This document shows, one piece after another, positions 1-64,000 of a stretch of DNA of 64,000 nt (position 1 is the stretch's first letter; every line of letters starts with the position of its first letter). Below the pieces are notes generated by a model. The model did not search any database. It was not told where the DNA came from and worked only from the letters and a program-made list of their open reading frames with translations. Source of the stretch: Shimia gijangensis (lineage in GTDB: Bacteria > Pseudomonadota > Alphaproteobacteria > Rhodobacterales > Rhodobacteraceae); contig NZ_FQZQ01000020.1 in assembly GCF_900142085.1 (NCBI RefSeq), forward strand, positions 1 to 64,000, given 5' to 3'. A program made the translations under genes and the position numbers.

Positions 1-393
1 TTGGATAAGAGGCTAACCCAACCTCGGACAGCCCAATAAATCAAAGCGATTGCACACGTCAAAGTGCGAGAAAGAAAGAGTTTTTCAACAAAATCAGCCC
101 ATTTTGCCGAGCGAGCAGTTGCGGCATTTCGCAACCGCAGCAAATTCGCGCGAGTAAGGTCGGCTCTTAGCCGACATTGACGGCAATCTCGGCGAACATC
201 TGGTTCGATTCTAACTCGTAATCGTAGCGTCGATAAAAGGACTAAAGTTGGCATTTTTTCTAAGTCGGTGAGTTGTCTGGCGGAAACCACAATCCCGCGC
301 TAAAATCAACAAAGCACAACAACCCCCTTTTCTGGATTAGCGGATCATTTTAGCATTGAGCTAACACCTACTAACTTTCCATTGGAGACATCC
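1..393. other. Upstream non-coding region
   Basis: No credible gene is visible before the first ORF. The stretch holds a GAGTTTTTCAACA motif at 78-90 that recurs elsewhere in the window as the end of a short repeat. It also holds a small inverted repeat near 158-174 (GTCGGCT facing AGCCGAC). A Shine-Dalgarno GGAG at 384-387 serves the next gene. Confidence 0.5.
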
Positions 394-1125
394 ATGAAGC
401 TCTTTTTGAAACACCTCACATTTTCGGCGGCATTGGCTGTTTCAGCATCCTCTGTGGTGGCACAAGAGAGTAATTGGAATTTTGCGGCAACTATGTATCT
501 ATTCATGCCTGAAACTAACATCGCATCTGGTGGGATAGAAGCCACATTGAGTTTCAGCGACGCTCTTGAAAATTTGGATATGGCCTTTATGGGGGCCTTT
601 GAGGCAAACAACGGACGTTGGGGGCTTTTGGGAGATTTTATGCTGACTGACCTTGAGTTTTCAAACAATACGCCCGGTCTCGCATACTCTGGCCTGAACA
701 CAACAATGAAGACGCAGTTTTTCAATGGCTATGTTCTATACAGCGCCTACCAAGCTCCAACCGTTAAACTTGATGTTGCTGCAGGTCTTCGATGGTTCGA
801 CACAAGTTCTGAACTAGATTTAGTATCCGGTCTTTTACCTGGAAGAACTTCCAGTGCGAACGATAGCTGGGTAGACCCTGTGGTTGGTGTGCGCGCGCAA
901 TTTGAAATTTCTGATAAATGGTCTGGGACTGTTTTTGCCGATTACGGTGGGTTCAGCAGTGACAGCGAAACTTGGCAGGTTCTTTTGACCGCCGACTACA
1001 ATATTAGCGAACGCTGGTCCTTGCGTTTCGGATACCGGCATATCTCTGTTGATCACGATATAGGTGGCTCTGCTTTTAAGCTTGATCAGTCTGGGCCAAT
1101 GATTGGGGCAACCTATCGGTTTTGA
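394..1125 (+). CDS. Putative outer-membrane beta-barrel protein
   Basis: A 243-residue secreted protein. A signal peptide of about 22 residues ends near AVSASSVVAQ. The rest is rich in alternating aromatic and polar residues and closes with GATYRF, a C-terminal aromatic signature typical of barrels recognised by the Bam machinery. Patterns such as GYRHISVDHD resemble OmpW/OmpA-like eight-strand barrels. The ATG at 394 is chosen because GGAG lies 6 bases upstream; the in-frame TTG at 382 would precede that ribosome site. The gene stands alone, without operon partners. Its ligand or function cannot be read from the sequence. Codon use is less GC-rich than in the genes that follow. Confidence 0.7.
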   Translation: MKLFLKHLTFSAALAVSASSVVAQESNWNFAATMYLFMPETNIASGGIEATLSFSDALENLDMAFMGAFEANNGRWGLLGDFMLTDLEFSNNTPGLAYSGLNTTMKTQFFNGYVLYSAYQAPTVKLDVAAGLRWFDTSSELDLVSGLLPGRTSSANDSWVDPVVGVRAQFEISDKWSGTVFADYGGFSSDSETWQVLLTADYNISERWSLRFGYRHISVDHDIGGSAFKLDQSGPMIGATYRF

Positions 1126-1196
1126 GTAACTGATTGCTTTATCTGCTTAACGAATATTGGTACCTCGCGCGGCGAAAGTCGACTTTCCGCCCGTTG

Positions 1197-1293
1197 TGTT
1201 GAAAAACTCTGCTTTTGCAGAAAACCAGTGAAAAATTTGCCCGTTGAGGGGCGCCGAGATTTTTGGCCAGGGGCCGGCCAAAACACCGCTTTG
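1197..1293 (+). repeat. Copy A of a dispersed non-coding repeat
   Basis: Begins with TGTTGAAAAACTC at 1197-1209 and includes a hairpin near 1260-1282 (TTTTTGGCC facing GGCCAAAA). The same order of blocks is seen in reverse complement at about 16440-16530. The gap 1126-1515 also has three variants of GCGG(A/C)GAAAGTC, one inside the perfect palindrome GAAAGTCGACTTTC. No coding potential was seen. Confidence 0.55.
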
Positions 1294-1515
1294 GCGATGT
1301 GAAAGGCTGTCATGTCCCTCTCGCGCCCGCGGAGAAAGTCCGCTCTCCGCCCTTCTTTCAGGTCACCTTCGCTGATGCAGCGCCGATTGAGCTCTTGCGG
1401 CGAAAGTCGGGAAAGTCCGCAAAGCAGACGTTGAGCCGAAACACTTCTCCGGGCCTACAAAGACACGCCAAGTGACGCAATGTCCTTTGCATCCCCTCTT
1501 GCCTTGTGCGCATAA

Positions 1516-1537
1516 ATACATACCGTCGGGTATGTAT
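1516..1537. promoter_or_regulatory. TetR-type operator upstream of the nitronate monooxygenase operon
   Basis: A perfect inverted repeat with 9-base arms ATACATACC and GGTATGTAT around the 4-base centre GTCG. It ends 17 bases before the ATG at 1555, with AGGAG (1543-1547) between. Arms of this kind (ACATACC..GGTATGT) are typical of TetR-family operators. No TetR gene is present in the window, so the regulator is encoded elsewhere. The palindrome itself is seen directly; the family assignment is inference. Confidence 0.75.
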
Positions 1538-1554
1538 CGTAACAGGAGACACGC

Positions 1555-2544
1555 ATGCCCGGTGACAGCCATTTGCCCAAAGCCCTTCAAGGGCTTCGAA
1601 TCCCCGCAGTTGCCTCGCCTTTGTTCATCATTTCGGTGCCTGCGCTGGTCATTGCGCAATGCAAGGCCGGGGTGATTGGTAGCTTTCCGGCGTTGAACGC
1701 ACGTGAAAGCGAAGGTGAAGCACCGCTGCTTGAGGCATGGCTCAAGGAAATCACAGAGGAACTGGATCGCCACAATCAGGCCAACCCGGACTCCCCGGCA
1801 GCCCCCTATGCGGTTAACCAGATCGTGCATCGTTCTAACACACGGCTGGATCGCGATCTTGAGATTTGTGCCAAACATGAGGTGCCGATCTGGATCACCT
1901 CATTGGGGGCGCGGGTCGAGGTGAATGACGCCGCACACAGCTGTGGTGGCATCGCGCTGCACGACATCATCAACAATCGCTTTGCGAAAAAGGCGATTGA
2001 AAAAGGCGCAGATGGTCTGATCGCCGTGGCCGCCGGGGCCGGAGGGCACGCGGGCCCGCAATCGCCCTTGGCGCTGATCTCTGAAATTCGCGAATGGTTT
2101 GACGGGCCATTGTTACTCTCGGGGTCAATTGCCACTGGGAATTCTCTGTTGGCAGCTTTGGCGATGGGGGCCGACCTTGGTTATATCGGCTCGCCCTTCA
2201 TTGCCACTGAAGAGGCCAATGCCGATCAGGGATACAAGGACATGATCGTGTCCTCCGGGGCCGAAGATATCGTCTATTCTTCGTTGTTTACTGGTGTATC
2301 CGGGAACTACCTCAAAGGGTCGGTTGAGAACGCAGGTATGGACCCCGACAACCTGCCCGAGGGCGACGTGTCGACCATGAGCTTTGGTGACAAACGCGAA
2401 AAACCAAAGGCTTGGAAAACCATCTGGGGATCGGGGCAGGGGATCGGCGCTGTCAAAGACGTGGTCCCTGCCGCAGAGGTGGTGTCGCGTATTGAACGTG
2501 AATACCACGCGGCCTTTGCGCGTTTGAAAGACCGCATGACATGA
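1555..2544 (+). CDS. Nitronate monooxygenase (2-nitropropane dioxygenase family)
   Basis: A 329-residue FMN-dependent TIM-barrel enzyme. The family oxidises alkyl nitronates, or acts as a related flavin oxidoreductase, in the cytoplasm. Supporting motifs are the N-terminal PAVASPLFIIS strand, the phosphate-binding AAGAGGHAG near residue 160, LLSGSIATG, ALAMGADLGYIGSPF, and a late IWGSGQGIG typical of class I NMO-like proteins. The start at 1555 has AGGAG 7 bases upstream. It is the first gene of a tightly packed operon and its stop overlaps the next start by 4 bases (ATGA). A TetR-like operator lies in its leader. The physiological substrate is unknown; the neighbours point to organic-acid or acyl-CoA catabolism. 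Confidence 0.88.
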   Translation: MPGDSHLPKALQGLRIPAVASPLFIISVPALVIAQCKAGVIGSFPALNARESEGEAPLLEAWLKEITEELDRHNQANPDSPAAPYAVNQIVHRSNTRLDRDLEICAKHEVPIWITSLGARVEVNDAAHSCGGIALHDIINNRFAKKAIEKGADGLIAVAAGAGGHAGPQSPLALISEIREWFDGPLLLSGSIATGNSLLAALAMGADLGYIGSPFIATEEANADQGYKDMIVSSGAEDIVYSSLFTGVSGNYLKGSVENAGMDPDNLPEGDVSTMSFGDKREKPKAWKTIWGSGQGIGAVKDVVPAAEVVSRIEREYHAAFARLKDRMT

Positions 2545-3209
2545 GCCAGATGATGCATCTGGTGCGTCATGCCCAGGCGTCATTTGGCGCCGCGGATTAT
2601 GACAACCTGTCCGATCTTGGCCATCGCCAGTCAATCGCGCTGGGCGTGGCATTGAAGCGTCAGGGCGTGCGGCCCGACAAGGTGTTCATCGGAGCAATGA
2701 AACGCCATCGTCAGACGTGGGAAGGCATGGCCGCTGGTATGGGGCCGGACGCCGAGCCTGAAATCCTGCCGGGGCTGAATGAGTTTGATTTCACCGGCTT
2801 GCTGAACGCCCGCTTTGCGGATGGCGGGGCACCGAAAGGCATGCACGACGACCGCCGCGCGCATTTTCGCACCCTGCGTGATACGATGCTGATGTGGCAA
2901 CGTGACGAGATTGATACCCCACCAGAACAGTTTGCCGACTTTTCCGCGCGCGTGCGCGATGCCCGCGACCAAATTGCGGCCAGCGGTGTGAGTACCGCAT
3001 TGGCGGTGTCGTCCGGAGGCGCCATTGGCCGGACCGTGGCCGAGATTACTGGGGGGCCTGCGGATCAGATGATCGCACTGCAATTGCAGGTCAAAAACTG
3101 TGCCGTGGCGCGGTTGGTGATCTCGCGAAATGGCACGTGGCTGAACGGATTTAATGAGACGCCGCATATCACGGCCGAAAACGAACAAGAAATGCTAACC
3201 TACTCCTGA
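2541..3209 (+). CDS. Histidine phosphatase family protein
   Basis: A 222-residue member of the phosphoglycerate-mutase/histidine phosphatase superfamily. The catalytic signature LVRHAQASFG is at residues 7-16 and carries the phospho-accepting His. The second conserved region around VSSGGAIGRTVAEI replaces the usual late SHGG-like block, so the second catalytic His is not obvious here. It overlaps the upstream monooxygenase by 4 bases, implying translational coupling. It is followed 86 bases later by a kinase-fold protein. In many alphaproteobacteria such phosphatases sit beside ACAD10/11-type kinases, suggesting the two act on the same phosphorylated intermediate. This is inference, not shown. 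Confidence 0.8.
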   Translation: MSQMMHLVRHAQASFGAADYDNLSDLGHRQSIALGVALKRQGVRPDKVFIGAMKRHRQTWEGMAAGMGPDAEPEILPGLNEFDFTGLLNARFADGGAPKGMHDDRRAHFRTLRDTMLMWQRDEIDTPPEQFADFSARVRDARDQIAASGVSTALAVSSGGAIGRTVAEITGGPADQMIALQLQVKNCAVARLVISRNGTWLNGFNETPHITAENEQEMLTYS

Positions 3210-3295
3210 AGCGCATGTGTGATTGGCGCGGTCGGATGCCTCCGGCGGGAGTATTTTGGAAATAGTGAAAACTGCGTGTTTTTGGGGAGGACAGA

Positions 3296-4321
3296 ATGGA
3301 CGCTTCCAAACTTGATACAGAGGCGGTCGCCGCCTGGCTGGCCCGCAATATGCCGGGTTTTGAAGGGCCCCTTGAGGCCGAGAAATTTGCAGGTGGTCAG
3401 TCGAACCCGACCTTTGCGCTGACCTCGCCATCGGGGCGATATGTGTTGCGCCGCAAACCGCCGGGGGTGTTGTTGAAATCCGCCCATGCCGTCGACCGCG
3501 AGTTTCGTGTACAAAAGGCATTGGCCGACACGGATGTGCCTGTCGCCCGGATGCATGTGCTGTGCGACGACGATGATGTGATCGGATCAATGTTTTACGT
3601 CATGCAACGTGTGGATGGGCGCAACTTTGATGACCCGCGGCTTGACGGTTTGTCAAAGCACGACCGCGCAGCCGTGTTTAACCAGATGAACAAGGTGCTC
3701 GCGGCGATCCATTCGGTCGACATTGCTACGGTGGGCTTGTCCGACTATGGGCCCGAGGGCAACTATTTTGAACGTCAGGTCGGGCGCTGGACCAAACAAT
3801 ATCGCGCCTCCGAGACTGAAACCGTGCCTGCCATGGATGCGCTCATCGACTGGCTGGCGGCCAACATGCCTGCCGACGATGGCAAGCGCACCTTGGTGCA
3901 TGGCGACTATCGGTTGGACAATCTGTTGTTTGCGGCAGACGGGACCGATTGCGTGGCCGTACTGGACTGGGAGCTGTCGACCATCGGCCACCCTTATGCC
4001 GATCTTGCGGGGGTCATAATGCAGTGGCAAATGCCGCCCGGCGGTTCTGGGCGGGGCCTGAAAGGCGTGGATCGCGCCAGCCTTGGCATCCCGTCGGATC
4101 AGGAATTTATCGGCAAATATTGTGAACGTATGGGCCTGCCGGGGATCGACAAGTTTGGCTTTTACCTCGCCTTTTGTTTCTTCCGCATGGCGGCAATCAT
4201 CCAAGGCGTGAAAAAACGCGGGCTGGATGGCAATGCGTCTGATCCCGAACGCGCGGCCAAGATGGGCACCTATGTACCGCTGTTTGCAAATGCCGGCCTG
4301 GAGGCCTCAAAACATGGATAA
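3296..4321 (+). CDS. ACAD10/11-type phosphotransferase (APH fold, possible hydroxyacyl-CoA kinase)
   Basis: A 341-residue aminoglycoside-phosphotransferase-fold kinase. Visible motifs are GGQSNPTF (glycine-rich loop, about residue 31), YVLRRKPPG (ATP-lysine strand), the catalytic HGDYRLDNLL and the metal-binding VLDWELSTIGHPYADLA. This is the subfamily that forms the N-terminal half of eukaryotic ACAD10/11 and includes Pseudomonas putida LvaA, which phosphorylates 4-hydroxyvaleryl-CoA. SD GGGAGG lies about 8 bases upstream. Its last 8 bases overlap the following SDR gene. A stand-alone ACAD of the matching type is encoded at 49695. Acting on a hydroxyacyl-CoA is inferred from family; antibiotic resistance is unlikely given the LRRKPPG signature. 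Confidence 0.85.
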   Translation: MDASKLDTEAVAAWLARNMPGFEGPLEAEKFAGGQSNPTFALTSPSGRYVLRRKPPGVLLKSAHAVDREFRVQKALADTDVPVARMHVLCDDDDVIGSMFYVMQRVDGRNFDDPRLDGLSKHDRAAVFNQMNKVLAAIHSVDIATVGLSDYGPEGNYFERQVGRWTKQYRASETETVPAMDALIDWLAANMPADDGKRTLVHGDYRLDNLLFAADGTDCVAVLDWELSTIGHPYADLAGVIMQWQMPPGGSGRGLKGVDRASLGIPSDQEFIGKYCERMGLPGIDKFGFYLAFCFFRMAAIIQGVKKRGLDGNASDPERAAKMGTYVPLFANAGLEASKHG

Positions 4322-5099
4322 ACGCTATCAGGATCAGGTGGTTATGATCACCGGGGCCGCATCCGGGTTTGGCAAGATGGCGGCGGAACGCTTTCGCGAT
4401 GAAGGCGCCAAGCTCGCGTTGTCAGACGTTTCCGGCGATGCGCTACGCGCGGTCGCCGACGCTTTGCGCGCATCCGGAACCGAGGTTGTGGCGGACGTGG
4501 TGGATGTCTCACAAGAGGCGCAGGTTGCTGCTCATGTCGCCAATGCGGTCTCTGCCTTTGGCACCATCAATGTCGGTGTCAACAATGCCGGAATAGGCCA
4601 TGATCTGGCGCCCTTGCATCTTTTGCCGGTCGAACAGTTTGACCAGAACTATGCCGTAAATGCGCGCGGCGTGTTCCTGTGCATGCAGCAACAACTGCCG
4701 CATATGCTCAAAGCAGGCCAGGGCGTCATTCTGAATGTGTCTTCTGCTGCGGGTTTGACCGGGGCGTCGCAACTGTCGGCTTATGCGGCGGCCAAACACG
4801 CGGTGGTTGGCCTGACCAAGGCCGCAGCGGATGAATACGCCCGCAAAAACATCCGGGTGAACGCAATCTGCCCGGCCTTTACCGTGACGCCGATGGTCGA
4901 AGAGATGGCCGAACAGGTCTCCACACGTGCGGGGCTAAGCCGTGAACAGGCGCTTGGCCACATCGCCTCGCGCATTCCTATGGGTCGCGTCGCCCAACCC
5001 GAAGAGATCGTGCAGGCGATGCTCTGGGCCTGTGCGCCGGAGAACTCCTTTATGACTGGTCAGGCGATCGCGCTGGACGGCGGGCTGACCGCGATTTAG
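4314..5099 (+). CDS. SDR family oxidoreductase
   Basis: A 261-residue classical short-chain dehydrogenase. It has the cofactor-binding TGAASGFG at residues 14-21, NNAG, the catalytic Ser in NVSSAAG and the YxxxK pair in SAYAAAKHA. The C-terminus GQAIALDGGLTAI is typical. An Asp at the end of strand 2 (LALSDVS) suggests NAD preference. The start at 4314 overlaps the kinase gene by 8 bases; an in-frame start at 4227 would lie deep in that gene and is rejected. It is the last gene of the operon, convergent with the methyltransferase that ends at 5096, with a 4-base overlap of the two 3' ends. Probable role: oxidation of a hydroxyacyl intermediate (inference). Confidence 0.87.
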   Translation: MDKRYQDQVVMITGAASGFGKMAAERFRDEGAKLALSDVSGDALRAVADALRASGTEVVADVVDVSQEAQVAAHVANAVSAFGTINVGVNNAGIGHDLAPLHLLPVEQFDQNYAVNARGVFLCMQQQLPHMLKAGQGVILNVSSAAGLTGASQLSAYAAAKHAVVGLTKAAADEYARKNIRVNAICPAFTVTPMVEEMAEQVSTRAGLSREQALGHIASRIPMGRVAQPEEIVQAMLWACAPENSFMTGQAIALDGGLTAI

Positions 5100-6031
5100 G
5101 GGGTGCGCACCGCCTGAGCGATCGCGCGCATGTGGCGCATGTCGGTGCCACAACACCCGCCAAGAATAGTGATGTTCGGATGGTGGGTGTAAATTTCCGC
5201 AAGTTGACGACCAAGCTCCAGTGGGTTGCCTGCATCCAGCTCTTCGGCCTCGTCCAGTTCTGCGTGACTGCAACGTGACGCATTGGCCACGACCCCCTTC
5301 AGGCGACGCATCCAGCTTTCCTGAGTTAGAATGCCCGTAAAATGGTCGGGATGGGCGCAATTCACCAGGAAATAGGACGCATACCCGTCTGTGGCCTGAT
5401 CCGTGGCCTCGATCGCATCCCTCAGGCTGGCTCCGGTTGGCAAGCACCCGTCAGTTTCAACCGTAAAAGAAACCGCAATCGGCAGATCAAACGTCTGCGC
5501 CGCGCGCACCATGCCAATGGCTTCCTCGGGATAGGCCAGTGTGTAGGCCCCAATCATATCTGTGCTGGTGCTGGCAAGGACCTCAATCTGTTCGGAATGA
5601 TAGCGTTCTGCCTCATCAGCGGCCATGATGTCTGATGGCGCATAGGCGTCTGTCCGTGGCCCGATGCTGGCGCTTAGGACCGTTGGCAAGTCGGGGCATT
5701 CTTCACGCACTGACGCCATCAACTCAATCGCCTCAATATTGCGTGCCCGCAGAGTCTCTGGTGCATACCCAATGCCCGCCGCCCGATCTCGATTGGCCAC
5801 CCATGTCGGGCTTTCCAGAATAACACCGGCGCCTTTGGCCCGCCCCAGATCAATCATGTCGTGAAAGTATCTGCGCAGATGGGCCCGTCCTTCTTTGGTT
5901 TCCAGTAGCGGATAAGACGCGAACCCCGGCAGATCGACGCCCTGCGAGAAAATCAGATCGGTTTCCATTCCCAGATAGACCAGAAATAGATCGCCCCCCA
6001 GCTGCGGCAGGGCCTTGCTATAACGTGTCAT
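5096..6031 (-). CDS. Homocysteine S-methyltransferase family protein
   Basis: A 311-residue zinc-dependent methyltransferase of the homocysteine-binding (betaine-homocysteine/MmuM) family. The zinc ligands are seen in VNCAHPDHF (about residue 224) and the near-C-terminal GGCCGTDMRHM. The family transfers a methyl group from S-methylmethionine or another donor to homocysteine, giving methionine. The N-terminus lacks the common DGG..TEL form, instead reading YLGMETDLIFSQGVDLPGF, so the donor may differ. The gene is monocistronic and convergent with the preceding operon. It is single-domain; it does not look like a MetH fragment. Confidence 0.85.
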   Translation of the reverse strand: MTRYSKALPQLGGDLFLVYLGMETDLIFSQGVDLPGFASYPLLETKEGRAHLRRYFHDMIDLGRAKGAGVILESPTWVANRDRAAGIGYAPETLRARNIEAIELMASVREECPDLPTVLSASIGPRTDAYAPSDIMAADEAERYHSEQIEVLASTSTDMIGAYTLAYPEEAIGMVRAAQTFDLPIAVSFTVETDGCLPTGASLRDAIEATDQATDGYASYFLVNCAHPDHFTGILTQESWMRRLKGVVANASRCSHAELDEAEELDAGNPLELGRQLAEIYTHHPNITILGGCCGTDMRHMRAIAQAVRTP

Positions 6032-6186
6032 GTCTCACCTTGTCTGTTGCGCGCTTTTACTGGACATCAGTGTATAGCAATTCCCGTTTGCGTCCAAATC
6101 CACACGATCCTCAGCGAGACCCTCAAGACCGCATTACGGCGATAATGGGGTTTCCCTTCGCCATCTGAGGTCGCTACAAACACCTT

Positions 6187-6606
6187 ATGGAAATGACCCC
6201 ACTTGATCCCCGCCTCGATGAAAGCCCCTATGCTTTGCAAAAACACCTTGGGTTTCACCTGACCCACTGGGGGCGGGATCATGCGCGTCTGGAATTGCCG
6301 ATTGAACATTACCTGACCAATCGCGCTGGCCTGCCGCACGGCGGGGTCTATGCCACGTTGCTGGATACAGTGATGGGATATGCAGGCAGCTACACAGGCG
6401 ATCCGGATCACAAGCGTCTGGCGCTGACCCTGTCACTCACCACCAATTTCCTCAGCCGTCCCAAGGGTCACCTTTTGATCGCCGAGGGGCGCAAAGTCGG
6501 CGGCGGCGCTTCGAGCTTCTTTGGCGAGGCCACAATTGTCGATGAAACCGGCGAGGTCGTGGCCCGCGGTTCAGGCGCCTTTAAGTATCGCAAAACCACG
6601 CTCTAA
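6187..6606 (+). CDS. PaaI-family hotdog thioesterase
   Basis: A 139-residue hotdog-fold protein with the motif LPHGGVYATLLDTVMGYA near residue 46, which holds the HGG and acidic residue of the PaaI/YbgC-like acyl-CoA thioesterases. The core GHLLIAEGRKVGGGASSFFGEA is the expected central sheet. Likely hydrolyses a short or aromatic acyl-CoA in the cytoplasm as a housekeeping or salvage step. It stands alone between two minus-strand genes. The exact substrate is not readable. Confidence 0.85.
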   Translation: MEMTPLDPRLDESPYALQKHLGFHLTHWGRDHARLELPIEHYLTNRAGLPHGGVYATLLDTVMGYAGSYTGDPDHKRLALTLSLTTNFLSRPKGHLLIAEGRKVGGGASSFFGEATIVDETGEVVARGSGAFKYRKTTL

Positions 6607-6618
6607 AAGCGGTGCGAT

Positions 6619-6852
6619 TTACTTGCCGTTTATGGCGTCTTTTTCTTCCTTGGTCAGCTTGGCGTTCCATTGGTTTTTGCTGATCCCCAAGGCGTGCGGC
6701 ATCGGTTTGGTCTTGCCAACTTTGACGCTGCCACCATTGTCCAGAAACTGTTTGATCAGGTCTTCGTCGGTTGTCTCTTTTGGTACTTGCTTCATGGCCT
6801 CAAAACCCCCAGATTTGCGCATCTCACGTTGCGAAATGAGATATAGAGGCAT
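6619..6852 (-). CDS. Small conserved-looking hypothetical protein
   Basis: A lysine-rich protein of about 77 residues, or 58 if the inner ATG at 6795 is used (MKQVPKETTDEDL). No domain is recognised. The region DLIKQFLDNGGSVKVGKTKPMP could be a small helix-hairpin, and the C-terminus ends ALGISKNQWNAKLTKEEKDA. It has no signal peptide or membrane segment. It lies convergent with the thioesterase gene, 12 bases away, and may share a promoter region with nothing else. Start choice is uncertain: neither candidate has a strong ribosome site. The charged, unbroken reading frame and its position support a real gene. Confidence 0.5.
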   Translation of the reverse strand: MPLYLISQREMRKSGGFEAMKQVPKETTDEDLIKQFLDNGGSVKVGKTKPMPHALGISKNQWNAKLTKEEKDAINGK

Positions 6853-6897
6853 CTTACCAGCCTTGAGAGTGGAACGCACCGATTCCTATTGTGCCGT

Positions 6898-8307
6898 TTA
6901 CGCCGCCTTGGCGGTCTCAGTTGAGACCAGTTCGGTTACAGCATCCAGAATGAACGCAATTGTCGCGTCATCCATCAGGTAACTCAGGTTCAGCCGTACA
7001 AAACCCGGTTTGCTTTTGGTGCTTCCCGACAGGATATCGGCGCGGATTTCCTCGGACCAGGCGTCGTCAATATCCATAAGGCGATGCACATATGGTCCCG
7101 CACAGGAGCATCCCCCCCGCGCCTGAATGCCATAGCGATCTGACAGGGCTTGGGTGAAAACACGGTAATCGATCCGGTTGCCGTCACTGTCACGTGGCAC
7201 AAACGACAGGAACGGCAGGCGGTCCTGTTTGTCGGCGGCCAGAATTTCAATACCGGGAACGTCTCCCCAAACGTTGAACGCAACCCTTGCGTTCCCGGCA
7301 TTGCGGGCAGAGATAAACTCTTGCCCGAGCACATCTTTGACGATCAGCGCCAGTGCCGCGCGGATATCGCCAATTACGTTGGGCGTTCCGCCCTCTTCTC
7401 GTTGTTCGATGCAGTCGACATAGTCATGGCGCTTGCCATTCACGAAGGCGACCGTGCCGCCACCGGGGCGGCTTGGCGTTTTGACCCGCACTGCATCGCG
7501 GCGCACCAACAGAACACCGCTGCCACCGGGGCCGCCAATGAATTTATGAGGCGACAGGGCCACGGCATCGATCGCCGCGCCACAGGGCAGGGTCATGTCG
7601 ATCGGCAGATAGGGGCCACCGCCTGCGTAATCCCAAACTATGGCCGCGCCGCGCGCCTTTGCCAGACGGGTCACCGTGGCGACGTCTGTGCAAATACCTG
7701 TGACGTTGGATGCAGCAGAAAATGCTGCAATCGTCAGCCCTTGCGCCGCGCAACGTGCAAGTTCTGCATCCAATTGTTCCAGATCGGGTCCACCTTTAGG
7801 GGCCTCGTCAATCTCAATCACTTCCGCACCGCTTTCGCGCCACGGCAGGATGTTGGAGTGGTGCTCGTAAGGGCCCATGATGACAAAGGCCTTCTCGCCG
7901 CGTTCAATCGCATCGCGCAATCCCAAAAGGTGTACCAGTTGGTTCAGCGCAGACGTGGCCCCAGAGCCCGAAAAAATCACTGCATGGTCGTCCGTATTAC
8001 CACCGCATTTGCGGGCAATCACGTCACGTGCTTCTGCGCGCATGCCGGTCATGGCCGCCCCGCAAAAGCTGTCGACCGTGTGGCTGTTGGCATAAAACGG
8101 CAGCACCTCGGTCATCACGAACTCTTCGACCTGCCGCAATGGCCGACCCGAGGCGATGTAGTCCGCATAGATCAGCTTTTGTGTGCCAAACGGCGTGGCA
8201 AAGGTGGTGTCCTTGCCGATCTGCCCATCCTTCAACGCCTGCACCGGATCGGGCAGGGCGCGCAAGTCTTGTTCAAAGCGGGCCAGAGGAGAAAGAGAGA
8301 TCGACAT
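6898..8307 (-). CDS. Class V aminotransferase-fold PLP enzyme (cysteine desulfurase-like)
   Basis: A 469-residue PLP enzyme of the NifS/CsdA fold. The PLP lysine is in SPHKFIGGPGGSGVL (about residue 255); VIFSGSGATSALNQLV forms the phosphate-binding turn and VWDYAGGGP supplies the ring-stacking Asp. A loop RGGCSCAGPYVHRL near residue 400 has two cysteines where cysteine desulfurases have their catalytic Cys. The protein is longer than typical NifS and belongs to the stand-alone branch; substrate could be cysteine, selenocysteine or another amino acid. It diverges from an Lrp/AsnC regulator gene across 110 bases, suggesting direct control by that regulator. Confidence 0.8.
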   Translation of the reverse strand: MSISLSPLARFEQDLRALPDPVQALKDGQIGKDTTFATPFGTQKLIYADYIASGRPLRQVEEFVMTEVLPFYANSHTVDSFCGAAMTGMRAEARDVIARKCGGNTDDHAVIFSGSGATSALNQLVHLLGLRDAIERGEKAFVIMGPYEHHSNILPWRESGAEVIEIDEAPKGGPDLEQLDAELARCAAQGLTIAAFSAASNVTGICTDVATVTRLAKARGAAIVWDYAGGGPYLPIDMTLPCGAAIDAVALSPHKFIGGPGGSGVLLVRRDAVRVKTPSRPGGGTVAFVNGKRHDYVDCIEQREEGGTPNVIGDIRAALALIVKDVLGQEFISARNAGNARVAFNVWGDVPGIEILAADKQDRLPFLSFVPRDSDGNRIDYRVFTQALSDRYGIQARGGCSCAGPYVHRLMDIDDAWSEEIRADILSGSTKSKPGFVRLNLSYLMDDATIAFILDAVTELVSTETAKAA

Positions 8308-8390
8308 AGGACACCTGTTCGCATGAGTGGTAGTTTGATTAAGATATGCTGGTATTACTGGGATTCCTTGGCCTAATTTGATTGAGAATT

Positions 8391-8403
8391 CACAAATTTT
8401 GTG
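8391..8403. promoter_or_regulatory. Candidate Lrp/AsnC operator
   Basis: A 13-base inverted repeat, CACAAA and TTTGTG around one T, lies 14 bases before the Lrp-type start codon in the 110-base divergent region. Lrp-family proteins often bind AT-rich palindromes in such spaces and control both genes. Binding is inferred from position only. Confidence 0.45.
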
Positions 8404-8417
8404 TCATGTGATCGAAT

Positions 8418-8885
8418 ATGATTGAAAAAATAGATCAAATTGACCGTCGCATTCTGGATGTCGCACAACGGGACGGGTCCCTGTCTCAACGCGAGCTGGC
8501 CGAACAGGTGGGCCTGTCGCAAAACGCCCTCTGGCGACGTCTGAAACGGTTGGAAGAAGACGGTGTCATGCTGGGCTCGCACCGCCGGGTCAGCGCGTCA
8601 AAACTTGGCTTGGATCTGACGGTCTTTGTGATGGTGCGCACACGCAGTCATTCCGACGAATGGATCGAGGCCTTTCGCTCTCATGTCCGCAACATCCCCC
8701 AAGTGATCGAAATGCACCGGATTGGCGGCGACTGGGATTACATGCTCAAGGTCGTGACGCGCGGCATGTCCGGCTATGACAAGGTCTATAAACGCCTGAC
8801 AACCGGGATTGAGTTGGAGACTGTGACCGGGTTCTTTTCAATGGAGACGATGCTCGAAGACCGCCCCTTGGATGTGTTTGATTAG
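8418..8885 (+). CDS. Lrp/AsnC family transcriptional regulator
   Basis: A 155-residue regulator. The N-terminal winged helix-turn-helix (residues 5-60: IDRRILDVAQRDGSLSQREL..NALWRRLKRLEEDG) is followed by a RAM/AsnC ligand-binding domain ending in VTGFFSMETMLED. Such proteins form octamers and sense amino acids. It is transcribed divergently from the class V aminotransferase gene, the most likely target. The start at 8418 has little Shine-Dalgarno sequence; no better in-frame start exists. The Trp at the end of the recognition helix (ALWRR) matches the family group that controls amino-acid catabolic genes. Confidence 0.88.
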   Translation: MIEKIDQIDRRILDVAQRDGSLSQRELAEQVGLSQNALWRRLKRLEEDGVMLGSHRRVSASKLGLDLTVFVMVRTRSHSDEWIEAFRSHVRNIPQVIEMHRIGGDWDYMLKVVTRGMSGYDKVYKRLTTGIELETVTGFFSMETMLEDRPLDVFD

Positions 8886-9036
8886 GACAATAGCCCCGAC
8901 GCCTTCTTAGGATTCTACAAAGCAGACTTTGGTGTAGCTGTGCAGCGAACGACCGCTACCCGCCGCTTCTGTGGAAAAACAGCCTGTTGCTCGCGCAGAA
9001 AGTAGCGTTCCAAATTGAGCACAAGCGCCTTTCTTG

Positions 9037-9365
9037 TCAGGCATTGTGCGTTTGCTGCGGTGCAAGGAATACCTTGGTCAGTTTGCGGAGGTTTTGACCA
9101 GATCCCTGGCGACCTGTCGCGCATCTTCGCGCTCTTCGCGGGTAATCTTGTGCGCATCAGCGTTGGGGCAGCATTTCCGCTTGGACGGACAGGCTTGGCA
9201 GACGTCCTTCAAGGCGCAACAGCGGGCTGTGCCCTTGCCGGTCGGGCCCCGGTTCGAATCGGAGTACTTCCGGCGGAACTGTTTGAGCTCGTGACCCCCG
9301 GGGCAGATGTATTGATCAATTTCTGCATCCCAGTCTTCCTTCGGTGTCGAGTTTTGCTTGTTCAC
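9037..9365 (-). pseudogene. IS1182-family transposase remnant
   Basis: The minus strand encodes the C-terminal third of an IS1182-type transposase: the block QYICPGGHELKQF and the cysteine-rich CCALKDVCQACPSKRKCCPN are family hallmarks. After ARQVARD the frame breaks; another frame resumes with QNLRKLTKVFLAPQQ, the known extreme C-terminus, stopping at 9037. So an internal deletion of about 50 codons joined the two pieces out of frame. The N-terminal two thirds are absent. No intact terminal repeats could be drawn. It is a relic, with no expected activity. Confidence 0.8.
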
Positions 9366-9453
9366 GTCACTTGCCTAATCCTGGACAAATGGTGACAACC
9401 TCTAACCCAGTTTTTATAATCGATTACGTATTCGTGGTACGAGGATTAACTGA

Positions 9454-9846
9454 ATGCCGAGCAAAACGGTTTACGAAGGTGGCTGCCTCTGTGGTGCTAT
9501 CCGGTTTGAAGCAAAGGCCCCTGCACTCAATCCTCATTCTTGCTCTTGCAAAATGTGCCAGCGTCATAGCGGTGCGCTAACAACAGTTTGGATCGAGTTT
9601 TCCAAGGAAGCAGTGGTCTGGACCGGACCTAATGGTAAACCCGCGACTTATCGGTCGTCAGAGATTTCCAGCCGGGCATTCTGCGCGAATTGCGGCAGCA
9701 CAGTGGGTGCAATAGACGATGGGCCAGTTGTCGCATTGTTGTTAGGCGGCTTTGACAATGCAGACGACAAGGCACTCATCCCAGTAGCGCATTCCTTTCG
9801 TGACAGTCCTCCGGAGTGGTGGCGGATAGAGATACACAACGAGTAA
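9454..9846 (+). CDS. GFA/CENP-V family zinc protein
   Basis: A 130-residue member of the glutathione-dependent formaldehyde-activating enzyme (Gfa) superfamily. Zinc-binding cysteines are in GGCLCGAIRF (residues 10-19), CSCKMCQRHSG (about 31-41) and FCANCGS. The family binds two zinc ions; most members have an unproven reaction, and proof of glutathione-formaldehyde chemistry exists for few. It is monocistronic, lying between the IS1182 relic and a minus-strand hydrolase gene. It is best described as a Gfa-like protein of unknown substrate. Confidence 0.85.
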   Translation: MPSKTVYEGGCLCGAIRFEAKAPALNPHSCSCKMCQRHSGALTTVWIEFSKEAVVWTGPNGKPATYRSSEISSRAFCANCGSTVGAIDDGPVVALLLGGFDNADDKALIPVAHSFRDSPPEWWRIEIHNE

Positions 9847-9936
9847 TTTCCGGCAAAGGACTCTCACACCACCTGCTAAGCAACGACCCATAAGCGCGTT
9901 GGCCTGAATTACCAACCTTAGGTGGGCGATGTGGCG

Positions 9937-11157
9937 TTACCGGATAGCGCGGATGATTGCCTCGCAGGCACGTACGGCGTCGTGGCTATAGGATTGGATC
10001 AAGTAGTCAGGCCAGCTCGACACTTTCACCACCACCACATCTGCACTCATATCAATGAAGGTCAATTGTCCAAACACGCCGCGCGCCATGAACACGCCTT
10101 TGTCCGGCGCATGCACCCACCAGAATCTGCGATAGGCGCCACTTGGCGACAACAGATCATAGGGATCGCCATGTTTTGACGGATCTGCTCCGCCGCAAAT
10201 TCCGTCAATCCAGGCTTGCGGAACAACCTGTTCATCGCCGACGCGCCCGCCGTTTGCGACCATCAGCGCAAAGCGGCCATAATCCCGCAGCGTGGCGTTG
10301 TACCCGCCGTCCGCCAGCGCGGTGCCCGCATCATCGACGGTAAAGAATCCGGAGTGTTGCGCGCCAATCTTTTGCCAGATCCGACTGGACAAAAGCGTGG
10401 CCAGGTCCTGACCACTTACGCGTTCCAGCACCCAGGCGATGACATCGGTTTCGATTGAGCGGTAGGAGAATTTCTGTCCATGCGGCCACTCTTGGGGCAG
10501 CGTCAGGATAACGTCGCGGATTGTCGGCTTAATCTCGCCCTTGCGCAGCGGGCGCCAGCCCGAGGCGACATCAACCCGTGTCATATCACTGCCCGGCAGA
10601 CCATAGTCTTCGGTAAAGCGTACACCGGATTGCATATCAAGCGCCTGATCCACCGTGCACGCCGCATAACCACAGGCCGACAGCTCTGGAACAATGTCAG
10701 AAAGCGGTGCAGCGAGATCAAGCAAGCCTTCGCCGTGCAGAATCCCGGCAAGTGTTCCGACGAGCGATTTCGACACAGATTGCCCAAGATGCGCGGCAGA
10801 GGGTGTGAAGTCATTGGCATAGGTTTCAGCAACAATCTGCCCCGCCTTGAGCACCAGAAAACCGTCGGTATAACTTTCGGCCAGCCAGTCTGAAATCGAC
10901 AGGTGGCGGTTGTCAAAAGAGGTGAACGAAATATCGGACAGGTTTTCGGGGGCGTTCGGCAATTCCCGGACGCTGTTGCCCGCAGCCACATCCACAGTTG
11001 GAAACAGGCTGCGCATGTTCTGAAATGACCAGCGGTTAAACGGCGCCAGATCCCAGTTGTCGAGCGATGGGCGTTTTTCCGGAGGGGGCGGGAAACCCTG
11101 CATAATGCCGATCTCACGCGCCGTCTTGGGCCAGGTGCCGGGTTTGTTTTTGTGCAT
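9937..11157 (-). CDS. Class C beta-lactamase-fold serine hydrolase, NylB-like
   Basis: A 406-residue serine hydrolase. The active-site SVSKSL (SxxK) lies near residue 140 and the second motif is YRSIETDV. The preceding LAESYTDGFLVLKAGQIV and spacing resemble 6-aminohexanoate-oligomer hydrolase (NylB/EstB) rather than a true antibiotic beta-lactamase. No signal peptide is seen, so it is probably cytoplasmic. The ATG at 11157 has GGGAG 8 bases upstream. It is the last gene of a polyamine-type ABC operon, 104 bases after the binding-protein gene, separated by a strong hairpin. Likely hydrolyses an amide or ester brought in by that transporter (inference). Confidence 0.78.
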   Translation of the reverse strand: MHKNKPGTWPKTAREIGIMQGFPPPPEKRPSLDNWDLAPFNRWSFQNMRSLFPTVDVAAGNSVRELPNAPENLSDISFTSFDNRHLSISDWLAESYTDGFLVLKAGQIVAETYANDFTPSAAHLGQSVSKSLVGTLAGILHGEGLLDLAAPLSDIVPELSACGYAACTVDQALDMQSGVRFTEDYGLPGSDMTRVDVASGWRPLRKGEIKPTIRDVILTLPQEWPHGQKFSYRSIETDVIAWVLERVSGQDLATLLSSRIWQKIGAQHSGFFTVDDAGTALADGGYNATLRDYGRFALMVANGGRVGDEQVVPQAWIDGICGGADPSKHGDPYDLLSPSGAYRRFWWVHAPDKGVFMARGVFGQLTFIDMSADVVVVKVSSWPDYLIQSYSHDAVRACEAIIRAIR

Positions 11158-11219
11158 CTTGCATGCTCCCGCAGGGCGCCTCAAAACAAGGCGCGGTCAG
11201 GGTGGAGAATTCAGGGAAA

Positions 11220-11245
11220 GTGACGGTCCGGTAATGGACCGTCAC
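11220..11245 (-). promoter_or_regulatory. Intercistronic hairpin between binding protein and hydrolase genes
   Basis: A perfect 10-base-pair stem (GTGACGGTCC with GGACCGTCAC, 6-base loop) lies just after the solute-binding protein stop. It has no following T-run. Such hairpins behind ABC binding-protein genes usually protect the upstream message and lower expression of later genes. Confidence 0.6.
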
Positions 11246-11261
11246 AAGAGGCGGGCTGGCC

Positions 11262-12293
11262 TTATTGCTTCAGGCGAGTCCAAACCTTGTTGTACAGATC
11301 AACAACGTCCTGATCGCATGGTTTGACAAAATCCGGAACCGGGGCATCTGCTGGCATCACGATCTCAGGCGCACTCAGCATTTCTGCATCCATGAATGCG
11401 TCGGACCCAAGAATACCGTTTGCGTAACGCGCAAAGTTGGATGTCATCGCCGCGTTTTCCGGATCCATCATGAAGTTCACGAACAGTTTGGCGTTCTCCA
11501 TGTTTGGCGCATCGGCCAAAACAGCGACATTGTCCATCCAGCCGGTGAAGCCTTCTTTCGGATAGGCGTATTTCAGAGACGGACGGTCAGTGCGCGCACG
11601 CATTGCGGCACCATTCCAGCTTTGCGACAGGTCTACATCCTTGGATGTCAGCTTTTCGATGACCGCATAATCCATCGTGCGCCAATCAGCCTTGGCGTCG
11701 GTCAAAAGCGCCAGCAACTCTTTCATCTGGTCTGGGTTCGAGTTGCAGCGCGGATACCCGAGATACCGCAGGCCGGCGTTGATCACATCATTCATGTCAT
11801 TGAGCATGTTGATGCGGCCTTTGAGCTCTTCTGGTGCATCAAAGATCAGGCCGAGCGTGTTGACGTCACCGCTGTAGATATCGCTGTCGACGGTAAAGCT
11901 GGTGGTGCCCCACTGGTAAGGCACCGAATACTTGCGGCCCGGATCCCAGTAAACATCGACCCAGTTGGGGTCCATATTCTTGAAATTGTCCATTTCATGG
12001 GCGTTGATCTCGGCCAGAAGGCCTTCGCCGACCATGATCGCGATCATGTAGTCACCGGGCACAACGACATCATAGCCGGTGTTGCCTTCTTTCACCTTGG
12101 CCAGCATGGTTTCATTGCTGTCATAGCCATCCAGGGTCACTTCGATGCCATGCTGGGCTTCAAACTTTTCAATCATCTCGGGGTTGGTGTAGTTGCCCCA
12201 GTTGTAGATGTTGAGTTTGCCTTCTGCATGTGCAGCCACGGCGCTGAGCGCCAGAGCCGAGACAGCGGCACTTTTGAGTAGAGACAGTTTCAT
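11262..12293 (-). CDS. Polyamine-type ABC transporter substrate-binding protein
   Basis: A 343-residue periplasmic protein of the PotD/PotF family. A signal peptide ends at AVAAHAEGKL. The mature start LNIYNWGNYTNPEMIEKFE is the classic opening of the family, and DVVVPGDYMIAIM, YQWGTTSFTVD and ADAPNMENAKLFVNFMMDP are further conserved blocks. It delivers spermidine, putrescine or a related amine to the two permeases encoded upstream. The second gene half includes YLGYPRCNSNP with a Cys, and another near the C-terminus (KPCDQD), possibly a disulfide. Ligand cannot be fixed from sequence. Confidence 0.9.
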   Translation of the reverse strand: MKLSLLKSAAVSALALSAVAAHAEGKLNIYNWGNYTNPEMIEKFEAQHGIEVTLDGYDSNETMLAKVKEGNTGYDVVVPGDYMIAIMVGEGLLAEINAHEMDNFKNMDPNWVDVYWDPGRKYSVPYQWGTTSFTVDSDIYSGDVNTLGLIFDAPEELKGRINMLNDMNDVINAGLRYLGYPRCNSNPDQMKELLALLTDAKADWRTMDYAVIEKLTSKDVDLSQSWNGAAMRARTDRPSLKYAYPKEGFTGWMDNVAVLADAPNMENAKLFVNFMMDPENAAMTSNFARYANGILGSDAFMDAEMLSAPEIVMPADAPVPDFVKPCDQDVVDLYNKVWTRLKQ

Positions 12294-12344
12294 TTTAGTC
12301 CTCCGTTGAGTGTTTTGGCGTCCCGCGCTGATGCGGGCTTCTGG

Positions 12345-13175
12345 TTATTTTTGTTTGCGTTGAAGAAAGAAGGTCAAAGTGACCATGGCGACGGTCAGGC
12401 CAATCAGTATGGTCGAGACCGCATTGACTTCGGGTGTCACGCCGCGACGGATCTGACCGAGAATATATATCGGCAGGGTTGTTTCACCCGGCCCCGCAAC
12501 CAGCAATGTGATGATCACGTCATCCAGCGAAACCACAAAGGCCAGCATGGCCCCGGCCATGACGCCGGGCATCAAGAGCGGCAAAGTCACATGGCGGAAT
12601 GCCTGCCAGGGTGACGCATAGAGATCGGCCGCCGCAGCCTCATAGGTGACAGACATATCCGACAGGCGGGCGCGGATCGGCATATAGGCAAAGGGCACAC
12701 AGAACACGGTGTGGGCCAGGATCAGCCAGCCAATCCCTGTCACGCCGGTCAACTGACGCAGGATCGAAAAGAACGCCAGCGTGGCAATCGCCGTGACGAT
12801 CTCGGGGATCATCAGGGGTTGGTTGATCAGGGCAATGGCCGCCGCACGCCCACGGTAGACCCCGCCCCGCGTGGTGGCCAATGCTGCCATCGTCGCAATG
12901 ACGGTGGAAAAAACGGTGGCCGTGAACGCAACCTGGATTGAGATCATCGCCGAGCGGCGAATGTCATCATTTTCCAAAGCCGCTGCATACCAGCGCAATG
13001 AAAATTCAGTCCAGCGCACAACAGACCGGTTGTCGTTGAACGAGAACACGACCAGCACAGCGATCGGAGCATAGAGAAACACCAGAACCAGCCAGGACAT
13101 GCCCGTAAACAAGGGTTGACGGCGCAGTTCGCGTGACCCCGTTGAGCGGCGGAAAAGAGACATAAATTTAGCCAT
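12345..13175 (-). CDS. ABC transporter permease, PotI-type
   Basis: A 276-residue inner-membrane permease with six predicted helices. The cytoplasmic EAA loop reads EAAADLYASPWQAFRHVTLPLLMPG, which docks to the ATPase. The N-terminal segment has the PotI/YdcV-like pattern LVLVFLYAPIAVLVVFSFN. The ATG at 13175 is chosen over the GTG at 13181 because AAGGAAGG sits about 6 bases upstream of it; it overlaps the previous gene by 8 bases. It forms a heterodimer with the PotH-like permease next to it. Confidence 0.9.
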   Translation of the reverse strand: MAKFMSLFRRSTGSRELRRQPLFTGMSWLVLVFLYAPIAVLVVFSFNDNRSVVRWTEFSLRWYAAALENDDIRRSAMISIQVAFTATVFSTVIATMAALATTRGGVYRGRAAAIALINQPLMIPEIVTAIATLAFFSILRQLTGVTGIGWLILAHTVFCVPFAYMPIRARLSDMSVTYEAAAADLYASPWQAFRHVTLPLLMPGVMAGAMLAFVVSLDDVIITLLVAGPGETTLPIYILGQIRRGVTPEVNAVSTILIGLTVAMVTLTFFLQRKQK

Positions 13176-14124
13176 GACCACCTTCCTTTGGCGCGCCCGC
13201 CCGCAAACTGACCAGCAGCGCGATCAACACGACCGCCATCAGAATCAACGCCGCCGCCGCGCCAAAAGGCCAGTTGCGGCCTGAGCCAAACTGCAAGGCA
13301 ATCAGGTTGCCGATCATCAGCTTCTTGCCGCCACCCAGCAATTCGGGCGTGATGTATGCGCCCAAAGCCGGGATCAGCACCAATACACATCCGGCAATGA
13401 TACCCGGTCGGGTAATCGGGACGATGATGTGGCGGAACACCTGTGTGCGCGAGGCATAGAGATCATGTCCGGCCTCAAGCAGGGAAAAGTCGAATTTTTC
13501 AAGCGAGGCATAGATCGGCAGGATCATGAATGGCAGGTAGCTATAGATCAGACCGGCCAGAACGGCGCCATCGGTGTAGAGCATCTCAAGCGGTTCACTG
13601 ATGATGCCAATCTTCATGAGCATCAGGTTCACAAAGCCTTCGTCGCGTACGATCAGCAGCATCGAATAGGTGCGGATCAACAGGTTGGTCCAGAACGGTA
13701 ACGTGATCGCAAAGAGCCAGAAGTTGCGTTGCTCTGGTGGGCGCGCAGCGATGAAGTAGGCCACCGGAAAGCCCAGCATCAGGGTGCCGATCATGGTTGT
13801 GATCGCCAGCCCGAATGAACGGCCAAAGATTTGCAGATAGGCGCTGTTGAATGCCAGCGTGTCATCAAAAATATCGCGTTCGAACAGGAACTGGACATAG
13901 GCATCAAACGAAAACACCCATTCGACCCCACCATAGGTTCCCGGCTCTAAGAGCGAGTAAACCAGCGCGATGCTTAGGGGAAACAGGCCAAAGATACCGA
14001 TGATCCCAAGCGCCGGCGCCAGCAAAAACAGCCGCGTTCTGCGCACTTGCCGGGCGCGCGCGGCCTGAGCTGCGTGCAAAGAGGTTGCCGCGTCCGTAGG
14101 GGGAATATGCGTGGCGCTGCTCAT
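13168..14124 (-). CDS. ABC transporter permease, PotH-type
   Basis: A 318-residue permease with six main membrane segments after an N-terminal, alanine-rich cytoplasmic tail of about 30 residues. The EAA motif is LEAGHDLYASRTQVFRHIIVPITRPG. The periplasmic loop between the first helices (EWVFSFDAYVQFLFER) matches PotB/PotH members. Its start overlaps the ATPase stop by one base (TGATG), and its end overlaps the PotI-like gene by 8 bases, so all three are translationally coupled. Confidence 0.9.
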   Translation of the reverse strand: MSSATHIPPTDAATSLHAAQAARARQVRRTRLFLLAPALGIIGIFGLFPLSIALVYSLLEPGTYGGVEWVFSFDAYVQFLFERDIFDDTLAFNSAYLQIFGRSFGLAITTMIGTLMLGFPVAYFIAARPPEQRNFWLFAITLPFWTNLLIRTYSMLLIVRDEGFVNLMLMKIGIISEPLEMLYTDGAVLAGLIYSYLPFMILPIYASLEKFDFSLLEAGHDLYASRTQVFRHIIVPITRPGIIAGCVLVLIPALGAYITPELLGGGKKLMIGNLIALQFGSGRNWPFGAAAALILMAVVLIALLVSLRAGAPKEGGHG

Positions 14125-15185
14125 CAGTCTTCCAGCACATGCAGCATAGAGGTGTCACACTCGAGACCGACCCGCGCACCGATAGCACGTGAGGTTGCGA
14201 CCTGAACATGTACGTCAACGCCATCATCCAGACGCACCAGCATTTGTGAACCCGCGCCGAAATAAGTGCTGTCCACAACGGCGCCCCGTAACAAGGCACG
14301 GTCTGACCCTTCATCGACAACATCAATGGTTTCAGGGCGCAGGGCCACGTGCACCGCGCCGGGTGTGAGCGAGGTACTGGCAGTTTGAACCGTGAGTGGT
14401 GTGCCCTCGCCAAAACGAATTTTGGCTTTGTCCCCGTCAAATCCCAGCAGCGTCGCGTTCACAATGTTTGTGTCGCCAATAAAGTCCGCCACAAAGCGGC
14501 TTTGAGGTGCGGTGTAAATCTCTTCTGGCGTACCAACCTGGCGCACCGCGCCTGCGGACATCACCGCGATCTGGTCCGACATGGCCAGCGCTTCGCCCTG
14601 ATCGTGGGTGACAAAGACAAAGGTGATCCCGGTTTCGTTCTGCAACCGCTTCAGTTCACTTTGCATGCCCTTGCGCAGCTTGAGATCAAGCGCCGAAAGC
14701 GGCTCGTCCAGCAGCAGAACCTTGGGGCGCGGTGCCAGCGCCCGCGCCAATGCGACCCTTTGCTGTTGCCCGCCGGACAATTGGTCGACCCGGCGCGACG
14801 CGAACTCCCCCAGCTGTACGAGCTCCAGCATTTCATGAATTGTGGCTTCGATTTCTGCCTTGGGCCGCTTCAGCATCTCGAGGCCGAAACCCACATTGCG
14901 CGCCACGCTCATATGGGGGAACAGGGCATAGCTCTGAAACACCGTGTTGACGGGCCGATTGTTCGGCGCGAGATGTCCAATCGAGTCACCATCCAAGGCG
15001 ATCTCACCTTCAGTGGGCAGTTCAAACCCCGCAATCAAGCGCAACAAGGTTGTCTTGCCGCATCCCGACGGCCCCAGAAGCGTGAAAAAACTGCCCTCGG
15101 GAATGGCCAGAGAAATGTCGCCCAGCGCTGTTACGGCTGTCTGGCCTTCACCAAAGCGCTTTGTCACATGTTTTACGTCGATCAT
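14124..15185 (-). CDS. ABC transporter ATP-binding protein, PotA/PotG-type
   Basis: A 353-residue ATPase. Walker A GPSGCGKTT (about residues 37-45), signature LSGGQQQRVALARAL, Walker B VLLLDEPLSALD and a C-terminal TOBE regulatory domain (HVALRPETIDVV) are all present. It is the first gene of the ATPase-permease-permease-binding protein operon. The promoter should lie in 15186-15302, between this gene and the LuxR regulator, where CCTC..GGGG-type elements recur. Family: polyamine/opine/ferric uptake type ATPases; the operon neighbours favour polyamine. Confidence 0.92.
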   Translation of the reverse strand: MIDVKHVTKRFGEGQTAVTALGDISLAIPEGSFFTLLGPSGCGKTTLLRLIAGFELPTEGEIALDGDSIGHLAPNNRPVNTVFQSYALFPHMSVARNVGFGLEMLKRPKAEIEATIHEMLELVQLGEFASRRVDQLSGGQQQRVALARALAPRPKVLLLDEPLSALDLKLRKGMQSELKRLQNETGITFVFVTHDQGEALAMSDQIAVMSAGAVRQVGTPEEIYTAPQSRFVADFIGDTNIVNATLLGFDGDKAKIRFGEGTPLTVQTASTSLTPGAVHVALRPETIDVVDEGSDRALLRGAVVDSTYFGAGSQMLVRLDDGVDVHVQVATSRAIGARVGLECDTSMLHVLED

Positions 15186-15302
15186 AATCTGAACCTAGCA
15201 TCCCAGGGTGCTGTTGATTGGAATCAGACTAGAGCGCTATCCCCAATCCTGTGAATACCTCCAAAGGGCTGGGGTTATTCTACCTCTTTTGGGGTAGGCT
15301 CT

Positions 15303-16076
15303 TTAGTCGTTCACCGTGTGCAAAAACATCGAAAACAGGGCTGACTGAGACGAGATCCCCAGCTTTCGATAGATATTTTTCCTATGCACCTTGATGGTGG
15401 CAGGTGACACATCCAGCAAGAGCGCCGCCGACTGGGTCGAGTGGCCGCGCAAAAGGCTTTGAACAACCTCGACTTCTCTTTGGGTCAAATCCGGGCAGAC
15501 CTTTTCGATAAGCGAGACAAAATTGACGTTGCCGCCCCGGTCACTCTGACCCGCACTTGGGCTGCGGTGAAAGTGCTGTTCGCAAAGTGCGGCGACAACT
15601 GGATGCAGCTCGATCAGCTTCTCCACATCTCTTCTGGTAAACCGTTTGTTCCCGTCGGCAGGTGCCAGCGAAAAGAAAAGCGTTCCGTTCGGTAGGTTTA
15701 CAAAAACAGACAGCTCATCCTTGAGCCTCAGAGACTTGTAGTAGATCCGAAAATAATCCGAGTTTGAAAACCGGTCGGGGGCCACATCCCGCAAGACCAT
15801 CACCGGCTCGTTGCTTCCTCCAATAAAGCTCACGACAAATGGATCCAGCAACCATGCCCGGTCCAGCCAGCGATCGATCACGACCGACCGGCGCTCTTGA
15901 CGAACGTTGTCGTAAACGTGTTCTGGTCTCTCGTTTAAACTTAACCGGCTGACAAAAGCCCCTTGGAACAGACAGGCCGTGCGCATCAGGTTCAGCACTT
16001 CCTGGATGAAGTCAGCGGTCCCGACTGCGCGGATTGCGCGCGCCATTGTTTCAGAAAAAAGAAGTTCTGGTTTCAT
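15303..16076 (-). CDS. LuxR-family transcriptional regulator
   Basis: A 257-residue protein. The C-terminal LuxR helix-turn-helix (about residues 190-250) reads LTQREVEVVQSLLRGHSTQSAALLLDVSPATIKVHRKNIYRKLG. The N-terminal 180 residues are not an obvious autoinducer-binding or receiver domain; they may bind another ligand. Transcribed in the same direction as, and 117 bases before, the polyamine-type ABC operon, which it most likely controls. Similar N-terminal-unknown LuxR regulators next to amine transporters are common in roseobacters (general knowledge). The inducer is unknown. Confidence 0.85.
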   Translation of the reverse strand: MKPELLFSETMARAIRAVGTADFIQEVLNLMRTACLFQGAFVSRLSLNERPEHVYDNVRQERRSVVIDRWLDRAWLLDPFVVSFIGGSNEPVMVLRDVAPDRFSNSDYFRIYYKSLRLKDELSVFVNLPNGTLFFSLAPADGNKRFTRRDVEKLIELHPVVAALCEQHFHRSPSAGQSDRGGNVNFVSLIEKVCPDLTQREVEVVQSLLRGHSTQSAALLLDVSPATIKVHRKNIYRKLGISSQSALFSMFLHTVND

Positions 16077-16946
16077 GTCCGCCTATCAGACCCAACTGTT
16101 TACATCTCGTCTCTGCCAACACTGGTATGCTGGTTTCGGTTTGGCAACTGAAGGATCGCTAATTTCCATCGATCTTTTCCCTGCAGGAGGCATTCGATCG
16201 CTCGTGAAGTGACCGCAACCTACTGGTGCGGAAAGAGAAAAAGTGGGCTGGCTTTGGGCTTGCTCTTGAGTTTTCAAAGCAACGGTTTGCAATCGCAGCG
16301 AAGGTCTGCAAACTGTGATACTGTTGAAAAACTCGGAAATCCGGGAAGCTCGGGTTTTCCGCGAACGGGTGATCAATCGAAAAGTCCATCACCGACATCG
16401 GTGACGAGCGCTGAGAAGCCCTCCGGCGGCAAGCATCAGGTTTTGGCCGACCCCTCAGCCAAAAAATCCTACCGGGCTTGTACAGGTAACTTTTGACTCG
16501 AATTTGTGCAAATTCGGAGTTTTTCAACAGCATCTGTGCTTGCTGCATTCCGCTGCACATGCAGCATGACAAAGCAGCCATTCTTCGAAAATCGATTAAG
16601 TCCGGTTTTATCCCGCGTTGCAGACCTTAGCGACCAGCGCGGCAATCGGCACTTTTGCGAGACGCCTTCATCCTCTGCGTGCGCAAAAGAGATTCTGCAA
16701 ACAATGGAGAGCGGCCATTCATGTCCAGGATGCCGGATCAAAATATCCTATGCCGAAACGAGCCTGGTATGCTCAGCGAAGTGAGGAACCTATTGGCAGG
16801 TGAGCATCAATAGGCGCTACTCCCATCATGAATTACCAACCAAACCTTTGCTTTTCGGCGACGCATTTGAAAACAATCATGTGGCCGATCCGTTCCTTTC
16901 CGGATCTCAGCATCATTCAAAGGGGCCAGTATAGTAACTGTCGGAC
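16077..16946. other. 870-base non-coding region with degenerate repeats
   Basis: No convincing gene in either strand; the open frames are short and lack family signal. It contains the 210-base inverted-ended element (16321-16530) described separately, plus GC-skewed patches (for example 16200-16310 and 16540-16720) resembling those at 1140-1480 and 46370-46700. Confidence 0.6.
16321..16530. repeat. 210-bp element with perfect 14-bp inverted ends (MITE-like)
   Basis: Left end CTGTTGAAAAACTC (16321-16334), right end GAGTTTTTCAACAG (16517-16530), perfect inverted repeats. The inside holds a second hairpin, TTTTGGC with GCCAAAA, near 16441-16467. The right half matches copy A at 1197-1293 in reverse. 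No obvious target-site duplication is visible. The end motif also occurs alone at 78-90. Size and inverted ends fit a miniature inverted-repeat element; the parent transposase is not identified. Confidence 0.6.
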
Positions 16947-17738
16947 TTATCCTTTGGCACACCAACCGTTGTCGACGTAAGTCGCGTTGCCATTGACAAA
17001 GCTAGCCTCATCAGAGGCGAGGAACACAACCGCTGCGGCTACTTCCTCAGGATAGCAGATACGCCCTTGTGTCGCGGCCATCCCCGAGTCTTCCCACTCT
17101 TGCCCTGCCGCATCCAGTTCCGCTATCTCTTTCAGGCCATGGGCAGTTTCGACAAAGCCCGGGCAGATCGCGTTACAGCGGATGCCAGCATCGCGATATT
17201 CGGTTGAAATCGTGCGAGCGAGTTGCAGAACTGCGCCCTTGGACATGCAGTAAACAGATTCCAGCGCATAGCCCAGTTCAGCCGCAATAGACGAGGTGAT
17301 GACGATTGATCCACCACCATTTGCACTCATGTCCTGAACCGCACGGCGACAAGTCAGAAAGGCGGACTTCACATTTACATCCATCAGCCAGTCATATTCT
17401 TCCGCGCTGGTTTCATGCATCGCTTTGACGATGATGGTTCCTGCATGATTGAACAGCACATTGTAAGGACCAAATGTTTCAAAGGCTGCATCAAAGGCTG
17501 CGTTGAATTCGGCGTCCTTGGTCACATCGGCATGAAAGAAAGCCGCTTCACCGCCATTTTCGCGGATCATATCGACTGTCTTTTGACCCTCTTCGTCCTG
17601 AATATCAAAGATGCTGACCTTGGCGCCTTCCTCGGCGAACATCAGCGCGTTGGCCCGCCCCATTCCCGTGGCACCGCCAGTAATGACTGCGATTTTTTCG
17701 GCCAACCGGCCATTTGGTGATTTCAAACTCTTGGTCAT
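16947..17738 (-). CDS. SDR family oxidoreductase
   Basis: A 263-residue classical short-chain dehydrogenase with TGGATGMG (NAD(P) loop), an Asp ending strand 2 (VSIFDIQDEEG, so NAD likely), catalytic Ser in VITSSIAAE and YxxxK in SVYCMSKGA. The usual NNAG is NHAG. The ATG at 17738 starts MTKSLKSPNG; an upstream ATG at 17780 overlaps the SDR remnant and has no ribosome site. Last gene of the 20069-to-16947 operon. Probably oxidises a hydroxy intermediate of an unknown catabolic route. Confidence 0.83.
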   Translation of the reverse strand: MTKSLKSPNGRLAEKIAVITGGATGMGRANALMFAEEGAKVSIFDIQDEEGQKTVDMIRENGGEAAFFHADVTKDAEFNAAFDAAFETFGPYNVLFNHAGTIIVKAMHETSAEEYDWLMDVNVKSAFLTCRRAVQDMSANGGGSIVITSSIAAELGYALESVYCMSKGAVLQLARTISTEYRDAGIRCNAICPGFVETAHGLKEIAELDAAGQEWEDSGMAATQGRICYPEEVAAAVVFLASDEASFVNGNATYVDNGWCAKG

Positions 17739-17760
17739 TGGGGTGTCTTCGGACTGGATT

Positions 17761-17885
17761 TCAGATACATTCCCCACCATCGATGACCAGCGCGTGGCCG
17801 GTCATGAACGTCGACATGTCAGAGGCAAGGAACAGGATTGCATCGGCCATTTCTTCAGTTGAGCCCCTTCTGCCAAATGCTGCGC
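17761..17885 (-). pseudogene. SDR C-terminal remnant
   Basis: About 40 codons encode only the end of a short-chain dehydrogenase: FGRRGSTEEMADAILFLASD followed by the typical GHALVIDGGECI. The preceding reading frame belongs to no SDR and runs straight out of the DUF1185 gene end at 17936. The rest of the gene has been deleted, apparently at the DUF1185 3' end. It lies 22 bases before the intact SDR gene, so the operon once had two SDRs. Confidence 0.72.
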
Positions 17886-17935
17886 CTAATACAAATGACC
17901 TCAAAGCGGAGCCTGTTTCATTGGAAACCAAATTC

Positions 17936-18481
17936 CTAGGACGTACTTGGGCCTTTCCCAACCCTTGGATTGGCACGTGTCCCATCCGACATTCCGATAC
18001 AAAGCACGATTTCGTCTGTTCGGGGTGCATCAGGCACCCACAAGGTTATCGTGTCGATGTGGTCAAACGACCAGGATTCATCCTTGTGGCCCAATGGCAG
18101 ATCAATGCTGCTTCCCAACGCCCCGACCTTGTGGTTGGACGGCATCAGCGCCTTGCCGCCGCCGATGGCTGCCCGCACCGGTTTACCAAGTGAAGGGTGC
18201 AGCACGGCCGCACCATGTTCCATCGCGCCGGAAGAGCCGACAAGCGCGGCCTTGCCGTAGCATATGGGCGACCCATCAAGCATTTTCACAAGCTCTGCCG
18301 CCAAAGATTGACCAAGTTTGGCTCCGGCGTCGAAAAGCTTCGAAAGATCCTGTTGATCGGTGCCAGCAAAGGGATTTCTCATGATTGCCATCGCAGCGAC
18401 GCGCGTGATTGGGTCACAAGGCTTGCCCATTTCATCGGTAGCAATGATTTCCCTCGTGAAAACCGTTTTTCGAATATTCAT
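17936..18481 (-). CDS. DUF1185 family protein (amino acid synthesis family, PF06684)
   Basis: A 181-residue protein recognised by the opening MNIRKTVFTREIIATDEMGK, the block NPFAGTDQQDLSKLFDAGAK, and the C-terminal LPLGHKDESWSFDHIDTI and PNPRVG-like end (ANPRVGKG). Structures of family members from Bordetella and Ruegeria showed a chorismate-mutase-like fold with a proposed role in amino-acid metabolism (established). The biochemical reaction is unproven. The gene follows an MFS transporter in a putative catabolic operon, which suggests a role in degrading an imported compound. Confidence 0.83.
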   Translation of the reverse strand: MNIRKTVFTREIIATDEMGKPCDPITRVAAMAIMRNPFAGTDQQDLSKLFDAGAKLGQSLAAELVKMLDGSPICYGKAALVGSSGAMEHGAAVLHPSLGKPVRAAIGGGKALMPSNHKVGALGSSIDLPLGHKDESWSFDHIDTITLWVPDAPRTDEIVLCIGMSDGTRANPRVGKGPSTS

Positions 18482-18483
18482 GA

Positions 18484-19656
18484 TCAGACTTTCTTTTGCA
18501 GGCCCGCTATGGGCGCGTTTTTGAAATGCTGGAAGGCTATCGCAAGCGGAACCACAGAAGCGAACAAGAGGATGGCAAGCGCAACAGTGCCGTAAGCGTT
18601 GCCCGTCGCATCGAAAATTGCACCTGCAACAGGTGGCGTGACCAACATGATTGCGTAGTACAGAGTAAAGAATACCCCCATACCAAAGGCTCGGACCTGA
18701 GGCCGCATCGCCTGCCCAGCCATCGCCATGATCACCCCCGCTGGTGCCATGCCGATCAAGCCAAAAAGCAAACTCGCGCCAAATCCGGCACCGGGTAGGC
18801 CGAGAAGCAATAGCGAAACGGTTGCCCCCGTCATGCAGACGGTCAACACAGTATTGCGCCTGCCGAAGCGATCCACAATCTGCCCGCACACGGCACCAGA
18901 TACGATCATGATCCAACTGCCGATGCTGATGATGCCAGCGGCGACGATCGTTGTTTGACCAAGGCCTTCAAGAACCTTCGGCGCGAATGAAAGATAGGTG
19001 ACGTAGGCAGCATTAAACACACCCCACGCCGCAGCAGCGCAGAAAACCAGACGCCATTCCTGCCCAGTCAGTACAGCCTTTGATCCGCCGATTGCAGATG
19101 GCAGATCATGCGGTGCACGGTAGAACACAAACACGCCAAGTGACGCGATCAGGCAATAAGCGGAGGCCACCTGAAACGGGACCTGCCAGCCGAAAGTTTG
19201 AGCAAGCCATGCGTGGCCGACCTGACCCATGGCGATCCCAAAGGGCCACGACATCACAAGCACGCTCATGGCAGTCGCGATTTCGCGGCCTTCAAACCAA
19301 TCTGCGACCATTTTGGTGAGATAAAGAGTCGTGAACAGAAACCCGGCTCCTGCAACAACACGGCCCAGCCCTACTGCCCAGGATTCCGTGGCCAGCGATG
19401 ACAGGAATCCGCCCAATGCCAGCGCGCCGAATCCAGACACCACCATAACGCGATCCGAGACATAGCGCCCCCAATACCCTGCCGGCATAGCCAGGAACAA
19501 TCCGGGAGCCATGAACAGGCCAATCAAGAAGCCGATCCCCACATAGTCTAGCCCGAAGGCGACGACCAGATCGTCGCCCACAGAAGCCACGGTCTGAAAC
19601 TGAAACCCAAGTCCGATGCGGGCCAGAAACAGCAAGCCAAGTATGCGCCAGCGCAT
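18484..19656 (-). CDS. MFS transporter
   Basis: A 390-residue major facilitator with about 12 predicted helices. The loop between helices 2 and 3 reads GYWGRYVSDRVMVVSG and the matching central loop VDRFGRRNTVL carries the family basic pattern. The gene starts at 19656 within the stop of the preceding NTF2-like gene (TGATG) and is 2 bases from the DUF1185 gene, so it is part of one operon. Direction of transport is unknown; uptake of the operon's substrate is likely. Confidence 0.87.
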   Translation of the reverse strand: MRWRILGLLFLARIGLGFQFQTVASVGDDLVVAFGLDYVGIGFLIGLFMAPGLFLAMPAGYWGRYVSDRVMVVSGFGALALGGFLSSLATESWAVGLGRVVAGAGFLFTTLYLTKMVADWFEGREIATAMSVLVMSWPFGIAMGQVGHAWLAQTFGWQVPFQVASAYCLIASLGVFVFYRAPHDLPSAIGGSKAVLTGQEWRLVFCAAAAWGVFNAAYVTYLSFAPKVLEGLGQTTIVAAGIISIGSWIMIVSGAVCGQIVDRFGRRNTVLTVCMTGATVSLLLLGLPGAGFGASLLFGLIGMAPAGVIMAMAGQAMRPQVRAFGMGVFFTLYYAIMLVTPPVAGAIFDATGNAYGTVALAILLFASVVPLAIAFQHFKNAPIAGLQKKV

Positions 19657-20069
19657 CACAGCCAGCCTAGCCCGCGTAGGGCGTGTACGTCGTTCCAGAT
19701 CTTTGTCATGTGGCTAATCTTGTCACCTTCGAACTGCATGACATAGGCATAATCGGAAACAACCGCCTTGGCAGTCGGCGCAACCGGACCGCCTGCGCCT
19801 GTTTGCGTTCCATGAAATTCGGCCGCCGCAACAACAGTCCCGCGCGCTTCATCCGCCGCAAAGGCAGTCAATTTGTAACGGCCATCCGGGATTGGTGTCA
19901 AAAGTCCCTTCATCCAGTCGGCATAAGCTGCCACTGTTGTTGTCTCGGTCAGGGCATCAGCCTGACAGGAAAAGGTGGCAAACTCGTGGCACCAGGATTT
20001 GCAGCCATCCCACCCTTTGCCGGTTTCGCAGGCATCGAAAAAGGCTTGTGCGGTTTCATATTGTGTCAT
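19656..20069 (-). CDS. NTF2-like/SnoaL-type protein
   Basis: A 137-residue NTF2-like alpha+beta protein. An N-terminal helix (YETAQAFFDACETGKGWDGC) is followed by the curved sheet ending HMTKIWNDVHALRGLGWL, typical of SnoaL-like isomerases or hydrolases. Five cysteines in the first 45 residues are unusual. First gene of the operon; its promoter faces the regulator gene across 184 bases. Reaction unknown: such proteins isomerise, hydrate or only bind small cyclic compounds. Confidence 0.8.
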   Translation of the reverse strand: MTQYETAQAFFDACETGKGWDGCKSWCHEFATFSCQADALTETTTVAAYADWMKGLLTPIPDGRYKLTAFAADEARGTVVAAAEFHGTQTGAGGPVAPTAKAVVSDYAYVMQFEGDKISHMTKIWNDVHALRGLGWL

Positions 20070-20177
20070 CTTGATATCCTCCCAATAATGTTGTGGAAAT
20101 CAAGTTAGGGCAGCCGCCGGAAACCCGGTATCGTGCAGATGCAGTAAAAATAACGTTCTGCGTGCAGTATTCAGACT

Positions 20178-20212
20178 ACTACATTTGCAGGATTGCTTGT
20201 TGCGCATGTAGT
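20178..20212. promoter_or_regulatory. Inverted repeat in the divergent regulator/operon spacer
   Basis: ACTACAT (20178-20184) faces ATGTAGT (20206-20212), 21 bases apart, between the NTF2-like gene and the LuxR-TolB-TPR gene. Its place makes it a candidate binding site for that regulator. No binding data; the symmetry is directly visible. Confidence 0.4.
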
Positions 20213-20253
20213 ACCCACACTGAAACCTAAGGATATTTAGCGGAGCCTCAAGC

Positions 20254-21681
20254 GTGTCAAATCAGGTCGATCTTAGCCCACGGGAATTGCAGATCGCGCA
20301 ATCCTACGCGGGTGGTGCGACTTATCAAAAGATAGCCGACACATTGTCCATTGCTCCGTCGACTGTGCGCACGCATCTGGCGACCATCTACCGAAAGCTG
20401 GGGGTGTCCTCAAAGCTGGAGTTGCGAGATGCTTTAATCCCAGTGGCGAGCGCTCAATCCAATCAGGCCGTTGAATTCCCTCCGAGACCGGAAAAACCGT
20501 CCATCGCTGTTCTGGCCTTTGAAAACATGTCGGGTGATCCCGAGCAGGAGTATTTTTCGGATGGGATCAGCGACGACATCATCACCGCCCTGTCACGCTC
20601 ACCCTGGCTGTTTTTAATCGCGCGCAACACGACATTTACCTACAAGGGAAAGAATGTCGACGTGCCCCGCGTGGCCGCCGAATTGGGTGTCCGATTTGTA
20701 TTGGAGGGCAGCGTTCGCCGGTCGGGTGACCGTGTGCGCGTTGCGGCACAGTTGATTGACGGATTGACCGGCGGCCTTGTCTGGTCGGAACGATATGACA
20801 GTCAACTTGAGGACGTATTCGATCTGCAAGATGAGATCACACGCAATGTGGTGGCCTCGATCCAGACGACGGTGCATCTCACCACCATCGAAGAGCCGGT
20901 AGAGCGCAGCGCCCGCCCCGATCTAACGGTCTGGGAGCTTACAATGCGGTCCTGGCATCTGCTCTATGATTTCACTCCAGAAAGCTATGCCTATGCCAAA
21001 ACCCTGCTGGAACGCGCATTGGCCCTGGACCCTGAAAGTGCCGAGGCAAATATGATCCTCTCGCTCATCAACCACCACATCGCCATTCTGGGGTTCGCGA
21101 AGGACAGCAGGCCAGCCATGGACACAGCCTATGCATTGGCCCGCCGTGCCACACAACTGGATGACCGCAACGAGTATGCCCATTGGGCGTTGGGGATCAG
21201 TTGCTGGGGTCTGCTGAAATACGATGAATCTCTGGCGGCATTGGAGCGCGCCGTTTCCCTGAACCCTAATTGTTCTTTGGCATATGGTAGTCTTGGCACC
21301 TTGCTGGGCATTTTGGGACGCTCTGACGAAGCCATTGAGAACCAGGAAATTGCCATCCGTTCCAACCCACTGGACCCGAGTATTTTCTTTCGGTTTTCGG
21401 GCCTCGCCCTGGCTCATTACATGGCCGGGCGGTACACGCACGCAATCGAATGGGCAGAGCGAGCAATACACCGCATGCCCCGTTGGTATTTCGCGCACTT
21501 CGTATTGACGGCCAGTCATGTGGCACTTGATCAGTATGAGCAAGCTGCTGAGGCTGTCAAAGACTGCCGGAACATCCTGCCTGAAATTTGTCTTCAAGAC
21601 CTAGAACTTGTTCCCCTGAAAGACCCCGAAAAATTGAACGAACTGCGCAATCGATTGTACAAAGCTGGATTTTCCAGGTGA
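20254..21681 (+). CDS. LuxR-HTH/TolB-like/TPR regulator
   Basis: A 475-residue multidomain regulator. The N-terminal LuxR-type helix-turn-helix (residues 5-65: LSPRELQIAQSYAGGATYQK) is followed by a TolB N-terminal-like nucleotide-fold (IAVLAFENMSGDPEQEYFSDG at about 90) and tetratricopeptide repeats (about 250-470). This architecture is common in roseobacters, usually as a stand-alone regulator with an adenylate-cyclase-like cousin. It begins with GTG at 20254, with GGAG 9 bases upstream. Divergent from the NTF2-MFS-DUF1185 operon, which it probably controls. The effector is unknown. Confidence 0.85.
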   Translation: MSNQVDLSPRELQIAQSYAGGATYQKIADTLSIAPSTVRTHLATIYRKLGVSSKLELRDALIPVASAQSNQAVEFPPRPEKPSIAVLAFENMSGDPEQEYFSDGISDDIITALSRSPWLFLIARNTTFTYKGKNVDVPRVAAELGVRFVLEGSVRRSGDRVRVAAQLIDGLTGGLVWSERYDSQLEDVFDLQDEITRNVVASIQTTVHLTTIEEPVERSARPDLTVWELTMRSWHLLYDFTPESYAYAKTLLERALALDPESAEANMILSLINHHIAILGFAKDSRPAMDTAYALARRATQLDDRNEYAHWALGISCWGLLKYDESLAALERAVSLNPNCSLAYGSLGTLLGILGRSDEAIENQEIAIRSNPLDPSIFFRFSGLALAHYMAGRYTHAIEWAERAIHRMPRWYFAHFVLTASHVALDQYEQAAEAVKDCRNILPEICLQDLELVPLKDPEKLNELRNRLYKAGFSR

Positions 21682-21855
21682 ATGGAACCTCGTGAACAGT
21701 AGTCATTGGCGCAGCTACAGCGGAAGCTCACTTCGTACCGCATAGCTGACATCAGAACATACTGCATCGAAAGTCGGCTTCTTCGCCAAGGACATTGTCA
21801 CAAAAACGTCACGCCCAAAGGGCAGTAAAACACTTGATCGCAGGTCGATATTTCA

Positions 21856-21871
21856 ATATTTCATGAAGTAT
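21856..21871. promoter_or_regulatory. ArsR operator overlapping the arsR start
   Basis: A near-perfect 16-base palindrome, ATATTTCA and TGAAGTAT (7 of 8 pairs), overlaps the first two bases of the arsR ATG at 21870. ArsR/SmtB proteins bind such AT-rich 12-2-12-like sites to autoregulate. No ribosome site precedes the ATG, so the message could be leaderless; this is inference. Confidence 0.5.
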
Positions 21872-22217
21872 GGATAAGATAAATGCCCTCACCGCTTTTT
21901 CAGCCCTCAGTCAGGAAATCCGACTGGACGTGTTCCGCCTTTTGATCGAGGCCGGGGACGTTGGGGCGCAGGCCGGAGAAATCGCTACGCAATTAAATGT
22001 GCGTCAGAACACATTGTCGGCCAATCTTTCGGTACTTTTGAATGCAGGTCTGGTGACAAACCAGCGCGAGGGCAGGGCGATCCGTTATTTTGCCAACACC
22101 AACGGGTTACGTGGCTTGCTGGGCTTCTTGCTAAAGGATTGCTGTGGCGGGCACCCGGAGCTGTGCGAACCATTGATCGAGACCCTCACCTGCCGCCCAG
22201 AAGGAGACGCCACATGA
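21870..22217 (+). CDS. arsR: ArsR/SmtB family transcriptional repressor
   Basis: A 115-residue winged-helix repressor with HTH residues [29 protein letters not shown]. The C-terminal CCGGHPELC supplies cysteines of the type used for arsenite binding in C-terminal-site ArsR proteins, rather than the CVC site in the HTH. It overlaps the acr3 gene by 4 bases (ATGA). First gene of the arsenic operon. Confidence 0.9.
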
Positions 22218-23263
22218 CCGAAATTTCACAGGCAGATGCAGGTCTCGGCACCTTTGAACGCTGGCTGTCGCTTTGGGTCGCTTTGGCGATTGTGGCGGGG
22301 CTTTTGCTGGGCAATCTCATGCCGGGCGTGTTCGGAGCGCTGGCCGCCATGGAAATCGCATCCGTGAACCTCCCCGTCGCGGTGCTGATCTGGGCGATGG
22401 TCTATCCGATGATGGTCGGAGTCGATTTTGCCTCGCTGTCCCATATCGGGGAACGCCCCAAGGGCATTGTCATCACACTGGTGGTCAATTGGCTGATCAA
22501 ACCCTTCACCATGGCAGCACTTGGCGTGTTGTTCTTTGAGGTGGTCTTTGCAGGCCTGATCCCGCCCGACGATGCACAGGCCTATCTGGCCGGCGTGATC
22601 CTGCTCGGGGCGGCGCCCTGTACAGCGATGGTGTTCGTGTGGTCGAACCTTACCCGCGGTGACCCCACTTATACTTTGGTGCAGGTCAGCGTGAATGACG
22701 TCATTATGGTGTTTGCCTTTGCGCCGATCGTGGCCTTTCTCTTGGGCGTGACCGATATCGTCGTACCGTGGGAGACCCTGATCCTTTCTGTGGTGCTTTA
22801 TGTGCTGTTACCTCTGCTGGCGGGCCTTCTGACCCGAAAGCGCCTTGTGAAACAGGGTGGCGAGGCCGCAGTGGACGCCTTCAAGGGCCGCGTGGCGCCG
22901 TTTTCCATCACCGGCCTTCTGGTCACCGTCGTCCTTCTGTTTGGCTTTCAGGGACAGGTCATTCTGGACCGGCCACTGGTGATTGTCCTGATCGCCGTTC
23001 CCTTGCTGATCCAATCCTACGGTATCTTCTTTGTGGCCTATGGCTGGGCGCGGATTTGGAAAGTCCCCTTTAACGTTGCAGCCCCCTGCGCGATGATCGG
23101 CACGTCGAACTTTTTCGAACTGGCGGTTGCCGTGGCGATCTCGCTGTTCGGTCTTGGATCTGGTGCGGCGCTGGCCACCGTTGTGGGTGTGCTGGTCGAA
23201 GTGCCTGTTATGTTGTCTCTTGTTGCTTTTGCCAATCGCACGCGCGGTTGGTTCCCTTCTTAA
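22214..23263 (+). CDS. acr3: ACR3-type arsenite efflux permease
   Basis: A 349-residue membrane protein with ten predicted helices, recognised as ACR3 by [21 protein letters not shown] and the arsenite-path cysteine in [20 protein letters not shown]. It exports As(OH)3 using the proton gradient. The start at 22214 has AGGAG about 7 bases upstream and overlaps the arsR stop. Earlier in-frame starts lie within arsR. Next gene begins 13 bases downstream. Confidence 0.92.
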
Positions 23264-23275
23264 AGGAATTCCAAA

Positions 23276-24286
23276 ATGACCAAAATCGCCATCAACGGCA
23301 TAGGCCGCATCGGTAAACTGATCATGCGCAGCCTGTTTGACGTCGGCATCGACGCCGATGTTGTGTTGCTGAACGACCCTGTTGGGGATGCCGAACTGCA
23401 CGCACATCTTCTGGAGTTCGACACGGTCCACGGTCGCTGGCGCGCGGATTTCGCCTTTGATGACGACAGCATCACCGTTGATGGCCAGAAAATGCGCAAA
23501 ACCGCGGCCTGGAAGATCGAAGACCTGCCTTTGGCGGAGATGGGCATCGACGTGGTGATCGATTGCACCGGCGCGTTTAAAACCAACGCCAAACTGCAAC
23601 CCTACTTTGATGCGGGCGTGAAAAAGGTGATCGTTTCGGCCCCGGTCAAAGAAGACGACGTGCCCAATCTGGTCTATGGCGTCAATCACGACACGTATGA
23701 TGCCGCCAAGCACCGCGTCATCACCGCCGCCTCGTGCACAACCAACTGTATCGCGCCCGTGGTGCAGGTCATTCGCGACAACCTTGGCATTGAACAGGCC
23801 AGCTTTACCACCATCCACGATGTCACCAACACGCAAGTCATCGTCGACAAAGCCCACAAAGACCCCCGCCGTGCACGTTCTGCGCTGAACTCTCTGATCC
23901 CCACCACCACCGGATCGGCCAAGGCGATTGTTCAAATTTTCCCGGACCTTGAAGGCCACATTGATGGCATGGCTGTCCGGGTGCCGCTGCTCAATGCATC
24001 GTTGACGGACATCGTATTTGACGTCAGCCGTGACACATCGGTCGAAGAGGTCAACGCCCTGTTCAAAGCCGCCGCAGAAGGCCCGCTTGAGGGCATTTTG
24101 GGCTATGAAACCCGCCCGCTGGTGTCGACTGATTACACCAACGATGATCGTTCTTCGATTGTCGATGCGCTTTCCACCCGCGTGGTCAACAAACGGCACG
24201 TCAAAATCTATACATGGTACGACAATGAATGGGGCTATGCGTGGCGTCTGGCCGATGTCACCCGCATGGTTGTCGCCAGCCTCTAA
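23276..24286 (+). CDS. gap: Arsenic-operon glyceraldehyde-3-phosphate dehydrogenase
   Basis: A 336-residue GAPDH with INGIGRIGKL (NAD loop), catalytic Cys in AASCTTNC and the C-terminal WYDNEWGYAWRL. Its place between acr3 and arsJ identifies it as the dedicated GAPDH of the arsenate pathway: with arsenate instead of phosphate it forms 1-arseno-3-phosphoglycerate, which ArsJ exports (established by Chen and colleagues, 2016). It may also serve glycolysis, but an ordinary gap gene would not be expected here. SD AAAGGAA is 6 bases upstream. Confidence 0.92.
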   Translation: MTKIAINGIGRIGKLIMRSLFDVGIDADVVLLNDPVGDAELHAHLLEFDTVHGRWRADFAFDDDSITVDGQKMRKTAAWKIEDLPLAEMGIDVVIDCTGAFKTNAKLQPYFDAGVKKVIVSAPVKEDDVPNLVYGVNHDTYDAAKHRVITAASCTTNCIAPVVQVIRDNLGIEQASFTTIHDVTNTQVIVDKAHKDPRRARSALNSLIPTTTGSAKAIVQIFPDLEGHIDGMAVRVPLLNASLTDIVFDVSRDTSVEEVNALFKAAAEGPLEGILGYETRPLVSTDYTNDDRSSIVDALSTRVVNKRHVKIYTWYDNEWGYAWRLADVTRMVVASL

Positions 24287-24310
24287 GAAATCGCCCGGTC
24301 GACAGACCGG

Positions 24311-24344
24311 GCAGCGCCCGACCCGACCCATGGGCGGGTGCTGC
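24311..24344 (+). promoter_or_regulatory. Hairpin between GAPDH and arsJ genes
   Basis: An imperfect stem of about 12 pairs (GCAGCGCCCG with CGGGTGCTGC at its base). Only three Ts follow, so a leaky attenuator or a message-stabilising structure is likelier than a full terminator. Confidence 0.4.
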
Positions 24345-24364
24345 TTTATGATGAATTCCACAAG

Positions 24365-25609
24365 ATGACCGCCCAAGACGATAAACCCAGCGGCCTTGCC
24401 GCCTACATCACCGTCACCGCCGCCTATTGGGCGTTTATGCTCACCGACGGCGCGCTCAGGATGTTGGTGTTGTTGCACTTTCACACGCTGGGGTTTTCTC
24501 CGGTGCAGCTGGCCTATCTGTTTGTGCTTTACGAGGTGATGGGCGTGGTCACCAACCTTTCCGCAGGCTGGTTGGCAGCGCGCTTTGGCCTGACCTCGAC
24601 GCTCTACGCAGGCCTGACATTGCAGATCGTCGCACTTGCCGCCTTGGCGCAACTTGACCCAAGCTGGAGCCTCACCGCCTCGGTGCTCTTTGTGATGTGC
24701 GTGCAAGGCCTGTCCGGTGTGGCCAAGGATCTTGCCAAAATGTCCGCCAAATCCGCCGTGAAATTGCTCGCACCCACAGGGCAGGGGGCCTTGTTCAAAT
24801 GGGTGGCGATCCTCACAGGGTCGAAGAACGCAGTCAAAGGTCTGGGCTTCCTCCTCGGCGCGGCCCTCTTGGGGCTGTTGGGGTTTACAACCTCGGTCTG
24901 GGTCATGGCCGCCGTGCTGACCTTCATCCTGATCGGCGTGGCGCTGTTCATGCCTTCGGGCCTGCCACAGGGCAAGAAATCCGCCAGGTTCTCTCAGGTC
25001 TTTTCCAAGGACACCAACATCAACCGCCTGAGCCTCGCCCGCATGTTCCTGTTCGGCGCGCGCGATGTGTGGTTTGTGGTCGGCATCCCGGTCTATTTCT
25101 ATTCGGTTCTGTCCGATGGCAGCCACGAAGGCGACCGCGCCGCGTTTTTCCTGATCGGCAGCTTTATGGCGCTCTGGATCATCCTTTATGGCTTTGTACA
25201 GGGGCTGGCCCCGAAACTCTTGCAAGCCAAAACCAGCACCACGCCCCAGATTGTGCACAAGGCCGTTGTCTGGGTTGGCATCCTCACGCTGATCCCTCTG
25301 GCGCTGGCGGGCGCCGTCTGGGCCGACCTGCCAAATCTCACCGCCATCGTGGTTCTGGGCCTCTTGGTGTTCGGCTTTGTCTTTGCGGTAAATTCCTCCG
25401 TGCACAGCTACCTGATCCTCGCCTTCACGACCGGAGACCGCGTGACGATGGATGTTGGGTTCTACTACATGAGCAACGCCGCCGGCCGCCTGATCGGCAC
25501 GCTGCTGTCTGGGCTCTCTTATCAGGCCGGAGGCCTACCGCTCTGCCTGTTCACAGCGGCATGTATGGCGGGGGCCTCGACCGTGGCGGCGAATAGATTG
25601 CGCGATTAA
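24365..25609 (+). CDS. arsJ: ArsJ, organoarsenical (1-arseno-3-phosphoglycerate) efflux MFS protein
   Basis: A 414-residue MFS-fold exporter with around 11-12 helices. Family signatures are FMLTDGALRMLVLLHFHTLG near residue 20 and GALFKWVAILTGSKNAVKG in the centre. It exports the unstable arsenate ester produced by the adjacent GAPDH, giving arsenate resistance without reduction. The ATG at 24365 lacks a strong ribosome site; a GTG at 24338 in the same frame is possible. No arsC or arsH is seen nearby. Confidence 0.92.
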   Translation: MTAQDDKPSGLAAYITVTAAYWAFMLTDGALRMLVLLHFHTLGFSPVQLAYLFVLYEVMGVVTNLSAGWLAARFGLTSTLYAGLTLQIVALAALAQLDPSWSLTASVLFVMCVQGLSGVAKDLAKMSAKSAVKLLAPTGQGALFKWVAILTGSKNAVKGLGFLLGAALLGLLGFTTSVWVMAAVLTFILIGVALFMPSGLPQGKKSARFSQVFSKDTNINRLSLARMFLFGARDVWFVVGIPVYFYSVLSDGSHEGDRAAFFLIGSFMALWIILYGFVQGLAPKLLQAKTSTTPQIVHKAVVWVGILTLIPLALAGAVWADLPNLTAIVVLGLLVFGFVFAVNSSVHSYLILAFTTGDRVTMDVGFYYMSNAAGRLIGTLLSGLSYQAGGLPLCLFTAACMAGASTVAANRLRD

Positions 25610-25645
25610 AGGAAGGCGGGACAGCGCCTGCCCGTGGGATGGTGC

Positions 25646-25676
25646 TGACCCGGCGCCTTCGGCTTGTCCCGGGTCA
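25646..25676 (+). terminator. Probable hairpin terminator of the ars operon
   Basis: An 8-base-pair stem TGACCCGG/CCGGGTCA with a 15-base loop, 36 bases after the arsJ stop. A following AAATA, not a T-run, weakens the call. Another GC-rich hairpin (REP) lies 50 bases on. Confidence 0.4.
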
Positions 25677-25723
25677 AATACCCCGCCACCATCTCCAAAG
25701 ACTGCCATCACCATCCAAACAAA

Positions 25724-25759
25724 CGTAGGGTGGGGTTCCACCCCGCCGTTCACCCTACA
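25724..25759. repeat. REP-type hairpin, copy 1
   Basis: CGTAGGGTGGGGTTCC followed by ACCCCGCCGTTCACCCTAC. Outer arms GTAGGGTG/CACCCTAC enclose a GGGGT/ACCCC stem. Related copies are at 28771-28795 and 29981-30049. The stop codon of the neighbouring minus-strand gene lies inside it. Confidence 0.75.
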
Positions 25760-26660
25760 TCAAAGTCGCCAACCATTTTTGCGCCGCTTCAACTATTCCA
25801 GTTAATAGTTCCTGAGCCTTGGCTGGGTTCGCGAAACTCGCACCAACGGCCGCTGCAATGGCCGCCTCTGTTGCTTTGAGACCAATCCACTTGATCCCCT
25901 TCCAAAGCTTTTCAATCGCCGCTCTTATCCGACCTTTGTCCGGTTCATCTTTCTTGGTTTCTGCTTTCAGCTCTTCAACGGGTGCCCAAATGATCTCACG
26001 AATAACTTTGGTTTCCGGGGTATCAATCGGCTCCGGCGGATTGTTCCCGCCAATCTCAGTCCGCTGCTGTTCTGTCCATACACGCTTTTCCGCCTCAAGC
26101 TCTTCAATGCGCTTTTCCAATTCAAACTGCGCACGAATTTCCTCAATGCATTTGGCTATATGCTCGGGGCCTTGCTCCCAGTCTTCGTCAGGGATCAGGG
26201 CAACCCGGCGTTGGAGTTCCCAGTCGAGTGGTTTTCCAATCGTCATCCCTTGATACCAGTCGCGCCAAAAGGGAAAAGAAAAAAACTCATTTCGATGCAG
26301 GTCTTGAGTGAATTCAAGCTTCTGTTCGTTGGCCGTTTTTGATCCACCTACTATATCCGGATTGTTCGGATCAAAAGAGACCCATTCAACCAGGTTGGGA
26401 AACAAAGGTACGTCAAGTGAAAACTCGTTCTCTGCTTCAATATCTGCCAAAGCGCCATCGTCTCTTCCAAACGCTTGAGGTGCCAGTTTGGTAAAGAACA
26501 GGTCTGTTCTGTCTAGCTTCGTCATTGCATCGCAGGAATCAGCCATGCATAGTTCGAGACAACGACTGACCCCTTCACTTTGAAAGCCACTGTTTTCTTT
26601 AATTGATGCCTGTGCGCCATTCCGAGCTGCGACAAACAAATCAGAGGCAGGAGGTTCCAT
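25755..26660 (-). CDS. Hypothetical protein with coiled coil
   Basis: About 301 residues; no family recognised. Residues ~150-185 (ELEKRIEELEAEKRVWTEQQ) form a coiled coil, followed by IGGNNPPEP, a proline-rich linker also found in unrelated small bacterial proteins, and an alanine-rich helix near the end (KATEAAIAAAVGASF) that may be weakly membrane-associated. No signal peptide. Base composition is more AT-rich than lepA next door. Start uncertain: ATG at 26660 is used, but 26732 is also open. The TAG stop is provided by the REP hairpin, hinting that insertion or recombination at the REP set the present C-terminus. Confidence 0.6.
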   Translation of the reverse strand: MEPPASDLFVAARNGAQASIKENSGFQSEGVSRCLELCMADSCDAMTKLDRTDLFFTKLAPQAFGRDDGALADIEAENEFSLDVPLFPNLVEWVSFDPNNPDIVGGSKTANEQKLEFTQDLHRNEFFSFPFWRDWYQGMTIGKPLDWELQRRVALIPDEDWEQGPEHIAKCIEEIRAQFELEKRIEELEAEKRVWTEQQRTEIGGNNPPEPIDTPETKVIREIIWAPVEELKAETKKDEPDKGRIRAAIEKLWKGIKWIGLKATEAAIAAAVGASFANPAKAQELLTGIVEAAQKWLATLM

Positions 26661-26956
26661 AGGATTTGGACGTGACTTCAGAGAGCCAATTGAGGTCTCT
26701 AATGAACCAAATCTTGCTGCCACGCACATCAAAAGTGCTGTGCGAAGTAGTTGAAAATCTCGTGTTAGATCGTATTCCTTCGAGTCCTTCTTTATGGAAA
26801 AATAGCAGGCAAAGCTCTGATAAAGACCCGACTGGCAATAATCCGAAGCTGCTCGACAGAAAGATTTAGCGCATTGTCAATTAACTGGTCTGCACCTGAT
26901 TGGTTTGTGTTCATCTTGCTTGACCAACCTCAATTTCCACTCCATATCCCGCTACC

Positions 26957-28756
26957 ATGACTGACCTGAATAAAATCCGCAATTTCTCCATCGTCGCACA
27001 TATCGACCACGGGAAATCCACCCTTGCTGACCGCCTCATCCAAGAGACGGGCACGGTCAAGGATCGTGACATGAAAGAGCAGTTGCTCGACTCCATGGAT
27101 ATCGAGCGTGAACGCGGCATTACGATCAAGGCCAACACCGTGCGCATCGACTACAAAGCGGACGATGGCGAGACCTATGTCTTGAACCTGATCGACACCC
27201 CCGGTCACGTCGACTTTGCCTATGAAGTCTCCCGCTCCATGCGCGCGGTTGAAGGCTCGCTCTTGGTGGTGGACAGCACCCAAGGCGTCGAGGCGCAGAC
27301 GCTGGCCAATGTCTATCAGGCGATTGATGCGGACCACGACATCGTGCCCGTCCTGAACAAGATCGACCTGCCCGCGTCCGACTGTGACCGTGTGGCCGAA
27401 CAGATCGAAGACGTCATCGGCATCGATGCCACCGGCGCCATTCAGGTCTCGGCCAAAACCGGGCAGGGCATCCACGAAACGCTGGAATCCATCGTCAAAG
27501 AATTGCCCGCCCCTAAGGGCGACGTCGATGCGCCGCTGAAAGCCATGCTGGTGGATTCATGGTACGACGCCTACCTTGGCGTGATCGTGCTTGTCCGCAT
27601 CATGGACGGCACCCTGAAAAAGGGCATGAAGGTGCGTTTCATGTCCAACAACACCCTGCATCACGTGGATCGCATCGGTGTGTTCCGTCCCGAGATGGAG
27701 ATGATCGACGAACTTGGCCCCGGCGAGATCGGCTTCTTGACCGCCTCGATCAAACAGGTGCGTGATACCCGTGTGGGCGACACCATCACCAACGAACGCA
27801 ATGGCTGCGAGGTCGCGCTCGACGGCTTTAAACCCGCCCAGCCTGTGGTGTTCTGTGGCCTGTTCCCCGTCGACAGTTCAGAATTCGAAGACCTGCGCGA
27901 GGCCATCGACAAACTGGCCCTCAACGACGCGTCCTTTTCGTTTGAAATGGAAACATCCGCCGCGCTGGGCTTTGGCTTTCGCTGTGGCTTCCTCGGGCTT
28001 TTGCACCTTGAGGTGATCCGCGACCGGATTGAGCGGGAATATGACATCGAACTGATCACCACTGCGCCTTCGGTGATCTACGAAATCCATCTGCGCGACG
28101 GCACCATGCTGGAACTGCACAACCCTGCCGACATGCCCGACATGACCCATGTCGAACACCTCCAAGAGCCGCGCATCAAGGCGACCATCCTTGTGCCCGA
28201 TGAATACCTCGGCGATGTGCTGAAACTCTGTCAGGACCGCCGCGGCATCCAGGAGGACCTGACCTATGCCGGGTCCCGCGCGCTGGTGGTCTATGACCTG
28301 CCGCTCAATGAGGTGGTGTTCGACTTTTACGACCGCCTGAAATCGGTGACCAAAGGCTATGCGTCGTTCGACTATCAGATGACCGGATACCGTCAGGACA
28401 ATCTGGTGAAAATGTCGATCCTTGTGAACGACGAACCTGTGGATGCGCTGTCAACAATGGTGCACCGCGACCGTGCCGAGGCACGTGGCCGCGCGATGGT
28501 GGAAAAGCTCAAAGACCTGATCCCCCGCCACATGTTCAAAATCCCGATCCAAGCGGCCATCGGCGGCAAAGTCATCGCCCGCGAAACCCTGTCTGCCATG
28601 CGCAAAGACGTGACCGCCAAATGCTACGGCGGCGACGCCTCGCGCAAACGCAAACTGCTGGACAAGCAGAAAAAGGGTAAGAAAAAGATGCGCCAGTTCG
28701 GGCAAGTGAATATCCCGCAAGAGGCGTTTATCTCTGCGTTGAAGATGGATGATTGA
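26957..28756 (+). CDS. lepA: Elongation factor 4 (LepA)
   Basis: A full-length 599-residue translational GTPase. G1 HIDHGKST, G2 [10 protein letters not shown]3 DTPGHVDF and G4 NKIDLP are present. The C-terminal domain special to LepA ends [19 protein letters not shown]. It back-translocates or aids stalled ribosomes under stress. Both flanks hold less GC-rich orphan genes and REP hairpins, but lepA itself looks ordinary and intact. Confidence 0.98.
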
Positions 28757-28770
28757 AGTTTCAATCCTGC

Positions 28771-28795
28771 CGTAGGGCGGGGTTTCACCCCGCCG
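28771..28795 (+). repeat. REP-type hairpin, copy 2
   Basis: CGTAGGGCGGGGTTTC then ACCCCGCCG: a perfect 8-base-pair stem GGCGGGGT/ACCCCGCC with a 3-base loop, 20 bases after the lepA stop. It may also act as the lepA 3' end. A further 220 bases to 29018 are AT-rich with no gene seen. Confidence 0.7.
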
Positions 28796-29018
28796 CAGCG
28801 CGTAGAGCAAATTGCTAACCTCACCCATTGAGTAATTTAGATAATTTTGTTTCCAAAACAGCTAGTTGGATAATGTGTGAGCTTTTCACCAAAAAGCATC
28901 TGGATTTTGGAAATATTTCAAGAGGACTGCAAATATTAGCAGAAATGACTCCCTCCTTTCTCAATTTTGGGTAGAGTGCCCAATTGCTAATTAGGTGAAC
29001 TAGGGATTGGAAACATGA

Positions 29019-29975
29019 TTGCACGACTATTACTACTATGTAGTTTTTCCGCTCATCGTTGCAGTAAGTTCTGGGGTCCTAGTATATCACTACCCACAGT
29101 GGATATCAGGCGAAAATGCTTTGATTTACTCACGTGCTGAATTCATAGCCCCATCGATTGATGGTGATGATCATGTATTTCATAACTTAACCGTCAGCAA
29201 TCGAACCGACAAAGTACAAAACAATGTCGATGTTAGAATTGAGTCCAAGTTCGAACTAGACACGGTCGAAATAGTCCCATCAGATGACAACGCAGGCGAT
29301 CCGACAATTAGTTGGTCTGAGGACAAAAAAAGCATTGGCCTTTCGATTGCGTCAATGCGTCCAAAAGAAGAGGCAGCGTTTCAGGTTAAGATGCGCCGTT
29401 CCGAAGCGGTTTTTGTAGAATATGATGTAAGTTCAGATGAAAGCATCGGTGAACTTGCAGGGCAAGCTTCTGACGCTTCGGTTTGGGATGGCATCTCCAA
29501 GGTTTTGCCTGTGCTTTTTGGATTTTTATTGCCAGTTGCTCTAGCAATGTTTTTGTTTCGAAATCGAAGCTCAATTGCGTTGTCTTCTAACAACACAGGC
29601 TTTTGTTTGTTACACAGTGGAGAACTGGATGATGCGTCGCAAATTTTTGAAACAAAGATAGCAAAAAGTGGCGGTGGGGTTTTTGAACTGACAAACTATG
29701 CTTGTTGTTTGGCATTGAAGGGAGAACTGGAGAAAGCCAAACGCTATTTGTCAGCTGCGCGGCTTTTGGGTGGAAGCAAGAAACATGATAACGTTACATT
29801 GGCCGAATTGATAATTAGCTGGAAAGAAAAAGATGTTCCATCTGCAATGAACAGGCTAACCGAATTTCGGGAACAGCGAAGGGTGATATTTTTCTCACCA
29901 TACAAAAGCTACAGACATTCAATGCTGTTGGCAGAAATTGAGGCAGATTTAGCCGGAAACTCGCCAAAGGTGTAG
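29019..29975 (+). CDS. Membrane protein with C-terminal TPR-like repeats, unknown function
   Basis: 318 residues. An N-terminal helix (about 8-25) anchors a beta-rich domain (35-140), a second helix lies near 165-185 (VLPVLFGFLLPVALAMFLF), and residues 195-300 look like tetratricopeptide-type helices (GFCLLHSGELDDASQIFE). No recognised family. Starts with TTG at 29019 immediately after an in-frame stop; the ATG at 29015 is in another frame. So either TTG is used, or the true N-terminus was lost to a frameshift. It is AT-rich compared with its neighbours, a sign of transfer, and lies between REP copies 2 and 3. Confidence 0.6.
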   Translation: MHDYYYYVVFPLIVAVSSGVLVYHYPQWISGENALIYSRAEFIAPSIDGDDHVFHNLTVSNRTDKVQNNVDVRIESKFELDTVEIVPSDDNAGDPTISWSEDKKSIGLSIASMRPKEEAAFQVKMRRSEAVFVEYDVSSDESIGELAGQASDASVWDGISKVLPVLFGFLLPVALAMFLFRNRSSIALSSNNTGFCLLHSGELDDASQIFETKIAKSGGGVFELTNYACCLALKGELEKAKRYLSAARLLGGSKKHDNVTLAELIISWKEKDVPSAMNRLTEFREQRRVIFFSPYKSYRHSMLLAEIEADLAGNSPKV

Positions 29976-29980
29976 CAATC

Positions 29981-30049
29981 CGTAGGGTGCGCGCTCACAC
30001 GCACCATTCTCCCACCCACCCCGCCGGCGGGGTAAAACCCCGCCCTACG
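29981..30049. repeat. REP-type double hairpin, copy 3
   Basis: Outer arms CGTAGGG (29981) and CCCTACG (to 30049) enclose two hairpins: GGTGCG/CGCACC and the stem GGCGGGGT/ACCCCGCC with a 3-base loop. Its right end contains the natural stop of the RAYT gene on the minus strand. It is the longest copy of the set and resembles a BIME. Confidence 0.75.
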
Positions 30050-30197
30050 TCAAATCCATTCCCGGCGTGAATCTCTCATCCCAATGCACCGATGAATACG
30101 GCCAATCCTCGGCGCGCGTGACGTAACCGTGCTTGACCGGGTTCAACCAACAATATCGCAAATGTGCGGTGAAATCGGCCTCACCCCGTATGTTGGG

Positions 30198-30260
30198 CTC
30201 CGCCCGTTCGGCCCTCAAACCATCCCCCGGATGGTTTGCCGCTTCGCGAACCGGGGCTCA
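30198..30260. repeat. 63-bp REP-like insertion inside the RAYT gene
   Basis: Removing these bases restores a continuous RAYT reading frame (FWE then PNIRGEADF). The core is a perfect hairpin, AAACCATCC/GGATGGTTT with a 3-base loop. GGAG at both borders (minus strand) could be a short target duplication. Confidence 0.65.
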
Positions 30261-30305
30261 CTCCCAAAACCGCCGTTGCCAGATTGCCTGTTCCCGCTTG
30301 TTTTT

Positions 30306-30402
30306 CCGTAGACCGGGCTTTAGCCCGGCAAACCGCCCTTTGGTGATGACGGGAAACTCTGTCGGATAAGGCGGGGGATCCGGGCTGAAGCCCGGTCTAC
30401 GG
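30306..30402. repeat. REP doublet read as coding sequence within RAYT
   Basis: Two 23-base arms (30306-30328 and 30380-30402) are inverted copies differing at one base; each contains a GACCGGGCTT..AGCCCGG hairpin. They encode RRPGFSPDPPP and AGLKPGLRK in the RAYT frame. The doublet has been absorbed without breaking the frame. Confidence 0.65.
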
Positions 30403-30747
30403 TTGGTATTTGTCGTTGCGTATTGCGCACGCACCGCCCGTGTGAACCGTGCCTTGATTGCACCCCACCGCGTTCCATACTCCCGATCACCCTTTGGCAA
30501 TCGCCAAATGCAATGCAAATGGTCCGGCAAAACCACCCACGCCTTGATCTCAAACGGGCGTTCGGCGCGTGTGATGCGAACCGCATCGCGCAGGGTTTTG
30601 ATCTCCCGCACCAACAGATCGCTTTGTCGGTTGGCAAGGGTCACTGTAAAGAACACCGGGACACCGCTCACCTTGGGGCGTCGATAATTGGACATGCCCC
30701 CGATCTGCGCCCATGTTGGTTAAGACCTCGTAAACGCGGGGCTGAGC

Positions 30748-31161
30748 TTATCTCGTCGATCGCCACCAAAACCACCGCCGCCAGCCTTTCCGCACCGTCA
30801 CCTCAACCTCACCACCTTCCACCGGCTCCAATCCTCCGGTCGCCAAAATCCCGCGTTCTGCGGCACGGGTCATTTGCACCTTTTGCATTTGCAACGCGGC
30901 TTCGCGCGGGGTCACCGGATCGCCGTTCAGGCCCGGAACAAATCCGCGCAACAGGCAGGGTCCCGAACGCCCGCTTAGCGGGTTCTTAACCCCGTGTTCC
31001 TCGATCTCCTGCAGATCCCAGATCCGGGTCACCTCGGCGATCGAAACGATGGCCGCGACGGGTTTGTCGTGACGGGTCAGAAGGATGGTCTCGCGCGGGT
31101 CCTGCACACGGGTGCAAAGCTGTCCAAGACGGGATCTCGCGGCGCTGATCGGCAATCGCAT
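30748..31161 (-). CDS. Orphan YefM/Phd-type antitoxin with C-terminal extension
   Basis: 137 residues. The N-terminal MRLPISAARSRLGQLCTRVQ and HDKPVAAIVSIAEV match the DNA-binding part of YefM/Phd antitoxins (about 60 residues). The remaining 75 residues, rich in Gly/Arg with WRRWFWWRS at the end, are not a known toxin-binding tail. No toxin gene (RelE, YoeB, PIN or Doc) is adjacent on either side. The ATG at 31161 is used; an upstream start at 31215 would include the operators. Two TGTACA palindromes precede it, the core site known for YefM autoregulation. Confidence 0.7.
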   Translation of the reverse strand: MRLPISAARSRLGQLCTRVQDPRETILLTRHDKPVAAIVSIAEVTRIWDLQEIEEHGVKNPLSGRSGPCLLRGFVPGLNGDPVTPREAALQMQKVQMTRAAERGILATGGLEPVEGGEVEVTVRKGWRRWFWWRSTR

Positions 31162-31175
31162 GGGCTCACTTTCGG

Positions 31176-31218
31176 TTTGTACAAAATGGATATTTGCCCG
31201 AAAAGTTTTGTACAAAAC
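31176..31218. promoter_or_regulatory. Twin TGTACA operators upstream of the antitoxin-like gene
   Basis: TTTGTACAAA at 31176-31185 and GTTTTGTACAAAAC at 31205-31218, both perfect palindromes, centres 31 bases apart (about three helical turns). TGTACA is the core recognised by YefM-YoeB (established). The spacing suggests cooperative binding on one DNA face. Confidence 0.7.
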
Positions 31219-31282
31219 GGTTAAAACCCGCTTTTGGCGGCGTGCGCAGGCCTGTGGCTTTGGGTCACGAGGGGGCGGAGTT

Positions 31283-32752
31283 TCAGCTCGCGCCGGGCTC
31301 GCGAACGGTCAGAATGCTGCGCAAATGTTCGGCGCTGTCATCCTGATCCAGATGGTGCGAAATCGTGCGGGCGTAATACTCAAGCAGGGGCCTTTGGTCG
31401 GGGTTGATGCGGTAGGTGTCGCCGTCTTTCAGCAGCACGTTGCGTGCCAGCAAAACGTCGAGACCCTGTTGGTGCACCTGCCGATCGTCCATGTCATCCG
31501 TCGCCAATGGCGCATTGCGTGTGCCAAGCACATCGATCAGATCCAATACGCCCTTCTGAAAGTCTTTTCTGGTCAATGTCTTAGCGTCGGATGAGGTCAC
31601 AACCTGCGCCACCAAAGAGACCGGCAAAACCGGGATGATATCGCTGATTTCCTGAATGATGGTCTCGGCCATGGGGGCCACCATGGCTTTGCGACTGATG
31701 TCATCAAGCCCCTCAACGGTTTCGCCGCGCTGTGCCAACCACTCTTTGGCCGATAGGGCCGGGCCAAAACTGACGGCGGCTTGCCCAAACCGCTGTCGCT
31801 TGATTTTTAACAGGCGGGCGATCACTCCGAACGAATGCATCAGCGTGCTCTTTACGGTGTAAAGTCTTGATTTCTTTGTAAATCCCTGATCCTGATGTGC
31901 CAGCAATGTCATGTCTTCGGGGACCCGATCATAATTGAACGCGACAGGAATGAAGACGATATCTGTTGTGTTGTCAGTGCCAAGCCCGGCCAGAATGTAG
32001 CGCATGAGGCCCAGCTTGACAGGTTGGATCGCACCATCGCGGCTCAGCCCGCCTTCGAGGAAAATGCCCTGCGGCATGTGCGCGCCAATCATCATGTGGA
32101 CGTAGCGGGCCAAAACGGTTTTGTACAACCGCCCCTGAGAATCCCGACGGATGATGTAGCAACCGCTCATCTGCATGATCCTGTTGACCGGCCACACTGA
32201 CGCCCATTCGCCTGCAGCAAAGGAAATCATACTGGTGCGCGCCGCCAGATAGCTCAGAACCGCGACGTCCAGATTTGAGCGGTGGTTGCCGACCAAAACG
32301 ATGCTGGCGTCTTCGGGAATGTCGGTGAATGCTTCCGGTGGCGGCTGTCGTACGATCTGGATATCGTACATCGACCGTAGCCAACGACGCGCCAGCCAAT
32401 ACCCGATGTGAAAGTAAAACAACGCAAAGAACGAGGGCATCAGCTCGTCAATATAGGTGAGCGTCTCTTTTTCGGCGGCTTCGCGTCCTTGGTCTCTGCT
32501 GGCGGTATCAATCGCAGCTTGGACTTCTGTGTCGTTGAACAGGCGCTCCATCAACACCCGTCTAGGAACCTGCAGGACCTTTGGCAGTGGTCGCGTGAGG
32601 GTCGTGCGCAGCCGTGCCTTTAGATCGCGTTCGCGGCGCAACAAGGCCCTGCGCACCAGCGGATCAATGACGTATGCCTTCGCTCCTAACACGCCCAGGA
32701 CAAGAACAGGGATCGCGGCCCAAAGGGGCAGGGTGATCGGCTGGTTCAACAC
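31283..32752 (-). CDS. Glycerol-3-phosphate acyltransferase-like (PlsB/PlsC fold)
   Basis: A 489-residue membrane-associated acyltransferase. A hydrophobic N-terminal segment is followed by the acyltransferase motif GNHRSNLDVAVLSY (HxxxxD) near residue 172, MSGCYIIRRD (block II), FLEGGLSRDG (block III) and FIPVAFNYDRVPE (block IV). These fit PlsB-type enzymes that acylate glycerol-3-phosphate for phospholipid or storage lipid. It overlaps by 7 bases with the alpha/beta hydrolase gene upstream, implying a two-gene operon. Confidence 0.85.
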   Translation of the reverse strand: MLNQPITLPLWAAIPVLVLGVLGAKAYVIDPLVRRALLRRERDLKARLRTTLTRPLPKVLQVPRRVLMERLFNDTEVQAAIDTASRDQGREAAEKETLTYIDELMPSFFALFYFHIGYWLARRWLRSMYDIQIVRQPPPEAFTDIPEDASIVLVGNHRSNLDVAVLSYLAARTSMISFAAGEWASVWPVNRIMQMSGCYIIRRDSQGRLYKTVLARYVHMMIGAHMPQGIFLEGGLSRDGAIQPVKLGLMRYILAGLGTDNTTDIVFIPVAFNYDRVPEDMTLLAHQDQGFTKKSRLYTVKSTLMHSFGVIARLLKIKRQRFGQAAVSFGPALSAKEWLAQRGETVEGLDDISRKAMVAPMAETIIQEISDIIPVLPVSLVAQVVTSSDAKTLTRKDFQKGVLDLIDVLGTRNAPLATDDMDDRQVHQQGLDVLLARNVLLKDGDTYRINPDQRPLLEYYARTISHHLDQDDSAEHLRSILTVREPGAS

Positions 32753-34212
32753 TTACGCGTGCCCTGAGCAGCAATGTCATCGAAAATCGCGCGTAATCTA
32801 TCAAGCGGGCGTGCATCTCGTCCCAGCCGCAGGGGCACGGTAAAGTGGCCGCAAGGCCAGTCAAAACGGTTTTCGGCTGGCAATCCCCACTTGTCCTGCA
32901 GTCTTTGACCGGATGCGTAATGCGTTACGCGGTCGTGACGGCCAAGGATGCTCACGATCCGTTCGGGTGGCATGACGGGCATTCCGGGTGGGTCCAGCTT
33001 GTCGAGCCAGTCTTTTTGCATCTCTTTTCGCCAGCCCAGCTTGGCTAAGGGTTCATGCAATCCCCAAATGTCTGAAAGATCACTGTCCGTGGCAACGTCG
33101 CCCACATGTTCGCAGTGTGTCATCAAAAACAGAGCGTCAGGTTGCAATTGTTCCGGCCAGTCGTGGGCGCGAATGGACGCCATCTGAGCAGACTGCGCGC
33201 CAAGGCTGCTGCCTCCAAAGGCCACAGGCCCTGTGCTGGTTTTACGTGCCCAGTCCATGAGCACAGCCCATTCCTGATGTTGTGCGGTGAAATAGTCGAA
33301 CTCACCCAGTGGGGCACGTGACAGAAATTTCTCGCCTCCATAGTAACCATCCGGAACTCTGCGACCGTGCCATGGGCCTTCGGGGCGGATCACGCGAATG
33401 CCGCGTCGGGGCATCATCGCAATCGGGTCAACAAGATTACGCCAGTGATCGAATTCCACGCAAATACCATGGCCAAATATCAGGGTTGGAGGATTCTCAA
33501 CACCGACAGGTTCATGTACCCGCGCAAAAACGTCATCTCCCAAATGGGCTGCAGGTGACTTGAACCGAATCCAGTAATCCCTGCCCGAAGACGTCGGCAC
33601 ACTGCGTGATTGCGCGACAAGAGGCATGGTGTGAGGAGGCGCGAACAGCTTTTCGAAATCAGCCCCTTCGGCACCATATGTTGCCTCAAACTCCTCCGGT
33701 GTTGCAAAGCTTGGATATACAGTTGTCGCAAGCCAATGCCTGAGATAGGTAAAGTGCCGCCTTGTAGAGTTGAACCGGCTTCGGGCATGAAGGCGGGCCT
33801 CTTCAAGGGACGTAAGATGCTGTTCTGAAACATCATTTCCGCCAAAAAAGTTTTCACGCCAAAAGAATTCCACACTGTTGATATTGGCTCTTTCACGTTC
33901 AAAAATTCGCAATGCTCTTCGCAGTCTGCTGTGGTTTCTGATGTCACGTGTCAGCGGGCCTGCTGCGGCGAAAGCCTCGACTTCGCCATTCGCCGCACGG
34001 GCCGCAGCCCAAAGTCTTGAGAACGGAAAAAACAATCGCTTGAGGCTTTTGAGGATCAGCCAATCCAACCATGGGCGGGCCAAGACTTCACCGACCGGAG
34101 AAGCCATGATGCGTTGCGCAATATTCATCTCGCGTCGGGCAATCGGAGTTGCCAAGAAAGTTTCCGCCGCAAGGGGGGCGTTGTCCGAAGAGCCGGTCAG
34201 AGAATCTGTCAT
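32746..34212 (-). CDS. Alpha/beta hydrolase family protein
   Basis: A 488-residue protein. The hydrolase core is at residues ~250-470: FGHGICVEFDHWRN (oxyanion strand), FGGSSLGAQS (nucleophile elbow GxSxG with Ser in SSLG), a late Asp in SILGRHDRVT and His near CGHFTVP. The first 220 residues are helical and unassigned. Coupling to the PlsB-like gene suggests acyl-ester handling in lipid metabolism, such as lipase or transacylase; the substrate is unknown. Confidence 0.8.
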   Translation of the reverse strand: MTDSLTGSSDNAPLAAETFLATPIARREMNIAQRIMASPVGEVLARPWLDWLILKSLKRLFFPFSRLWAAARAANGEVEAFAAAGPLTRDIRNHSRLRRALRIFERERANINSVEFFWRENFFGGNDVSEQHLTSLEEARLHARSRFNSTRRHFTYLRHWLATTVYPSFATPEEFEATYGAEGADFEKLFAPPHTMPLVAQSRSVPTSSGRDYWIRFKSPAAHLGDDVFARVHEPVGVENPPTLIFGHGICVEFDHWRNLVDPIAMMPRRGIRVIRPEGPWHGRRVPDGYYGGEKFLSRAPLGEFDYFTAQHQEWAVLMDWARKTSTGPVAFGGSSLGAQSAQMASIRAHDWPEQLQPDALFLMTHCEHVGDVATDSDLSDIWGLHEPLAKLGWRKEMQKDWLDKLDPPGMPVMPPERIVSILGRHDRVTHYASGQRLQDKWGLPAENRFDWPCGHFTVPLRLGRDARPLDRLRAIFDDIAAQGTRKC

Positions 34213-34695
34213 GCTTGCTGTTGTCCCTCTACCCTGATCATCCGCGCGATCTGCTTTTCAAATTGCTTGCCGTCTAAAGCCCGTTTCTTGCAGGGTTCGG
34301 TGCTTTGCAACTCGCCAAATCATGCAGGGGCGGCACTTTCTTAAACCCGTCGCCCGTTTGCCTTTCATACTTCTTAATCTGTTGGATGGGGATATGACAC
34401 AGATCAAAGCCAATGATCTTGAATGCCTATCTTTTTTTGTAAAACTAGGGGTTCTGTTTCCTCAGGCAGGTCGCTGACTGTCAGCGATGGCTATATTCGA
34501 GAGCGTGAAACGGAGGCCTGTCCGGCGTTTCCCCGTGAGCTTCAATGGTGTTTCTGATGTGAATATGGGCAAGCAAACCTTCAGACAGCACTTAAAGAGG
34601 CAACTCCAGGTAACTATCAGATATGAAAGCACCTGTTGCCCGCATGATCGCAGTTTCGTCGACACGATCGACCACGGGCAACAGTTTTTGGAAAG
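34213..34695. other. 480-base non-coding region
   Basis: No gene recognised. It contains a perfect palindrome TCGCTGAC/GTCAGCGA around one T (34471-34487) and a long hairpin with 10-base arms CTGTTGCCCG/CGGGCAACAG (34633-34684) followed by five Ts, which could terminate plus-strand transcription, though no plus-strand gene is seen. Short open frames on both strands look like relics rather than genes. Confidence 0.45.
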
Positions 34696-36159
34696 TCAGC
34701 GCAAAATTGCCTCTGCTTCAATCTCGACTTTGTAATCCCCGATCAATTGCGCGACCACAACCAACGTGTTGGCGGGTTTGATGGCACCAAAAATACGACC
34801 GTGCGCTTTGGAAACTGCCAATACATCGTCTGCGTCCGTTAAATAAATTCGCGTGCGCACCACGTCTTTGGCATCTGCGCCAAGCGCGGAAAGCGCTGCC
34901 AGGATTTTGTCGATGATATATGTGGTCTGGGCACCGGCATCTTGGGATGCCACAGCCCGGTCTGTCCCTGCGGTTGCGGTTGTGCCTGAGACGAGGATGC
35001 GATCTCCGATCTTCTGAGCGCGGCAATAGCCTGCGATGTCTTCCCATTCTGATCCCGACATAACCCGCGTCGCGCCATCCCGATGTGGCACGGCGGTCTT
35101 TTCACAGGCCAGTGGCATCGTATCCAAATGATGGCTCAAGTCGCCCGAAGCGGTCAGAAACGGCGGCTTGCGATATTCATCGCCGCAATCACCGGGCAAC
35201 GGATTGGTTGTGGCAAAGGCAGCGTCCAGGCGCTCGTGATCCTCATTGTCCAGAGCAAAGGAAAACAGTCGCGCATTGTCCGCCATATGTTCGCTTTCGC
35301 CCAGACGTGCGCCAATGATCACCCCGGCCACGCCGGTCTGTTCCAGAACCCACCGGGTCGCCACATTGGCAATTGACATATCGTGCTTGCGTGCAATCTC
35401 GTTCGCGGCGGTCAGAATGCCCTGATATGGCGCCCAGCCGCCAGCAGTGTCGATGAACCGCTTGTACTTCATTTTGGACCAGTCGCTGATTTCGTCCGGT
35501 TCCGGCTGTCCCAGCCAGCGTTCTGACAGGAACCCGCCGCAAAGTGTGCCATAACCCAGCAGACGCACCGGGCTTGCCGAGCACAACTCAGCCAATGGCC
35601 CTGCCGCGCGTCGATCGAGCAGCGAAAATGGTACCTGATTGGTTCGCAAAGGTACGCCATCCGCAAGCGCCAGATGTAAATGCGCCGCGTCGAAATTGGT
35701 CACGCCGATCTCTCCGATCAGCCCCTCCTGGCGCAGTTTCTCCAGTTCGTGCAACGCGTCGAGCCACGCCGGATGTTCAAAGCTCCACCAATGAAATTGC
35801 AGCAAATCCACCCGTGCCACACCAAGCCGATCCAGCCGATCCATGACGCCCGCGCGCACCACCTCTGATGTCATCGGGCCCGGTGCGGGGCACCATTTTG
35901 TAAAGGCTATCGGGCGAGTGCCCTTGTTGTCGTAGCGCCCCAGCAATTGGCCTGTGATGATCTCGGATGTGCCGTAGTGGTCGGCCATGTCAAAAGTGCT
36001 GAACCCGGCACGGACGTATTCCTGCAACGCATCCGCGCCCTTTTCCGGATCGATGATGTCGCCATTTTTTTCGATGTCCGCCACCTGCCAAAGGCCGGTG
36101 ATTACCCGGGTGATCTCAAGCCTGTCGCCAAGCCGGTAATGCTCTGGACGGGCGTTCAT
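34696..36159 (-). CDS. Aldo/keto reductase fused to a RidA domain
   Basis: A 487-residue fusion. Residues 1-~335 are an aldo/keto reductase: FDMADHYGTSE (Asp, Tyr), FTKWCP (Lys), LLQFHWWSFEHP (His), and LEQTGVAGVIIGAR. Residues ~360-487 are a RidA/YjgF domain (KIGDRILVSGTTAT, RIYLTDADDVLAVSKAHG, LVVVAQLIGDYKVEIEAEA) with the conserved Arg in RTRIYLTD. RidA domains hydrolyse enamines/imines (established), so the fusion could couple a redox step with imine removal. It overlaps the GntR gene by 4 bases and is divergent from the TIGR04076/AKR/Liv operon. Confidence 0.85.
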   Translation of the reverse strand: MNARPEHYRLGDRLEITRVITGLWQVADIEKNGDIIDPEKGADALQEYVRAGFSTFDMADHYGTSEIITGQLLGRYDNKGTRPIAFTKWCPAPGPMTSEVVRAGVMDRLDRLGVARVDLLQFHWWSFEHPAWLDALHELEKLRQEGLIGEIGVTNFDAAHLHLALADGVPLRTNQVPFSLLDRRAAGPLAELCSASPVRLLGYGTLCGGFLSERWLGQPEPDEISDWSKMKYKRFIDTAGGWAPYQGILTAANEIARKHDMSIANVATRWVLEQTGVAGVIIGARLGESEHMADNARLFSFALDNEDHERLDAAFATTNPLPGDCGDEYRKPPFLTASGDLSHHLDTMPLACEKTAVPHRDGATRVMSGSEWEDIAGYCRAQKIGDRILVSGTTATAGTDRAVASQDAGAQTTYIIDKILAALSALGADAKDVVRTRIYLTDADDVLAVSKAHGRIFGAIKPANTLVVVAQLIGDYKVEIEAEAILR

Positions 36160-36827
36160 ACGGCGCCCCCATCGGATGCGCCGGGAACCATGATGCGGAA
36201 ACTCCGTTCAATATCAGCAGTCAGTGCAGCAAAGGCCGCTTCGCGGTCTTCCTGTCGCAACGCTTCGATAAGCTGATAGTGATGTTCGTGCTCTTCCACC
36301 TCGGAGGCCTCCTGTTGATGGATGATCAGGTTCAAATAGGCCCCGTACTGCAGCCAAAGCGCCTCAACCAATGGCAACAATACATCCGACCCACTTTTGC
36401 GGTATAGCGTAAAATGAAAGTCATAGTTCTGCTGTAAATCCGGAAGCGGGCTGTCTGCCAATGAGGGTTTTTTCAGGATATCTTCCATCTGTGTCAGAGT
36501 TTCACCGTCCATCCGGTGCATCGCCTGATCCAAAATGATCCCTTCCAACGCAAGTCGCGCGGCCTTGAGGTCCTGCATCCGGTTCTTGTCAAAAGGTGGC
36601 ACTTGCAAGGTACGGCTTGGCGTGTCGATCAACGCACCCTCAGCCACCAAGCGGCGCACGGCTTCGCGCACCGGGGTCATTGAAGTTCCCAGCTGATCGG
36701 CCAGCCCGCGCAGGTTCACCGTATCGCCCGGAGCAAACTCGCCGCGTGTGAAGGCATCCCGCAACGCGAAATAGACGTTTTCACGCAGTTTTGATTGTTC
36801 AATTTTTGCAATTTTCGGGCCGGTCAT
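36156..36827 (-). CDS. GntR-family regulator (FadR/FCD type)
   Basis: A 223-residue regulator. N-terminal winged helix LRENVYFALRDAFTRGEFAPGDTV..GTSMTPVREAVRRLVAEGALI; C-terminal FCD ligand-binding domain (LEGIILDQAMHRMDGETL, DFHFTLYRKSGSDVLLPLVE). The FCD domain binds small acids via a metal ion. The start is set at ATG 36827 (MTGPKIAK); a GTG at 36857 is possible. First gene of its arm. The palindrome at 36891-36905 in the divergent spacer is its likely operator. Confidence 0.88.
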   Translation of the reverse strand: MTGPKIAKIEQSKLRENVYFALRDAFTRGEFAPGDTVNLRGLADQLGTSMTPVREAVRRLVAEGALIDTPSRTLQVPPFDKNRMQDLKAARLALEGIILDQAMHRMDGETLTQMEDILKKPSLADSPLPDLQQNYDFHFTLYRKSGSDVLLPLVEALWLQYGAYLNLIIHQQEASEVEEHEHHYQLIEALRQEDREAAFAALTADIERSFRIMVPGASDGGAV

Positions 36828-36879
36828 GTGGGTTTCTATTCCAGATTTTTCTGCCACGACATTAGCCGCAGGAGTCTGA

Positions 36880-36909
36880 TTGACAAGGCATATGTATCAT
36901 ACATACGAT
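36880..36909 (+). promoter_or_regulatory. Promoter with embedded GntR operator
   Basis: -35 TTGACA (36880-36885) and -10-like TACGAT (36904-36909) 18 bases apart. Between and overlapping them lies a perfect palindrome, TATGTAT and ATACATA around one C (36891-36905). This matches the TGTAT.ATACA pattern common for FadR-type GntR regulators. A repressor bound there would block RNA polymerase. Confidence 0.72.
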
Positions 36910-36959
36910 AAAATATCACAGATCACAGTGCGGCGACCTTCAACCCGCCGAGGAGACTT

Positions 36960-37334
36960 ATGCAAGATAACGACAAGGGGTTCTGGCTCTACGATCTAAA
37001 GGTCGAAACCGTGCTGGATGAGCGCGCACCCGTGTGCCGTCATATCGAAGGGGAAAGCTTTCAGGTTGAGGGCGAAGCGCTCGTGTTTGCGCAAGGCACC
37101 AAAGTCTCCATGTACGCGCTTGCTGCATTGTTGCCTTTGTTGCCCGCCAAACAACGCGAAACGGCCGAGTACGACTGGATGTCCAGCGATGCTGAGGTTG
37201 CTTGCCCCGATCCCCATTGTGGGGGGAGGTTTCGGGTAACACGTACCGACAGGCGCTGGTTTTCCCATGCAGAAACAACGGGTTTGCCTGAAAATCGTGG
37301 CACGCCTTACTGGCAACGGGATGACAATACATGA
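36960..37334 (+). CDS. TIGR04076 family protein
   Basis: A 124-residue protein. MQDNDKGFWLYDLKVE and GESFQVEGEALVF, an RPC-like small beta domain, and the C-terminal VACPDPHCGGRFRVTR with two cysteines are the family features. Function unknown; members often sit next to oxidoreductases. GGAG is 4 bases upstream of the ATG at 36960. First gene of the rightward operon; overlaps the aldo/keto reductase gene by 4 bases. Confidence 0.8.
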   Translation: MQDNDKGFWLYDLKVETVLDERAPVCRHIEGESFQVEGEALVFAQGTKVSMYALAALLPLLPAKQRETAEYDWMSSDAEVACPDPHCGGRFRVTRTDRRWFSHAETTGLPENRGTPYWQRDDNT

Positions 37335-38416
37335 CAAAAGTTGAAACTTGTGATGTTCGCCCCGGACATACCATCTCTCGGGTGATCAAGGGCTGCTGGC
37401 AACTGGCAGGCGATCATGGCCCAGTCGAACGCGAGGCTGCCATCCGCGACATGGAAGCGTTTCTAGACGCTGGAATCACCACCTATGATTGTGCCGATAT
37501 CTACACAGGTGTCGAGGAAATGATTGGCGACTTTATCGGTGATGTTCGCCGCCGCCGGGGGGCTTCGGTTGCGAACAAGGTTTGCGTGCATACCAAACTG
37601 GTGCCTGATCTGAGTCGCCTGCCTGATCTACGCGCTGATGAGGTTGAGGCCATTGTCGACCGCTCACTCAAGCGGCTTCAGGTCGAACAGCTTGATCTGG
37701 TGCAGTTCTTTTGGTGGGATTTGTCCATCGGCAACGCAGTGGCATCGCTTGAGGTGTTGAAGCGTTGCCAAGACAAAGGTAAAATTGCCAACCTAGGTGT
37801 TAACAACTGGGATCGGGCAGAAATCGCCCCCTTTGTTGAGGCGGGCTTTGATGTCGCTTCAACGCAGGTGCAGTATTCCGTTCTGGACCGTCGCCCGGCC
37901 AACGGGCTGAGCGAATGGGCCAGCGATCACAATATGCAGCTTGTCTGCTATGGCACGCTCGCGGGGGGGTTCCTGACTGACAACTGGTTTGGCAAACCTG
38001 ATCCGGGGTTTGAGTTTGAAAACCGGTCTTTGGTAAAATACCGTTTGATCATTGACGAATTTGGCCCGTGGGACAGGTTTCAGTTGCTGCTTGGTGCGCT
38101 AAAGGACGTGGGCGATCGTCATGGTGTGTCCATCGCAACCATCGCCAGCCGCTGGGTGCTGGATCAGCCGCAAGTCGCCGCAGCCATCGTTGGCGCGCGT
38201 TATGCCAGTCATCTGCCCAAAACGCTGGATGTGTTCAACGTTTCGCTGGACCGAGAGGATTATGACCGTATCGGCGCGGTTCTGGCGCAGTCCGATGGGC
38301 CAGACGGTCTGGTTTATGGTTTGGAGCGCGACCGCACAGGGCGGCATGGGCGGATCATGAAGTACAACCTGAACACCCGTCCCGATGATCAAATTCTTGG
38401 CAACGCGAATGACTGA
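37331..38416 (+). CDS. Aldo/keto reductase lacking the catalytic histidine
   Basis: 361 residues. The AKR barrel is clear: YDCADIYTGVEEM (Asp and Tyr), HTKLVPD (Lys), VLDQPQVAAAIVGARY near the end. The position of the catalytic His, read LLQFHWW in the paralogous fusion protein, reads LVQFFWWD here, so a Phe replaces it. That could shift activity from reductase to another reaction, or make it binding-only. Overlaps TIGR04076 by 4 bases and the LivG-like gene by 8 bases. Confidence 0.85.
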   Translation: MTKVETCDVRPGHTISRVIKGCWQLAGDHGPVEREAAIRDMEAFLDAGITTYDCADIYTGVEEMIGDFIGDVRRRRGASVANKVCVHTKLVPDLSRLPDLRADEVEAIVDRSLKRLQVEQLDLVQFFWWDLSIGNAVASLEVLKRCQDKGKIANLGVNNWDRAEIAPFVEAGFDVASTQVQYSVLDRRPANGLSEWASDHNMQLVCYGTLAGGFLTDNWFGKPDPGFEFENRSLVKYRLIIDEFGPWDRFQLLLGALKDVGDRHGVSIATIASRWVLDQPQVAAAIVGARYASHLPKTLDVFNVSLDREDYDRIGAVLAQSDGPDGLVYGLERDRTGRHGRIMKYNLNTRPDDQILGNAND

Positions 38417-39182
38417 GCCGATCCTTCAGACCCGAGGGCTCAGCCGGGATTTTGGTCCGTTTCGTGCGGTCGATGATCTGTCTCTGACGATCCAAAAGGG
38501 CTCAATCACCGGGTTAATCGGCCCCAATGGTGCGGGTAAGTCCACCTGTTTCAACCTGCTGACAGGCATGCTCGCCCCAACGGCGGGGCAGATTATGCTG
38601 AACGGTCAGGACGTGACCCGCCAGCGGCCCGATCAGTTGTTTTCTGCAGGTCTGGGCCGAACCTTCCAAATCCCACGTCCTTTCTCGCGGATGTCGGTGC
38701 TGGAAAACGTCATGCTGGCGCCGCTGAACCAGACCGGCGAACGCATTGTCGGGCCTTTTCTGCGCCGAGCCCGTGTGCACGACGAAGAGGCCCGTATTCG
38801 TGCGCGTGCGCTTGAGGTGCTGGATTTTGTCACGCTGGCCCCGCTGGCGGACCACCCCGCCGGGCAAATCTCGGGTGGGCAGATGAAGCTTTTGGAACTG
38901 GCAAGGGTGCTGATGGGGGATCCTGAGCTGATCCTGCTGGATGAACCTGCCGCAGGTGTGAACCCAACTCTGACCGGCATCCTGATCGGTAAAATCGAAG
39001 AGTTGAACCGGCAGGGAAAGACTTTTGTCATCATCGAACACGACATGGACTTTGTGATGCAACACTGCGATCCGGTGATTGCTCTGGCTGAAGGGCGTAA
39101 AGTCTTTGAAGGCACTGCGGCGCAGGCGCAGGCCGATCCGGTGTTGCTTGACGCTTATCTGGGGGCGATGGCCCATGGTTGA
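38409..39182 (+). CDS. Branched-chain amino-acid-type ABC ATPase, LivG-like
   Basis: A 257-residue ATPase with Walker A GPNGAGKST, signature ISGGQMKLLELARVL and Walker B LILLDEPAAGVN, plus the LivG-type insert near FSAGLGRTFQIPRPFSR. It is one of two ATPases for the importer encoded downstream. The start at 38409 overlaps the preceding gene by 8 bases. Substrate likely the compound processed by the two aldo/keto reductases; not necessarily an amino acid. Confidence 0.92.
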   Translation: MTEPILQTRGLSRDFGPFRAVDDLSLTIQKGSITGLIGPNGAGKSTCFNLLTGMLAPTAGQIMLNGQDVTRQRPDQLFSAGLGRTFQIPRPFSRMSVLENVMLAPLNQTGERIVGPFLRRARVHDEEARIRARALEVLDFVTLAPLADHPAGQISGGQMKLLELARVLMGDPELILLDEPAAGVNPTLTGILIGKIEELNRQGKTFVIIEHDMDFVMQHCDPVIALAEGRKVFEGTAAQAQADPVLLDAYLGAMAHG

Positions 39183-39906
39183 TATTGCACTAACGGCTAA
39201 TAACGTAGTCGCTGGGTATGTGCCCGACTTGCCAATCCTCAAAGACGTGAGCATGCAGGCCCGGCGCGAAGCCGTGACAGTGATCATTGGGCCTAATGGA
39301 GCCGGAAAATCCACATTGATTAAGGCCATAGCCGGACTGCTCCCGGTCAGCGCCGGAACGATCACCCATGGTGATCGAGACATCACGCACATGCGCCCCG
39401 ATCTGTTGACCGGACAGGGGATTTCTTATGTGCCGCAGATGGATAACATTTTCCGCACGCTGACAATCCGCCAGAACCTTGATCTGGCCTTGCGCAAAGT
39501 CGGGCGTGATGCGCCTGCGCGACTGGACGATCTTTACGCCCGTTTTCCTGTGTTGGCCGACAAACGCAATGACAAGGCCGGGGCCCTGTCCGGTGGGCAG
39601 CGACAGTTTTTGGCGGTCGCCATGGCGTTGGCCACGGCCCCAAAGCTGATCCTGATGGATGAGCCCTCTGCCGGGCTTTCTCCTAAGGCCGCTCAGGAAG
39701 TTCTGGAATGCGCCCGCGGGCTGACTGATCAGGGCGTGACGATCCTGCTGGTGGAGCAAAACGTCAATCAGGCTCTGCGCATGGCCGACCATTGCTACAT
39801 TCTTGCCGAAGGGTGCAATCAGGTTGATGGGTCGGCAGCAGATATGTTGAACGATCCCATAGTGGGCGAGATTTATCTCGGTGCCAAACGGATGAGGGCA
39901 TCATGA
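39175..39906 (+). CDS. Branched-chain amino-acid-type ABC ATPase, LivF-like
   Basis: A 243-residue ATPase: Walker A GPNGAGKST, signature LSGGQRQFLAVAMAL, Walker B LILMDEPSAGLSP, followed by VEQNVNQALRMADHCYILAEG, typical of LivF. It overlaps the LivG-like gene by 8 bases and the LivH-like permease by 4 bases. Confidence 0.92.
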   Translation: MVDIALTANNVVAGYVPDLPILKDVSMQARREAVTVIIGPNGAGKSTLIKAIAGLLPVSAGTITHGDRDITHMRPDLLTGQGISYVPQMDNIFRTLTIRQNLDLALRKVGRDAPARLDDLYARFPVLADKRNDKAGALSGGQRQFLAVAMALATAPKLILMDEPSAGLSPKAAQEVLECARGLTDQGVTILLVEQNVNQALRMADHCYILAEGCNQVDGSAADMLNDPIVGEIYLGAKRMRAS

Positions 39907-40817
39907 TCCAGAACCTTGTTGATGGTGTGCTTGTTGGGTCGGTCCTGTCGTTGGGGGCGGTCGGGTTGACCATGGTCATGCATATGTTGCGCTTTGCCAA
40001 TTTCAGCCATGCTGAGTTGCTGTCGATCGGTGCCTATTCGGCGCTGGTGTTTGATGCGCTTTTTTCGGCCATGATGCCGCCCCTTACGGCGGCCATCGGT
40101 CCGTTGTCGATGACATGGGCGCTGGCGCTGTCGGTTGTCTTTTCGCTGGTCATCACGGGGCTTTCGGCACTGTTGATCGATCGGTTGGTGTTCAAGCGAG
40201 TGCGCGAAAAGGGGTCTGAGTTGTCGATGGTCTTTGCCTCATTTGGGGTGGCGATGATCATTCGTAACGTGGTCGGGCTGATCTTTGGGCTGGGAACACA
40301 TCTTTATTCCAAGGACATTGTCTTTGCCGTTGTCCTAAGCCGTGACCCGTTGCTTTTGGTCAAACCCGATCAGGTGTTCACTTTGGTGGCAGCGCTGTTG
40401 ATCATGCTGATCATGCATTTCGTGCTATCGCGGACAACGCTGGGCTATTCCCTGCGTGCCGTCGCCGAAAACCCGACGCTGGCACAGGTCAATGGCATCC
40501 GGCTAAGCCATATGATCGCGCTGGTCTGGCTTGTGGGCGGCGGATTGGCTGCTGTGGCGGGGATCTTCTATGGGCTGTCCAATCAGATCAGCCCAATGAT
40601 CGGCCGCGATCTGGTCTTGCCGATTTTTGCGGCCACCATCGTTGGTGGCATCGGCAGCATTTATGGCGCCGTCCTAGGCGGGTTCATCGTCGGAATTTCG
40701 GCCAGTCTGGCCTTGGCGATCCTGCCGTCGGGCTATAGCCCGTCGATGCCATTTCTGATTATCCTCGCGGTTTTGTTGATCCGCCCCAACGGGTTATTCG
40801 GAGAAGAGCAAACATGA
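39903..40817 (+). CDS. ABC permease, LivH-like
   Basis: A 304-residue inner-membrane permease with about eight helices. LivH hallmarks: MIQNLVDGVLVGSVLSLGAVG at the start, YSLRAVAENPTLAQVNGI (coupling helix region) and GGIGSIYGAVLGGFIVG near the C-terminus. Overlaps LivM-like gene by 4 bases. Confidence 0.92.
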   Translation: MIQNLVDGVLVGSVLSLGAVGLTMVMHMLRFANFSHAELLSIGAYSALVFDALFSAMMPPLTAAIGPLSMTWALALSVVFSLVITGLSALLIDRLVFKRVREKGSELSMVFASFGVAMIIRNVVGLIFGLGTHLYSKDIVFAVVLSRDPLLLVKPDQVFTLVAALLIMLIMHFVLSRTTLGYSLRAVAENPTLAQVNGIRLSHMIALVWLVGGGLAAVAGIFYGLSNQISPMIGRDLVLPIFAATIVGGIGSIYGAVLGGFIVGISASLALAILPSGYSPSMPFLIILAVLLIRPNGLFGEEQT

Positions 40818-41785
40818 TCGGTCTCCTTTCATACGCGGTGTTCTTCACCACTGTTGCCTCCATTCTGGCCATCGCTGTGCTGGGGCTGAACTTGCAATGG
40901 GGCAATACAGGCCTGTTCAATGGCGGTGTTGTCGCGTTCTTTGGGGCAGGGGCCTATGGCACGTTGATCCTTGGCAGCGCGGCCCAGCCAGACCAGTTCG
41001 GTGGGTTCAATCTGTTCTACCCGGCGGCCCTCATCGGCGGCATGGTGGTCGCCGGTTTGCTGGCCTGGGTGGTCGGTATACTGACCCTGCGATTGCGCCA
41101 TGATTATCTGGCCATTGCGACCTTTGGCATTGCCGTAACTTTTGAAAATATCATGCGCAATGCGGAGTGGTTGTCTGGAGGAGCCAAGGGTATTCGCGGC
41201 TTTGAACAGCCTCTGCGCGACGCGTTCGGCGGAGGGTTGGCCTATAACGCGGCCTTTTTGGCCTTTGTGGTTGCTGCCCTGATCGCGGTTTATCAGTTTT
41301 TGCAGCATCTTGTCAGCTCGCCGTTCGGGCGGCTGTTGCGCGCCATCCGCGAGGACGAAGGCGCGGCCCGGTCTCTGGGCAAAGCTCCCTCCCGTGTGCG
41401 ACTTACAGCCTTCATCACCGGATCAGTGATCATGGGGCTTTCCGGCGGGCTTTATGCCACATTCTATGCGTTCGTCAGCCCGCAGGATGTGCTGCCCACG
41501 CTGACGTTCCAAATCTGGGCCATGCTGATCGTCGGCGGGGCGGGCAATAATCGTGGCGCGGTGCTGGGTGCATTCCTGATTTGGGGCGCCTGGACTGCCA
41601 GCGGCTGGTCGTTGTCCCGATTTGCCCCCATCGAAGCCCAGCTTTACACCGGATCGATCCAGTACATCCTGATCGGGTCCGTCATTGTCGGCATGTTGCT
41701 CTGGAGGCCCCAGGGCCTGTTCCCCGAGCGGCTTGTCGTCTCACAATCGGGGAAACCCGGTGCAACAAAAAAACAGGGAGTTTGA
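40814..41785 (+). CDS. ABC permease, LivM-like
   Basis: A 323-residue permease. Recognised by AVLGLNLQWGNTGLFNGGVV, RLRHDYLAIATFGIAV and GRLLRAIREDEGAARSLGK, all LivM family blocks. Forms the membrane channel with the LivH-like partner. Followed after 2 bases by the binding-protein gene. Confidence 0.92.
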   Translation: MIGLLSYAVFFTTVASILAIAVLGLNLQWGNTGLFNGGVVAFFGAGAYGTLILGSAAQPDQFGGFNLFYPAALIGGMVVAGLLAWVVGILTLRLRHDYLAIATFGIAVTFENIMRNAEWLSGGAKGIRGFEQPLRDAFGGGLAYNAAFLAFVVAALIAVYQFLQHLVSSPFGRLLRAIREDEGAARSLGKAPSRVRLTAFITGSVIMGLSGGLYATFYAFVSPQDVLPTLTFQIWAMLIVGGAGNNRGAVLGAFLIWGAWTASGWSLSRFAPIEAQLYTGSIQYILIGSVIVGMLLWRPQGLFPERLVVSQSGKPGATKKQGV

Positions 41786-41787
41786 AA

Positions 41788-43047
41788 ATGAAAATGGGAT
41801 CGAAACATATTACTGGACTGGCGCTTGGCCTGACAGTCAGCGCTTTTGGCAGCGCGGCCATGGCCAGCGATTGCACCACCAAGATCGGAACGGTCCTGCC
41901 GACCTCTGTCGACTGGGGCCGCCCGATCGCTGAAACAGCAGGGTTTGCAGTTGAGCAAGTCAACGAAGCCGGTGGCGTTCAGGGCTGCGAGATCGAAATG
42001 GTTCTGCGGGACAGTCAGGTTGATCCCAAAGTCGGTGTAGACGCTGCCAAAGCTCTGGTTGATCTGGATGGCGTTCAGGTTTTGATCGGTGCGGTGTCCA
42101 GCGGTGTATCGATGCCGATCCTGACATCAGTTACCGTGCCTGCGGGTGTCGCGCAATTCTCGTGCTGCTCGTCGTCCGGGGCCTTCACAACGTTGGCCGA
42201 AGAAGGCGGCACCAATGGTCTGTGGTTCCGCACCTTCGCCACCTCTGGCGTTCAGGCCGCCGTTGGTGCCAAGGTTGCCAAAGATCAGGGCTATGGCTCG
42301 ATCGCGATTCTTTACAAGAACGACGACTGGGGTCAGGACATTTCCAAACTGATCGCCGAAGATCTGGTCGATATGGGCATCACAGTGACCGCCTCTGTTG
42401 CGATAAATGATGGCCAGCCATCCTATCGCGCCGAAGTGACCGAAGCGCTCGGTGGCCAGCCCGAAGCCATCTATATGGCGCTGTATCCCAATGAAGGCGC
42501 ATCGGTTGTTCGCGAATGGTTGTCCTTGGGTGGTACGCAGAACATGGTTATGGCCAATTCGCTGAAATCAGACGAGTTCCGCGACAATGTCGGCCTGCAG
42601 TATCTGGGCAACGCACTTGGCACTGACACGGCCTCACCGCGCGTGGCTTCGGCTGATGCGTTTGTGGCGAGCTATAAGGAACGGTTTGAGTCCGAACCCA
42701 ATGGCCCGGGCCTGTCCAACAGCTATGATGCGACCATGATTGCCTTGTTGGCGATGGAAGCCGCTGGCAAAGATGCCACCGGTGCCGAAATTGCCGCAAG
42801 TGTCAGCCGCGTGACTGACCCAGCTGGAACCCCAGTTTCAGCAGACGCCGCAGGTTTTGCCGCAGCTCGCGAGGCGCTCACCGCAGGTGGATCGGTGATG
42901 TATCAAGGCGCAACTGGCAACGTGCGGTTTGACGCCAATGGTGACGTTTCCGCCCCTGCCGTTGTCTGGAGCTTCACCGAAACCGGCACGCAGGAAAAGC
43001 AATATGTCACTCTGCAAGAAGTCGATGCCCTGATGATGGGTGACTAA
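41788..43047 (+). CDS. ABC substrate-binding protein, LivJ/LivK-like
   Basis: A 419-residue periplasmic protein. Signal peptide ends SAAMASDC. Fold blocks IGTVLPTSVDWGRPIAETAGF, AVSSGVSMPILTSVTVPAGV, FRTFATSGVQAAVGAKVAKD and NSYDATMIALLAMEAAG fit the type I periplasmic binding proteins. The binding loop SCCSSSGAFTTLA has paired cysteines, which is unusual. Last gene of the operon; GGAG is 7 bases before the ATG at 41788. Confidence 0.92.
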   Translation: MKMGSKHITGLALGLTVSAFGSAAMASDCTTKIGTVLPTSVDWGRPIAETAGFAVEQVNEAGGVQGCEIEMVLRDSQVDPKVGVDAAKALVDLDGVQVLIGAVSSGVSMPILTSVTVPAGVAQFSCCSSSGAFTTLAEEGGTNGLWFRTFATSGVQAAVGAKVAKDQGYGSIAILYKNDDWGQDISKLIAEDLVDMGITVTASVAINDGQPSYRAEVTEALGGQPEAIYMALYPNEGASVVREWLSLGGTQNMVMANSLKSDEFRDNVGLQYLGNALGTDTASPRVASADAFVASYKERFESEPNGPGLSNSYDATMIALLAMEAAGKDATGAEIAASVSRVTDPAGTPVSADAAGFAAAREALTAGGSVMYQGATGNVRFDANGDVSAPAVVWSFTETGTQEKQYVTLQEVDALMMGD

Positions 43048-43061
43048 GTCTGACAAAAATA

Positions 43062-43091
43062 CCCGGTCCGGAACCTGCTATCCGGGCCGGG
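43062..43091 (+). terminator. Hairpin after the Liv-type operon
   Basis: 11-pair stem CCCGGTCCGGA/TCCGGGCCGGG with one G-U pair and 8-base loop, 15 bases after the stop. No T-run follows, so it may protect the message rather than end it. Confidence 0.55.
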
Positions 43092-43666
43092 GTTCAAACA
43101 TATCCGCAACGCGACCCCAAATCGTCAGATGAATGACAAAGCAGGCCGATTGCAGTTGCTGTCCGTCGTCACGCATTGGCCAACGCAGTAGCATCCCCGA
43201 TCGGCCTGACGTTCTGGAGGACATGAGCGCAACCGCACAAAATGCGGCGACGACCAGCTCAAACGTCGGAATTACAACATCGAACTGTTCGGCATGCCAT
43301 CGCAATCAGGCTTATTGGTCTTGCCGCGCTTGCATTCCGGTCTTTCAACTCATTTAGGCGGCCACTCTCATTGAATGCACGCATTCAACTGCCGTGCAGT
43401 GCTTAGCATTGCAAGCTTAGGTGGTGTTGTTCTTGGGTATGAGCCAGGAGCACCATATCATCGTGTTGATGCTTCTGAACCCTTTATAACGTCGAAACTC
43501 GCCTGAATATCTTATCTCCTTCATAGAAAACATTGCTCGGAAGAGACCGGACCTAAGCCACGACAAGATAAATGCAAGTTACTTGATTTATTTTTAGGTT
43601 TCAGACGCTGTGGCGAATATTCAAAAAATTTTCTTATCAACAAAGATTATATTTGGGGGATCAGTC
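43092..43666. other. Non-coding or decayed region
   Basis: No solid gene. A palindrome TGAATGC/GCATTCA (2-base centre) is at 43372-43387. A minus-strand frame ending VADMFEPRPG (43078-43305) might be a fragment of a PAS-type protein but is too weak to call. AT content rises towards 43600, marking the border of a foreign-looking tract. Confidence 0.4.
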
Positions 43667-44983
43667 ATGACCATTTTCACGCTTTCGGGGTTTACGATTT
43701 TTTATGAGGACATTGGGGGCAACGACGAACAGGTCGATGGACAGCCTGTCACACTTCGGGTTGTGACCGAAGACTCAGAAACGTTCTTTTCTTACTCTTT
43801 GACCGGCGTCTCGGATGGTGGGCTTAGTGTGGTTGATATCACAGCCAACGTGCTGGGACTGATTGCGAATGCGGTAAGTGGCGATAGTTCAGGTTCTGGC
43901 CTGGAGTTTTACATCGGCGAACTTACATGGGGCTCGGGAAACCAGACCACCATCCTAAACATTTGGTCCGACACTGGAGGTGGTACTTCGGTCGAGCACG
44001 TGATTGCGATTGATGGAGACCCTCTGCCCGCCGTGAACTCTTTGGCTGATTTGACCAGTGTGACGGGTCCATCACAGCGGTTACTGGTGCGCCTTCGACA
44101 GGCCCATTTGCGCCGGGTCAGAACATTGCTTGGTCAAGCTTGATGGGTGCCACTGTTGAGAACGATAATCTGATCGAAGGCACTACGGACAATGACACGC
44201 TTGATGGTACAGATGGAAACGATATCAATGATCCCCTGACCAATGATTGGGAAGACATCATCAACGGCTCGTCTGGCAATGATTTGTTGGTATTTTCCGA
44301 GGTCGACTCGTCCAGTTTCTATACCATTATTTACGAAGACATGGATGCGGGTATTACCGTCAATCTTGATGCAGAGTATGGTATTGCGGAAGTTGACAAG
44401 GGCTTGAACGGGACGGACACGCTGGTTGATTTCCATGACGCAATTGGCTGGAATACTGGCGGCCAGGGCGGTTGGATCGGCGGAACCAGTCACGATGATG
44501 TATAAACGTCAGCAATGGCAACAGCACATGGCTTGGTGTGTCTGGTGGCCATGGCGACGACACTTTCAATATCGGTGGTGATGGCATTGTACGCATCAGC
44601 TTCCGTTACAATGGCTTTGAAAGCACCTTTGAAAATGCCACATTGGGGGCTGTCGTTGACCTTTCAACCGGCACTGTATCGAACGATGGATTTGGTGGGC
44701 AGGATACCATCACTGTGATAGGGTCCTCGGCCCGCGTTGAGATTGAAGGCACGCGCATCAATGACTCAATTACCGGCAGCAGCCGCGACGAGCGTTTTAT
44801 CCTTCATCAAGGTGATGACACTCTGGATGCTGGTGATGGTTGGGACATGATCCGCTATGATCGATCAGGTGTCGGGAGCGTAAATATCAACCTCGCGACT
44901 GGCCAAGCCTTTGGTATTTGGGAAGGTCAAGGATTTAACCATTCGATCTCCGGTGTGGAAGAAATCCGAGGATCTCGTGAAGC
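43667..44983 (+). pseudogene. RTX/hemolysin-type calcium-binding protein gene, broken
   Basis: Starts with MTIFTLSGFTIFYEDIGGND; the ATG at 43667 has GGGGG 8 bases upstream. A glycine/aspartate-rich RTX-type repeat (LIEGTTDNDTLDGTDGND; SGGHGDDTFNIGGDG) supports a secreted calcium-binding protein. Frame 1 ends at 44143. Its true continuation (SITAVTGAP then FAPGQNIAWSSL) is in another frame after a one-base loss near 44068. A second one-base loss near 44503 turns DDV-N into a stop (44505), and coding resumes from 44506 in the third frame. The 3' end is cut by the IS6 copy at 44984. Not functional. Confidence 0.8.
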
Positions 44984-45754
44984 GGCTTTGTCACGTTAAC
45001 CCAGACGAACCAAATAAGCCGCCGCAATCCGAGATTAGGTCGCCACAATCTCACGCCATTCAGCAAATGCGTTAGCACGCATTTGACGGAAAGTTGAGCG
45101 AGAGATCAGATGGCGTTGCAGAGTGAATTGGTTGTAGATTGCGTCGTGGACGGACAGAAACCGTTGCATCGATCCGGGTGACTTGAACCGGCCCATTCGG
45201 CGTTCTCGTCGACGCGTCGGTTGATGTGAAACTTCCGCCCGATTGTTCAATCGACCGCCTGTGACATGAAGATGCTTCAGGCCAAGATCCCGAAGTGCCG
45301 CAGAATATGAACCCAACTTGTCGGTGACAATCATATCCGGAATGTACCCCTGCTTTTTCAGGAGTTTTCGCATAAGTTTAAGGGCTGAACGCTTGTTTCG
45401 GCGAGATTGAGCGAGGACTTCAAGAACCTCTCCTTCATCGTCTACGGCTCGCCACAAATAGGTTCGTTTGCCACCAATGCGAACAAAGACCTCATCAAGA
45501 TGCCAGGTTCCTGAAGGTTGAACTCTGCGGGATCTGACGTTAGCGGAAATCGCCGGACCGAATTTTAAAATCCATCGGCGGATCGTTTCATAGCTGACAT
45601 CGATCCCTCGTTCTGCCAGCATTTCCTCGACGTCCCGAAAGCTCAGCGGAAAGCGAAAGTAGAGCCAGACGGCCCGTTGAATTATTGTCGGTGGAAAGCG
45701 GTGGCGTGCGTAAGATATCTTTATCATTCAACCACAACTATCCGTCGCAAAGCT
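44984..45754. mobile_element. IS6-family insertion sequence
   Basis: About 771 bases. Left end GGCTTTGTCACG and right end (read inward) AGCTTTGCGACG match at 9 of 12 positions. One transposase gene, minus strand. The expected 8-base target duplication is absent: the left flank reads CGTGAAGC, the right GATCGTCG. The two flanks belong to different genes, as expected from an IS6-driven deletion or recombination. Confidence 0.75.
45035..45727 (-). CDS. IS6-family transposase
   Basis: A 230-residue DDE transposase. It opens with the IS6 pattern RHRFPPTIIQRAVWLYFRFP, an HTH-like LAERGIDVSYETIRRW, catalytic Asp in WHLDEVFVRIGG and VTDKLGSY, and the late QPTRRRERRMGRFKS. Intact and probably active. 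It interrupts the fused RTX/TPR junction. Confidence 0.9.
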   Translation of the reverse strand: MIKISYARHRFPPTIIQRAVWLYFRFPLSFRDVEEMLAERGIDVSYETIRRWILKFGPAISANVRSRRVQPSGTWHLDEVFVRIGGKRTYLWRAVDDEGEVLEVLAQSRRNKRSALKLMRKLLKKQGYIPDMIVTDKLGSYSAALRDLGLKHLHVTGGRLNNRAEVSHQPTRRRERRMGRFKSPGSMQRFLSVHDAIYNQFTLQRHLISRSTFRQMRANAFAEWREIVAT

Positions 45755-46369
45755 GATCGTCGAGTTAATGTGTCAGTGCCTAAATTCGCGTTGGACATTG
45801 CCCGGAAAGGGGCCGCGCTGGACAACAACGATGTCTATATTCAGGACCAACTTGGATATGCCTATTTGAGCGCCCAATTGTGGGACGAAGCAAATGTGCA
45901 GTTCGAAAAGACTTTGTCGCGCATCGTTAACGAAGCAGAGTCCATGGCGTGGTGCGGTTATGGGTTCTTGCTGCTGTCTCGTCATGAAAAAGCACATGAA
46001 GTTGTCATCGAAGCAATGCGGCTTGATCCGCTCCATCCCCCGTCTCTGGATTGGATTCTTGGGCAGGTGTATTTTTTCCTTGGCCGGTATGAGGATTCTG
46101 TTGGAAAACTGATCGGTGAGGCGCATTTAAATTCTTTGGCAGGTGCGATTCTCGTTGCAGCGTATGCGCATTCCGAACGGCAAGGTGAGGCTGAAACTGC
46201 ATTGGTGTCCTTTGTTCAACGCCGCAGAGCTGAGCTTGAAAGTCGTGGCATAGCGGCGGGCGCTAACACTATCGCGGAACTCGCCGGGGGTTTCAGAGCG
46301 ATGTGGCGCAATCCCGAAGACTGGGGGCTCCTCGCGTCTGGATTGCGCCAAGCTGGCCTACCAGACTAA
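45755..46369 (+). pseudogene. 3' fragment of a TPR protein (TolB/TPR regulator type)
   Basis: About 204 codons from the IS6 right end to the stop. Repeats such as YIQDQLGYAYLSAQLWDEANVQ and PPSLDWILGQVYFFLGRYEDS are tetratricopeptides; the end AGGFRAMWRNPEDWGLLASG is typical of roseobacter adenylate-cyclase- or LuxR/TolB/TPR-type regulators. The N-terminal regulatory and catalytic domains are missing. The reading frame into the IS (start at 45677) is accidental. Confidence 0.7.
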
Positions 46370-46902
46370 GCGCCACACGTGTTTTCGATTGCAGCGGCAG
46401 GCAGCTTCGTCCGCATCGCGGTCATCCGCCCCGCGGAGATGCTGCAAGATGCACGAATGGCTGGTTTGGTGAAGCTGCATTGCAGCGCCATCGTTCCCGG
46501 TGAAAGGCAGGATTGGGCCGAAAGCGCCAACTGGGCAGGTTTGTAAGAAGGTCTGGAAAGTCCCGCGTAGTGTGAATCCGACCTTCGCAGAATTTGCAGT
46601 TGCAGCGAACGGCCGGTCTGACGGGCTGCGTCGCAGCATCATGAGGGTGAGTCGAAGGTCTGGTCTGGGCCGTTAGCAGTCAAACCCGGCAACTAAGCTG
46701 TGTTCGACAACGGCGGTTGCGGGCTCTCGATTTGAACCTAAAGGGTGACTTTGACAAATTTCACTGGACTAGCCAGTCAAACAGAGCGGTACTGTCATTG
46801 CGATGCCCCTGAAGGGCGCGCGCGAGTTTCTCCGCCCGGACCTCCGGGCCCCACTCAGTACAAGGCGCGGGAAAGTCCGGTGCCATATGAGTGGAGAAAG
46901 AC
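46370..46902. other. Non-coding, repeat-like spacer
   Basis: No gene recognised. It has GAAAGTCC and TTGCAG..CAGCGAAC-type degenerate blocks like those near 1150 and 16250. Perhaps decayed mobile DNA. GGAG at 46893-46896 serves the DUF3489 gene. Confidence 0.5.
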
Positions 46903-47178
46903 ATGACCCAAGAAACTGCACCCCAGCGGCTAAAGCCACCAGCATCTGCCTTCGCGAAGGCTCAGGTGGCCAATACCACCCGCCCAGTTCAGTTACGCAA
47001 GCTGCTGACCCGCAAGAGTGGCGCCACAATCGTACAAATCCAGAGGGCCTTTGGTTGGCAGCCCCATACGGCGCGCGCAGCGATCTCTGGCCTGCGCAAG
47101 CTCGGCGAAATCATCGAACGCAGCGAGACGCCAAGGGGCCCTGTGTATCGCATTGTGCCGACGGAGGCTGTGACATGA
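46903..47178 (+). CDS. DUF3489 domain protein
   Basis: 91 residues. The block RKLLTRKSGATIVQIQRAFGWQPHTARAAISGLRKLGEIIE is the DUF3489 helix-turn-helix-like fold. It is nearly always found beside DUF2924 and a large serine recombinase. GGAG lies 6 bases upstream of the ATG at 46903. It overlaps the DUF2924 gene by 4 bases. Likely DNA-binding regulator or accessory factor of the recombinase. Confidence 0.85.
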   Translation: MTQETAPQRLKPPASAFAKAQVANTTRPVQLRKLLTRKSGATIVQIQRAFGWQPHTARAAISGLRKLGEIIERSETPRGPVYRIVPTEAVT

Positions 47179-47588
47179 AGTTTCCCGCATCCGAGACGCT
47201 TGCGGCCGGTAGCTCAAATATCAACGGGCTGGAGCGCGCTGGCCATCTAGAACTCTGGCAGGAAGCCTTCGGACGGCCACCACCTAAACACCTGTCACCC
47301 CGGTTGATGAGGCGTATCCTGATCTGGGATCTGCAATGTCGCCTGCTTGGAGGGGTGCCGGTCAAAACAGATCGGGTCCTCAAGCAGATTGCGGCAGGCA
47401 AAGCGCCAGCCGGAACAACAAAGCCCGGCTCCCACCTGATCCGGGAATGGAACGGGCGCACCTATCAGGTTGAGGTAAAGGGCAAGGGCTATGTCATGGA
47501 CGGCAAAACCTACCGGTCCCTCTCGGCGATTGCCCGACGTATCACCGGGGCCCACTGGTCAGGCCCGCGTTTCTTTGGGCTGACCTGA
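47175..47588 (+). CDS. DUF2924 domain protein
   Basis: 137 residues. Contains LELWQEAFGRPPPKHLSPRLM and HLIREWNGRTYQVEVKGKGYV, both DUF2924 signatures, and ends SLSAIARRITGAHWSGPRFFGL, a segment resembling the end of an SRA/AP2-like DNA-binding domain. Function unknown; it forms a fixed module with DUF3489 and a serine recombinase. Overlaps the recombinase start by one base (TGATG). Confidence 0.85.
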   Translation: MKFPASETLAAGSSNINGLERAGHLELWQEAFGRPPPKHLSPRLMRRILIWDLQCRLLGGVPVKTDRVLKQIAAGKAPAGTTKPGSHLIREWNGRTYQVEVKGKGYVMDGKTYRSLSAIARRITGAHWSGPRFFGLT

Positions 47589-49216
47589 TGCGCCGGGTTC
47601 GCTGCGCCATATACACTCGCAAGAGCACCGAGGACGGGCTGGAACAGGACTTCAACTCGCTGGATGCGCAACGCGAAGCTTGTGAAGCCTATATTGCCAG
47701 CCAGAAGCATGAAGGATGGGAGTTGCTGCCAGATCGCTATGATGATGGCGGCATCTCGGGCGGCCATCTTGAACGCCCGGCACTGCAAAGGCTGATGCAG
47801 GATATCGATGCCAAGCAGGTTGACCAGATTGTCGTCTACAAGATCGACAGGTTGACGCGCTCTCTGGCAGACTTTGCAAAGCTGGTTGATCGGTTGGACG
47901 CAGCGGAGGCGTCCTTTGTCTCTGTCACCCAATCGTTCAATACCGCCACCAGTATGGGAAGGCTGACACTCAATGTGCTTTTGAGCTTCGCCCAGTTTGA
48001 GCGAGAGGTCACGGCAGAACGCATTCGGGACAAGATAGCGGCCTCCAAGAAGAGGGGGCTGTGGATGGGCGGTCATGTCCCGCTTGGCTACCAGCCAAAT
48101 GGCAGAACACTGCAAATTGACGAGGCTGAGGCCGAAACTGTTCGCGCGCTTTATGATCTTTATCTCGAGCACCGCTCCATCCGGATCGTAAAGGAAAAGG
48201 CCGAAGGACTTAAACTCAGGACCCGACGTCGTGAGCGACCGGATGGTCGCGTCACAGGCGGTGGCCTGTTTGACCGGGGCCACATCCATCATATTTTGAC
48301 AAACCCGATCTATGCAGGACGCATCCGACATAAGGGGAATGTATACGAAGGCCAGCATCCGGCGATCATTGACCCTGAGGTTTGGGAACAGACACAAGGC
48401 ATGCTGAAAGATGTCGCCCTTAAAACGCGTGGCACCAAACAACGCGCAACGCGCTCACCTCTAGCAGGCAAGCTTTATGATGAAACCGGCGACCGTCTTA
48501 CACCCAGCCATAGTCAGAAAAACGGCAAACGCCTGCGCTATTACATCTCCCGCCGCCTAGTGGTGGAACGCAGTAAGAAGCACCCCGATGCCTGGCGATT
48601 GCCTGCAGAGCAGCTAGAAGGCCTGCTGGTTGATGTTGTTAACCAGCATCTCGGCCGCAAGGGTGCCGCTGCTCTGATGACAGTAGATCTGTCAGCTACA
48701 GAGCTTGTTGCTGTCAACGGTTCGCTTCAGGAAGTCTGCAAACCTCATCAAGTCATCGGCCTCATTGAGCGGGTTGATCTCGCACCTGGATCATTGCGCG
48801 TTCGCCTGGGTGCGGAAGCTCTGGTCAGTCTCCTCGGGATTCCGGCGGATAAGATCGTCTTTGAAGCGCTTACGATCAAGGCGCCGTTCCAGATGCGGCG
48901 CAGGGGTGTTGAGCTGAAACTTCATCTCGGGGTGGCGCCCGTAGAGATTGACAAGACCCTGATCCAGAACATTGTCAAAGCTAAAAGTTGGTTGGCAATG
49001 ATCACAGAAGGTAAAACCTTCACCGAGATTGCAGACGCTGATGGCACTTCAAAGCGTCGAATCCAGGCTGTCATCGAGCTCGCTTTGCTTGCGCCAGAAA
49101 GCCTGGATGTCATCGCAATAGGCAAGCAGCCCATGGGGCTTACTTCCGATTATTTGGTCAAAACGGGCTTTTCAGCCATCTGGGCAGAACAACAAGAACA
49201 GTTCGCCAAATTGTAA
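47588..49216 (+). CDS. Large serine recombinase
   Basis: 542 residues. The resolvase domain starts AIYTRKSTEDGL with catalytic Ser at residue 13, continuing with DRYDDGGISGGHLERPALQ and YKIDRLTRSLADF. A recombinase domain (about 160-290: GHVPLGYQPNG, RGHIHHILTNPIYAGRIRHKG) and a C-terminal alpha-helical part follow. The usual zinc ribbon and coiled coil look weak. It probably integrates or excises an element; the adjacent decayed RTX/IS region and tRNA-Gln suggest a worn island. Confidence 0.9.
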   Translation: MRRVRCAIYTRKSTEDGLEQDFNSLDAQREACEAYIASQKHEGWELLPDRYDDGGISGGHLERPALQRLMQDIDAKQVDQIVVYKIDRLTRSLADFAKLVDRLDAAEASFVSVTQSFNTATSMGRLTLNVLLSFAQFEREVTAERIRDKIAASKKRGLWMGGHVPLGYQPNGRTLQIDEAEAETVRALYDLYLEHRSIRIVKEKAEGLKLRTRRRERPDGRVTGGGLFDRGHIHHILTNPIYAGRIRHKGNVYEGQHPAIIDPEVWEQTQGMLKDVALKTRGTKQRATRSPLAGKLYDETGDRLTPSHSQKNGKRLRYYISRRLVVERSKKHPDAWRLPAEQLEGLLVDVVNQHLGRKGAAALMTVDLSATELVAVNGSLQEVCKPHQVIGLIERVDLAPGSLRVRLGAEALVSLLGIPADKIVFEALTIKAPFQMRRRGVELKLHLGVAPVEIDKTLIQNIVKAKSWLAMITEGKTFTEIADADGTSKRRIQAVIELALLAPESLDVIAIGKQPMGLTSDYLVKTGFSAIWAEQQEQFAKL

Positions 49217-49397
49217 GTCAGCCAGACACCTGAATCTCCAAACTGTCACCGCGGAAATTCCAAACTGAGACTGGGGCCATATTTGGGCTAAATCTCGTAG
49301 CAGGCCTGGTCTCTGTGAGAATTACACACACCTAACCTCCTGAAAACGCCACACAATAGCCCTCAAGGCGGTCAGCGTCTCAATTTTACGGAGTATT

Positions 49398-49472
49398 TGG
49401 CTGGGATGGTAGGATTCGAACCTACGATCTACTGTACCAAAAACAGTTGCCCTACCGCTAGGCCACATCCCA
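49398..49472 (-). tRNA. tRNA-Gln (anticodon TTG)
   Basis: Read on the minus strand: 5' TGGGATGTGGCCTAGCGG opens the molecule, the anticodon stem is ACTGT/ACAGT with loop TTTTGGT (anticodon TTG), the T arm has GGTTCGAATCC and the 3' CCA is encoded at 49398-49400. 75 bases including CCA. Acceptor stem pairs TGGGATG with CATCCCA. The 3' end faces the recombinase module. No partial copy of the tRNA end was seen on the other side of the module. Confidence 0.95.
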
Positions 49473-49694
49473 ACTCTGAGGGGCTAATTAATGCGGGTTG
49501 GAGATGGGCGCAAGACCCCAATCGCACTTTTCACAGGTTTTTCTGCCTGTTTTTGAAATCAAATCCAAACCCGAAAGATAGCGGCAAAGTCGTACAGAAG
49601 GATAGCGACCCTGCGTCACTTTCTGTGCCCGGCATAGACAACATACCGAGTAGTAGGTCATGCTGATTTCAAACTGTGGATGAGGAGAAAAGCT

Positions 49695-50924
49695 ATGGAA
49701 CTGGGACTGCGCCCGGAGAACGAAGAGCTTTTGGATCGGGTCAAAGAGATGATCCATGATGAGATTATGCCTTTGGAAGACGAGTATCACGACGAGATCG
49801 ATAAAGGTGACCGCTGGACCTACACCGAGCGTCAGGCCGAAATCCTTGAGGGGCTGAAGGCCAAGGCGCGTGAGCGCGGGTTGTGGAATTTCTGGCTGAC
49901 CGACAGCGACAAAGGCTTTGGACTGACCACCGTGGAATATGCCTATTTCGCGGAAGAGATGGGCAAAACACCCCTGGGTGCCGAGGTCTTTAACTGTGCC
50001 GCGCCGGATACAGGCAACATGGAAGTGTTTGAGCGCTATAGCTCGGACGCGTTGAAAGAAAAATGGCTGAAACCGTTGTTGAACGGTGATATTCGCTCGG
50101 CTTATTTGATGACCGAACCGGACGTGGCGAGTTCGGACGCCACCAACATTGAAATGCCTTGTGTGCTGGACGGTGACGAGTACGTCATGAGCGGCGAGAA
50201 ATACTGGTCGTCCGGTGCAGGAGATCCGCGCTGTAAAGTGTACATCGTGATGGTGAAAACCGGTGGCGACGAAACCCCGACCTACAATCGCCAATCGATG
50301 ATTGTGGTGCCTGCGGATACACCCGGGATTGAGATTCTGCGCCCAATGAAAGTCTATGGTCACGATGACGCGCCGCACGGGCACATGCATATCCGGTTCA
50401 CAAGCGTGCGCGTGCCCAAGGAAAACATCCTTCTGGGCGAAGGCCGAGGATTTGAGATCGCGCAGGGGCGTCTTGGACCTGGTCGCATCCATCACTGCAT
50501 GCGCGCCATTGGTCAGGCGGAATCCGCGCTTGAGCAAATGTGTAAACGTGCCCTGAACCGCGAAGCCTTTGGCAAGCCGATTGCCCACTTGGGTGCGAAC
50601 TATGACATCATTGCCAATTGCCGAATGAAGATCGAACAAGCGCGGCTTTTGTGCCTTAAGACCGCGTGGATTATGGATCAGGGCGATGCTCGCGCTGCGG
50701 CGCCGTGGATCAGCCAGATCAAAGTGATTGCCCCGAATATTGCGCTTGAGGTGATTGACGAGGCGGTACAGATGTTCGGCGGAACTGGAGTGTCGCAGGA
50801 CACTCCGCTGGCGATTGCATGGACGCAGGTTCGGACACTGCGTCTTGCTGATGGTCCGGATGCCGTGCACCGCCGCCAAGTTGCCCGCAAAGAGTTGAAG
50901 AAGTACACTCAGCAAAAAGTGTAA
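49695..50924 (+). CDS. Acyl-CoA dehydrogenase, ACAD10/11 C-terminal type
   Basis: 409 residues. FAD-binding blocks YLMTEPDVASSDATN and YVMSGEKYWSSGAGDP, and RLGPGRIHHCMRAIGQAE, the pattern special to the ACAD10/11 group. The C-terminus EAVQMFGGTGVSQDTPLA is standard. In eukaryotic ACAD10/11 this domain follows an APH-type kinase; here the kinase-like gene is 45 kb away (3296). Likely removes the phosphate and dehydrogenates hydroxyacyl-CoA intermediates, or acts on long or branched acyl-CoA. SD GAGGAG precedes the ATG at 49695. Confidence 0.9.
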   Translation: MELGLRPENEELLDRVKEMIHDEIMPLEDEYHDEIDKGDRWTYTERQAEILEGLKAKARERGLWNFWLTDSDKGFGLTTVEYAYFAEEMGKTPLGAEVFNCAAPDTGNMEVFERYSSDALKEKWLKPLLNGDIRSAYLMTEPDVASSDATNIEMPCVLDGDEYVMSGEKYWSSGAGDPRCKVYIVMVKTGGDETPTYNRQSMIVVPADTPGIEILRPMKVYGHDDAPHGHMHIRFTSVRVPKENILLGEGRGFEIAQGRLGPGRIHHCMRAIGQAESALEQMCKRALNREAFGKPIAHLGANYDIIANCRMKIEQARLLCLKTAWIMDQGDARAAAPWISQIKVIAPNIALEVIDEAVQMFGGTGVSQDTPLAIAWTQVRTLRLADGPDAVHRRQVARKELKKYTQQKV

Positions 50925-50946
50925 TAATAACAACACTTTATGTAGT

Positions 50947-50969
50947 AAGGGGGCGGTTTCCGCCCCCTT
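50947..50969. terminator. Bidirectional terminator
   Basis: A 10-base-pair stem AAGGGGGCGG/CCGCCCCCTT with a TTT loop between the convergent ACAD and minus-strand gene at 50971. Suits both strands, though T-runs are short. Confidence 0.75.
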
Positions 50970-50970
50970 G

Positions 50971-51417
50971 TTAATCAGGGACTTCGCAGTTTCGCAAAGC
51001 CTCAATCCGCGCGGTATCGGGCTGATGCTCGGGCCAAGATCCGTTTGGCAGGGCATGCAATTCCTCGAACAAAGATTCCCACTTTTCATCCGCGCGGATC
51101 TTTTTTTTGCCCAGACTGCGCATGGCGAAACAGTCAGCTTCTTCTTCGTTATTGTACTGAGGCGTTAACGCATGATGGCCACAGGTATGGGCCAGCCAAA
51201 ACTCACGTGCGAGTGGAGAAAACGTATTCAGCATGTCAGGGTTCAACAGAATGATTGGCCGCCCGGCACGATCAAGTTGCGCTCCGCCGAGCGTTTCAAG
51301 GGTGACATCCCCCAGATAAGGCACTTCCATGCCTTGCCACGACCGGCAGGTGGTTGGTTTGGCGAAGGCCATCGGTGCCACAAAGCAAAGGACCAGGGTG
51401 ATCGCAACGGTTTTCAT
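50971..51417 (-). CDS. Secreted protein with degenerate metallopeptidase-like motif
   Basis: 148 residues with signal peptide MKTVAITLVLCFVAPMAFA. The segment FWLAHTCGHHALTPQYNNEEEADCFAM has the shape of an M48-like HExxH...E peptidase site, but the catalytic Glu is replaced by Thr (HTCGH). A Cys after it could bind metal or form disulfide with the Cys of EADCF. The ATG at 51417 is chosen for its GGAG 6 bases upstream. Function unknown; perhaps a binding-only relative. Alternative: a real peptidase with unusual chemistry. Confidence 0.65.
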   Translation of the reverse strand: MKTVAITLVLCFVAPMAFAKPTTCRSWQGMEVPYLGDVTLETLGGAQLDRAGRPIILLNPDMLNTFSPLAREFWLAHTCGHHALTPQYNNEEEADCFAMRSLGKKKIRADEKWESLFEELHALPNGSWPEHQPDTARIEALRNCEVPD

Positions 51418-51591
51418 GTGTGTCTCCATGATATTTGGGCCACGTTTAGCATGGCCCAAAGCAGGAAAACCCGACTTAGGTCAAGAACCCCGCATTTTTT
51501 CGTGAAGACAACATTCAACCCCGTTGGAATTTGAAGAAACCGGGGCTTGCGGGTATCACTGTGGAACGTATTCTTGAGTATCGGAGCCCCC

Positions 51592-52452
51592 ATGCCACAC
51601 AGATTTGCGCTTTGGTCGATCCCGGTGGCGATTATTGTGTTCTTTCTCAAACTTTTGGCGTGGCAATGGACCGGGTCCGTGGCGCTGTTGTCGGACGCTT
51701 TGGAATCCATTGTGAACATCGTAGCGGCAATTATTGCCTTTTACGCCGTGCGCCTGTCTGCCAAGCCCGCCGATGCCCGCCATCCGTTTGGGCACAGCAA
51801 AGCTGAATACCTTTCCGCCGTTGCCGAAGGGGCGATGATTCTGCTGGCGGCTTTTCTGGTGATGCGCGAAGCGATCTCGGCTTTGCCCAACCCCACACTG
51901 TTGGACACGCCGACCTTGGGGATCGTTGTCAACTTGATCGCCGCCATTGTGAACGGAACATGGGCGATGATGCTGTTGCGCGTCGGTCGCGCCAACCGTT
52001 CTCCCGCACTTGTGGCCAGTGCCAGGCATATTTTCACAGACGTTCTGACCTCTGCTGGGGTTGTCATTGGGCTGTTTCTAGCCCTTGCGACCGGCTGGCT
52101 CATTCTTGACCCAATTCTCGCCATTCTGGTGGCGTTGAACATTCTTCGGGAAGGGTGGAAGGTTTTGTCTGAGTCTGTGGACGGGCTGATGGATGCGTCA
52201 GTGAATGATGACGAATTGCAGGCCATTCAGTCGGCGGTTGACACTTCTTCTGATGGAGCATTGCAGGTGCATGACCTGCGCGCGCGCCGCTCGGCTTCTG
52301 TCGTGTTTGTCGAAATGCACTTGGTTGTGCCAAAAGATATGGCCGTTGGGGCCGCCCACGATATATGTGATCGGATAGAAAAGGCAGTCACCGAAGCGCT
52401 GCCGGGAGCCCATGTCGCGGTTCACGTTGAACCAGAAAGCGAATTGATCTGA
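51592..52452 (+). CDS. Cation diffusion facilitator (CDF) family transporter
   Basis: 286 residues, six predicted helices. Metal-binding helices: SVALLSDALESIVN (helix 2), HPFGHSKAEYLSA after it, and ARHIFTDVLTSAGV (helix 5, HxxxD). The C-terminal cytoplasmic domain ends in VAVHVEPE. Exports Zn, Co, Fe or Mn in exchange for protons; specificity cannot be read from this alone. GGAG 6 bases before the ATG at 51592 decides the start. Confidence 0.9.
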   Translation: MPHRFALWSIPVAIIVFFLKLLAWQWTGSVALLSDALESIVNIVAAIIAFYAVRLSAKPADARHPFGHSKAEYLSAVAEGAMILLAAFLVMREAISALPNPTLLDTPTLGIVVNLIAAIVNGTWAMMLLRVGRANRSPALVASARHIFTDVLTSAGVVIGLFLALATGWLILDPILAILVALNILREGWKVLSESVDGLMDASVNDDELQAIQSAVDTSSDGALQVHDLRARRSASVVFVEMHLVVPKDMAVGAAHDICDRIEKAVTEALPGAHVAVHVEPESELI

Positions 52453-52460
52453 GATCACGA

Positions 52461-52489
52461 TAAGAGCCCGGACTAAAGCCGGGCTCTTA
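52461..52489. terminator. Bidirectional terminator between CDF and carB genes
   Basis: Perfect 11-pair stem TAAGAGCCCGG/CCGGGCTCTTA with a 7-base loop, between two convergent genes; TTAGTTT follows on the plus strand and runs of A/T occur on the minus side. Confidence 0.85.
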
Positions 52490-52510
52490 TTAGTTTCCTG
52501 TCAGAGTGAA

Positions 52511-55500
52511 TTATCCCTGCAACGACCGTACTTCGATCTCACCTTCTTCACGCGCTTTCATCGCACGAGCGGCGGCATGGCTGGCGGCGGCAGTGGTGAA
52601 ATAAGGGATCTTGTCCATCAACGCGACCGAGCGGATTTCGCGGCTGTCGTTTACGGCCTGTGCCCCTTCGGTGGTGTTCATCACCAAAGAGATATCTCCG
52701 TTTTTCAAACGGTCCACGATGTTCGGGCGTCCCTCATAGACCTTGTTCACACGCTCGCAGGCGACACCTTTTTCGGTCAACCACGTGGCCGTGCCCATGG
52801 TGGCCACGATGCTAAAGCCCAGTTCGATCAGGATATTGGCTGCTTCGACCATCTGTTCAGTCTTGTCGGCGTCCTTGATCGACACGAAAGCTTTGCCTGT
52901 CGTGGGCAGGATCATCCCTGCGCCCAACTGTGCCTTGAGGAAGGCGCGCGCGAACGAGCGGTCCCAACCCATGACTTCTCCGGTCGATCGCATTTCAGGG
53001 CCCAGAATGGTGTCCACACCGGGGAAGCGGTCGAATGGCATGACCGCTTCCTTGACCGAGAACCACGGCATAATTGGATCTGCGAGCGTCATCTGGTCTG
53101 CGATTGGTTGCGGTGTTGAAATGTCGGCACCTTCTTCATAGGGCGCGCGCGCGGGGAAGTTTGTCAATGGCTCACCGGCCATCAGACGGGCCGCGATAGC
53201 GGCAATGGCCGAGTCCGTGGCTTTGGCGACAAATGGCACGGTCCGCGAGGCGCGTGGGTTCACCTCAATCAGGTAAATCTCGTCGTCCTTGATCGCGAAT
53301 TGTACGTTCATGAGGCCGACCACGTTCAGCGCCAGCGCCAATGAGACTGACTGCGCCTTGATGCGATCAATCATGTCTGCGCTCAGCGAGTAGGGTGGTA
53401 ACGAACAGGCGCTGTCGCCCGAGTGTACTCCCGCCTCTTCGATATGCTGCATGATGCCCGCGATATGCACGTTCTTGCCATCGCAAAGCGCATCCACGTC
53501 CAGCTCAACCGCGCCGGACAGGTAGCTGTCCAAGAGAACGGGGCTGTCACCAGAGACCACCACGGCCTCGGCGATATAGCGTTCCAGCTGTGCCATGTCG
53601 CGCACGATTTCCATCGCGCGACCACCCAGAACATAGGACGGGCGGATGACCAGAGGGAAGCCAATATCAGATGCAATTTCAAGAGCTTGCGTGTCGGTGG
53701 AGGCGATGCCGTTCAGGGGTTGTTTCAGGTTCAGCTCATTCACCAGCGCCTGGAACCGCTCGCGGTCTTCGGCCAGATCAATCGCGTCCGGTGTGGTGCC
53801 AAGGATCGGAATGCCCTCAGCTTCAAGCGAGTTAGCCAACTTCAGCGGGGTTTGCCCACCGAATTGTACGATCACGCCGTGAAGGGTACCGTTTTCTTGC
53901 TCAACCCGGAGAATTTCCATCACGTGCTCGAACGTCAGCGGTTCAAAATACAAGCGATCCGAGGTGTCATAGTCTGTTGAAACTGTTTCGGGGTTACAGT
54001 TGACCATGATGGTTTCGTAACCCGCGTCCGTCAGCGCATAGCAGGCGTGGCAGCAGCAATAGTCAAACTCGATCCCCTGACCAATCCGGTTTGGACCGCC
54101 GCCTAAGATAACGACCTTTTTCTTGTCACTTGGGCGGGCCTCGCATTCGACGTCGCCCATCATCGGGGCTTCGTAGGTCGAATACATGTAAGGTGTTTGC
54201 GCTTCGAACTCGGCCGCACAGGTGTCGATGCGTTTGAAAACTGCGGTGACGCCGGCGTTCACGCGCTTGTTGCGAATGTCACGTTCGCTGTAGCCGGTCA
54301 GAATGGCCAGTCGGGCATCGGTAAAGCCCATCATCTTCAGCTTGCGAAGACCACGTTCATCTGATGGTAGGCCGTTTTCACGCACATAAGCTTCTGTGTC
54401 GACAATCTCGCGGATTCGATCCAGGAACCACGGGTCAAACATGGTGGTGTGGTGGATTTCTTCATTGGTCAGACCATGACGCATGGCTTGCGCAATAGTG
54501 CGCATCCGGTCTGGGGTTGTCTGACTGATGGCCTTGATCACGGCGGCTTTGCCTGGTGCGCCTTCGATCTCGATCTCGTCAAATCCAGTCAGGCCTGATT
54601 CCATCGATGCCAGCGCTTTTTGCAAGCTCTCATGGATGGTCCGACCAATGGACATGGCCTCGCCCACGGATTTCATCGCCGTGGTCAGATAGGGTTCCGA
54701 TCCAGGGAATTTTTCAAAGGCAAATTTCGGAATTTTGGTGACCACATAGTCGATTGTTGGCTCGAAAGATGCCGGTGTCACCTTGGTGATGTCATTATCC
54801 AACTCGTCGAGCGTAAAGCCCACGGCCAGTTTTGCAGCGATCTTGGCAATAGGGAACCCTGTGGCCTTAGAAGCCAGCGCGGACGAGCGTGACACCCGTG
54901 GGTTCATCTCGATCACCACCATGCGACCGTCCGCTGGATTCACAGCCCACTGCACGTTCGATCCACCAGTTTCCACGCCAATCTCGCGCAGAACCGCGAT
55001 CGAATGGTTACGCATAATCTGGTATTCTTTGTCGGTCAGAGTCAGGGCAGGGGCCACAGTGATTGAATCGCCTGTGTGCACGCCCATGGGATCAACGTTT
55101 TCGATGGAACAGACGATAATGGCGTTGTCCGCTTTGTCGCGCACCACTTCCATTTCGAATTCTTTCCAGCCCAACAGGCTTTCATCGACGAGGATTTGGT
55201 TCACAGGACTGGCATCCATCCCGGTGCGGCAGAAGTGCATGTAATCTTCGCGGTTATAGGCGACACCGCCCCCGGTGCCTCCCATGGTGAACGCTGGGCG
55301 GATGATCGCGGGCAGGCCAATGTCTTCCAACTCTTCCAGCGCCAGACGCACACCTTCTTCAAGGTCATCTTCGCCGTTGTCTTTTTTCGGCGCGGTCACA
55401 ATCGCCGCCCGTGGGTTTTCGATACCAAGACGGTCCATGGCTTCGCGGAACAGTTTGCGGTCTTCGGCCATCTCAATGGCTTTGCGGTCCGCGCCAATCA

Positions 55501-55843
55501 TTTCCACGCCGAACTTTTCAAGGACGCCCATTTCCTCAAGTGCGAGCGACGTGTTCAATCCCGTCTGACCGCCCATAGTTGGTAACAGCGCATCGGGGCG
55601 TTCTTTCTCGATGATCTTAGCAACCACATCAGGAGTGATCGGTTCGATGTAGGTTGCGTCCGCCAGGCCGGGGTCTGTCATGATCGTTGCCGGGTTCGAG
55701 TTTACCAAAACCACGCGGTAGCCTTCTTCGCGAAGTGCTTTACAGGCTTGCGCGCCGGAATAGTCGAACTCGCAGGCCTGACCAATAACAATGGGGCCAG
55801 CCCCGATAATCATGATAGATTGGATGTCGGTTCTTTTGGGCAT
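52511..55843 (-). CDS. carB: Carbamoyl-phosphate synthase large subunit
   Basis: Full-length 1110 residues. Two ATP-grasp halves are seen: [20 protein letters not shown] and [14 protein letters not shown] in the first, [20 protein letters not shown] and [13 protein letters not shown] in the second. A methylglyoxal-synthase-like allosteric domain ends the protein. It forms carbamoyl phosphate for arginine and pyrimidine synthesis with CarA, which is not in the window. Conserved chromosome gene. Confidence 0.98.
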
Positions 55844-56035
55844 GGCAGACCTCGGGTGTTGGGGCGAGCCGCATCAGCAGAGGAGTCGCCCGAAATCGCA
55901 AATTGTCGTGGGTTATAACTATCGCGGGGCAAGGTGCAAGGGGGATCGGTTAGATGACACAAATTGCCGCTTTCCAATCTGTTTTTTCTCGGTTTGGAGG
56001 CTATATCGGGCGCAGCGTGGCGCAAGGAGGCTGTT

Positions 56036-57160
56036 TTGGAGATTCGTTTTGATCGCGGACCGGACGGAGGTGCGACGCAATTTCGCGCCGCGCTTCGTCT
56101 GATCGTGGCTGAAACGTTGTCTGACGTGCCTTCCGCGCTGTCCGCATTGGATCAGGCCCGCGCTGATGGGTTCTGGCTGGCCGGATATGCTTCTTATGAA
56201 CTTGGGTTTGCGTTCGAGGCACGCCTGCAGCATCGTCTGCCTGAGGCCGCAGGTCTACCGTTGATGTGCTTTGGTGTATTTGAGGGTCCCGAGGCCGCGC
56301 AAGCCTTGCCAGACGCGACTTTTGATCTTGGTATGTTTGTACCCCGATGGGATGCGACCCGTTATTCTCAGGCTTTTGCCCAAGTACATTCCCTGATTGG
56401 GGCAGGGGATATCTATCAGGCGAACCTGACATTCCCGATGGATGCGTCGTTTTCTGGCGACCCTGCGGCCCTTTACGCGGCCTTGTCTGAGCGCCAGCCT
56501 GTCGGTCATGGTGTTATGGTCTGCCAGAATGACCTGCCCACGATGCTGAGTCGCTCGCCCGAGTTGTTCTTTCGCACCAGTGCCGATGGCCGGATCGAAA
56601 CGCGTCCGATGAAAGGCACGCAACCCCGCGCCGATGATCCCGTCGAGGATGCACGTCGCAAGCAATGGCTGTCGCAAGACGAAAAGAACCGTGCTGAAAA
56701 CCTGATGATCGTCGACCTTTTGCGCAACGACATTTCCCGCGTCGCCAAACCCGGCAGCGTGCATGTGCCCGAACTGTTCAAAGTCGAAACATATGCCACC
56801 GTGCACCAGATGGTCTCACTGGTAGCGGCTGAGTTGCAGGACCACACCGGCCTTAGCGACATTTTTCGGGCGTTGTTCCCCTGTGGCTCGATCACCGGCG
56901 CGCCCAAACTGCGTGCTATGGAAATCCTGCACGATCTGGAACCTTGGGCGCGTGACATCTATTGTGGCACCATCGGTTGGGCTGCCCCTGATGGATCATC
57001 CGAATTTAACGTGGCGATCCGAACGCTGATGCTCGAAGGTGTTTCCGCCACGCTGAATGTGGGTGGCGGTGTCGTCTGGGACAGCACAGCCTCATCGGAA
57101 TACGAGGAAGCACTATGGAAAGCTCGTTTCGCGGCCCAATCCCTGCCGGAACCCGCCTGA
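56036..57160 (+). CDS. pabB: Aminodeoxychorismate synthase component I
   Basis: 374 residues. The chorismate-binding core reads GAGDIYQANLTFPMDASF, ETRPMKGTQPR, RAENLMIVDLLRNDISR and FPCGSITGAPKLRAMEIL, typical of PabB. It makes 4-amino-4-deoxychorismate for folate. The start is a TTG at 56036 with AAGGAGG 5 bases upstream; the open frame extends back to 55964 without ribosome support. It overlaps the downstream lyase gene by 46 bases. Confidence 0.9.
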   Translation: MEIRFDRGPDGGATQFRAALRLIVAETLSDVPSALSALDQARADGFWLAGYASYELGFAFEARLQHRLPEAAGLPLMCFGVFEGPEAAQALPDATFDLGMFVPRWDATRYSQAFAQVHSLIGAGDIYQANLTFPMDASFSGDPAALYAALSERQPVGHGVMVCQNDLPTMLSRSPELFFRTSADGRIETRPMKGTQPRADDPVEDARRKQWLSQDEKNRAENLMIVDLLRNDISRVAKPGSVHVPELFKVETYATVHQMVSLVAAELQDHTGLSDIFRALFPCGSITGAPKLRAMEILHDLEPWARDIYCGTIGWAAPDGSSEFNVAIRTLMLEGVSATLNVGGGVVWDSTASSEYEEALWKARFAAQSLPEPA

Positions 57161-57756
57161 TTGAAACCTTTGGCTGGTCGCCGGACGATGGATTTGCCCG
57201 ACTTGATCGGCATCTCGCACGCATGGCTCGGTCTGCAGACAAACTGGGCTTTGACTTTGATGCGACCACCTCGCGGCGTGCGATCCAAGTTTCGGGCGAA
57301 GCTCCTTTACGCTGCCGCCTGTCTCTGGGCAAAGACGGATTTGATTTCACGACCGCCCCAATGGAACCTGTCACCGGGGTTTGGACGCTTTGCATCGCGG
57401 CTGATCGCCTTGTTGCTGAAGACCCATGGCTGGCCCATAAGACAACCCAGCGCGCGATTTATGACCGAACCCGCGCAGCTTTGCCCGATGGCATCGACGA
57501 GGTTATCTTTCTGAACAACCACGACGATGTCTGCGAGGGCACCATCACCAATCTGTTTGTGACACTGGAAAACGGAGACATGCTTACTCCGCCTCTCGCC
57601 AGCGGTGTGCTTCCAGGTATCCTGCGTGAAATCCTGATTGAAAACGGCACTGCCCGCGAAGCTGTGATCGACCTTGCCTTGCTCCGCGCCGTAAAAACCT
57701 TACATGTCGGAAATTCCTTGCGTGGTCTGATCCCTGCGCGCTTGATCGAAAGCTAA
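57115..57756 (+). CDS. Class IV aminotransferase (4-amino-4-deoxychorismate lyase, PabC-type)
   Basis: 213 residues; PLP lysine in HKTTQRAIYDRTR, and EVIFLNNHDDVCEGTITNLF matches class IV fold enzymes. Next to pabB it most likely splits aminodeoxychorismate into p-aminobenzoate and pyruvate. It is shorter than many PabC proteins. The 46-base overlap with pabB shows coupled translation. Confidence 0.85.
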   Translation: MESSFRGPIPAGTRLIETFGWSPDDGFARLDRHLARMARSADKLGFDFDATTSRRAIQVSGEAPLRCRLSLGKDGFDFTTAPMEPVTGVWTLCIAADRLVAEDPWLAHKTTQRAIYDRTRAALPDGIDEVIFLNNHDDVCEGTITNLFVTLENGDMLTPPLASGVLPGILREILIENGTAREAVIDLALLRAVKTLHVGNSLRGLIPARLIES

Positions 57757-57758
57757 CC

Positions 57759-58424
57759 ATGCCGCTTCAAAAAATCGTTGCTCCGGCCTCATCCACGAGA
57801 CTGTGGAGTGAATTCTTGCTTTTCTTTGTCGGAGCGCCCCTGGCAATTGCGGCTTTCTTGCCAGCGACCGTGATGTTCTCCGCCCTTTTCGCTTTGACTG
57901 CGATAGGATTGATTTTGTTGCATGCGACAGATGGATTCCACTGGCGTGATCTGCGTTATGGCTGGCGTAAAATCAACTGGTGGATGGTGTTAAAATTCAC
58001 GGCGATGATGTTGGCGCTGTGTCTTGTCGTGATCCTGATTTTTGCTCCAGATCAGATGTTCAACATCCTCAAACGTGACCCTCGTCTGATGTTGATGATC
58101 TTTACGCTCTATCCGCTGGTCTCCGCTTTGCCGCAAGAGATCGTATTTCGCCCTCTGTTCTTTCGCCGTTACGGGGAAATTTTACCCAGCGGGCAGGCAG
58201 CACTGGTTTTGAATGCCGCAATTTTTTCCATGGCGCATTTAATGTACTGGAGCTGGATCGTCGCAGCGATGACCTTTGCGGGCGGTCTGGTGTTTGCCTG
58301 GGCCTATGAAAAACAACAGAACTTCCCGCTGGCGGTCGTCCTGCATGGCATCGCCGGAAACCTGATCTTTTTGGCCGGTTTGGGCATCTATTTCTATTCC
58401 GGCAACGTCACACGCCCTTTTTAG
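57759..58424 (+). CDS. CPBP-family intramembrane protease-like protein
   Basis: 221 residues with about seven membrane segments. Motif 1 is PQEIVFRPLFFRRYG, where the first Glu of the usual EExxxR is Gln; motif 2 is FSMAHL, motif 3 VVLHGIAGN. The family (Abi/CAAX) are glutamate-type proteases; the change suggests altered activity. It follows the folate genes by 2 bases after the stop, so it shares their message, but the link is not obvious. Confidence 0.8.
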   Translation: MPLQKIVAPASSTRLWSEFLLFFVGAPLAIAAFLPATVMFSALFALTAIGLILLHATDGFHWRDLRYGWRKINWWMVLKFTAMMLALCLVVILIFAPDQMFNILKRDPRLMLMIFTLYPLVSALPQEIVFRPLFFRRYGEILPSGQAALVLNAAIFSMAHLMYWSWIVAAMTFAGGLVFAWAYEKQQNFPLAVVLHGIAGNLIFLAGLGIYFYSGNVTRPF

Positions 58425-58523
58425 GTCCAATCAGGCCTAAACCGACCCAAGTTCCCTTGACTTTGCCCGCTACAAAAGGTGTATCGGCGCGACTTTACTC
58501 TTCACCCGTCCGAGGGAGCAACC

Positions 58524-60374
58524 ATGCACGCCTTTCGCAGCCACACTTGCGCAGAACTGAACAAATCCAACGTCGGCGACACCGTGCGCCTTTCGGGCTG
58601 GGTCCACCGCGTCCGTGACCACGGCGGCATCCTGTTCATCGATCTTCGCGACCACTACGGCATGACCCAAGTGCTGTGCGACCCCGATAGCCCGGTTTTC
58701 GCCGAGATGGAAAAGGTCCGCTCTGAATGGTGCATTCGCATCGACGGCAACGTCAAGGCGCGTGACGAAGATCTCGTGAATAGCAAAATTCCAACCGGCG
58801 AAGTCGAAGTCTTCGTGCGTGATCTCGAAGTGCTGGGTGCCGCGGACGAGCTGCCGCTGATGGTGTTCGGCGATCAGGAATACCCTGAAGAAACCCGTCT
58901 GAAATACCGCTTTCTCGATCTGCGTCGCGAGGTGATGCAAGGCAATATGAAACTGCGCTCGGACGTTGTGATGTCGATGCGCAAACGCATGTGGGATCTG
59001 GATTTTCGCGAGTATCAGACGCCGATCATCACAGCGTCTTCGCCTGAAGGTGCGCGCGATTTCCTCGTGCCTTCGCGATTGCACCCGGGCAAGTTCTACG
59101 CCCTGCCGCAGGCCCCTCAGCAGTTCAAACAGCTGATGATGGTCGCGGGTTTTGACAAATACTTCCAGATCGCGCCGTGCTTCCGCGACGAAGATCCACG
59201 CGCCGACCGTTCGCCCACCGATTTCTACCAACTCGACCTCGAGATGTCCTTTGTCACCCAGCAGGACGTGTTCGACACGATCCAGCCGGTCCTGCAAGGC
59301 GTGTTCGAAGAGTTTGGAGGCGGTCGTAAAGTCGATACTAACTGGGCGCAGATTTCCTATGCGGATTCCGCCAAATGGTACGGCACGGACAAGCCCGACC
59401 TGCGCAACCCGATCAAGATGCAGGTTGTCTCCGAGCATTTCGCAGGCTCCGGCTTTGCCATCTTCGCCAAATTGCTGGAACAGGAAGGCACCGAAGTGCG
59501 CGCCATTCCCGCCCCAACTGGTGGGGGTCGCAAATTCTGCGACCGCATGAACAAATTCGCTCAAGAGCAAGGTCTGCCCGGCATGGGCTATATCTTCTGG
59601 CGCGATAAAACTGCGGATTCCGTGGCGCAAGAACTGGGCATCAAAGTCAAAGAAGCCCAAGCCATGCTGAAATCCGGCGAAGTCGAAGGTGGCATGGAAG
59701 CGGCTGGTCCTCTGGCCAAAAATATTGGCCCCGAGCGCACCGAAGCCATCCGTCAACAACTGGGTCTGGGTGTTGGTGATGCCGCCTTCTTCCTTGGCGG
59801 CAAACCCAAAGCGTTCGAAGGCGTTGCAGGCCGTGCCCGCGACGTGATCGGCAAAGAACTCAAACTGATCGACGAAGACCGTTTTGCATTCGCTTGGATC
59901 GTCGACTTCCCGATCTTTGAAATGGATGACGAAACCGGCAAGCTGGACTTTGATCACAACCCATTCTCAATGCCTCAGGGCGGCATGGAGGCGCTGAATG
60001 GCGACCCATTGGCCGTGCGCGGTTGGCAGTATGACTTGGCTTGTAACGGCTATGAGTTGGTGTCCGGCGCGATCCGCAACCACCAGCCCGAGATCATGTT
60101 CAAAGCCTTTGAACTGGCTGGTTACGGCGAAGACGAAGTTCGCAAGCGCTTTGGCGGTATGGTCAACGCGTTCAAATACGGTGCGCCGCCCCACGGTGGC
60201 TGTGCCGCAGGCGTTGACCGTATTGTGATGCTTCTGGCCGATCAGCAGAACCTGCGCGAAGTGGTCATGTTCCCAATGAGCCAACGTGCCGAAGACCTGA
60301 TGATGAACGCGCCTTCCGATCCGATGTCGGATCAATTGATGGAGCTGGGTCTGCGGGTGATTCCACAGGACTAG
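58524..60374 (+). CDS. aspS: Aspartyl-tRNA synthetase
   Basis: 616 residues. N-terminal OB fold ([20 protein letters not shown]), class II motif 2 [19 protein letters not shown] and motif 3 [17 protein letters not shown], plus the bacterial GAD insertion. It charges tRNA-Asp, and in many alphaproteobacteria tRNA-Asn as well. The ATG at 58524 has GGGAG 7 bases upstream; the longer open frame to 58479 is rejected. Confidence 0.98.
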
Positions 60375-60394
60375 CCTGTCAAACATTTCATCAC

Positions 60395-60420
60395 AAAGGC
60401 CGCCTTTTCGGGCGGCCTTT
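60395..60420 (+). terminator. Intrinsic terminator of aspS
   Basis: Perfect 10-pair stem AAAGGCCGCC/GGCGGCCTTT with a 6-base loop followed by a short T stretch, 20 bases after the aspS stop. Confidence 0.9.
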
Positions 60421-60505
60421 TCATTTGCGAACCGCTGTGAATTCAGGGGCTTGGCGGATGCAGGCCTTTGTGCAAATCTAATGGCACAGCGACAGGAGCC
60501 TTGAA

Positions 60506-61222
60506 ATGACTGATCCCCGCCCTCTTGGGCCAGTGCTCGAAAACTGGAGCCCGCCGCCAGCGCCTTCTGGTGAGGTCCTTGAAGGGGCATATGCACGGCT
60601 TGAACCACTGAGCGCCGAGAAGCACGCAGCCTTGTTGTTTCGCGCTTATGAAAGTCATGATGCGGTGTGGGATTACATGCCTTATGGTCCGTTTCATTCT
60701 GCAGCGGCCTATCATCGCTGGGTCAAAAGCGTGGCCGGGCAGGGTGATCCGTTTTTTTATGCGATCCAAGACAAAGCAACCGGGGCTTGGGGCGGCGTGG
60801 CCTCATATTTGCGCATAAGACCAGACGCAGGGTCCATCGAGATTGGCCACATCAACCTATCGCCTCACTTGCAGGGCACTCGGGCGTCTACCGAAGCCTT
60901 CGTACTGATGATGAAATGGGCCTTCCAAGCCGGGTATCGCCGGTTTGAGTGGAAATGCGATGCATTGAACAAGCCGTCCCGCCGCGCCGCTCAACGCCTT
61001 GGCCTTAGCTTTGAAGGTGTGTTCCGTCAGCACGTGGTGGTTAAGGGGCGTAACCGGGATACAGCCTGGTTTGCAGCCATAGATAAGGACTGGCCGTCAT
61101 TGTCGGCCGCGTATGATGTGTGGCTGTCCGCCAATAACTTTACCGCCGATGGGCAACAATCAGAGCGTTTGGGCGATCTTACTCAACTTGCCCGAACCTC
61201 GGATGACCCAGCTCTGTCCTGA
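60506..61222 (+). CDS. GNAT-family N-acetyltransferase (RimJ/RimL type)
   Basis: 238 residues. The acetyl-CoA-binding region GHINLSPHLQGTRASTEAFVL and the late RRFEWKCDALNKPSRRAAQRLGLSFEGVFRQH are typical of RimJ/RimL-like acetyltransferases. Likely modifies a small molecule or protein N-terminus; substrate unknown. Stand-alone between aspS and a minus-strand response regulator. Confidence 0.88.
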   Translation: MTDPRPLGPVLENWSPPPAPSGEVLEGAYARLEPLSAEKHAALLFRAYESHDAVWDYMPYGPFHSAAAYHRWVKSVAGQGDPFFYAIQDKATGAWGGVASYLRIRPDAGSIEIGHINLSPHLQGTRASTEAFVLMMKWAFQAGYRRFEWKCDALNKPSRRAAQRLGLSFEGVFRQHVVVKGRNRDTAWFAAIDKDWPSLSAAYDVWLSANNFTADGQQSERLGDLTQLARTSDDPALS

Positions 61223-61226
61223 CCGA

Positions 61227-61943
61227 CTAAATAGCAACTTCCTGCGCAATTCGGTCTTTCAAAAGACGATCCAGCGTTGAGACATCTGTGTGCAATGAGT
61301 TGCTGAAACCATTTTTTCCACTGATCGCTTCAGCGGCGCGCGCCAGGGGGCGATCACCCGCACTACGCGCGATGCCACTTAGGAATTGACCGACATAGGC
61401 GATCTCTCTGGCTTTGACACCTTTAGACAAAGAAGCGGCGGCGTGGCAGAGATCATCGCGATACGCCACGCGATCAGGGTGCACCACCTCTGCCGGAACC
61501 GAACGAGGACCTTCGGGCTGTCTGTCTGCGGGTAATCTGGACAGGATCGCCTCTTGGAAAACGCCTAGGCTGGCGAGAGGTTTGGGCAGAAAACCATCGG
61601 CCCCGGCATCCATTGCGTCAGCTTCAACAGCGGTTTCACCAGATATGGCAAGCACCACACCCACACGAGGCTGAGCAAGAGCAAGTTCAGCGATCAGGTC
61701 AGCCCCGGAACCATCTGGCAACCCCATATCCACGATCACGACAGAAGGGCGGTAGGTTTGAAGATGCTTTCTAGCAGAGCCCAAACAATCGGCCCGCCGA
61801 ATGCGGGCCCCACTGCGCAGACATAAAAGGCGAATGGCATCACAGGCATATCGGCTATCTTCGACAACCAAAACGGTAAGTCCCAGAAGGGGGCGACGGG
61901 CAGTGGGTTGGGTGTGGGCAGTCAGAAGGGAAAAGTCATCCAT
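61227..61943 (-). CDS. Response regulator with REC domain
   Basis: 238 residues. The receiver domain spans ~22-140: TVLVVEDSRYACDAI (acid pocket), the phosphorylated Asp in VVIVDMGLPDG, Thr/Ser in LAISGET and Lys in FLPKPL. The C-terminal ~90 residues are helical and hold no recognised DNA-binding domain, so output may be protein contact. The cognate kinase is not adjacent. Confidence 0.85.
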   Translation of the reverse strand: MDDFSLLTAHTQPTARRPLLGLTVLVVEDSRYACDAIRLLCLRSGARIRRADCLGSARKHLQTYRPSVVIVDMGLPDGSGADLIAELALAQPRVGVVLAISGETAVEADAMDAGADGFLPKPLASLGVFQEAILSRLPADRQPEGPRSVPAEVVHPDRVAYRDDLCHAAASLSKGVKAREIAYVGQFLSGIARSAGDRPLARAAEAISGKNGFSNSLHTDVSTLDRLLKDRIAQEVAI

Positions 61944-62110
61944 GTCATTGTCCTTGGCAGCATTTAGGACAAAGTTAGAACAGGGTTGGTTAATACACCG
62001 TTAACAACCCAATTCACAGGGCATCTCTCACGCGACGCCCTGTCGCTTGCAAGACTTGCGCGGCTTGCCCATAAGGTGGCCAAACGGAAATAAACCGAAA
62101 GGAACAGCCC

Positions 62111-62515
62111 ATGATCGGTCGTTTGAACCATGTTGCCATCGCAGTCCCCGACCTCGAAGCAGCCTCTGCCCAATACGCAAATGCGCTGGGCGCCAAAGTC
62201 GGCGCGCCGCAGGATGAACCCGATCACGGTGTGACCGTGGTGTTTATTGAATTGCCCAATACCAAGATTGAGTTGCTGTATCCCTTGGATGAAAACAGTC
62301 CGATCAATGGCTTTCTGGAAAAGAACCCTTCGGGCGGCATTCACCATGTCTGCTATGAAGTTGACGACATTTTGGCCGCGCGTGACCATCTGAAATCCAC
62401 CGGCGCGCGTGTTCTGGGCACGGGAGAGCCCAAAATTGGTGCCCATGGCAAACCTGTTTTGTTCCTGCACCCCAAAGACTTTAATGGCTGTTTGGTCGAA
62501 CTCGAACAAGTCTAA
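62111..62515 (+). CDS. mce: Methylmalonyl-CoA epimerase
   Basis: 134 residues of the glyoxalase/VOC fold. Metal ligands are seen at NHVAIAVPDL (His), VFIELPNTKIELL (Glu), GGIHHVCYEVDD (His) and GCLVELEQV (Glu). It interconverts (R)- and (S)-methylmalonyl-CoA in propionyl-CoA breakdown. SD AAAGGAA is about 6 bases before the ATG at 62111. Next gene in the same direction starts 78 bases on. Confidence 0.92.
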   Translation: MIGRLNHVAIAVPDLEAASAQYANALGAKVGAPQDEPDHGVTVVFIELPNTKIELLYPLDENSPINGFLEKNPSGGIHHVCYEVDDILAARDHLKSTGARVLGTGEPKIGAHGKPVLFLHPKDFNGCLVELEQV

Positions 62516-62593
62516 GATCGCTATCTAAATCAGTGCGGGTGGAGTATTCTCTGGCCGTGCTGTCCTTTTTGATGCCCCACAGGAGAAATCCCC

Positions 62594-62884
62594 ATGTCCA
62601 TCACATCGGCCATCGTGCTTTATGCCGTCCTGTGGTTCCTGACGTTCCTGATTATCATCCCGATCCGCCTGAAAACCCAAGGCGACGTGGGCGAAGTTTT
62701 CCCCGGCACACAACCCGGCGCGCCCGCACAGCATAACCTCAAAACCAAGGCCATCATTACATCCGTACTGGCCGCGGCTATGTGGGTACTTTTGTGGTGG
62801 ATCATCATGTTTGAGATTATCACCGTACGCGATTTTGACTGGATGAACCGCCTGCCGCCTGTAGCTGATGGAACAGATGGGTAA
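62594..62884 (+). CDS. DUF1467 family membrane protein
   Basis: 96 residues with two membrane helices. MSITSAIVLYAVLWFLTFLI and PIRLKTQGDVGEVFPGTQPG are the DUF1467 features. Widely conserved in alphaproteobacteria next to mce; function unknown. The 3' end overlaps the convergent EI24 gene by 65 bases. Confidence 0.9.
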   Translation: MSITSAIVLYAVLWFLTFLIIIPIRLKTQGDVGEVFPGTQPGAPAQHNLKTKAIITSVLAAAMWVLLWWIIMFEIITVRDFDWMNRLPPVADGTDG

Positions 62885-63551
62885 AGGTCGCAGCCCCAAG
62901 GATTGGCACCAGCAGGTTGACCAGCGGCACTGACAACGGCATCGCCATCAGGATGCCCGCCAGCCAGATCGTACCAATATGACGGCGACGTAGTTTTTTG
63001 GCGCCCTCGCGCCCCACCCGGCGCATTGCGGCCAGCTGAAAATACTCGCGCCCCAGGAGAAAGCCGTTCAGCCCCCAAAAGATGAACAGCGAGAACATCG
63101 GCAAAAAGGCGTAAACGATAAACGCCAACAGGTTGGCCACGATCAGCACACCCAGGAACGTCAGCGTATCCTTCAGAGCTTCGGAGAAGGGCACCGGCTC
63201 GACGGGGGGCAGATGCGGATAATGCCGGTCTTCCACGGCGCCCGCGACTTCATCGAGAAACATCGAGGTGATCGCCGAGGCCACCGGCACCATCAGGAAC
63301 ACCGACAGCACGATCATAAAGATAAAACTGGTGACGCTCAGCAGGTCCCCGATCCAGGTGATGTCCTCGAACACCGGGAAAAAGGCTTCTTCTCCAAAGA
63401 AAAAGTCGATCACCCACAGCAACCCGGCATATGCCCCGACCAAAAGCGCAAAGGTCAGCCCGACGCCAAGCATCAGAACGCGGCGAAACCGCGGATCACC
63501 AAGCTGCCCAATGGCCGAGAAAAACGATGTCAGGATTACTGCGATACCCAT
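62820..63551 (-). CDS. EI24 domain (CysZ-like) membrane protein
   Basis: 243 residues with four to five membrane segments and the block FWGLNGFLLGREYFQLAAMRR typical of the EI24/CysZ family. In E. coli CysZ transports sulfate; the role of this branch is not established. Antisense overlap with DUF1467 at its 3' end; its start overlaps the nitroreductase gene by 16 bases. Confidence 0.85.
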   Translation of the reverse strand: MGIAVILTSFFSAIGQLGDPRFRRVLMLGVGLTFALLVGAYAGLLWVIDFFFGEEAFFPVFEDITWIGDLLSVTSFIFMIVLSVFLMVPVASAITSMFLDEVAGAVEDRHYPHLPPVEPVPFSEALKDTLTFLGVLIVANLLAFIVYAFLPMFSLFIFWGLNGFLLGREYFQLAAMRRVGREGAKKLRRRHIGTIWLAGILMAMPLSVPLVNLLVPILGAATFTHLFHQLQAAGGSSSQNRVR

Positions 63552-64000
63552 GAGACCTTGCTTTCCATGTCCGGGCGCGGGCGTTCCGGCGGTGCACTCT
63601 TTTCTGTGCCGATGTGGATCAGCCCGGCCAGTCGCTCGTGCGGCGACAGTTTCAGCGCCTCGGTGAGGAACCCACGATCATGCGCCGGCCAGCCGCTCAG
63701 CCAGTTGGCCCCCCAACCCGCCGCAAGGGCTGCGTTCAGCAACGACAGGCACACGGCCCCCGCCGAATAGGTCTGTTCGATCTCCGGCACTTTCTCGGCG
63801 ATCACGGGGCTTTCCACCACGGCCACGGCAAGGTTGCCAATGTCGAACTGGCCACGCCCCTTGCCGATCTTTTCCGCGTCCAGCCCCAATGCCTCGCCAC
63901 GCACCTGTGCCAGTTCGGCCAAACGGGTCATGGCCTCGCCTTCCAGCACGATCAACCGCCATGGCTCTAATTTGCCATGATCCGGCGTGCGCAGCCCTGC
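63536..64000 (-). CDS. Nitroreductase family protein, 5' end beyond the window
   Basis: 154 codons visible; the frame is open at 64000. TPDHGKLEPWR at the edge and AGWGANWLSGWPAHD are hallmarks of the small nitroreductase/RutE-like family, an FMN enzyme reducing nitro or enal compounds. The start codon lies outside. It is coupled to the EI24 gene. Confidence 0.85.
   Translation of the reverse strand, partial: AGLRTPDHGKLEPWRLIVLEGEAMTRLAELAQVRGEALGLDAEKIGKGRGQFDIGNLAVAVVESPVIAEKVPEIEQTYSAGAVCLSLLNAALAAGWGANWLSGWPAHDRGFLTEALKLSPHERLAGLIHIGTEKSAPPERPRPDMESKVSWVSQ

What the first reader, a model, noticed from the sequence alone, without database searches (positions are those of the whole stretch)
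34696..43047. Complete unknown uptake-and-oxidation regulon: GntR, AKR-RidA, TIGR04076, AKR, Liv importer
Divergent arms share one repressor-like site. The fusion of aldo/keto reductase with RidA suggests a pathway that forms an unstable imine or enamine after oxidation. A second, His-less AKR and a TIGR04076 protein are coupled by start-stop overlaps. This is the best candidate for an undescribed catabolic system in the window.
Basis: partly seen in the sequence, partly recalled or inferred. Interest (0 to 1): 0.7.

Follow-up and report, generated by a model that had tools for sequence, protein, structure and literature searches.

The report
Amino-acid uptake and oxidation gene cassette
A block of nine genes that travels as a unit between bacteria seems to import an unidentified amino-acid-like compound and start breaking it down; relatives hint that the compound is related to tryptophan, and my searches found no description of this system.

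Summary
They form a real, patchily distributed cassette: of 99 non-redundant loci with the fusion, 75 carry TIGR04076, AKR2 and all five Liv genes nearby. In type-I loci a conserved element in the divergent gap (window 36910-36923) tracks the regulator: 28 of 28 loci with it, 0 of 25 without.

Two corrections. The fused Rid domain has Asn where imine deaminases have Arg105 (28 of 28). AKR2's missing His is lineage-specific.

Two leads. Eight fusion-less relatives, about three lineages, carry an FAD amine-oxidase-family gene instead, in five directly after livM; this fits a C-N oxidation step. Kynureninase, tryptophan dioxygenase or putative anthranilate-CoA genes lie beside the cassette in several lineages, suggesting a tryptophan-related amino acid; but 9 of 23 cassette carriers in the family sample lack tryptophan dioxygenase, and in the window's genome it lies on another contig. 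Ligand and reaction remain inferred. Verdict: an apparently undescribed catabolic cassette built of known families.

The parts
34696..36159 (-). AKR-Rid fusion (aldo/keto reductase domain, conserved linker, C-terminal Rid domain), 487 aa
   Evidence: tetrad D60-Y62-K88-H123 kept, Asn464 at the Arg105 place
36156..36857 (-). GntR/FCD-type regulator, 233 aa (223 aa if it starts at the ATG at 36827)
   Evidence: PF00392, PF07729
36910..36923 (-). Putative regulator-binding element ATCTGTGATATTTT in the divergent gap
   Evidence: 28 of 28 type-I loci with GntR, 0 of 25 without
36891..36905 (.). Perfect 15-bp palindrome, seen in the window only; role doubtful
36960..37334 (+). TIGR04076 family protein, 124 aa; C26, C82, C87 and H103 invariant in 34 aligned relatives
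37331..38416 (+). AKR2, aldo/keto reductase with Phe at the catalytic His place
38409..39182 (+). LivG-type ATPase
39175..39906 (+). LivF-type ATPase
39903..40817 (+). LivH-type permease
40814..41785 (+). LivM-type permease
41788..43047 (+). LivK-type periplasmic binding protein (Peripla_BP_6)

Best explanation
A self-contained, GntR-controlled uptake and first-steps catabolic cassette for an amino-acid-like compound. Shown: nine genes in two divergent arms, inherited together, with a conserved DNA element between the arms that goes with the regulator gene. Inferred: the regulator represses both arms until a ligand arrives; the Liv-type importer brings in a compound with an alpha-amino-acid head; TIGR04076 and AKR2 act on it as a pair; the AKR-Rid fusion oxidises it at or next to a C-N bond and its tethered Rid domain handles the imine- or enamine-like product. 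In some relatives an FAD amine-oxidase-family enzyme, in two of them with a separate Rid protein, takes the fusion's place. In some lineages the product probably drains into the kynurenine/anthranilate route, so the imported compound is most likely a tryptophan-related amino acid. Rough odds: co-inherited regulated cassette 0.9; amine/imine oxidation step 0.45; tryptophan-related ligand 0.35.
For: Full set in 75 of 99 fusion loci; protein distances correlate at 0.88-0.97 within the plus arm and 0.73-0.79 with the fusion (not corrected for species divergence). Footprint 28/28 against 0/25. Fusion keeps D-Y-K-H in 92 of 92. FAD DAO-family gene instead of the fusion in 8 of 12 fusion-less Liv cassettes (L174-L178, L213, L216, L218), directly after livM in five. 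Kynurenine-route genes within about 10 kb in 6 of 99 loci and also in L184, L211, L220, L221; in the family sample tryptophan dioxygenase lies within 25 kb of the fusion in 4 of 19 bearers (P about 7e-5 under random placement, computed after the pattern was seen). The binding protein keeps Ser, Ser/Thr and Glu/Asp at places that bind amino acids in LivJ (roles recalled).
Against: The Rid domain lacks Arg105. 11 of 30 fusion carriers, and 9 of the 23 with the Liv cassette, have no tryptophan dioxygenase; presence differs only mildly from non-carriers (19/30 against 19/50, one-sided p 0.024). In the window's genome the dioxygenase is on another contig and the anthraniloyl-CoA-type gene gave no match. 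Ten fusion loci show none of the cassette genes, among them L090 and L125 with 10 kb free on one side. The DAO swap rests on about three lineages, and four fusion-less cassettes (L211, L220-L222) have neither fusion nor DAO hit.
Confidence: 0.4

Rival explanations
1. The AKRs reduce rather than oxidise: the cassette imports a compound that carries or forms a reactive carbonyl or imine, AKR-Rid and AKR2 reduce it with NAD(P)H, and the Rid domain is structural or binds the product.
For: AKRs are mostly reductases (recalled); the fusion has a full D-Y-K-H tetrad; the Rid domain lacks the deaminase Arg.
Against: FAD amine-oxidase-family replacement in some relatives; aspartate-dehydrogenase-like and stand-alone Rid genes recur in variant cassettes.
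Confidence: 0.25
2. The ligand is a cyclic secondary amine or lactam of the pipecolate/lysine or proline type, and the kynurenine genes are incidental neighbours.
For: Best NCBIfam relative of the replacing oxidase is L-pipecolate oxidase (288 bits, cut-off 600); hydantoinase subunits in L220 are nearest to caprolactamase (498 of 1000 and 208 of 1000 bits).
Against: Both matches are below cut-off; kynurenine-route genes recur beside the cassette in several lineages.
Confidence: 0.2
3. An ordinary branched-chain amino acid importer with unrelated metabolic genes beside it.
For: All five transporter genes are Liv/HAAT type; nearest solved structures include ones with Leu, Ala and Val bound.
Against: Co-inheritance with TIGR04076 and AKR2; all five Liv proteins score far below the NCBIfam Liv equivalog cut-offs; binding protein about 20% identical to LivJ.
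Confidence: 0.06

Closest known systems
Liv/HAAT ABC importers (E. coli LivKHMGF)
   Same: Two ATPases, two BPD_transp_2 permeases, a Peripla_BP_6 binding protein; likely amino-acid recognition positions kept
   Different: Below the Liv equivalog cut-offs; fixed company of TIGR04076 and AKR genes; own clade of binding proteins
RidA/YjgF family (Niehaus et al. 2015, PMC4433059; passages seen)
   Same: PF01042 domain; Tyr17 and Glu120 places kept as Tyr and Glu
   Different: Asn at the Arg105 place; fused to an AKR domain. The passages seen mention fused Rid domains but 'aldo' does not occur in the text
FAD-dependent amine oxidases next to Rid genes (PMC4433059 passages; L-pipecolate oxidase AmaA model NF050086)
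   Same: Oxidise amines to imines and cluster with Rid genes; a DAO-family gene takes the fusion's slot in L174-L178
   Different: FAD- not NAD(P)-type enzyme; match below the AmaA cut-off
Tryptophan-kynurenine-anthranilate catabolic clusters
   Same: Tryptophan dioxygenase and kynureninase genes adjoin the cassette in some relatives
   Different: No such gene recognised in the window; many carriers lack tryptophan dioxygenase
TIGR04076 gene of the Bilophila isethionate cluster (PMC8667426, one passage seen)
   Same: TIGR04076 gene in a catabolic cluster
   Different: No AKR named in the passage seen; its authors list it only as potentially involved in redox reactions or iron cluster metabolism

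Membership tests
Imine-hydrolysing Rid proteins (RidA, Rid1-3) | Arg at the E. coli RidA 105 place | tested here: not met
   Asn in 28 of 28 fusions; E. coli RidA has Arg in the same alignment; role of the Arg from PMC4433059 passages
Rid superfamily | PF01042 domain | tested here: met
   77 bits, cut-off 27.3; TIGR00004 cut-off not reached, 53 of 106
Aldo/keto reductases: fusion | PF00248 and D-Y-K-H tetrad | tested here: met
   92 of 92 fusions
Aldo/keto reductases: AKR2 | Catalytic His of the tetrad | tested here: not met
   Phe in the window; Phe or Tyr in 46 of 46 close orthologues, His in 50 of 57 distant ones; PF00248 itself met
TIGR04076 | NCBIfam cut-off | tested here: met
   56 bits, cut-off 33
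XdhC/CoxI-type fold for TIGR04076 (naming recalled) | Structural match | tested here: inconclusive
   Z 7.1, rmsd 3.9, 80 aligned to 2we8; Z 6.3 to 3on5; next row 4.0; no Foldseek match at E<=0.001
Liv/HAAT ABC importer | Two ABC ATPases, two BPD_transp_2 permeases, Peripla_BP protein | tested here: met
E. coli-type Liv equivalogs | NCBIfam equivalog or subfamily cut-offs | tested here: not met
   LivG 191/362, LivF 155/441, LivH 108/379, LivM 106/366, binding protein 61/477 bits
Branched-chain amino acid binding | Binds Leu/Ile/Val | not testable with these tools
   Needs ligand assay
GntR/FCD regulators | PF00392 plus PF07729 | tested here: met
   46.8 and 58.3 bits
Tryptophan/kynurenine catabolic locus | Tryptophan dioxygenase or kynureninase in the cluster | tested here: inconclusive
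   Present beside some relatives; own dioxygenase on another contig; kynureninase was not searched in the own genome
L-pipecolate oxidase (replacing enzyme in L174) | NF050086 cut-off | tested here: not met
   288 of 600 bits; DAO domain PF01266 met at 219.5 bits

The most novel reading that the evidence does not exclude
A dedicated salvage pathway for modified tryptophan: the cassette imports an oxidised or cyclised tryptophan (for example an oxindole- or pyrroloindole-type amino acid formed by light or radicals), and AKR-Rid (or an FAD oxidase plus Rid) with the TIGR04076-AKR2 pair turns it into something the kynurenine/anthranilate route can take. It would give TIGR04076 a first biochemical role and show a Rid domain working without Arg105 inside an oxidoreductase.
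Probability: 0.15. Interest if true: 0.75.

Novelty: new variant of a known kind. Interest (0 to 1): 0.48.

Why it matters
The cassette ties three families with open roles (TIGR04076, Arg-less Rid domains, AKRs that lost the catalytic His) to one imported ligand and one regulator, so a single ligand screen on the binding protein could open all three. It is scattered through Alphaproteobacteria from sea, soil and plants, plasmids included, so it may serve a widespread nutrient.

Tried and rejected
Plain branched-chain amino acid system: unlikely, not excluded. Palindrome 36891-36905 as the operator: not seen in relatives; the 36910-36923 element is better supported. Tryptophan dioxygenase as obligatory partner: rejected, 11 of 30 fusion carriers lack it. 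'Missing His defines AKR2': rejected. 'The fusion is the heart of the system': rejected; 12 Liv cassettes with TIGR04076-AKR2 but no fusion in the stretch were seen (L174-L178, L211, L213, L216, L218, L220-L222). Genome-wide absence of the fusion was looked at only for the five Rhizobium-type genomes, which (7 of 398 listed with a fusion at E<=1e-70) did not list. TIGR04076 fold: no Foldseek match at E<=0.001; weak second-look lead to 2we8/3on5. TIGR04076 outside the class (L180-L182): no AKR hit at the BLAST cut-off used, 3 of 3, so the pairing is not universal. Unfused AKR3 in L211, L216, L218, L220, L221 sits next to the fusion clade with weak support (85/91) and a changed tetrad D-Y-R-Q; left open. 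One Rid protein, in L211, does keep Arg at the 105 place, unlike the fusions and the nine RidB proteins.

Literature: searches gave no description of this gene set; others were too broad to be telling, and the library lacks most subscription journals. What I saw: listings; one passage of PMC8667426, passages of PMC4433059, one passage of PMC5214803, passages of PMC11130421 (irrelevant: the 'rida' hit was a drug name).

Rows dropped: of 109 genome loci (L065-L144, L037-L064, L031) 10 were removed as duplicates of the same fusion sequence; plasmid loci are not in the 99; nor is the window, which is in the 28. The 50 non-carriers are 50 of the 265 genomes without a fusion hit, taken in handle order with a few skipped. 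Gene lists of loci come from a home-made codon model; starts may be wrong. Names such as 2-aminobenzoate-CoA ligase and anthraniloyl-CoA monooxygenase are my reading: the nearest NCBIfam models are benzoate-CoA ligase family (360 of 375 bits) and salicylyl-CoA 5-hydroxylase/oxidoreductase. The clustering P values were computed after the pattern was seen.
Full report
What is there. The nine genes stand where the finding puts them. The minus arm holds GntR/FCD and the AKR-Rid fusion, overlapping by 4 nt. The plus arm holds TIGR04076, AKR2, LivG, LivF, LivH, LivM and the binding protein, joined by 4-8 nt overlaps and one 2-nt gap.

Is it a unit? Among 295 genomes of the window's family (own included) 30 carry the fusion at E<=1e-60; the one same-genus genome in that set does not. 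Eighteen of 72,556 plasmid records hold a match at E<=1e-60. Of 99 non-redundant fusion loci, 75 hold TIGR04076, AKR2 and all five Liv genes, 11 are incomplete with a contig end under 8 kb away, 3 are incomplete otherwise and 10 show none. Of those 10, six (L031, L057, L058, L060-L062) carry more distant fusions (55-59% identity) and four (L074, L090, L125, L144) close ones (69-74%); L090 and L125 have 10 kb free on one side, so a close fusion can stand alone. Four of the distant-fusion loci (L058-L060, L062) lie beside what look by eye like polar amino-acid transport genes; L150, a plasmid locus of that kind, is annotated so. Fifty-five of the 75 full sets have a GntR homologue. Pairwise protein distances correlate at 0.88-0.97 among AKR2, TIGR04076, LivG, LivH and LivK, and at 0.73-0.79 with the fusion, without correction for species divergence: the plus arm travels as a block, the fusion is a looser partner. 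In a 60-row tree with 16 fusions their AKR domains form one clade (100/100).

Two main architectures. In type I (window) GntR, where present, and the fusion diverge from the TIGR04076-AKR2-Liv arm. In type II (most often in loci titled Rhizobium, Mesorhizobium and relatives) GntR-TIGR04076-AKR2-LivK diverges from LivGFHM-fusion. Type-II plus-arm proteins are about 37-56% identical to the window's, the fusion 65-69%. Other orders exist (L064, L124, L148, L207-L210).

Control. In the type-I gap ATCTGTGATATTTT (core TATC-TGT-GATA) occurs with at most 2 mismatches in 28 of 28 loci with the GntR gene and 0 of 25 without; one of 560 shuffled regions reaches that. In the window it lies at 36910-36923, with one mismatch in the palindromic core. 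Type II has GTTTGATCAAACAT instead (at most 1 mismatch in 26 of 29). The motifs were picked from these loci and the loci share descent, so this is a footprint, not an independent test. The palindrome 36891-36905 was seen only in the window.

Catalytic details. The fusion keeps D-Y-K-H in 92 of 92. AKR2 keeps D-Y-K in 103 of 103; its fourth residue is Phe or Tyr in 46 of 46 close orthologues and His in 50 of 57 distant ones, the other seven having Phe, Tyr or Cys. The fused Rid domain has Asn at the place of E. coli RidA Arg105 in 28 of 28, and so have nine of nine stand-alone RidB proteins; a different Rid protein in L211 keeps Arg. Niehaus et al. 2015 (PMC4433059, passages seen) report that the Arg is needed for imine hydrolysis and that subfamilies without it presumably serve other functions. 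TIGR04076 has invariant Cys26, Cys82, Cys87 and His103 in 34 sequences, which would suit a metal site (inference).

What replaces the fusion. Five genomes (L174-L178; Rhizobium-like by kinship, unnamed) have the cassette without the fusion. In the four whose genes were listed, an FAD-dependent DAO-family gene overlaps or directly follows livM, the slot that type II gives the fusion; L176 has a homologue at the same place. L213, L216 and L218 also have such a gene, the last two with a stand-alone Rid gene. Its best NCBIfam relative is L-pipecolate oxidase, well below cut-off. Among the 99 fusion loci four have a homologue in the stretch, at 27-36% identity (L125, L112, L140, L047). This is the best sequence argument that the fusion oxidises a C-N bond; it rests on about three lineages, and L211 and L220-L222 have neither fusion nor such an oxidase.

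What the core is. Of 376 genomes of the class 20 hold a TIGR04076 of this kind. In 19 regions from 17 of them an AKR2 homologue adjoins TIGR04076 in 18, a Liv set is present in 11 and the fusion in 4. L179, from another of the 20, has the pair with an MFS transporter and a DUF885 protein. So TIGR04076 + AKR2 is the most constant pair; uptake and third enzyme vary.

Which substrate. The binding protein models well (pLDDT 88.7). Among its nearest structures are ones with leucine, alanine, valine and aromatic acids bound. Against E. coli LivJ it keeps Ser and Ser/Thr at the carboxylate and amino places and Glu (type I) or Asp (the others aligned) at the amino-group acid (roles recalled), so an alpha-amino-acid head is likely. 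Neighbours point to tryptophan. Tryptophan dioxygenase, kynureninase, or putative 2-aminobenzoate-CoA ligase or anthraniloyl-CoA monooxygenase genes lie in 6 of 99 loci (L047, L052, L087, L094, L104, L133); in L052 the dioxygenase gene overlaps the fusion gene by 4 nt. L184 has a Rid-dioxygenase-kynureninase-ligase run 2-6 kb from the fusion. L211 has kynureninase (315 bits, cut-off 246) next to livM and a dioxygenase-family gene. L220 and L221, one genus, have a kynureninase-like gene (238 bits in L220, just under cut-off) near livM, with hydantoinase and indolepyruvate-oxidoreductase-like genes, all below their NCBIfam cut-offs. In the family sample the dioxygenase lies within 25 kb of the fusion in 4 of 19 bearers (P about 7e-5 under random placement) and the anthraniloyl-CoA-type gene in 3 of 14 (P about 6e-4); both were computed after the pattern was seen.

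Against tryptophan: 11 of 30 fusion carriers, and 9 of the 23 that have the Liv cassette, lack the dioxygenase; the difference from non-carriers is small (19/30 against 19/50, one-sided p 0.024). In the window's own genome the dioxygenase is on contig C44, not C59, and the anthraniloyl-CoA-type gene gave no match at E<=1e-100. The likeliest reading is that the product can enter the kynurenine/anthranilate route but need not.

Other recurrent additions among the 99: an aspartate-dehydrogenase-like gene overlapping or adjoining livK (7 loci), stand-alone RidB (5) and an SRPBCC-like gene (4, named by eye; no Pfam or NCBIfam hit); DUF4440/SnoaL-like genes occur in some type-II loci. An imine-forming dehydrogenase and Rid proteins again fit amine chemistry.

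Novelty. Searches of an open-access library gave no description of the cassette. The parts are known families; the combination, the AKR-Rid fusion and the TIGR04076-AKR2 pairing appear undescribed within that limit.

Noticed in passing
window 43610-49216: Beyond the binding protein lie ORFs that look by eye like calcium-binding repeat proteins, a transposase (45035-45727) and a site-specific recombinase (47588-49216), so the cassette may sit beside mobile DNA; not checked by any search.
   Followed up: no
L059, L060, L062, L150: A more distant AKR-Rid fusion (about 55-57% identity) lies among polar amino-acid transporter genes with hydrolase or amidohydrolase genes, a second context for the same fusion.
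   Followed up: partly
L047, L048, L065, L089, L095, L099, L116, L222: A short aspartate-dehydrogenase-like gene (PF01958 over cut-off in the two scanned, L044 = L095 and L047; below all NCBIfam cut-offs) overlaps or adjoins livK, in L222 livG.
   Followed up: partly
window 36960-37334 (model): The TIGR04076 model gives its best structural match, weakly, to 2we8/3on5 (Z 7.1 and 6.3; next row 4.0), which I recall as XdhC-type proteins.
   Followed up: partly
L211, L216, L218, L220, L221: A third, diverged AKR with tetrad D-Y-R-Q stands in these fusion-less cassettes and falls next to the fusion clade with weak support.
   Followed up: partly
AKR-Rid residues 322-345 (window 34696-36159): The linker between the two domains (GDCGDEYR..PFLTASGDLS.HL) is nearly invariant in 17 aligned fusions, one Cys included, more than a passive tether would need.
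   Followed up: no
L174, L175, L177, L213: A DUF3830 gene stands next to TIGR04076 in the DAO-type cassettes of L174-L178 and L213; in L174, L175 and L177 a kinase (APH family) and a class-III aminotransferase also lie nearby.
   Followed up: no
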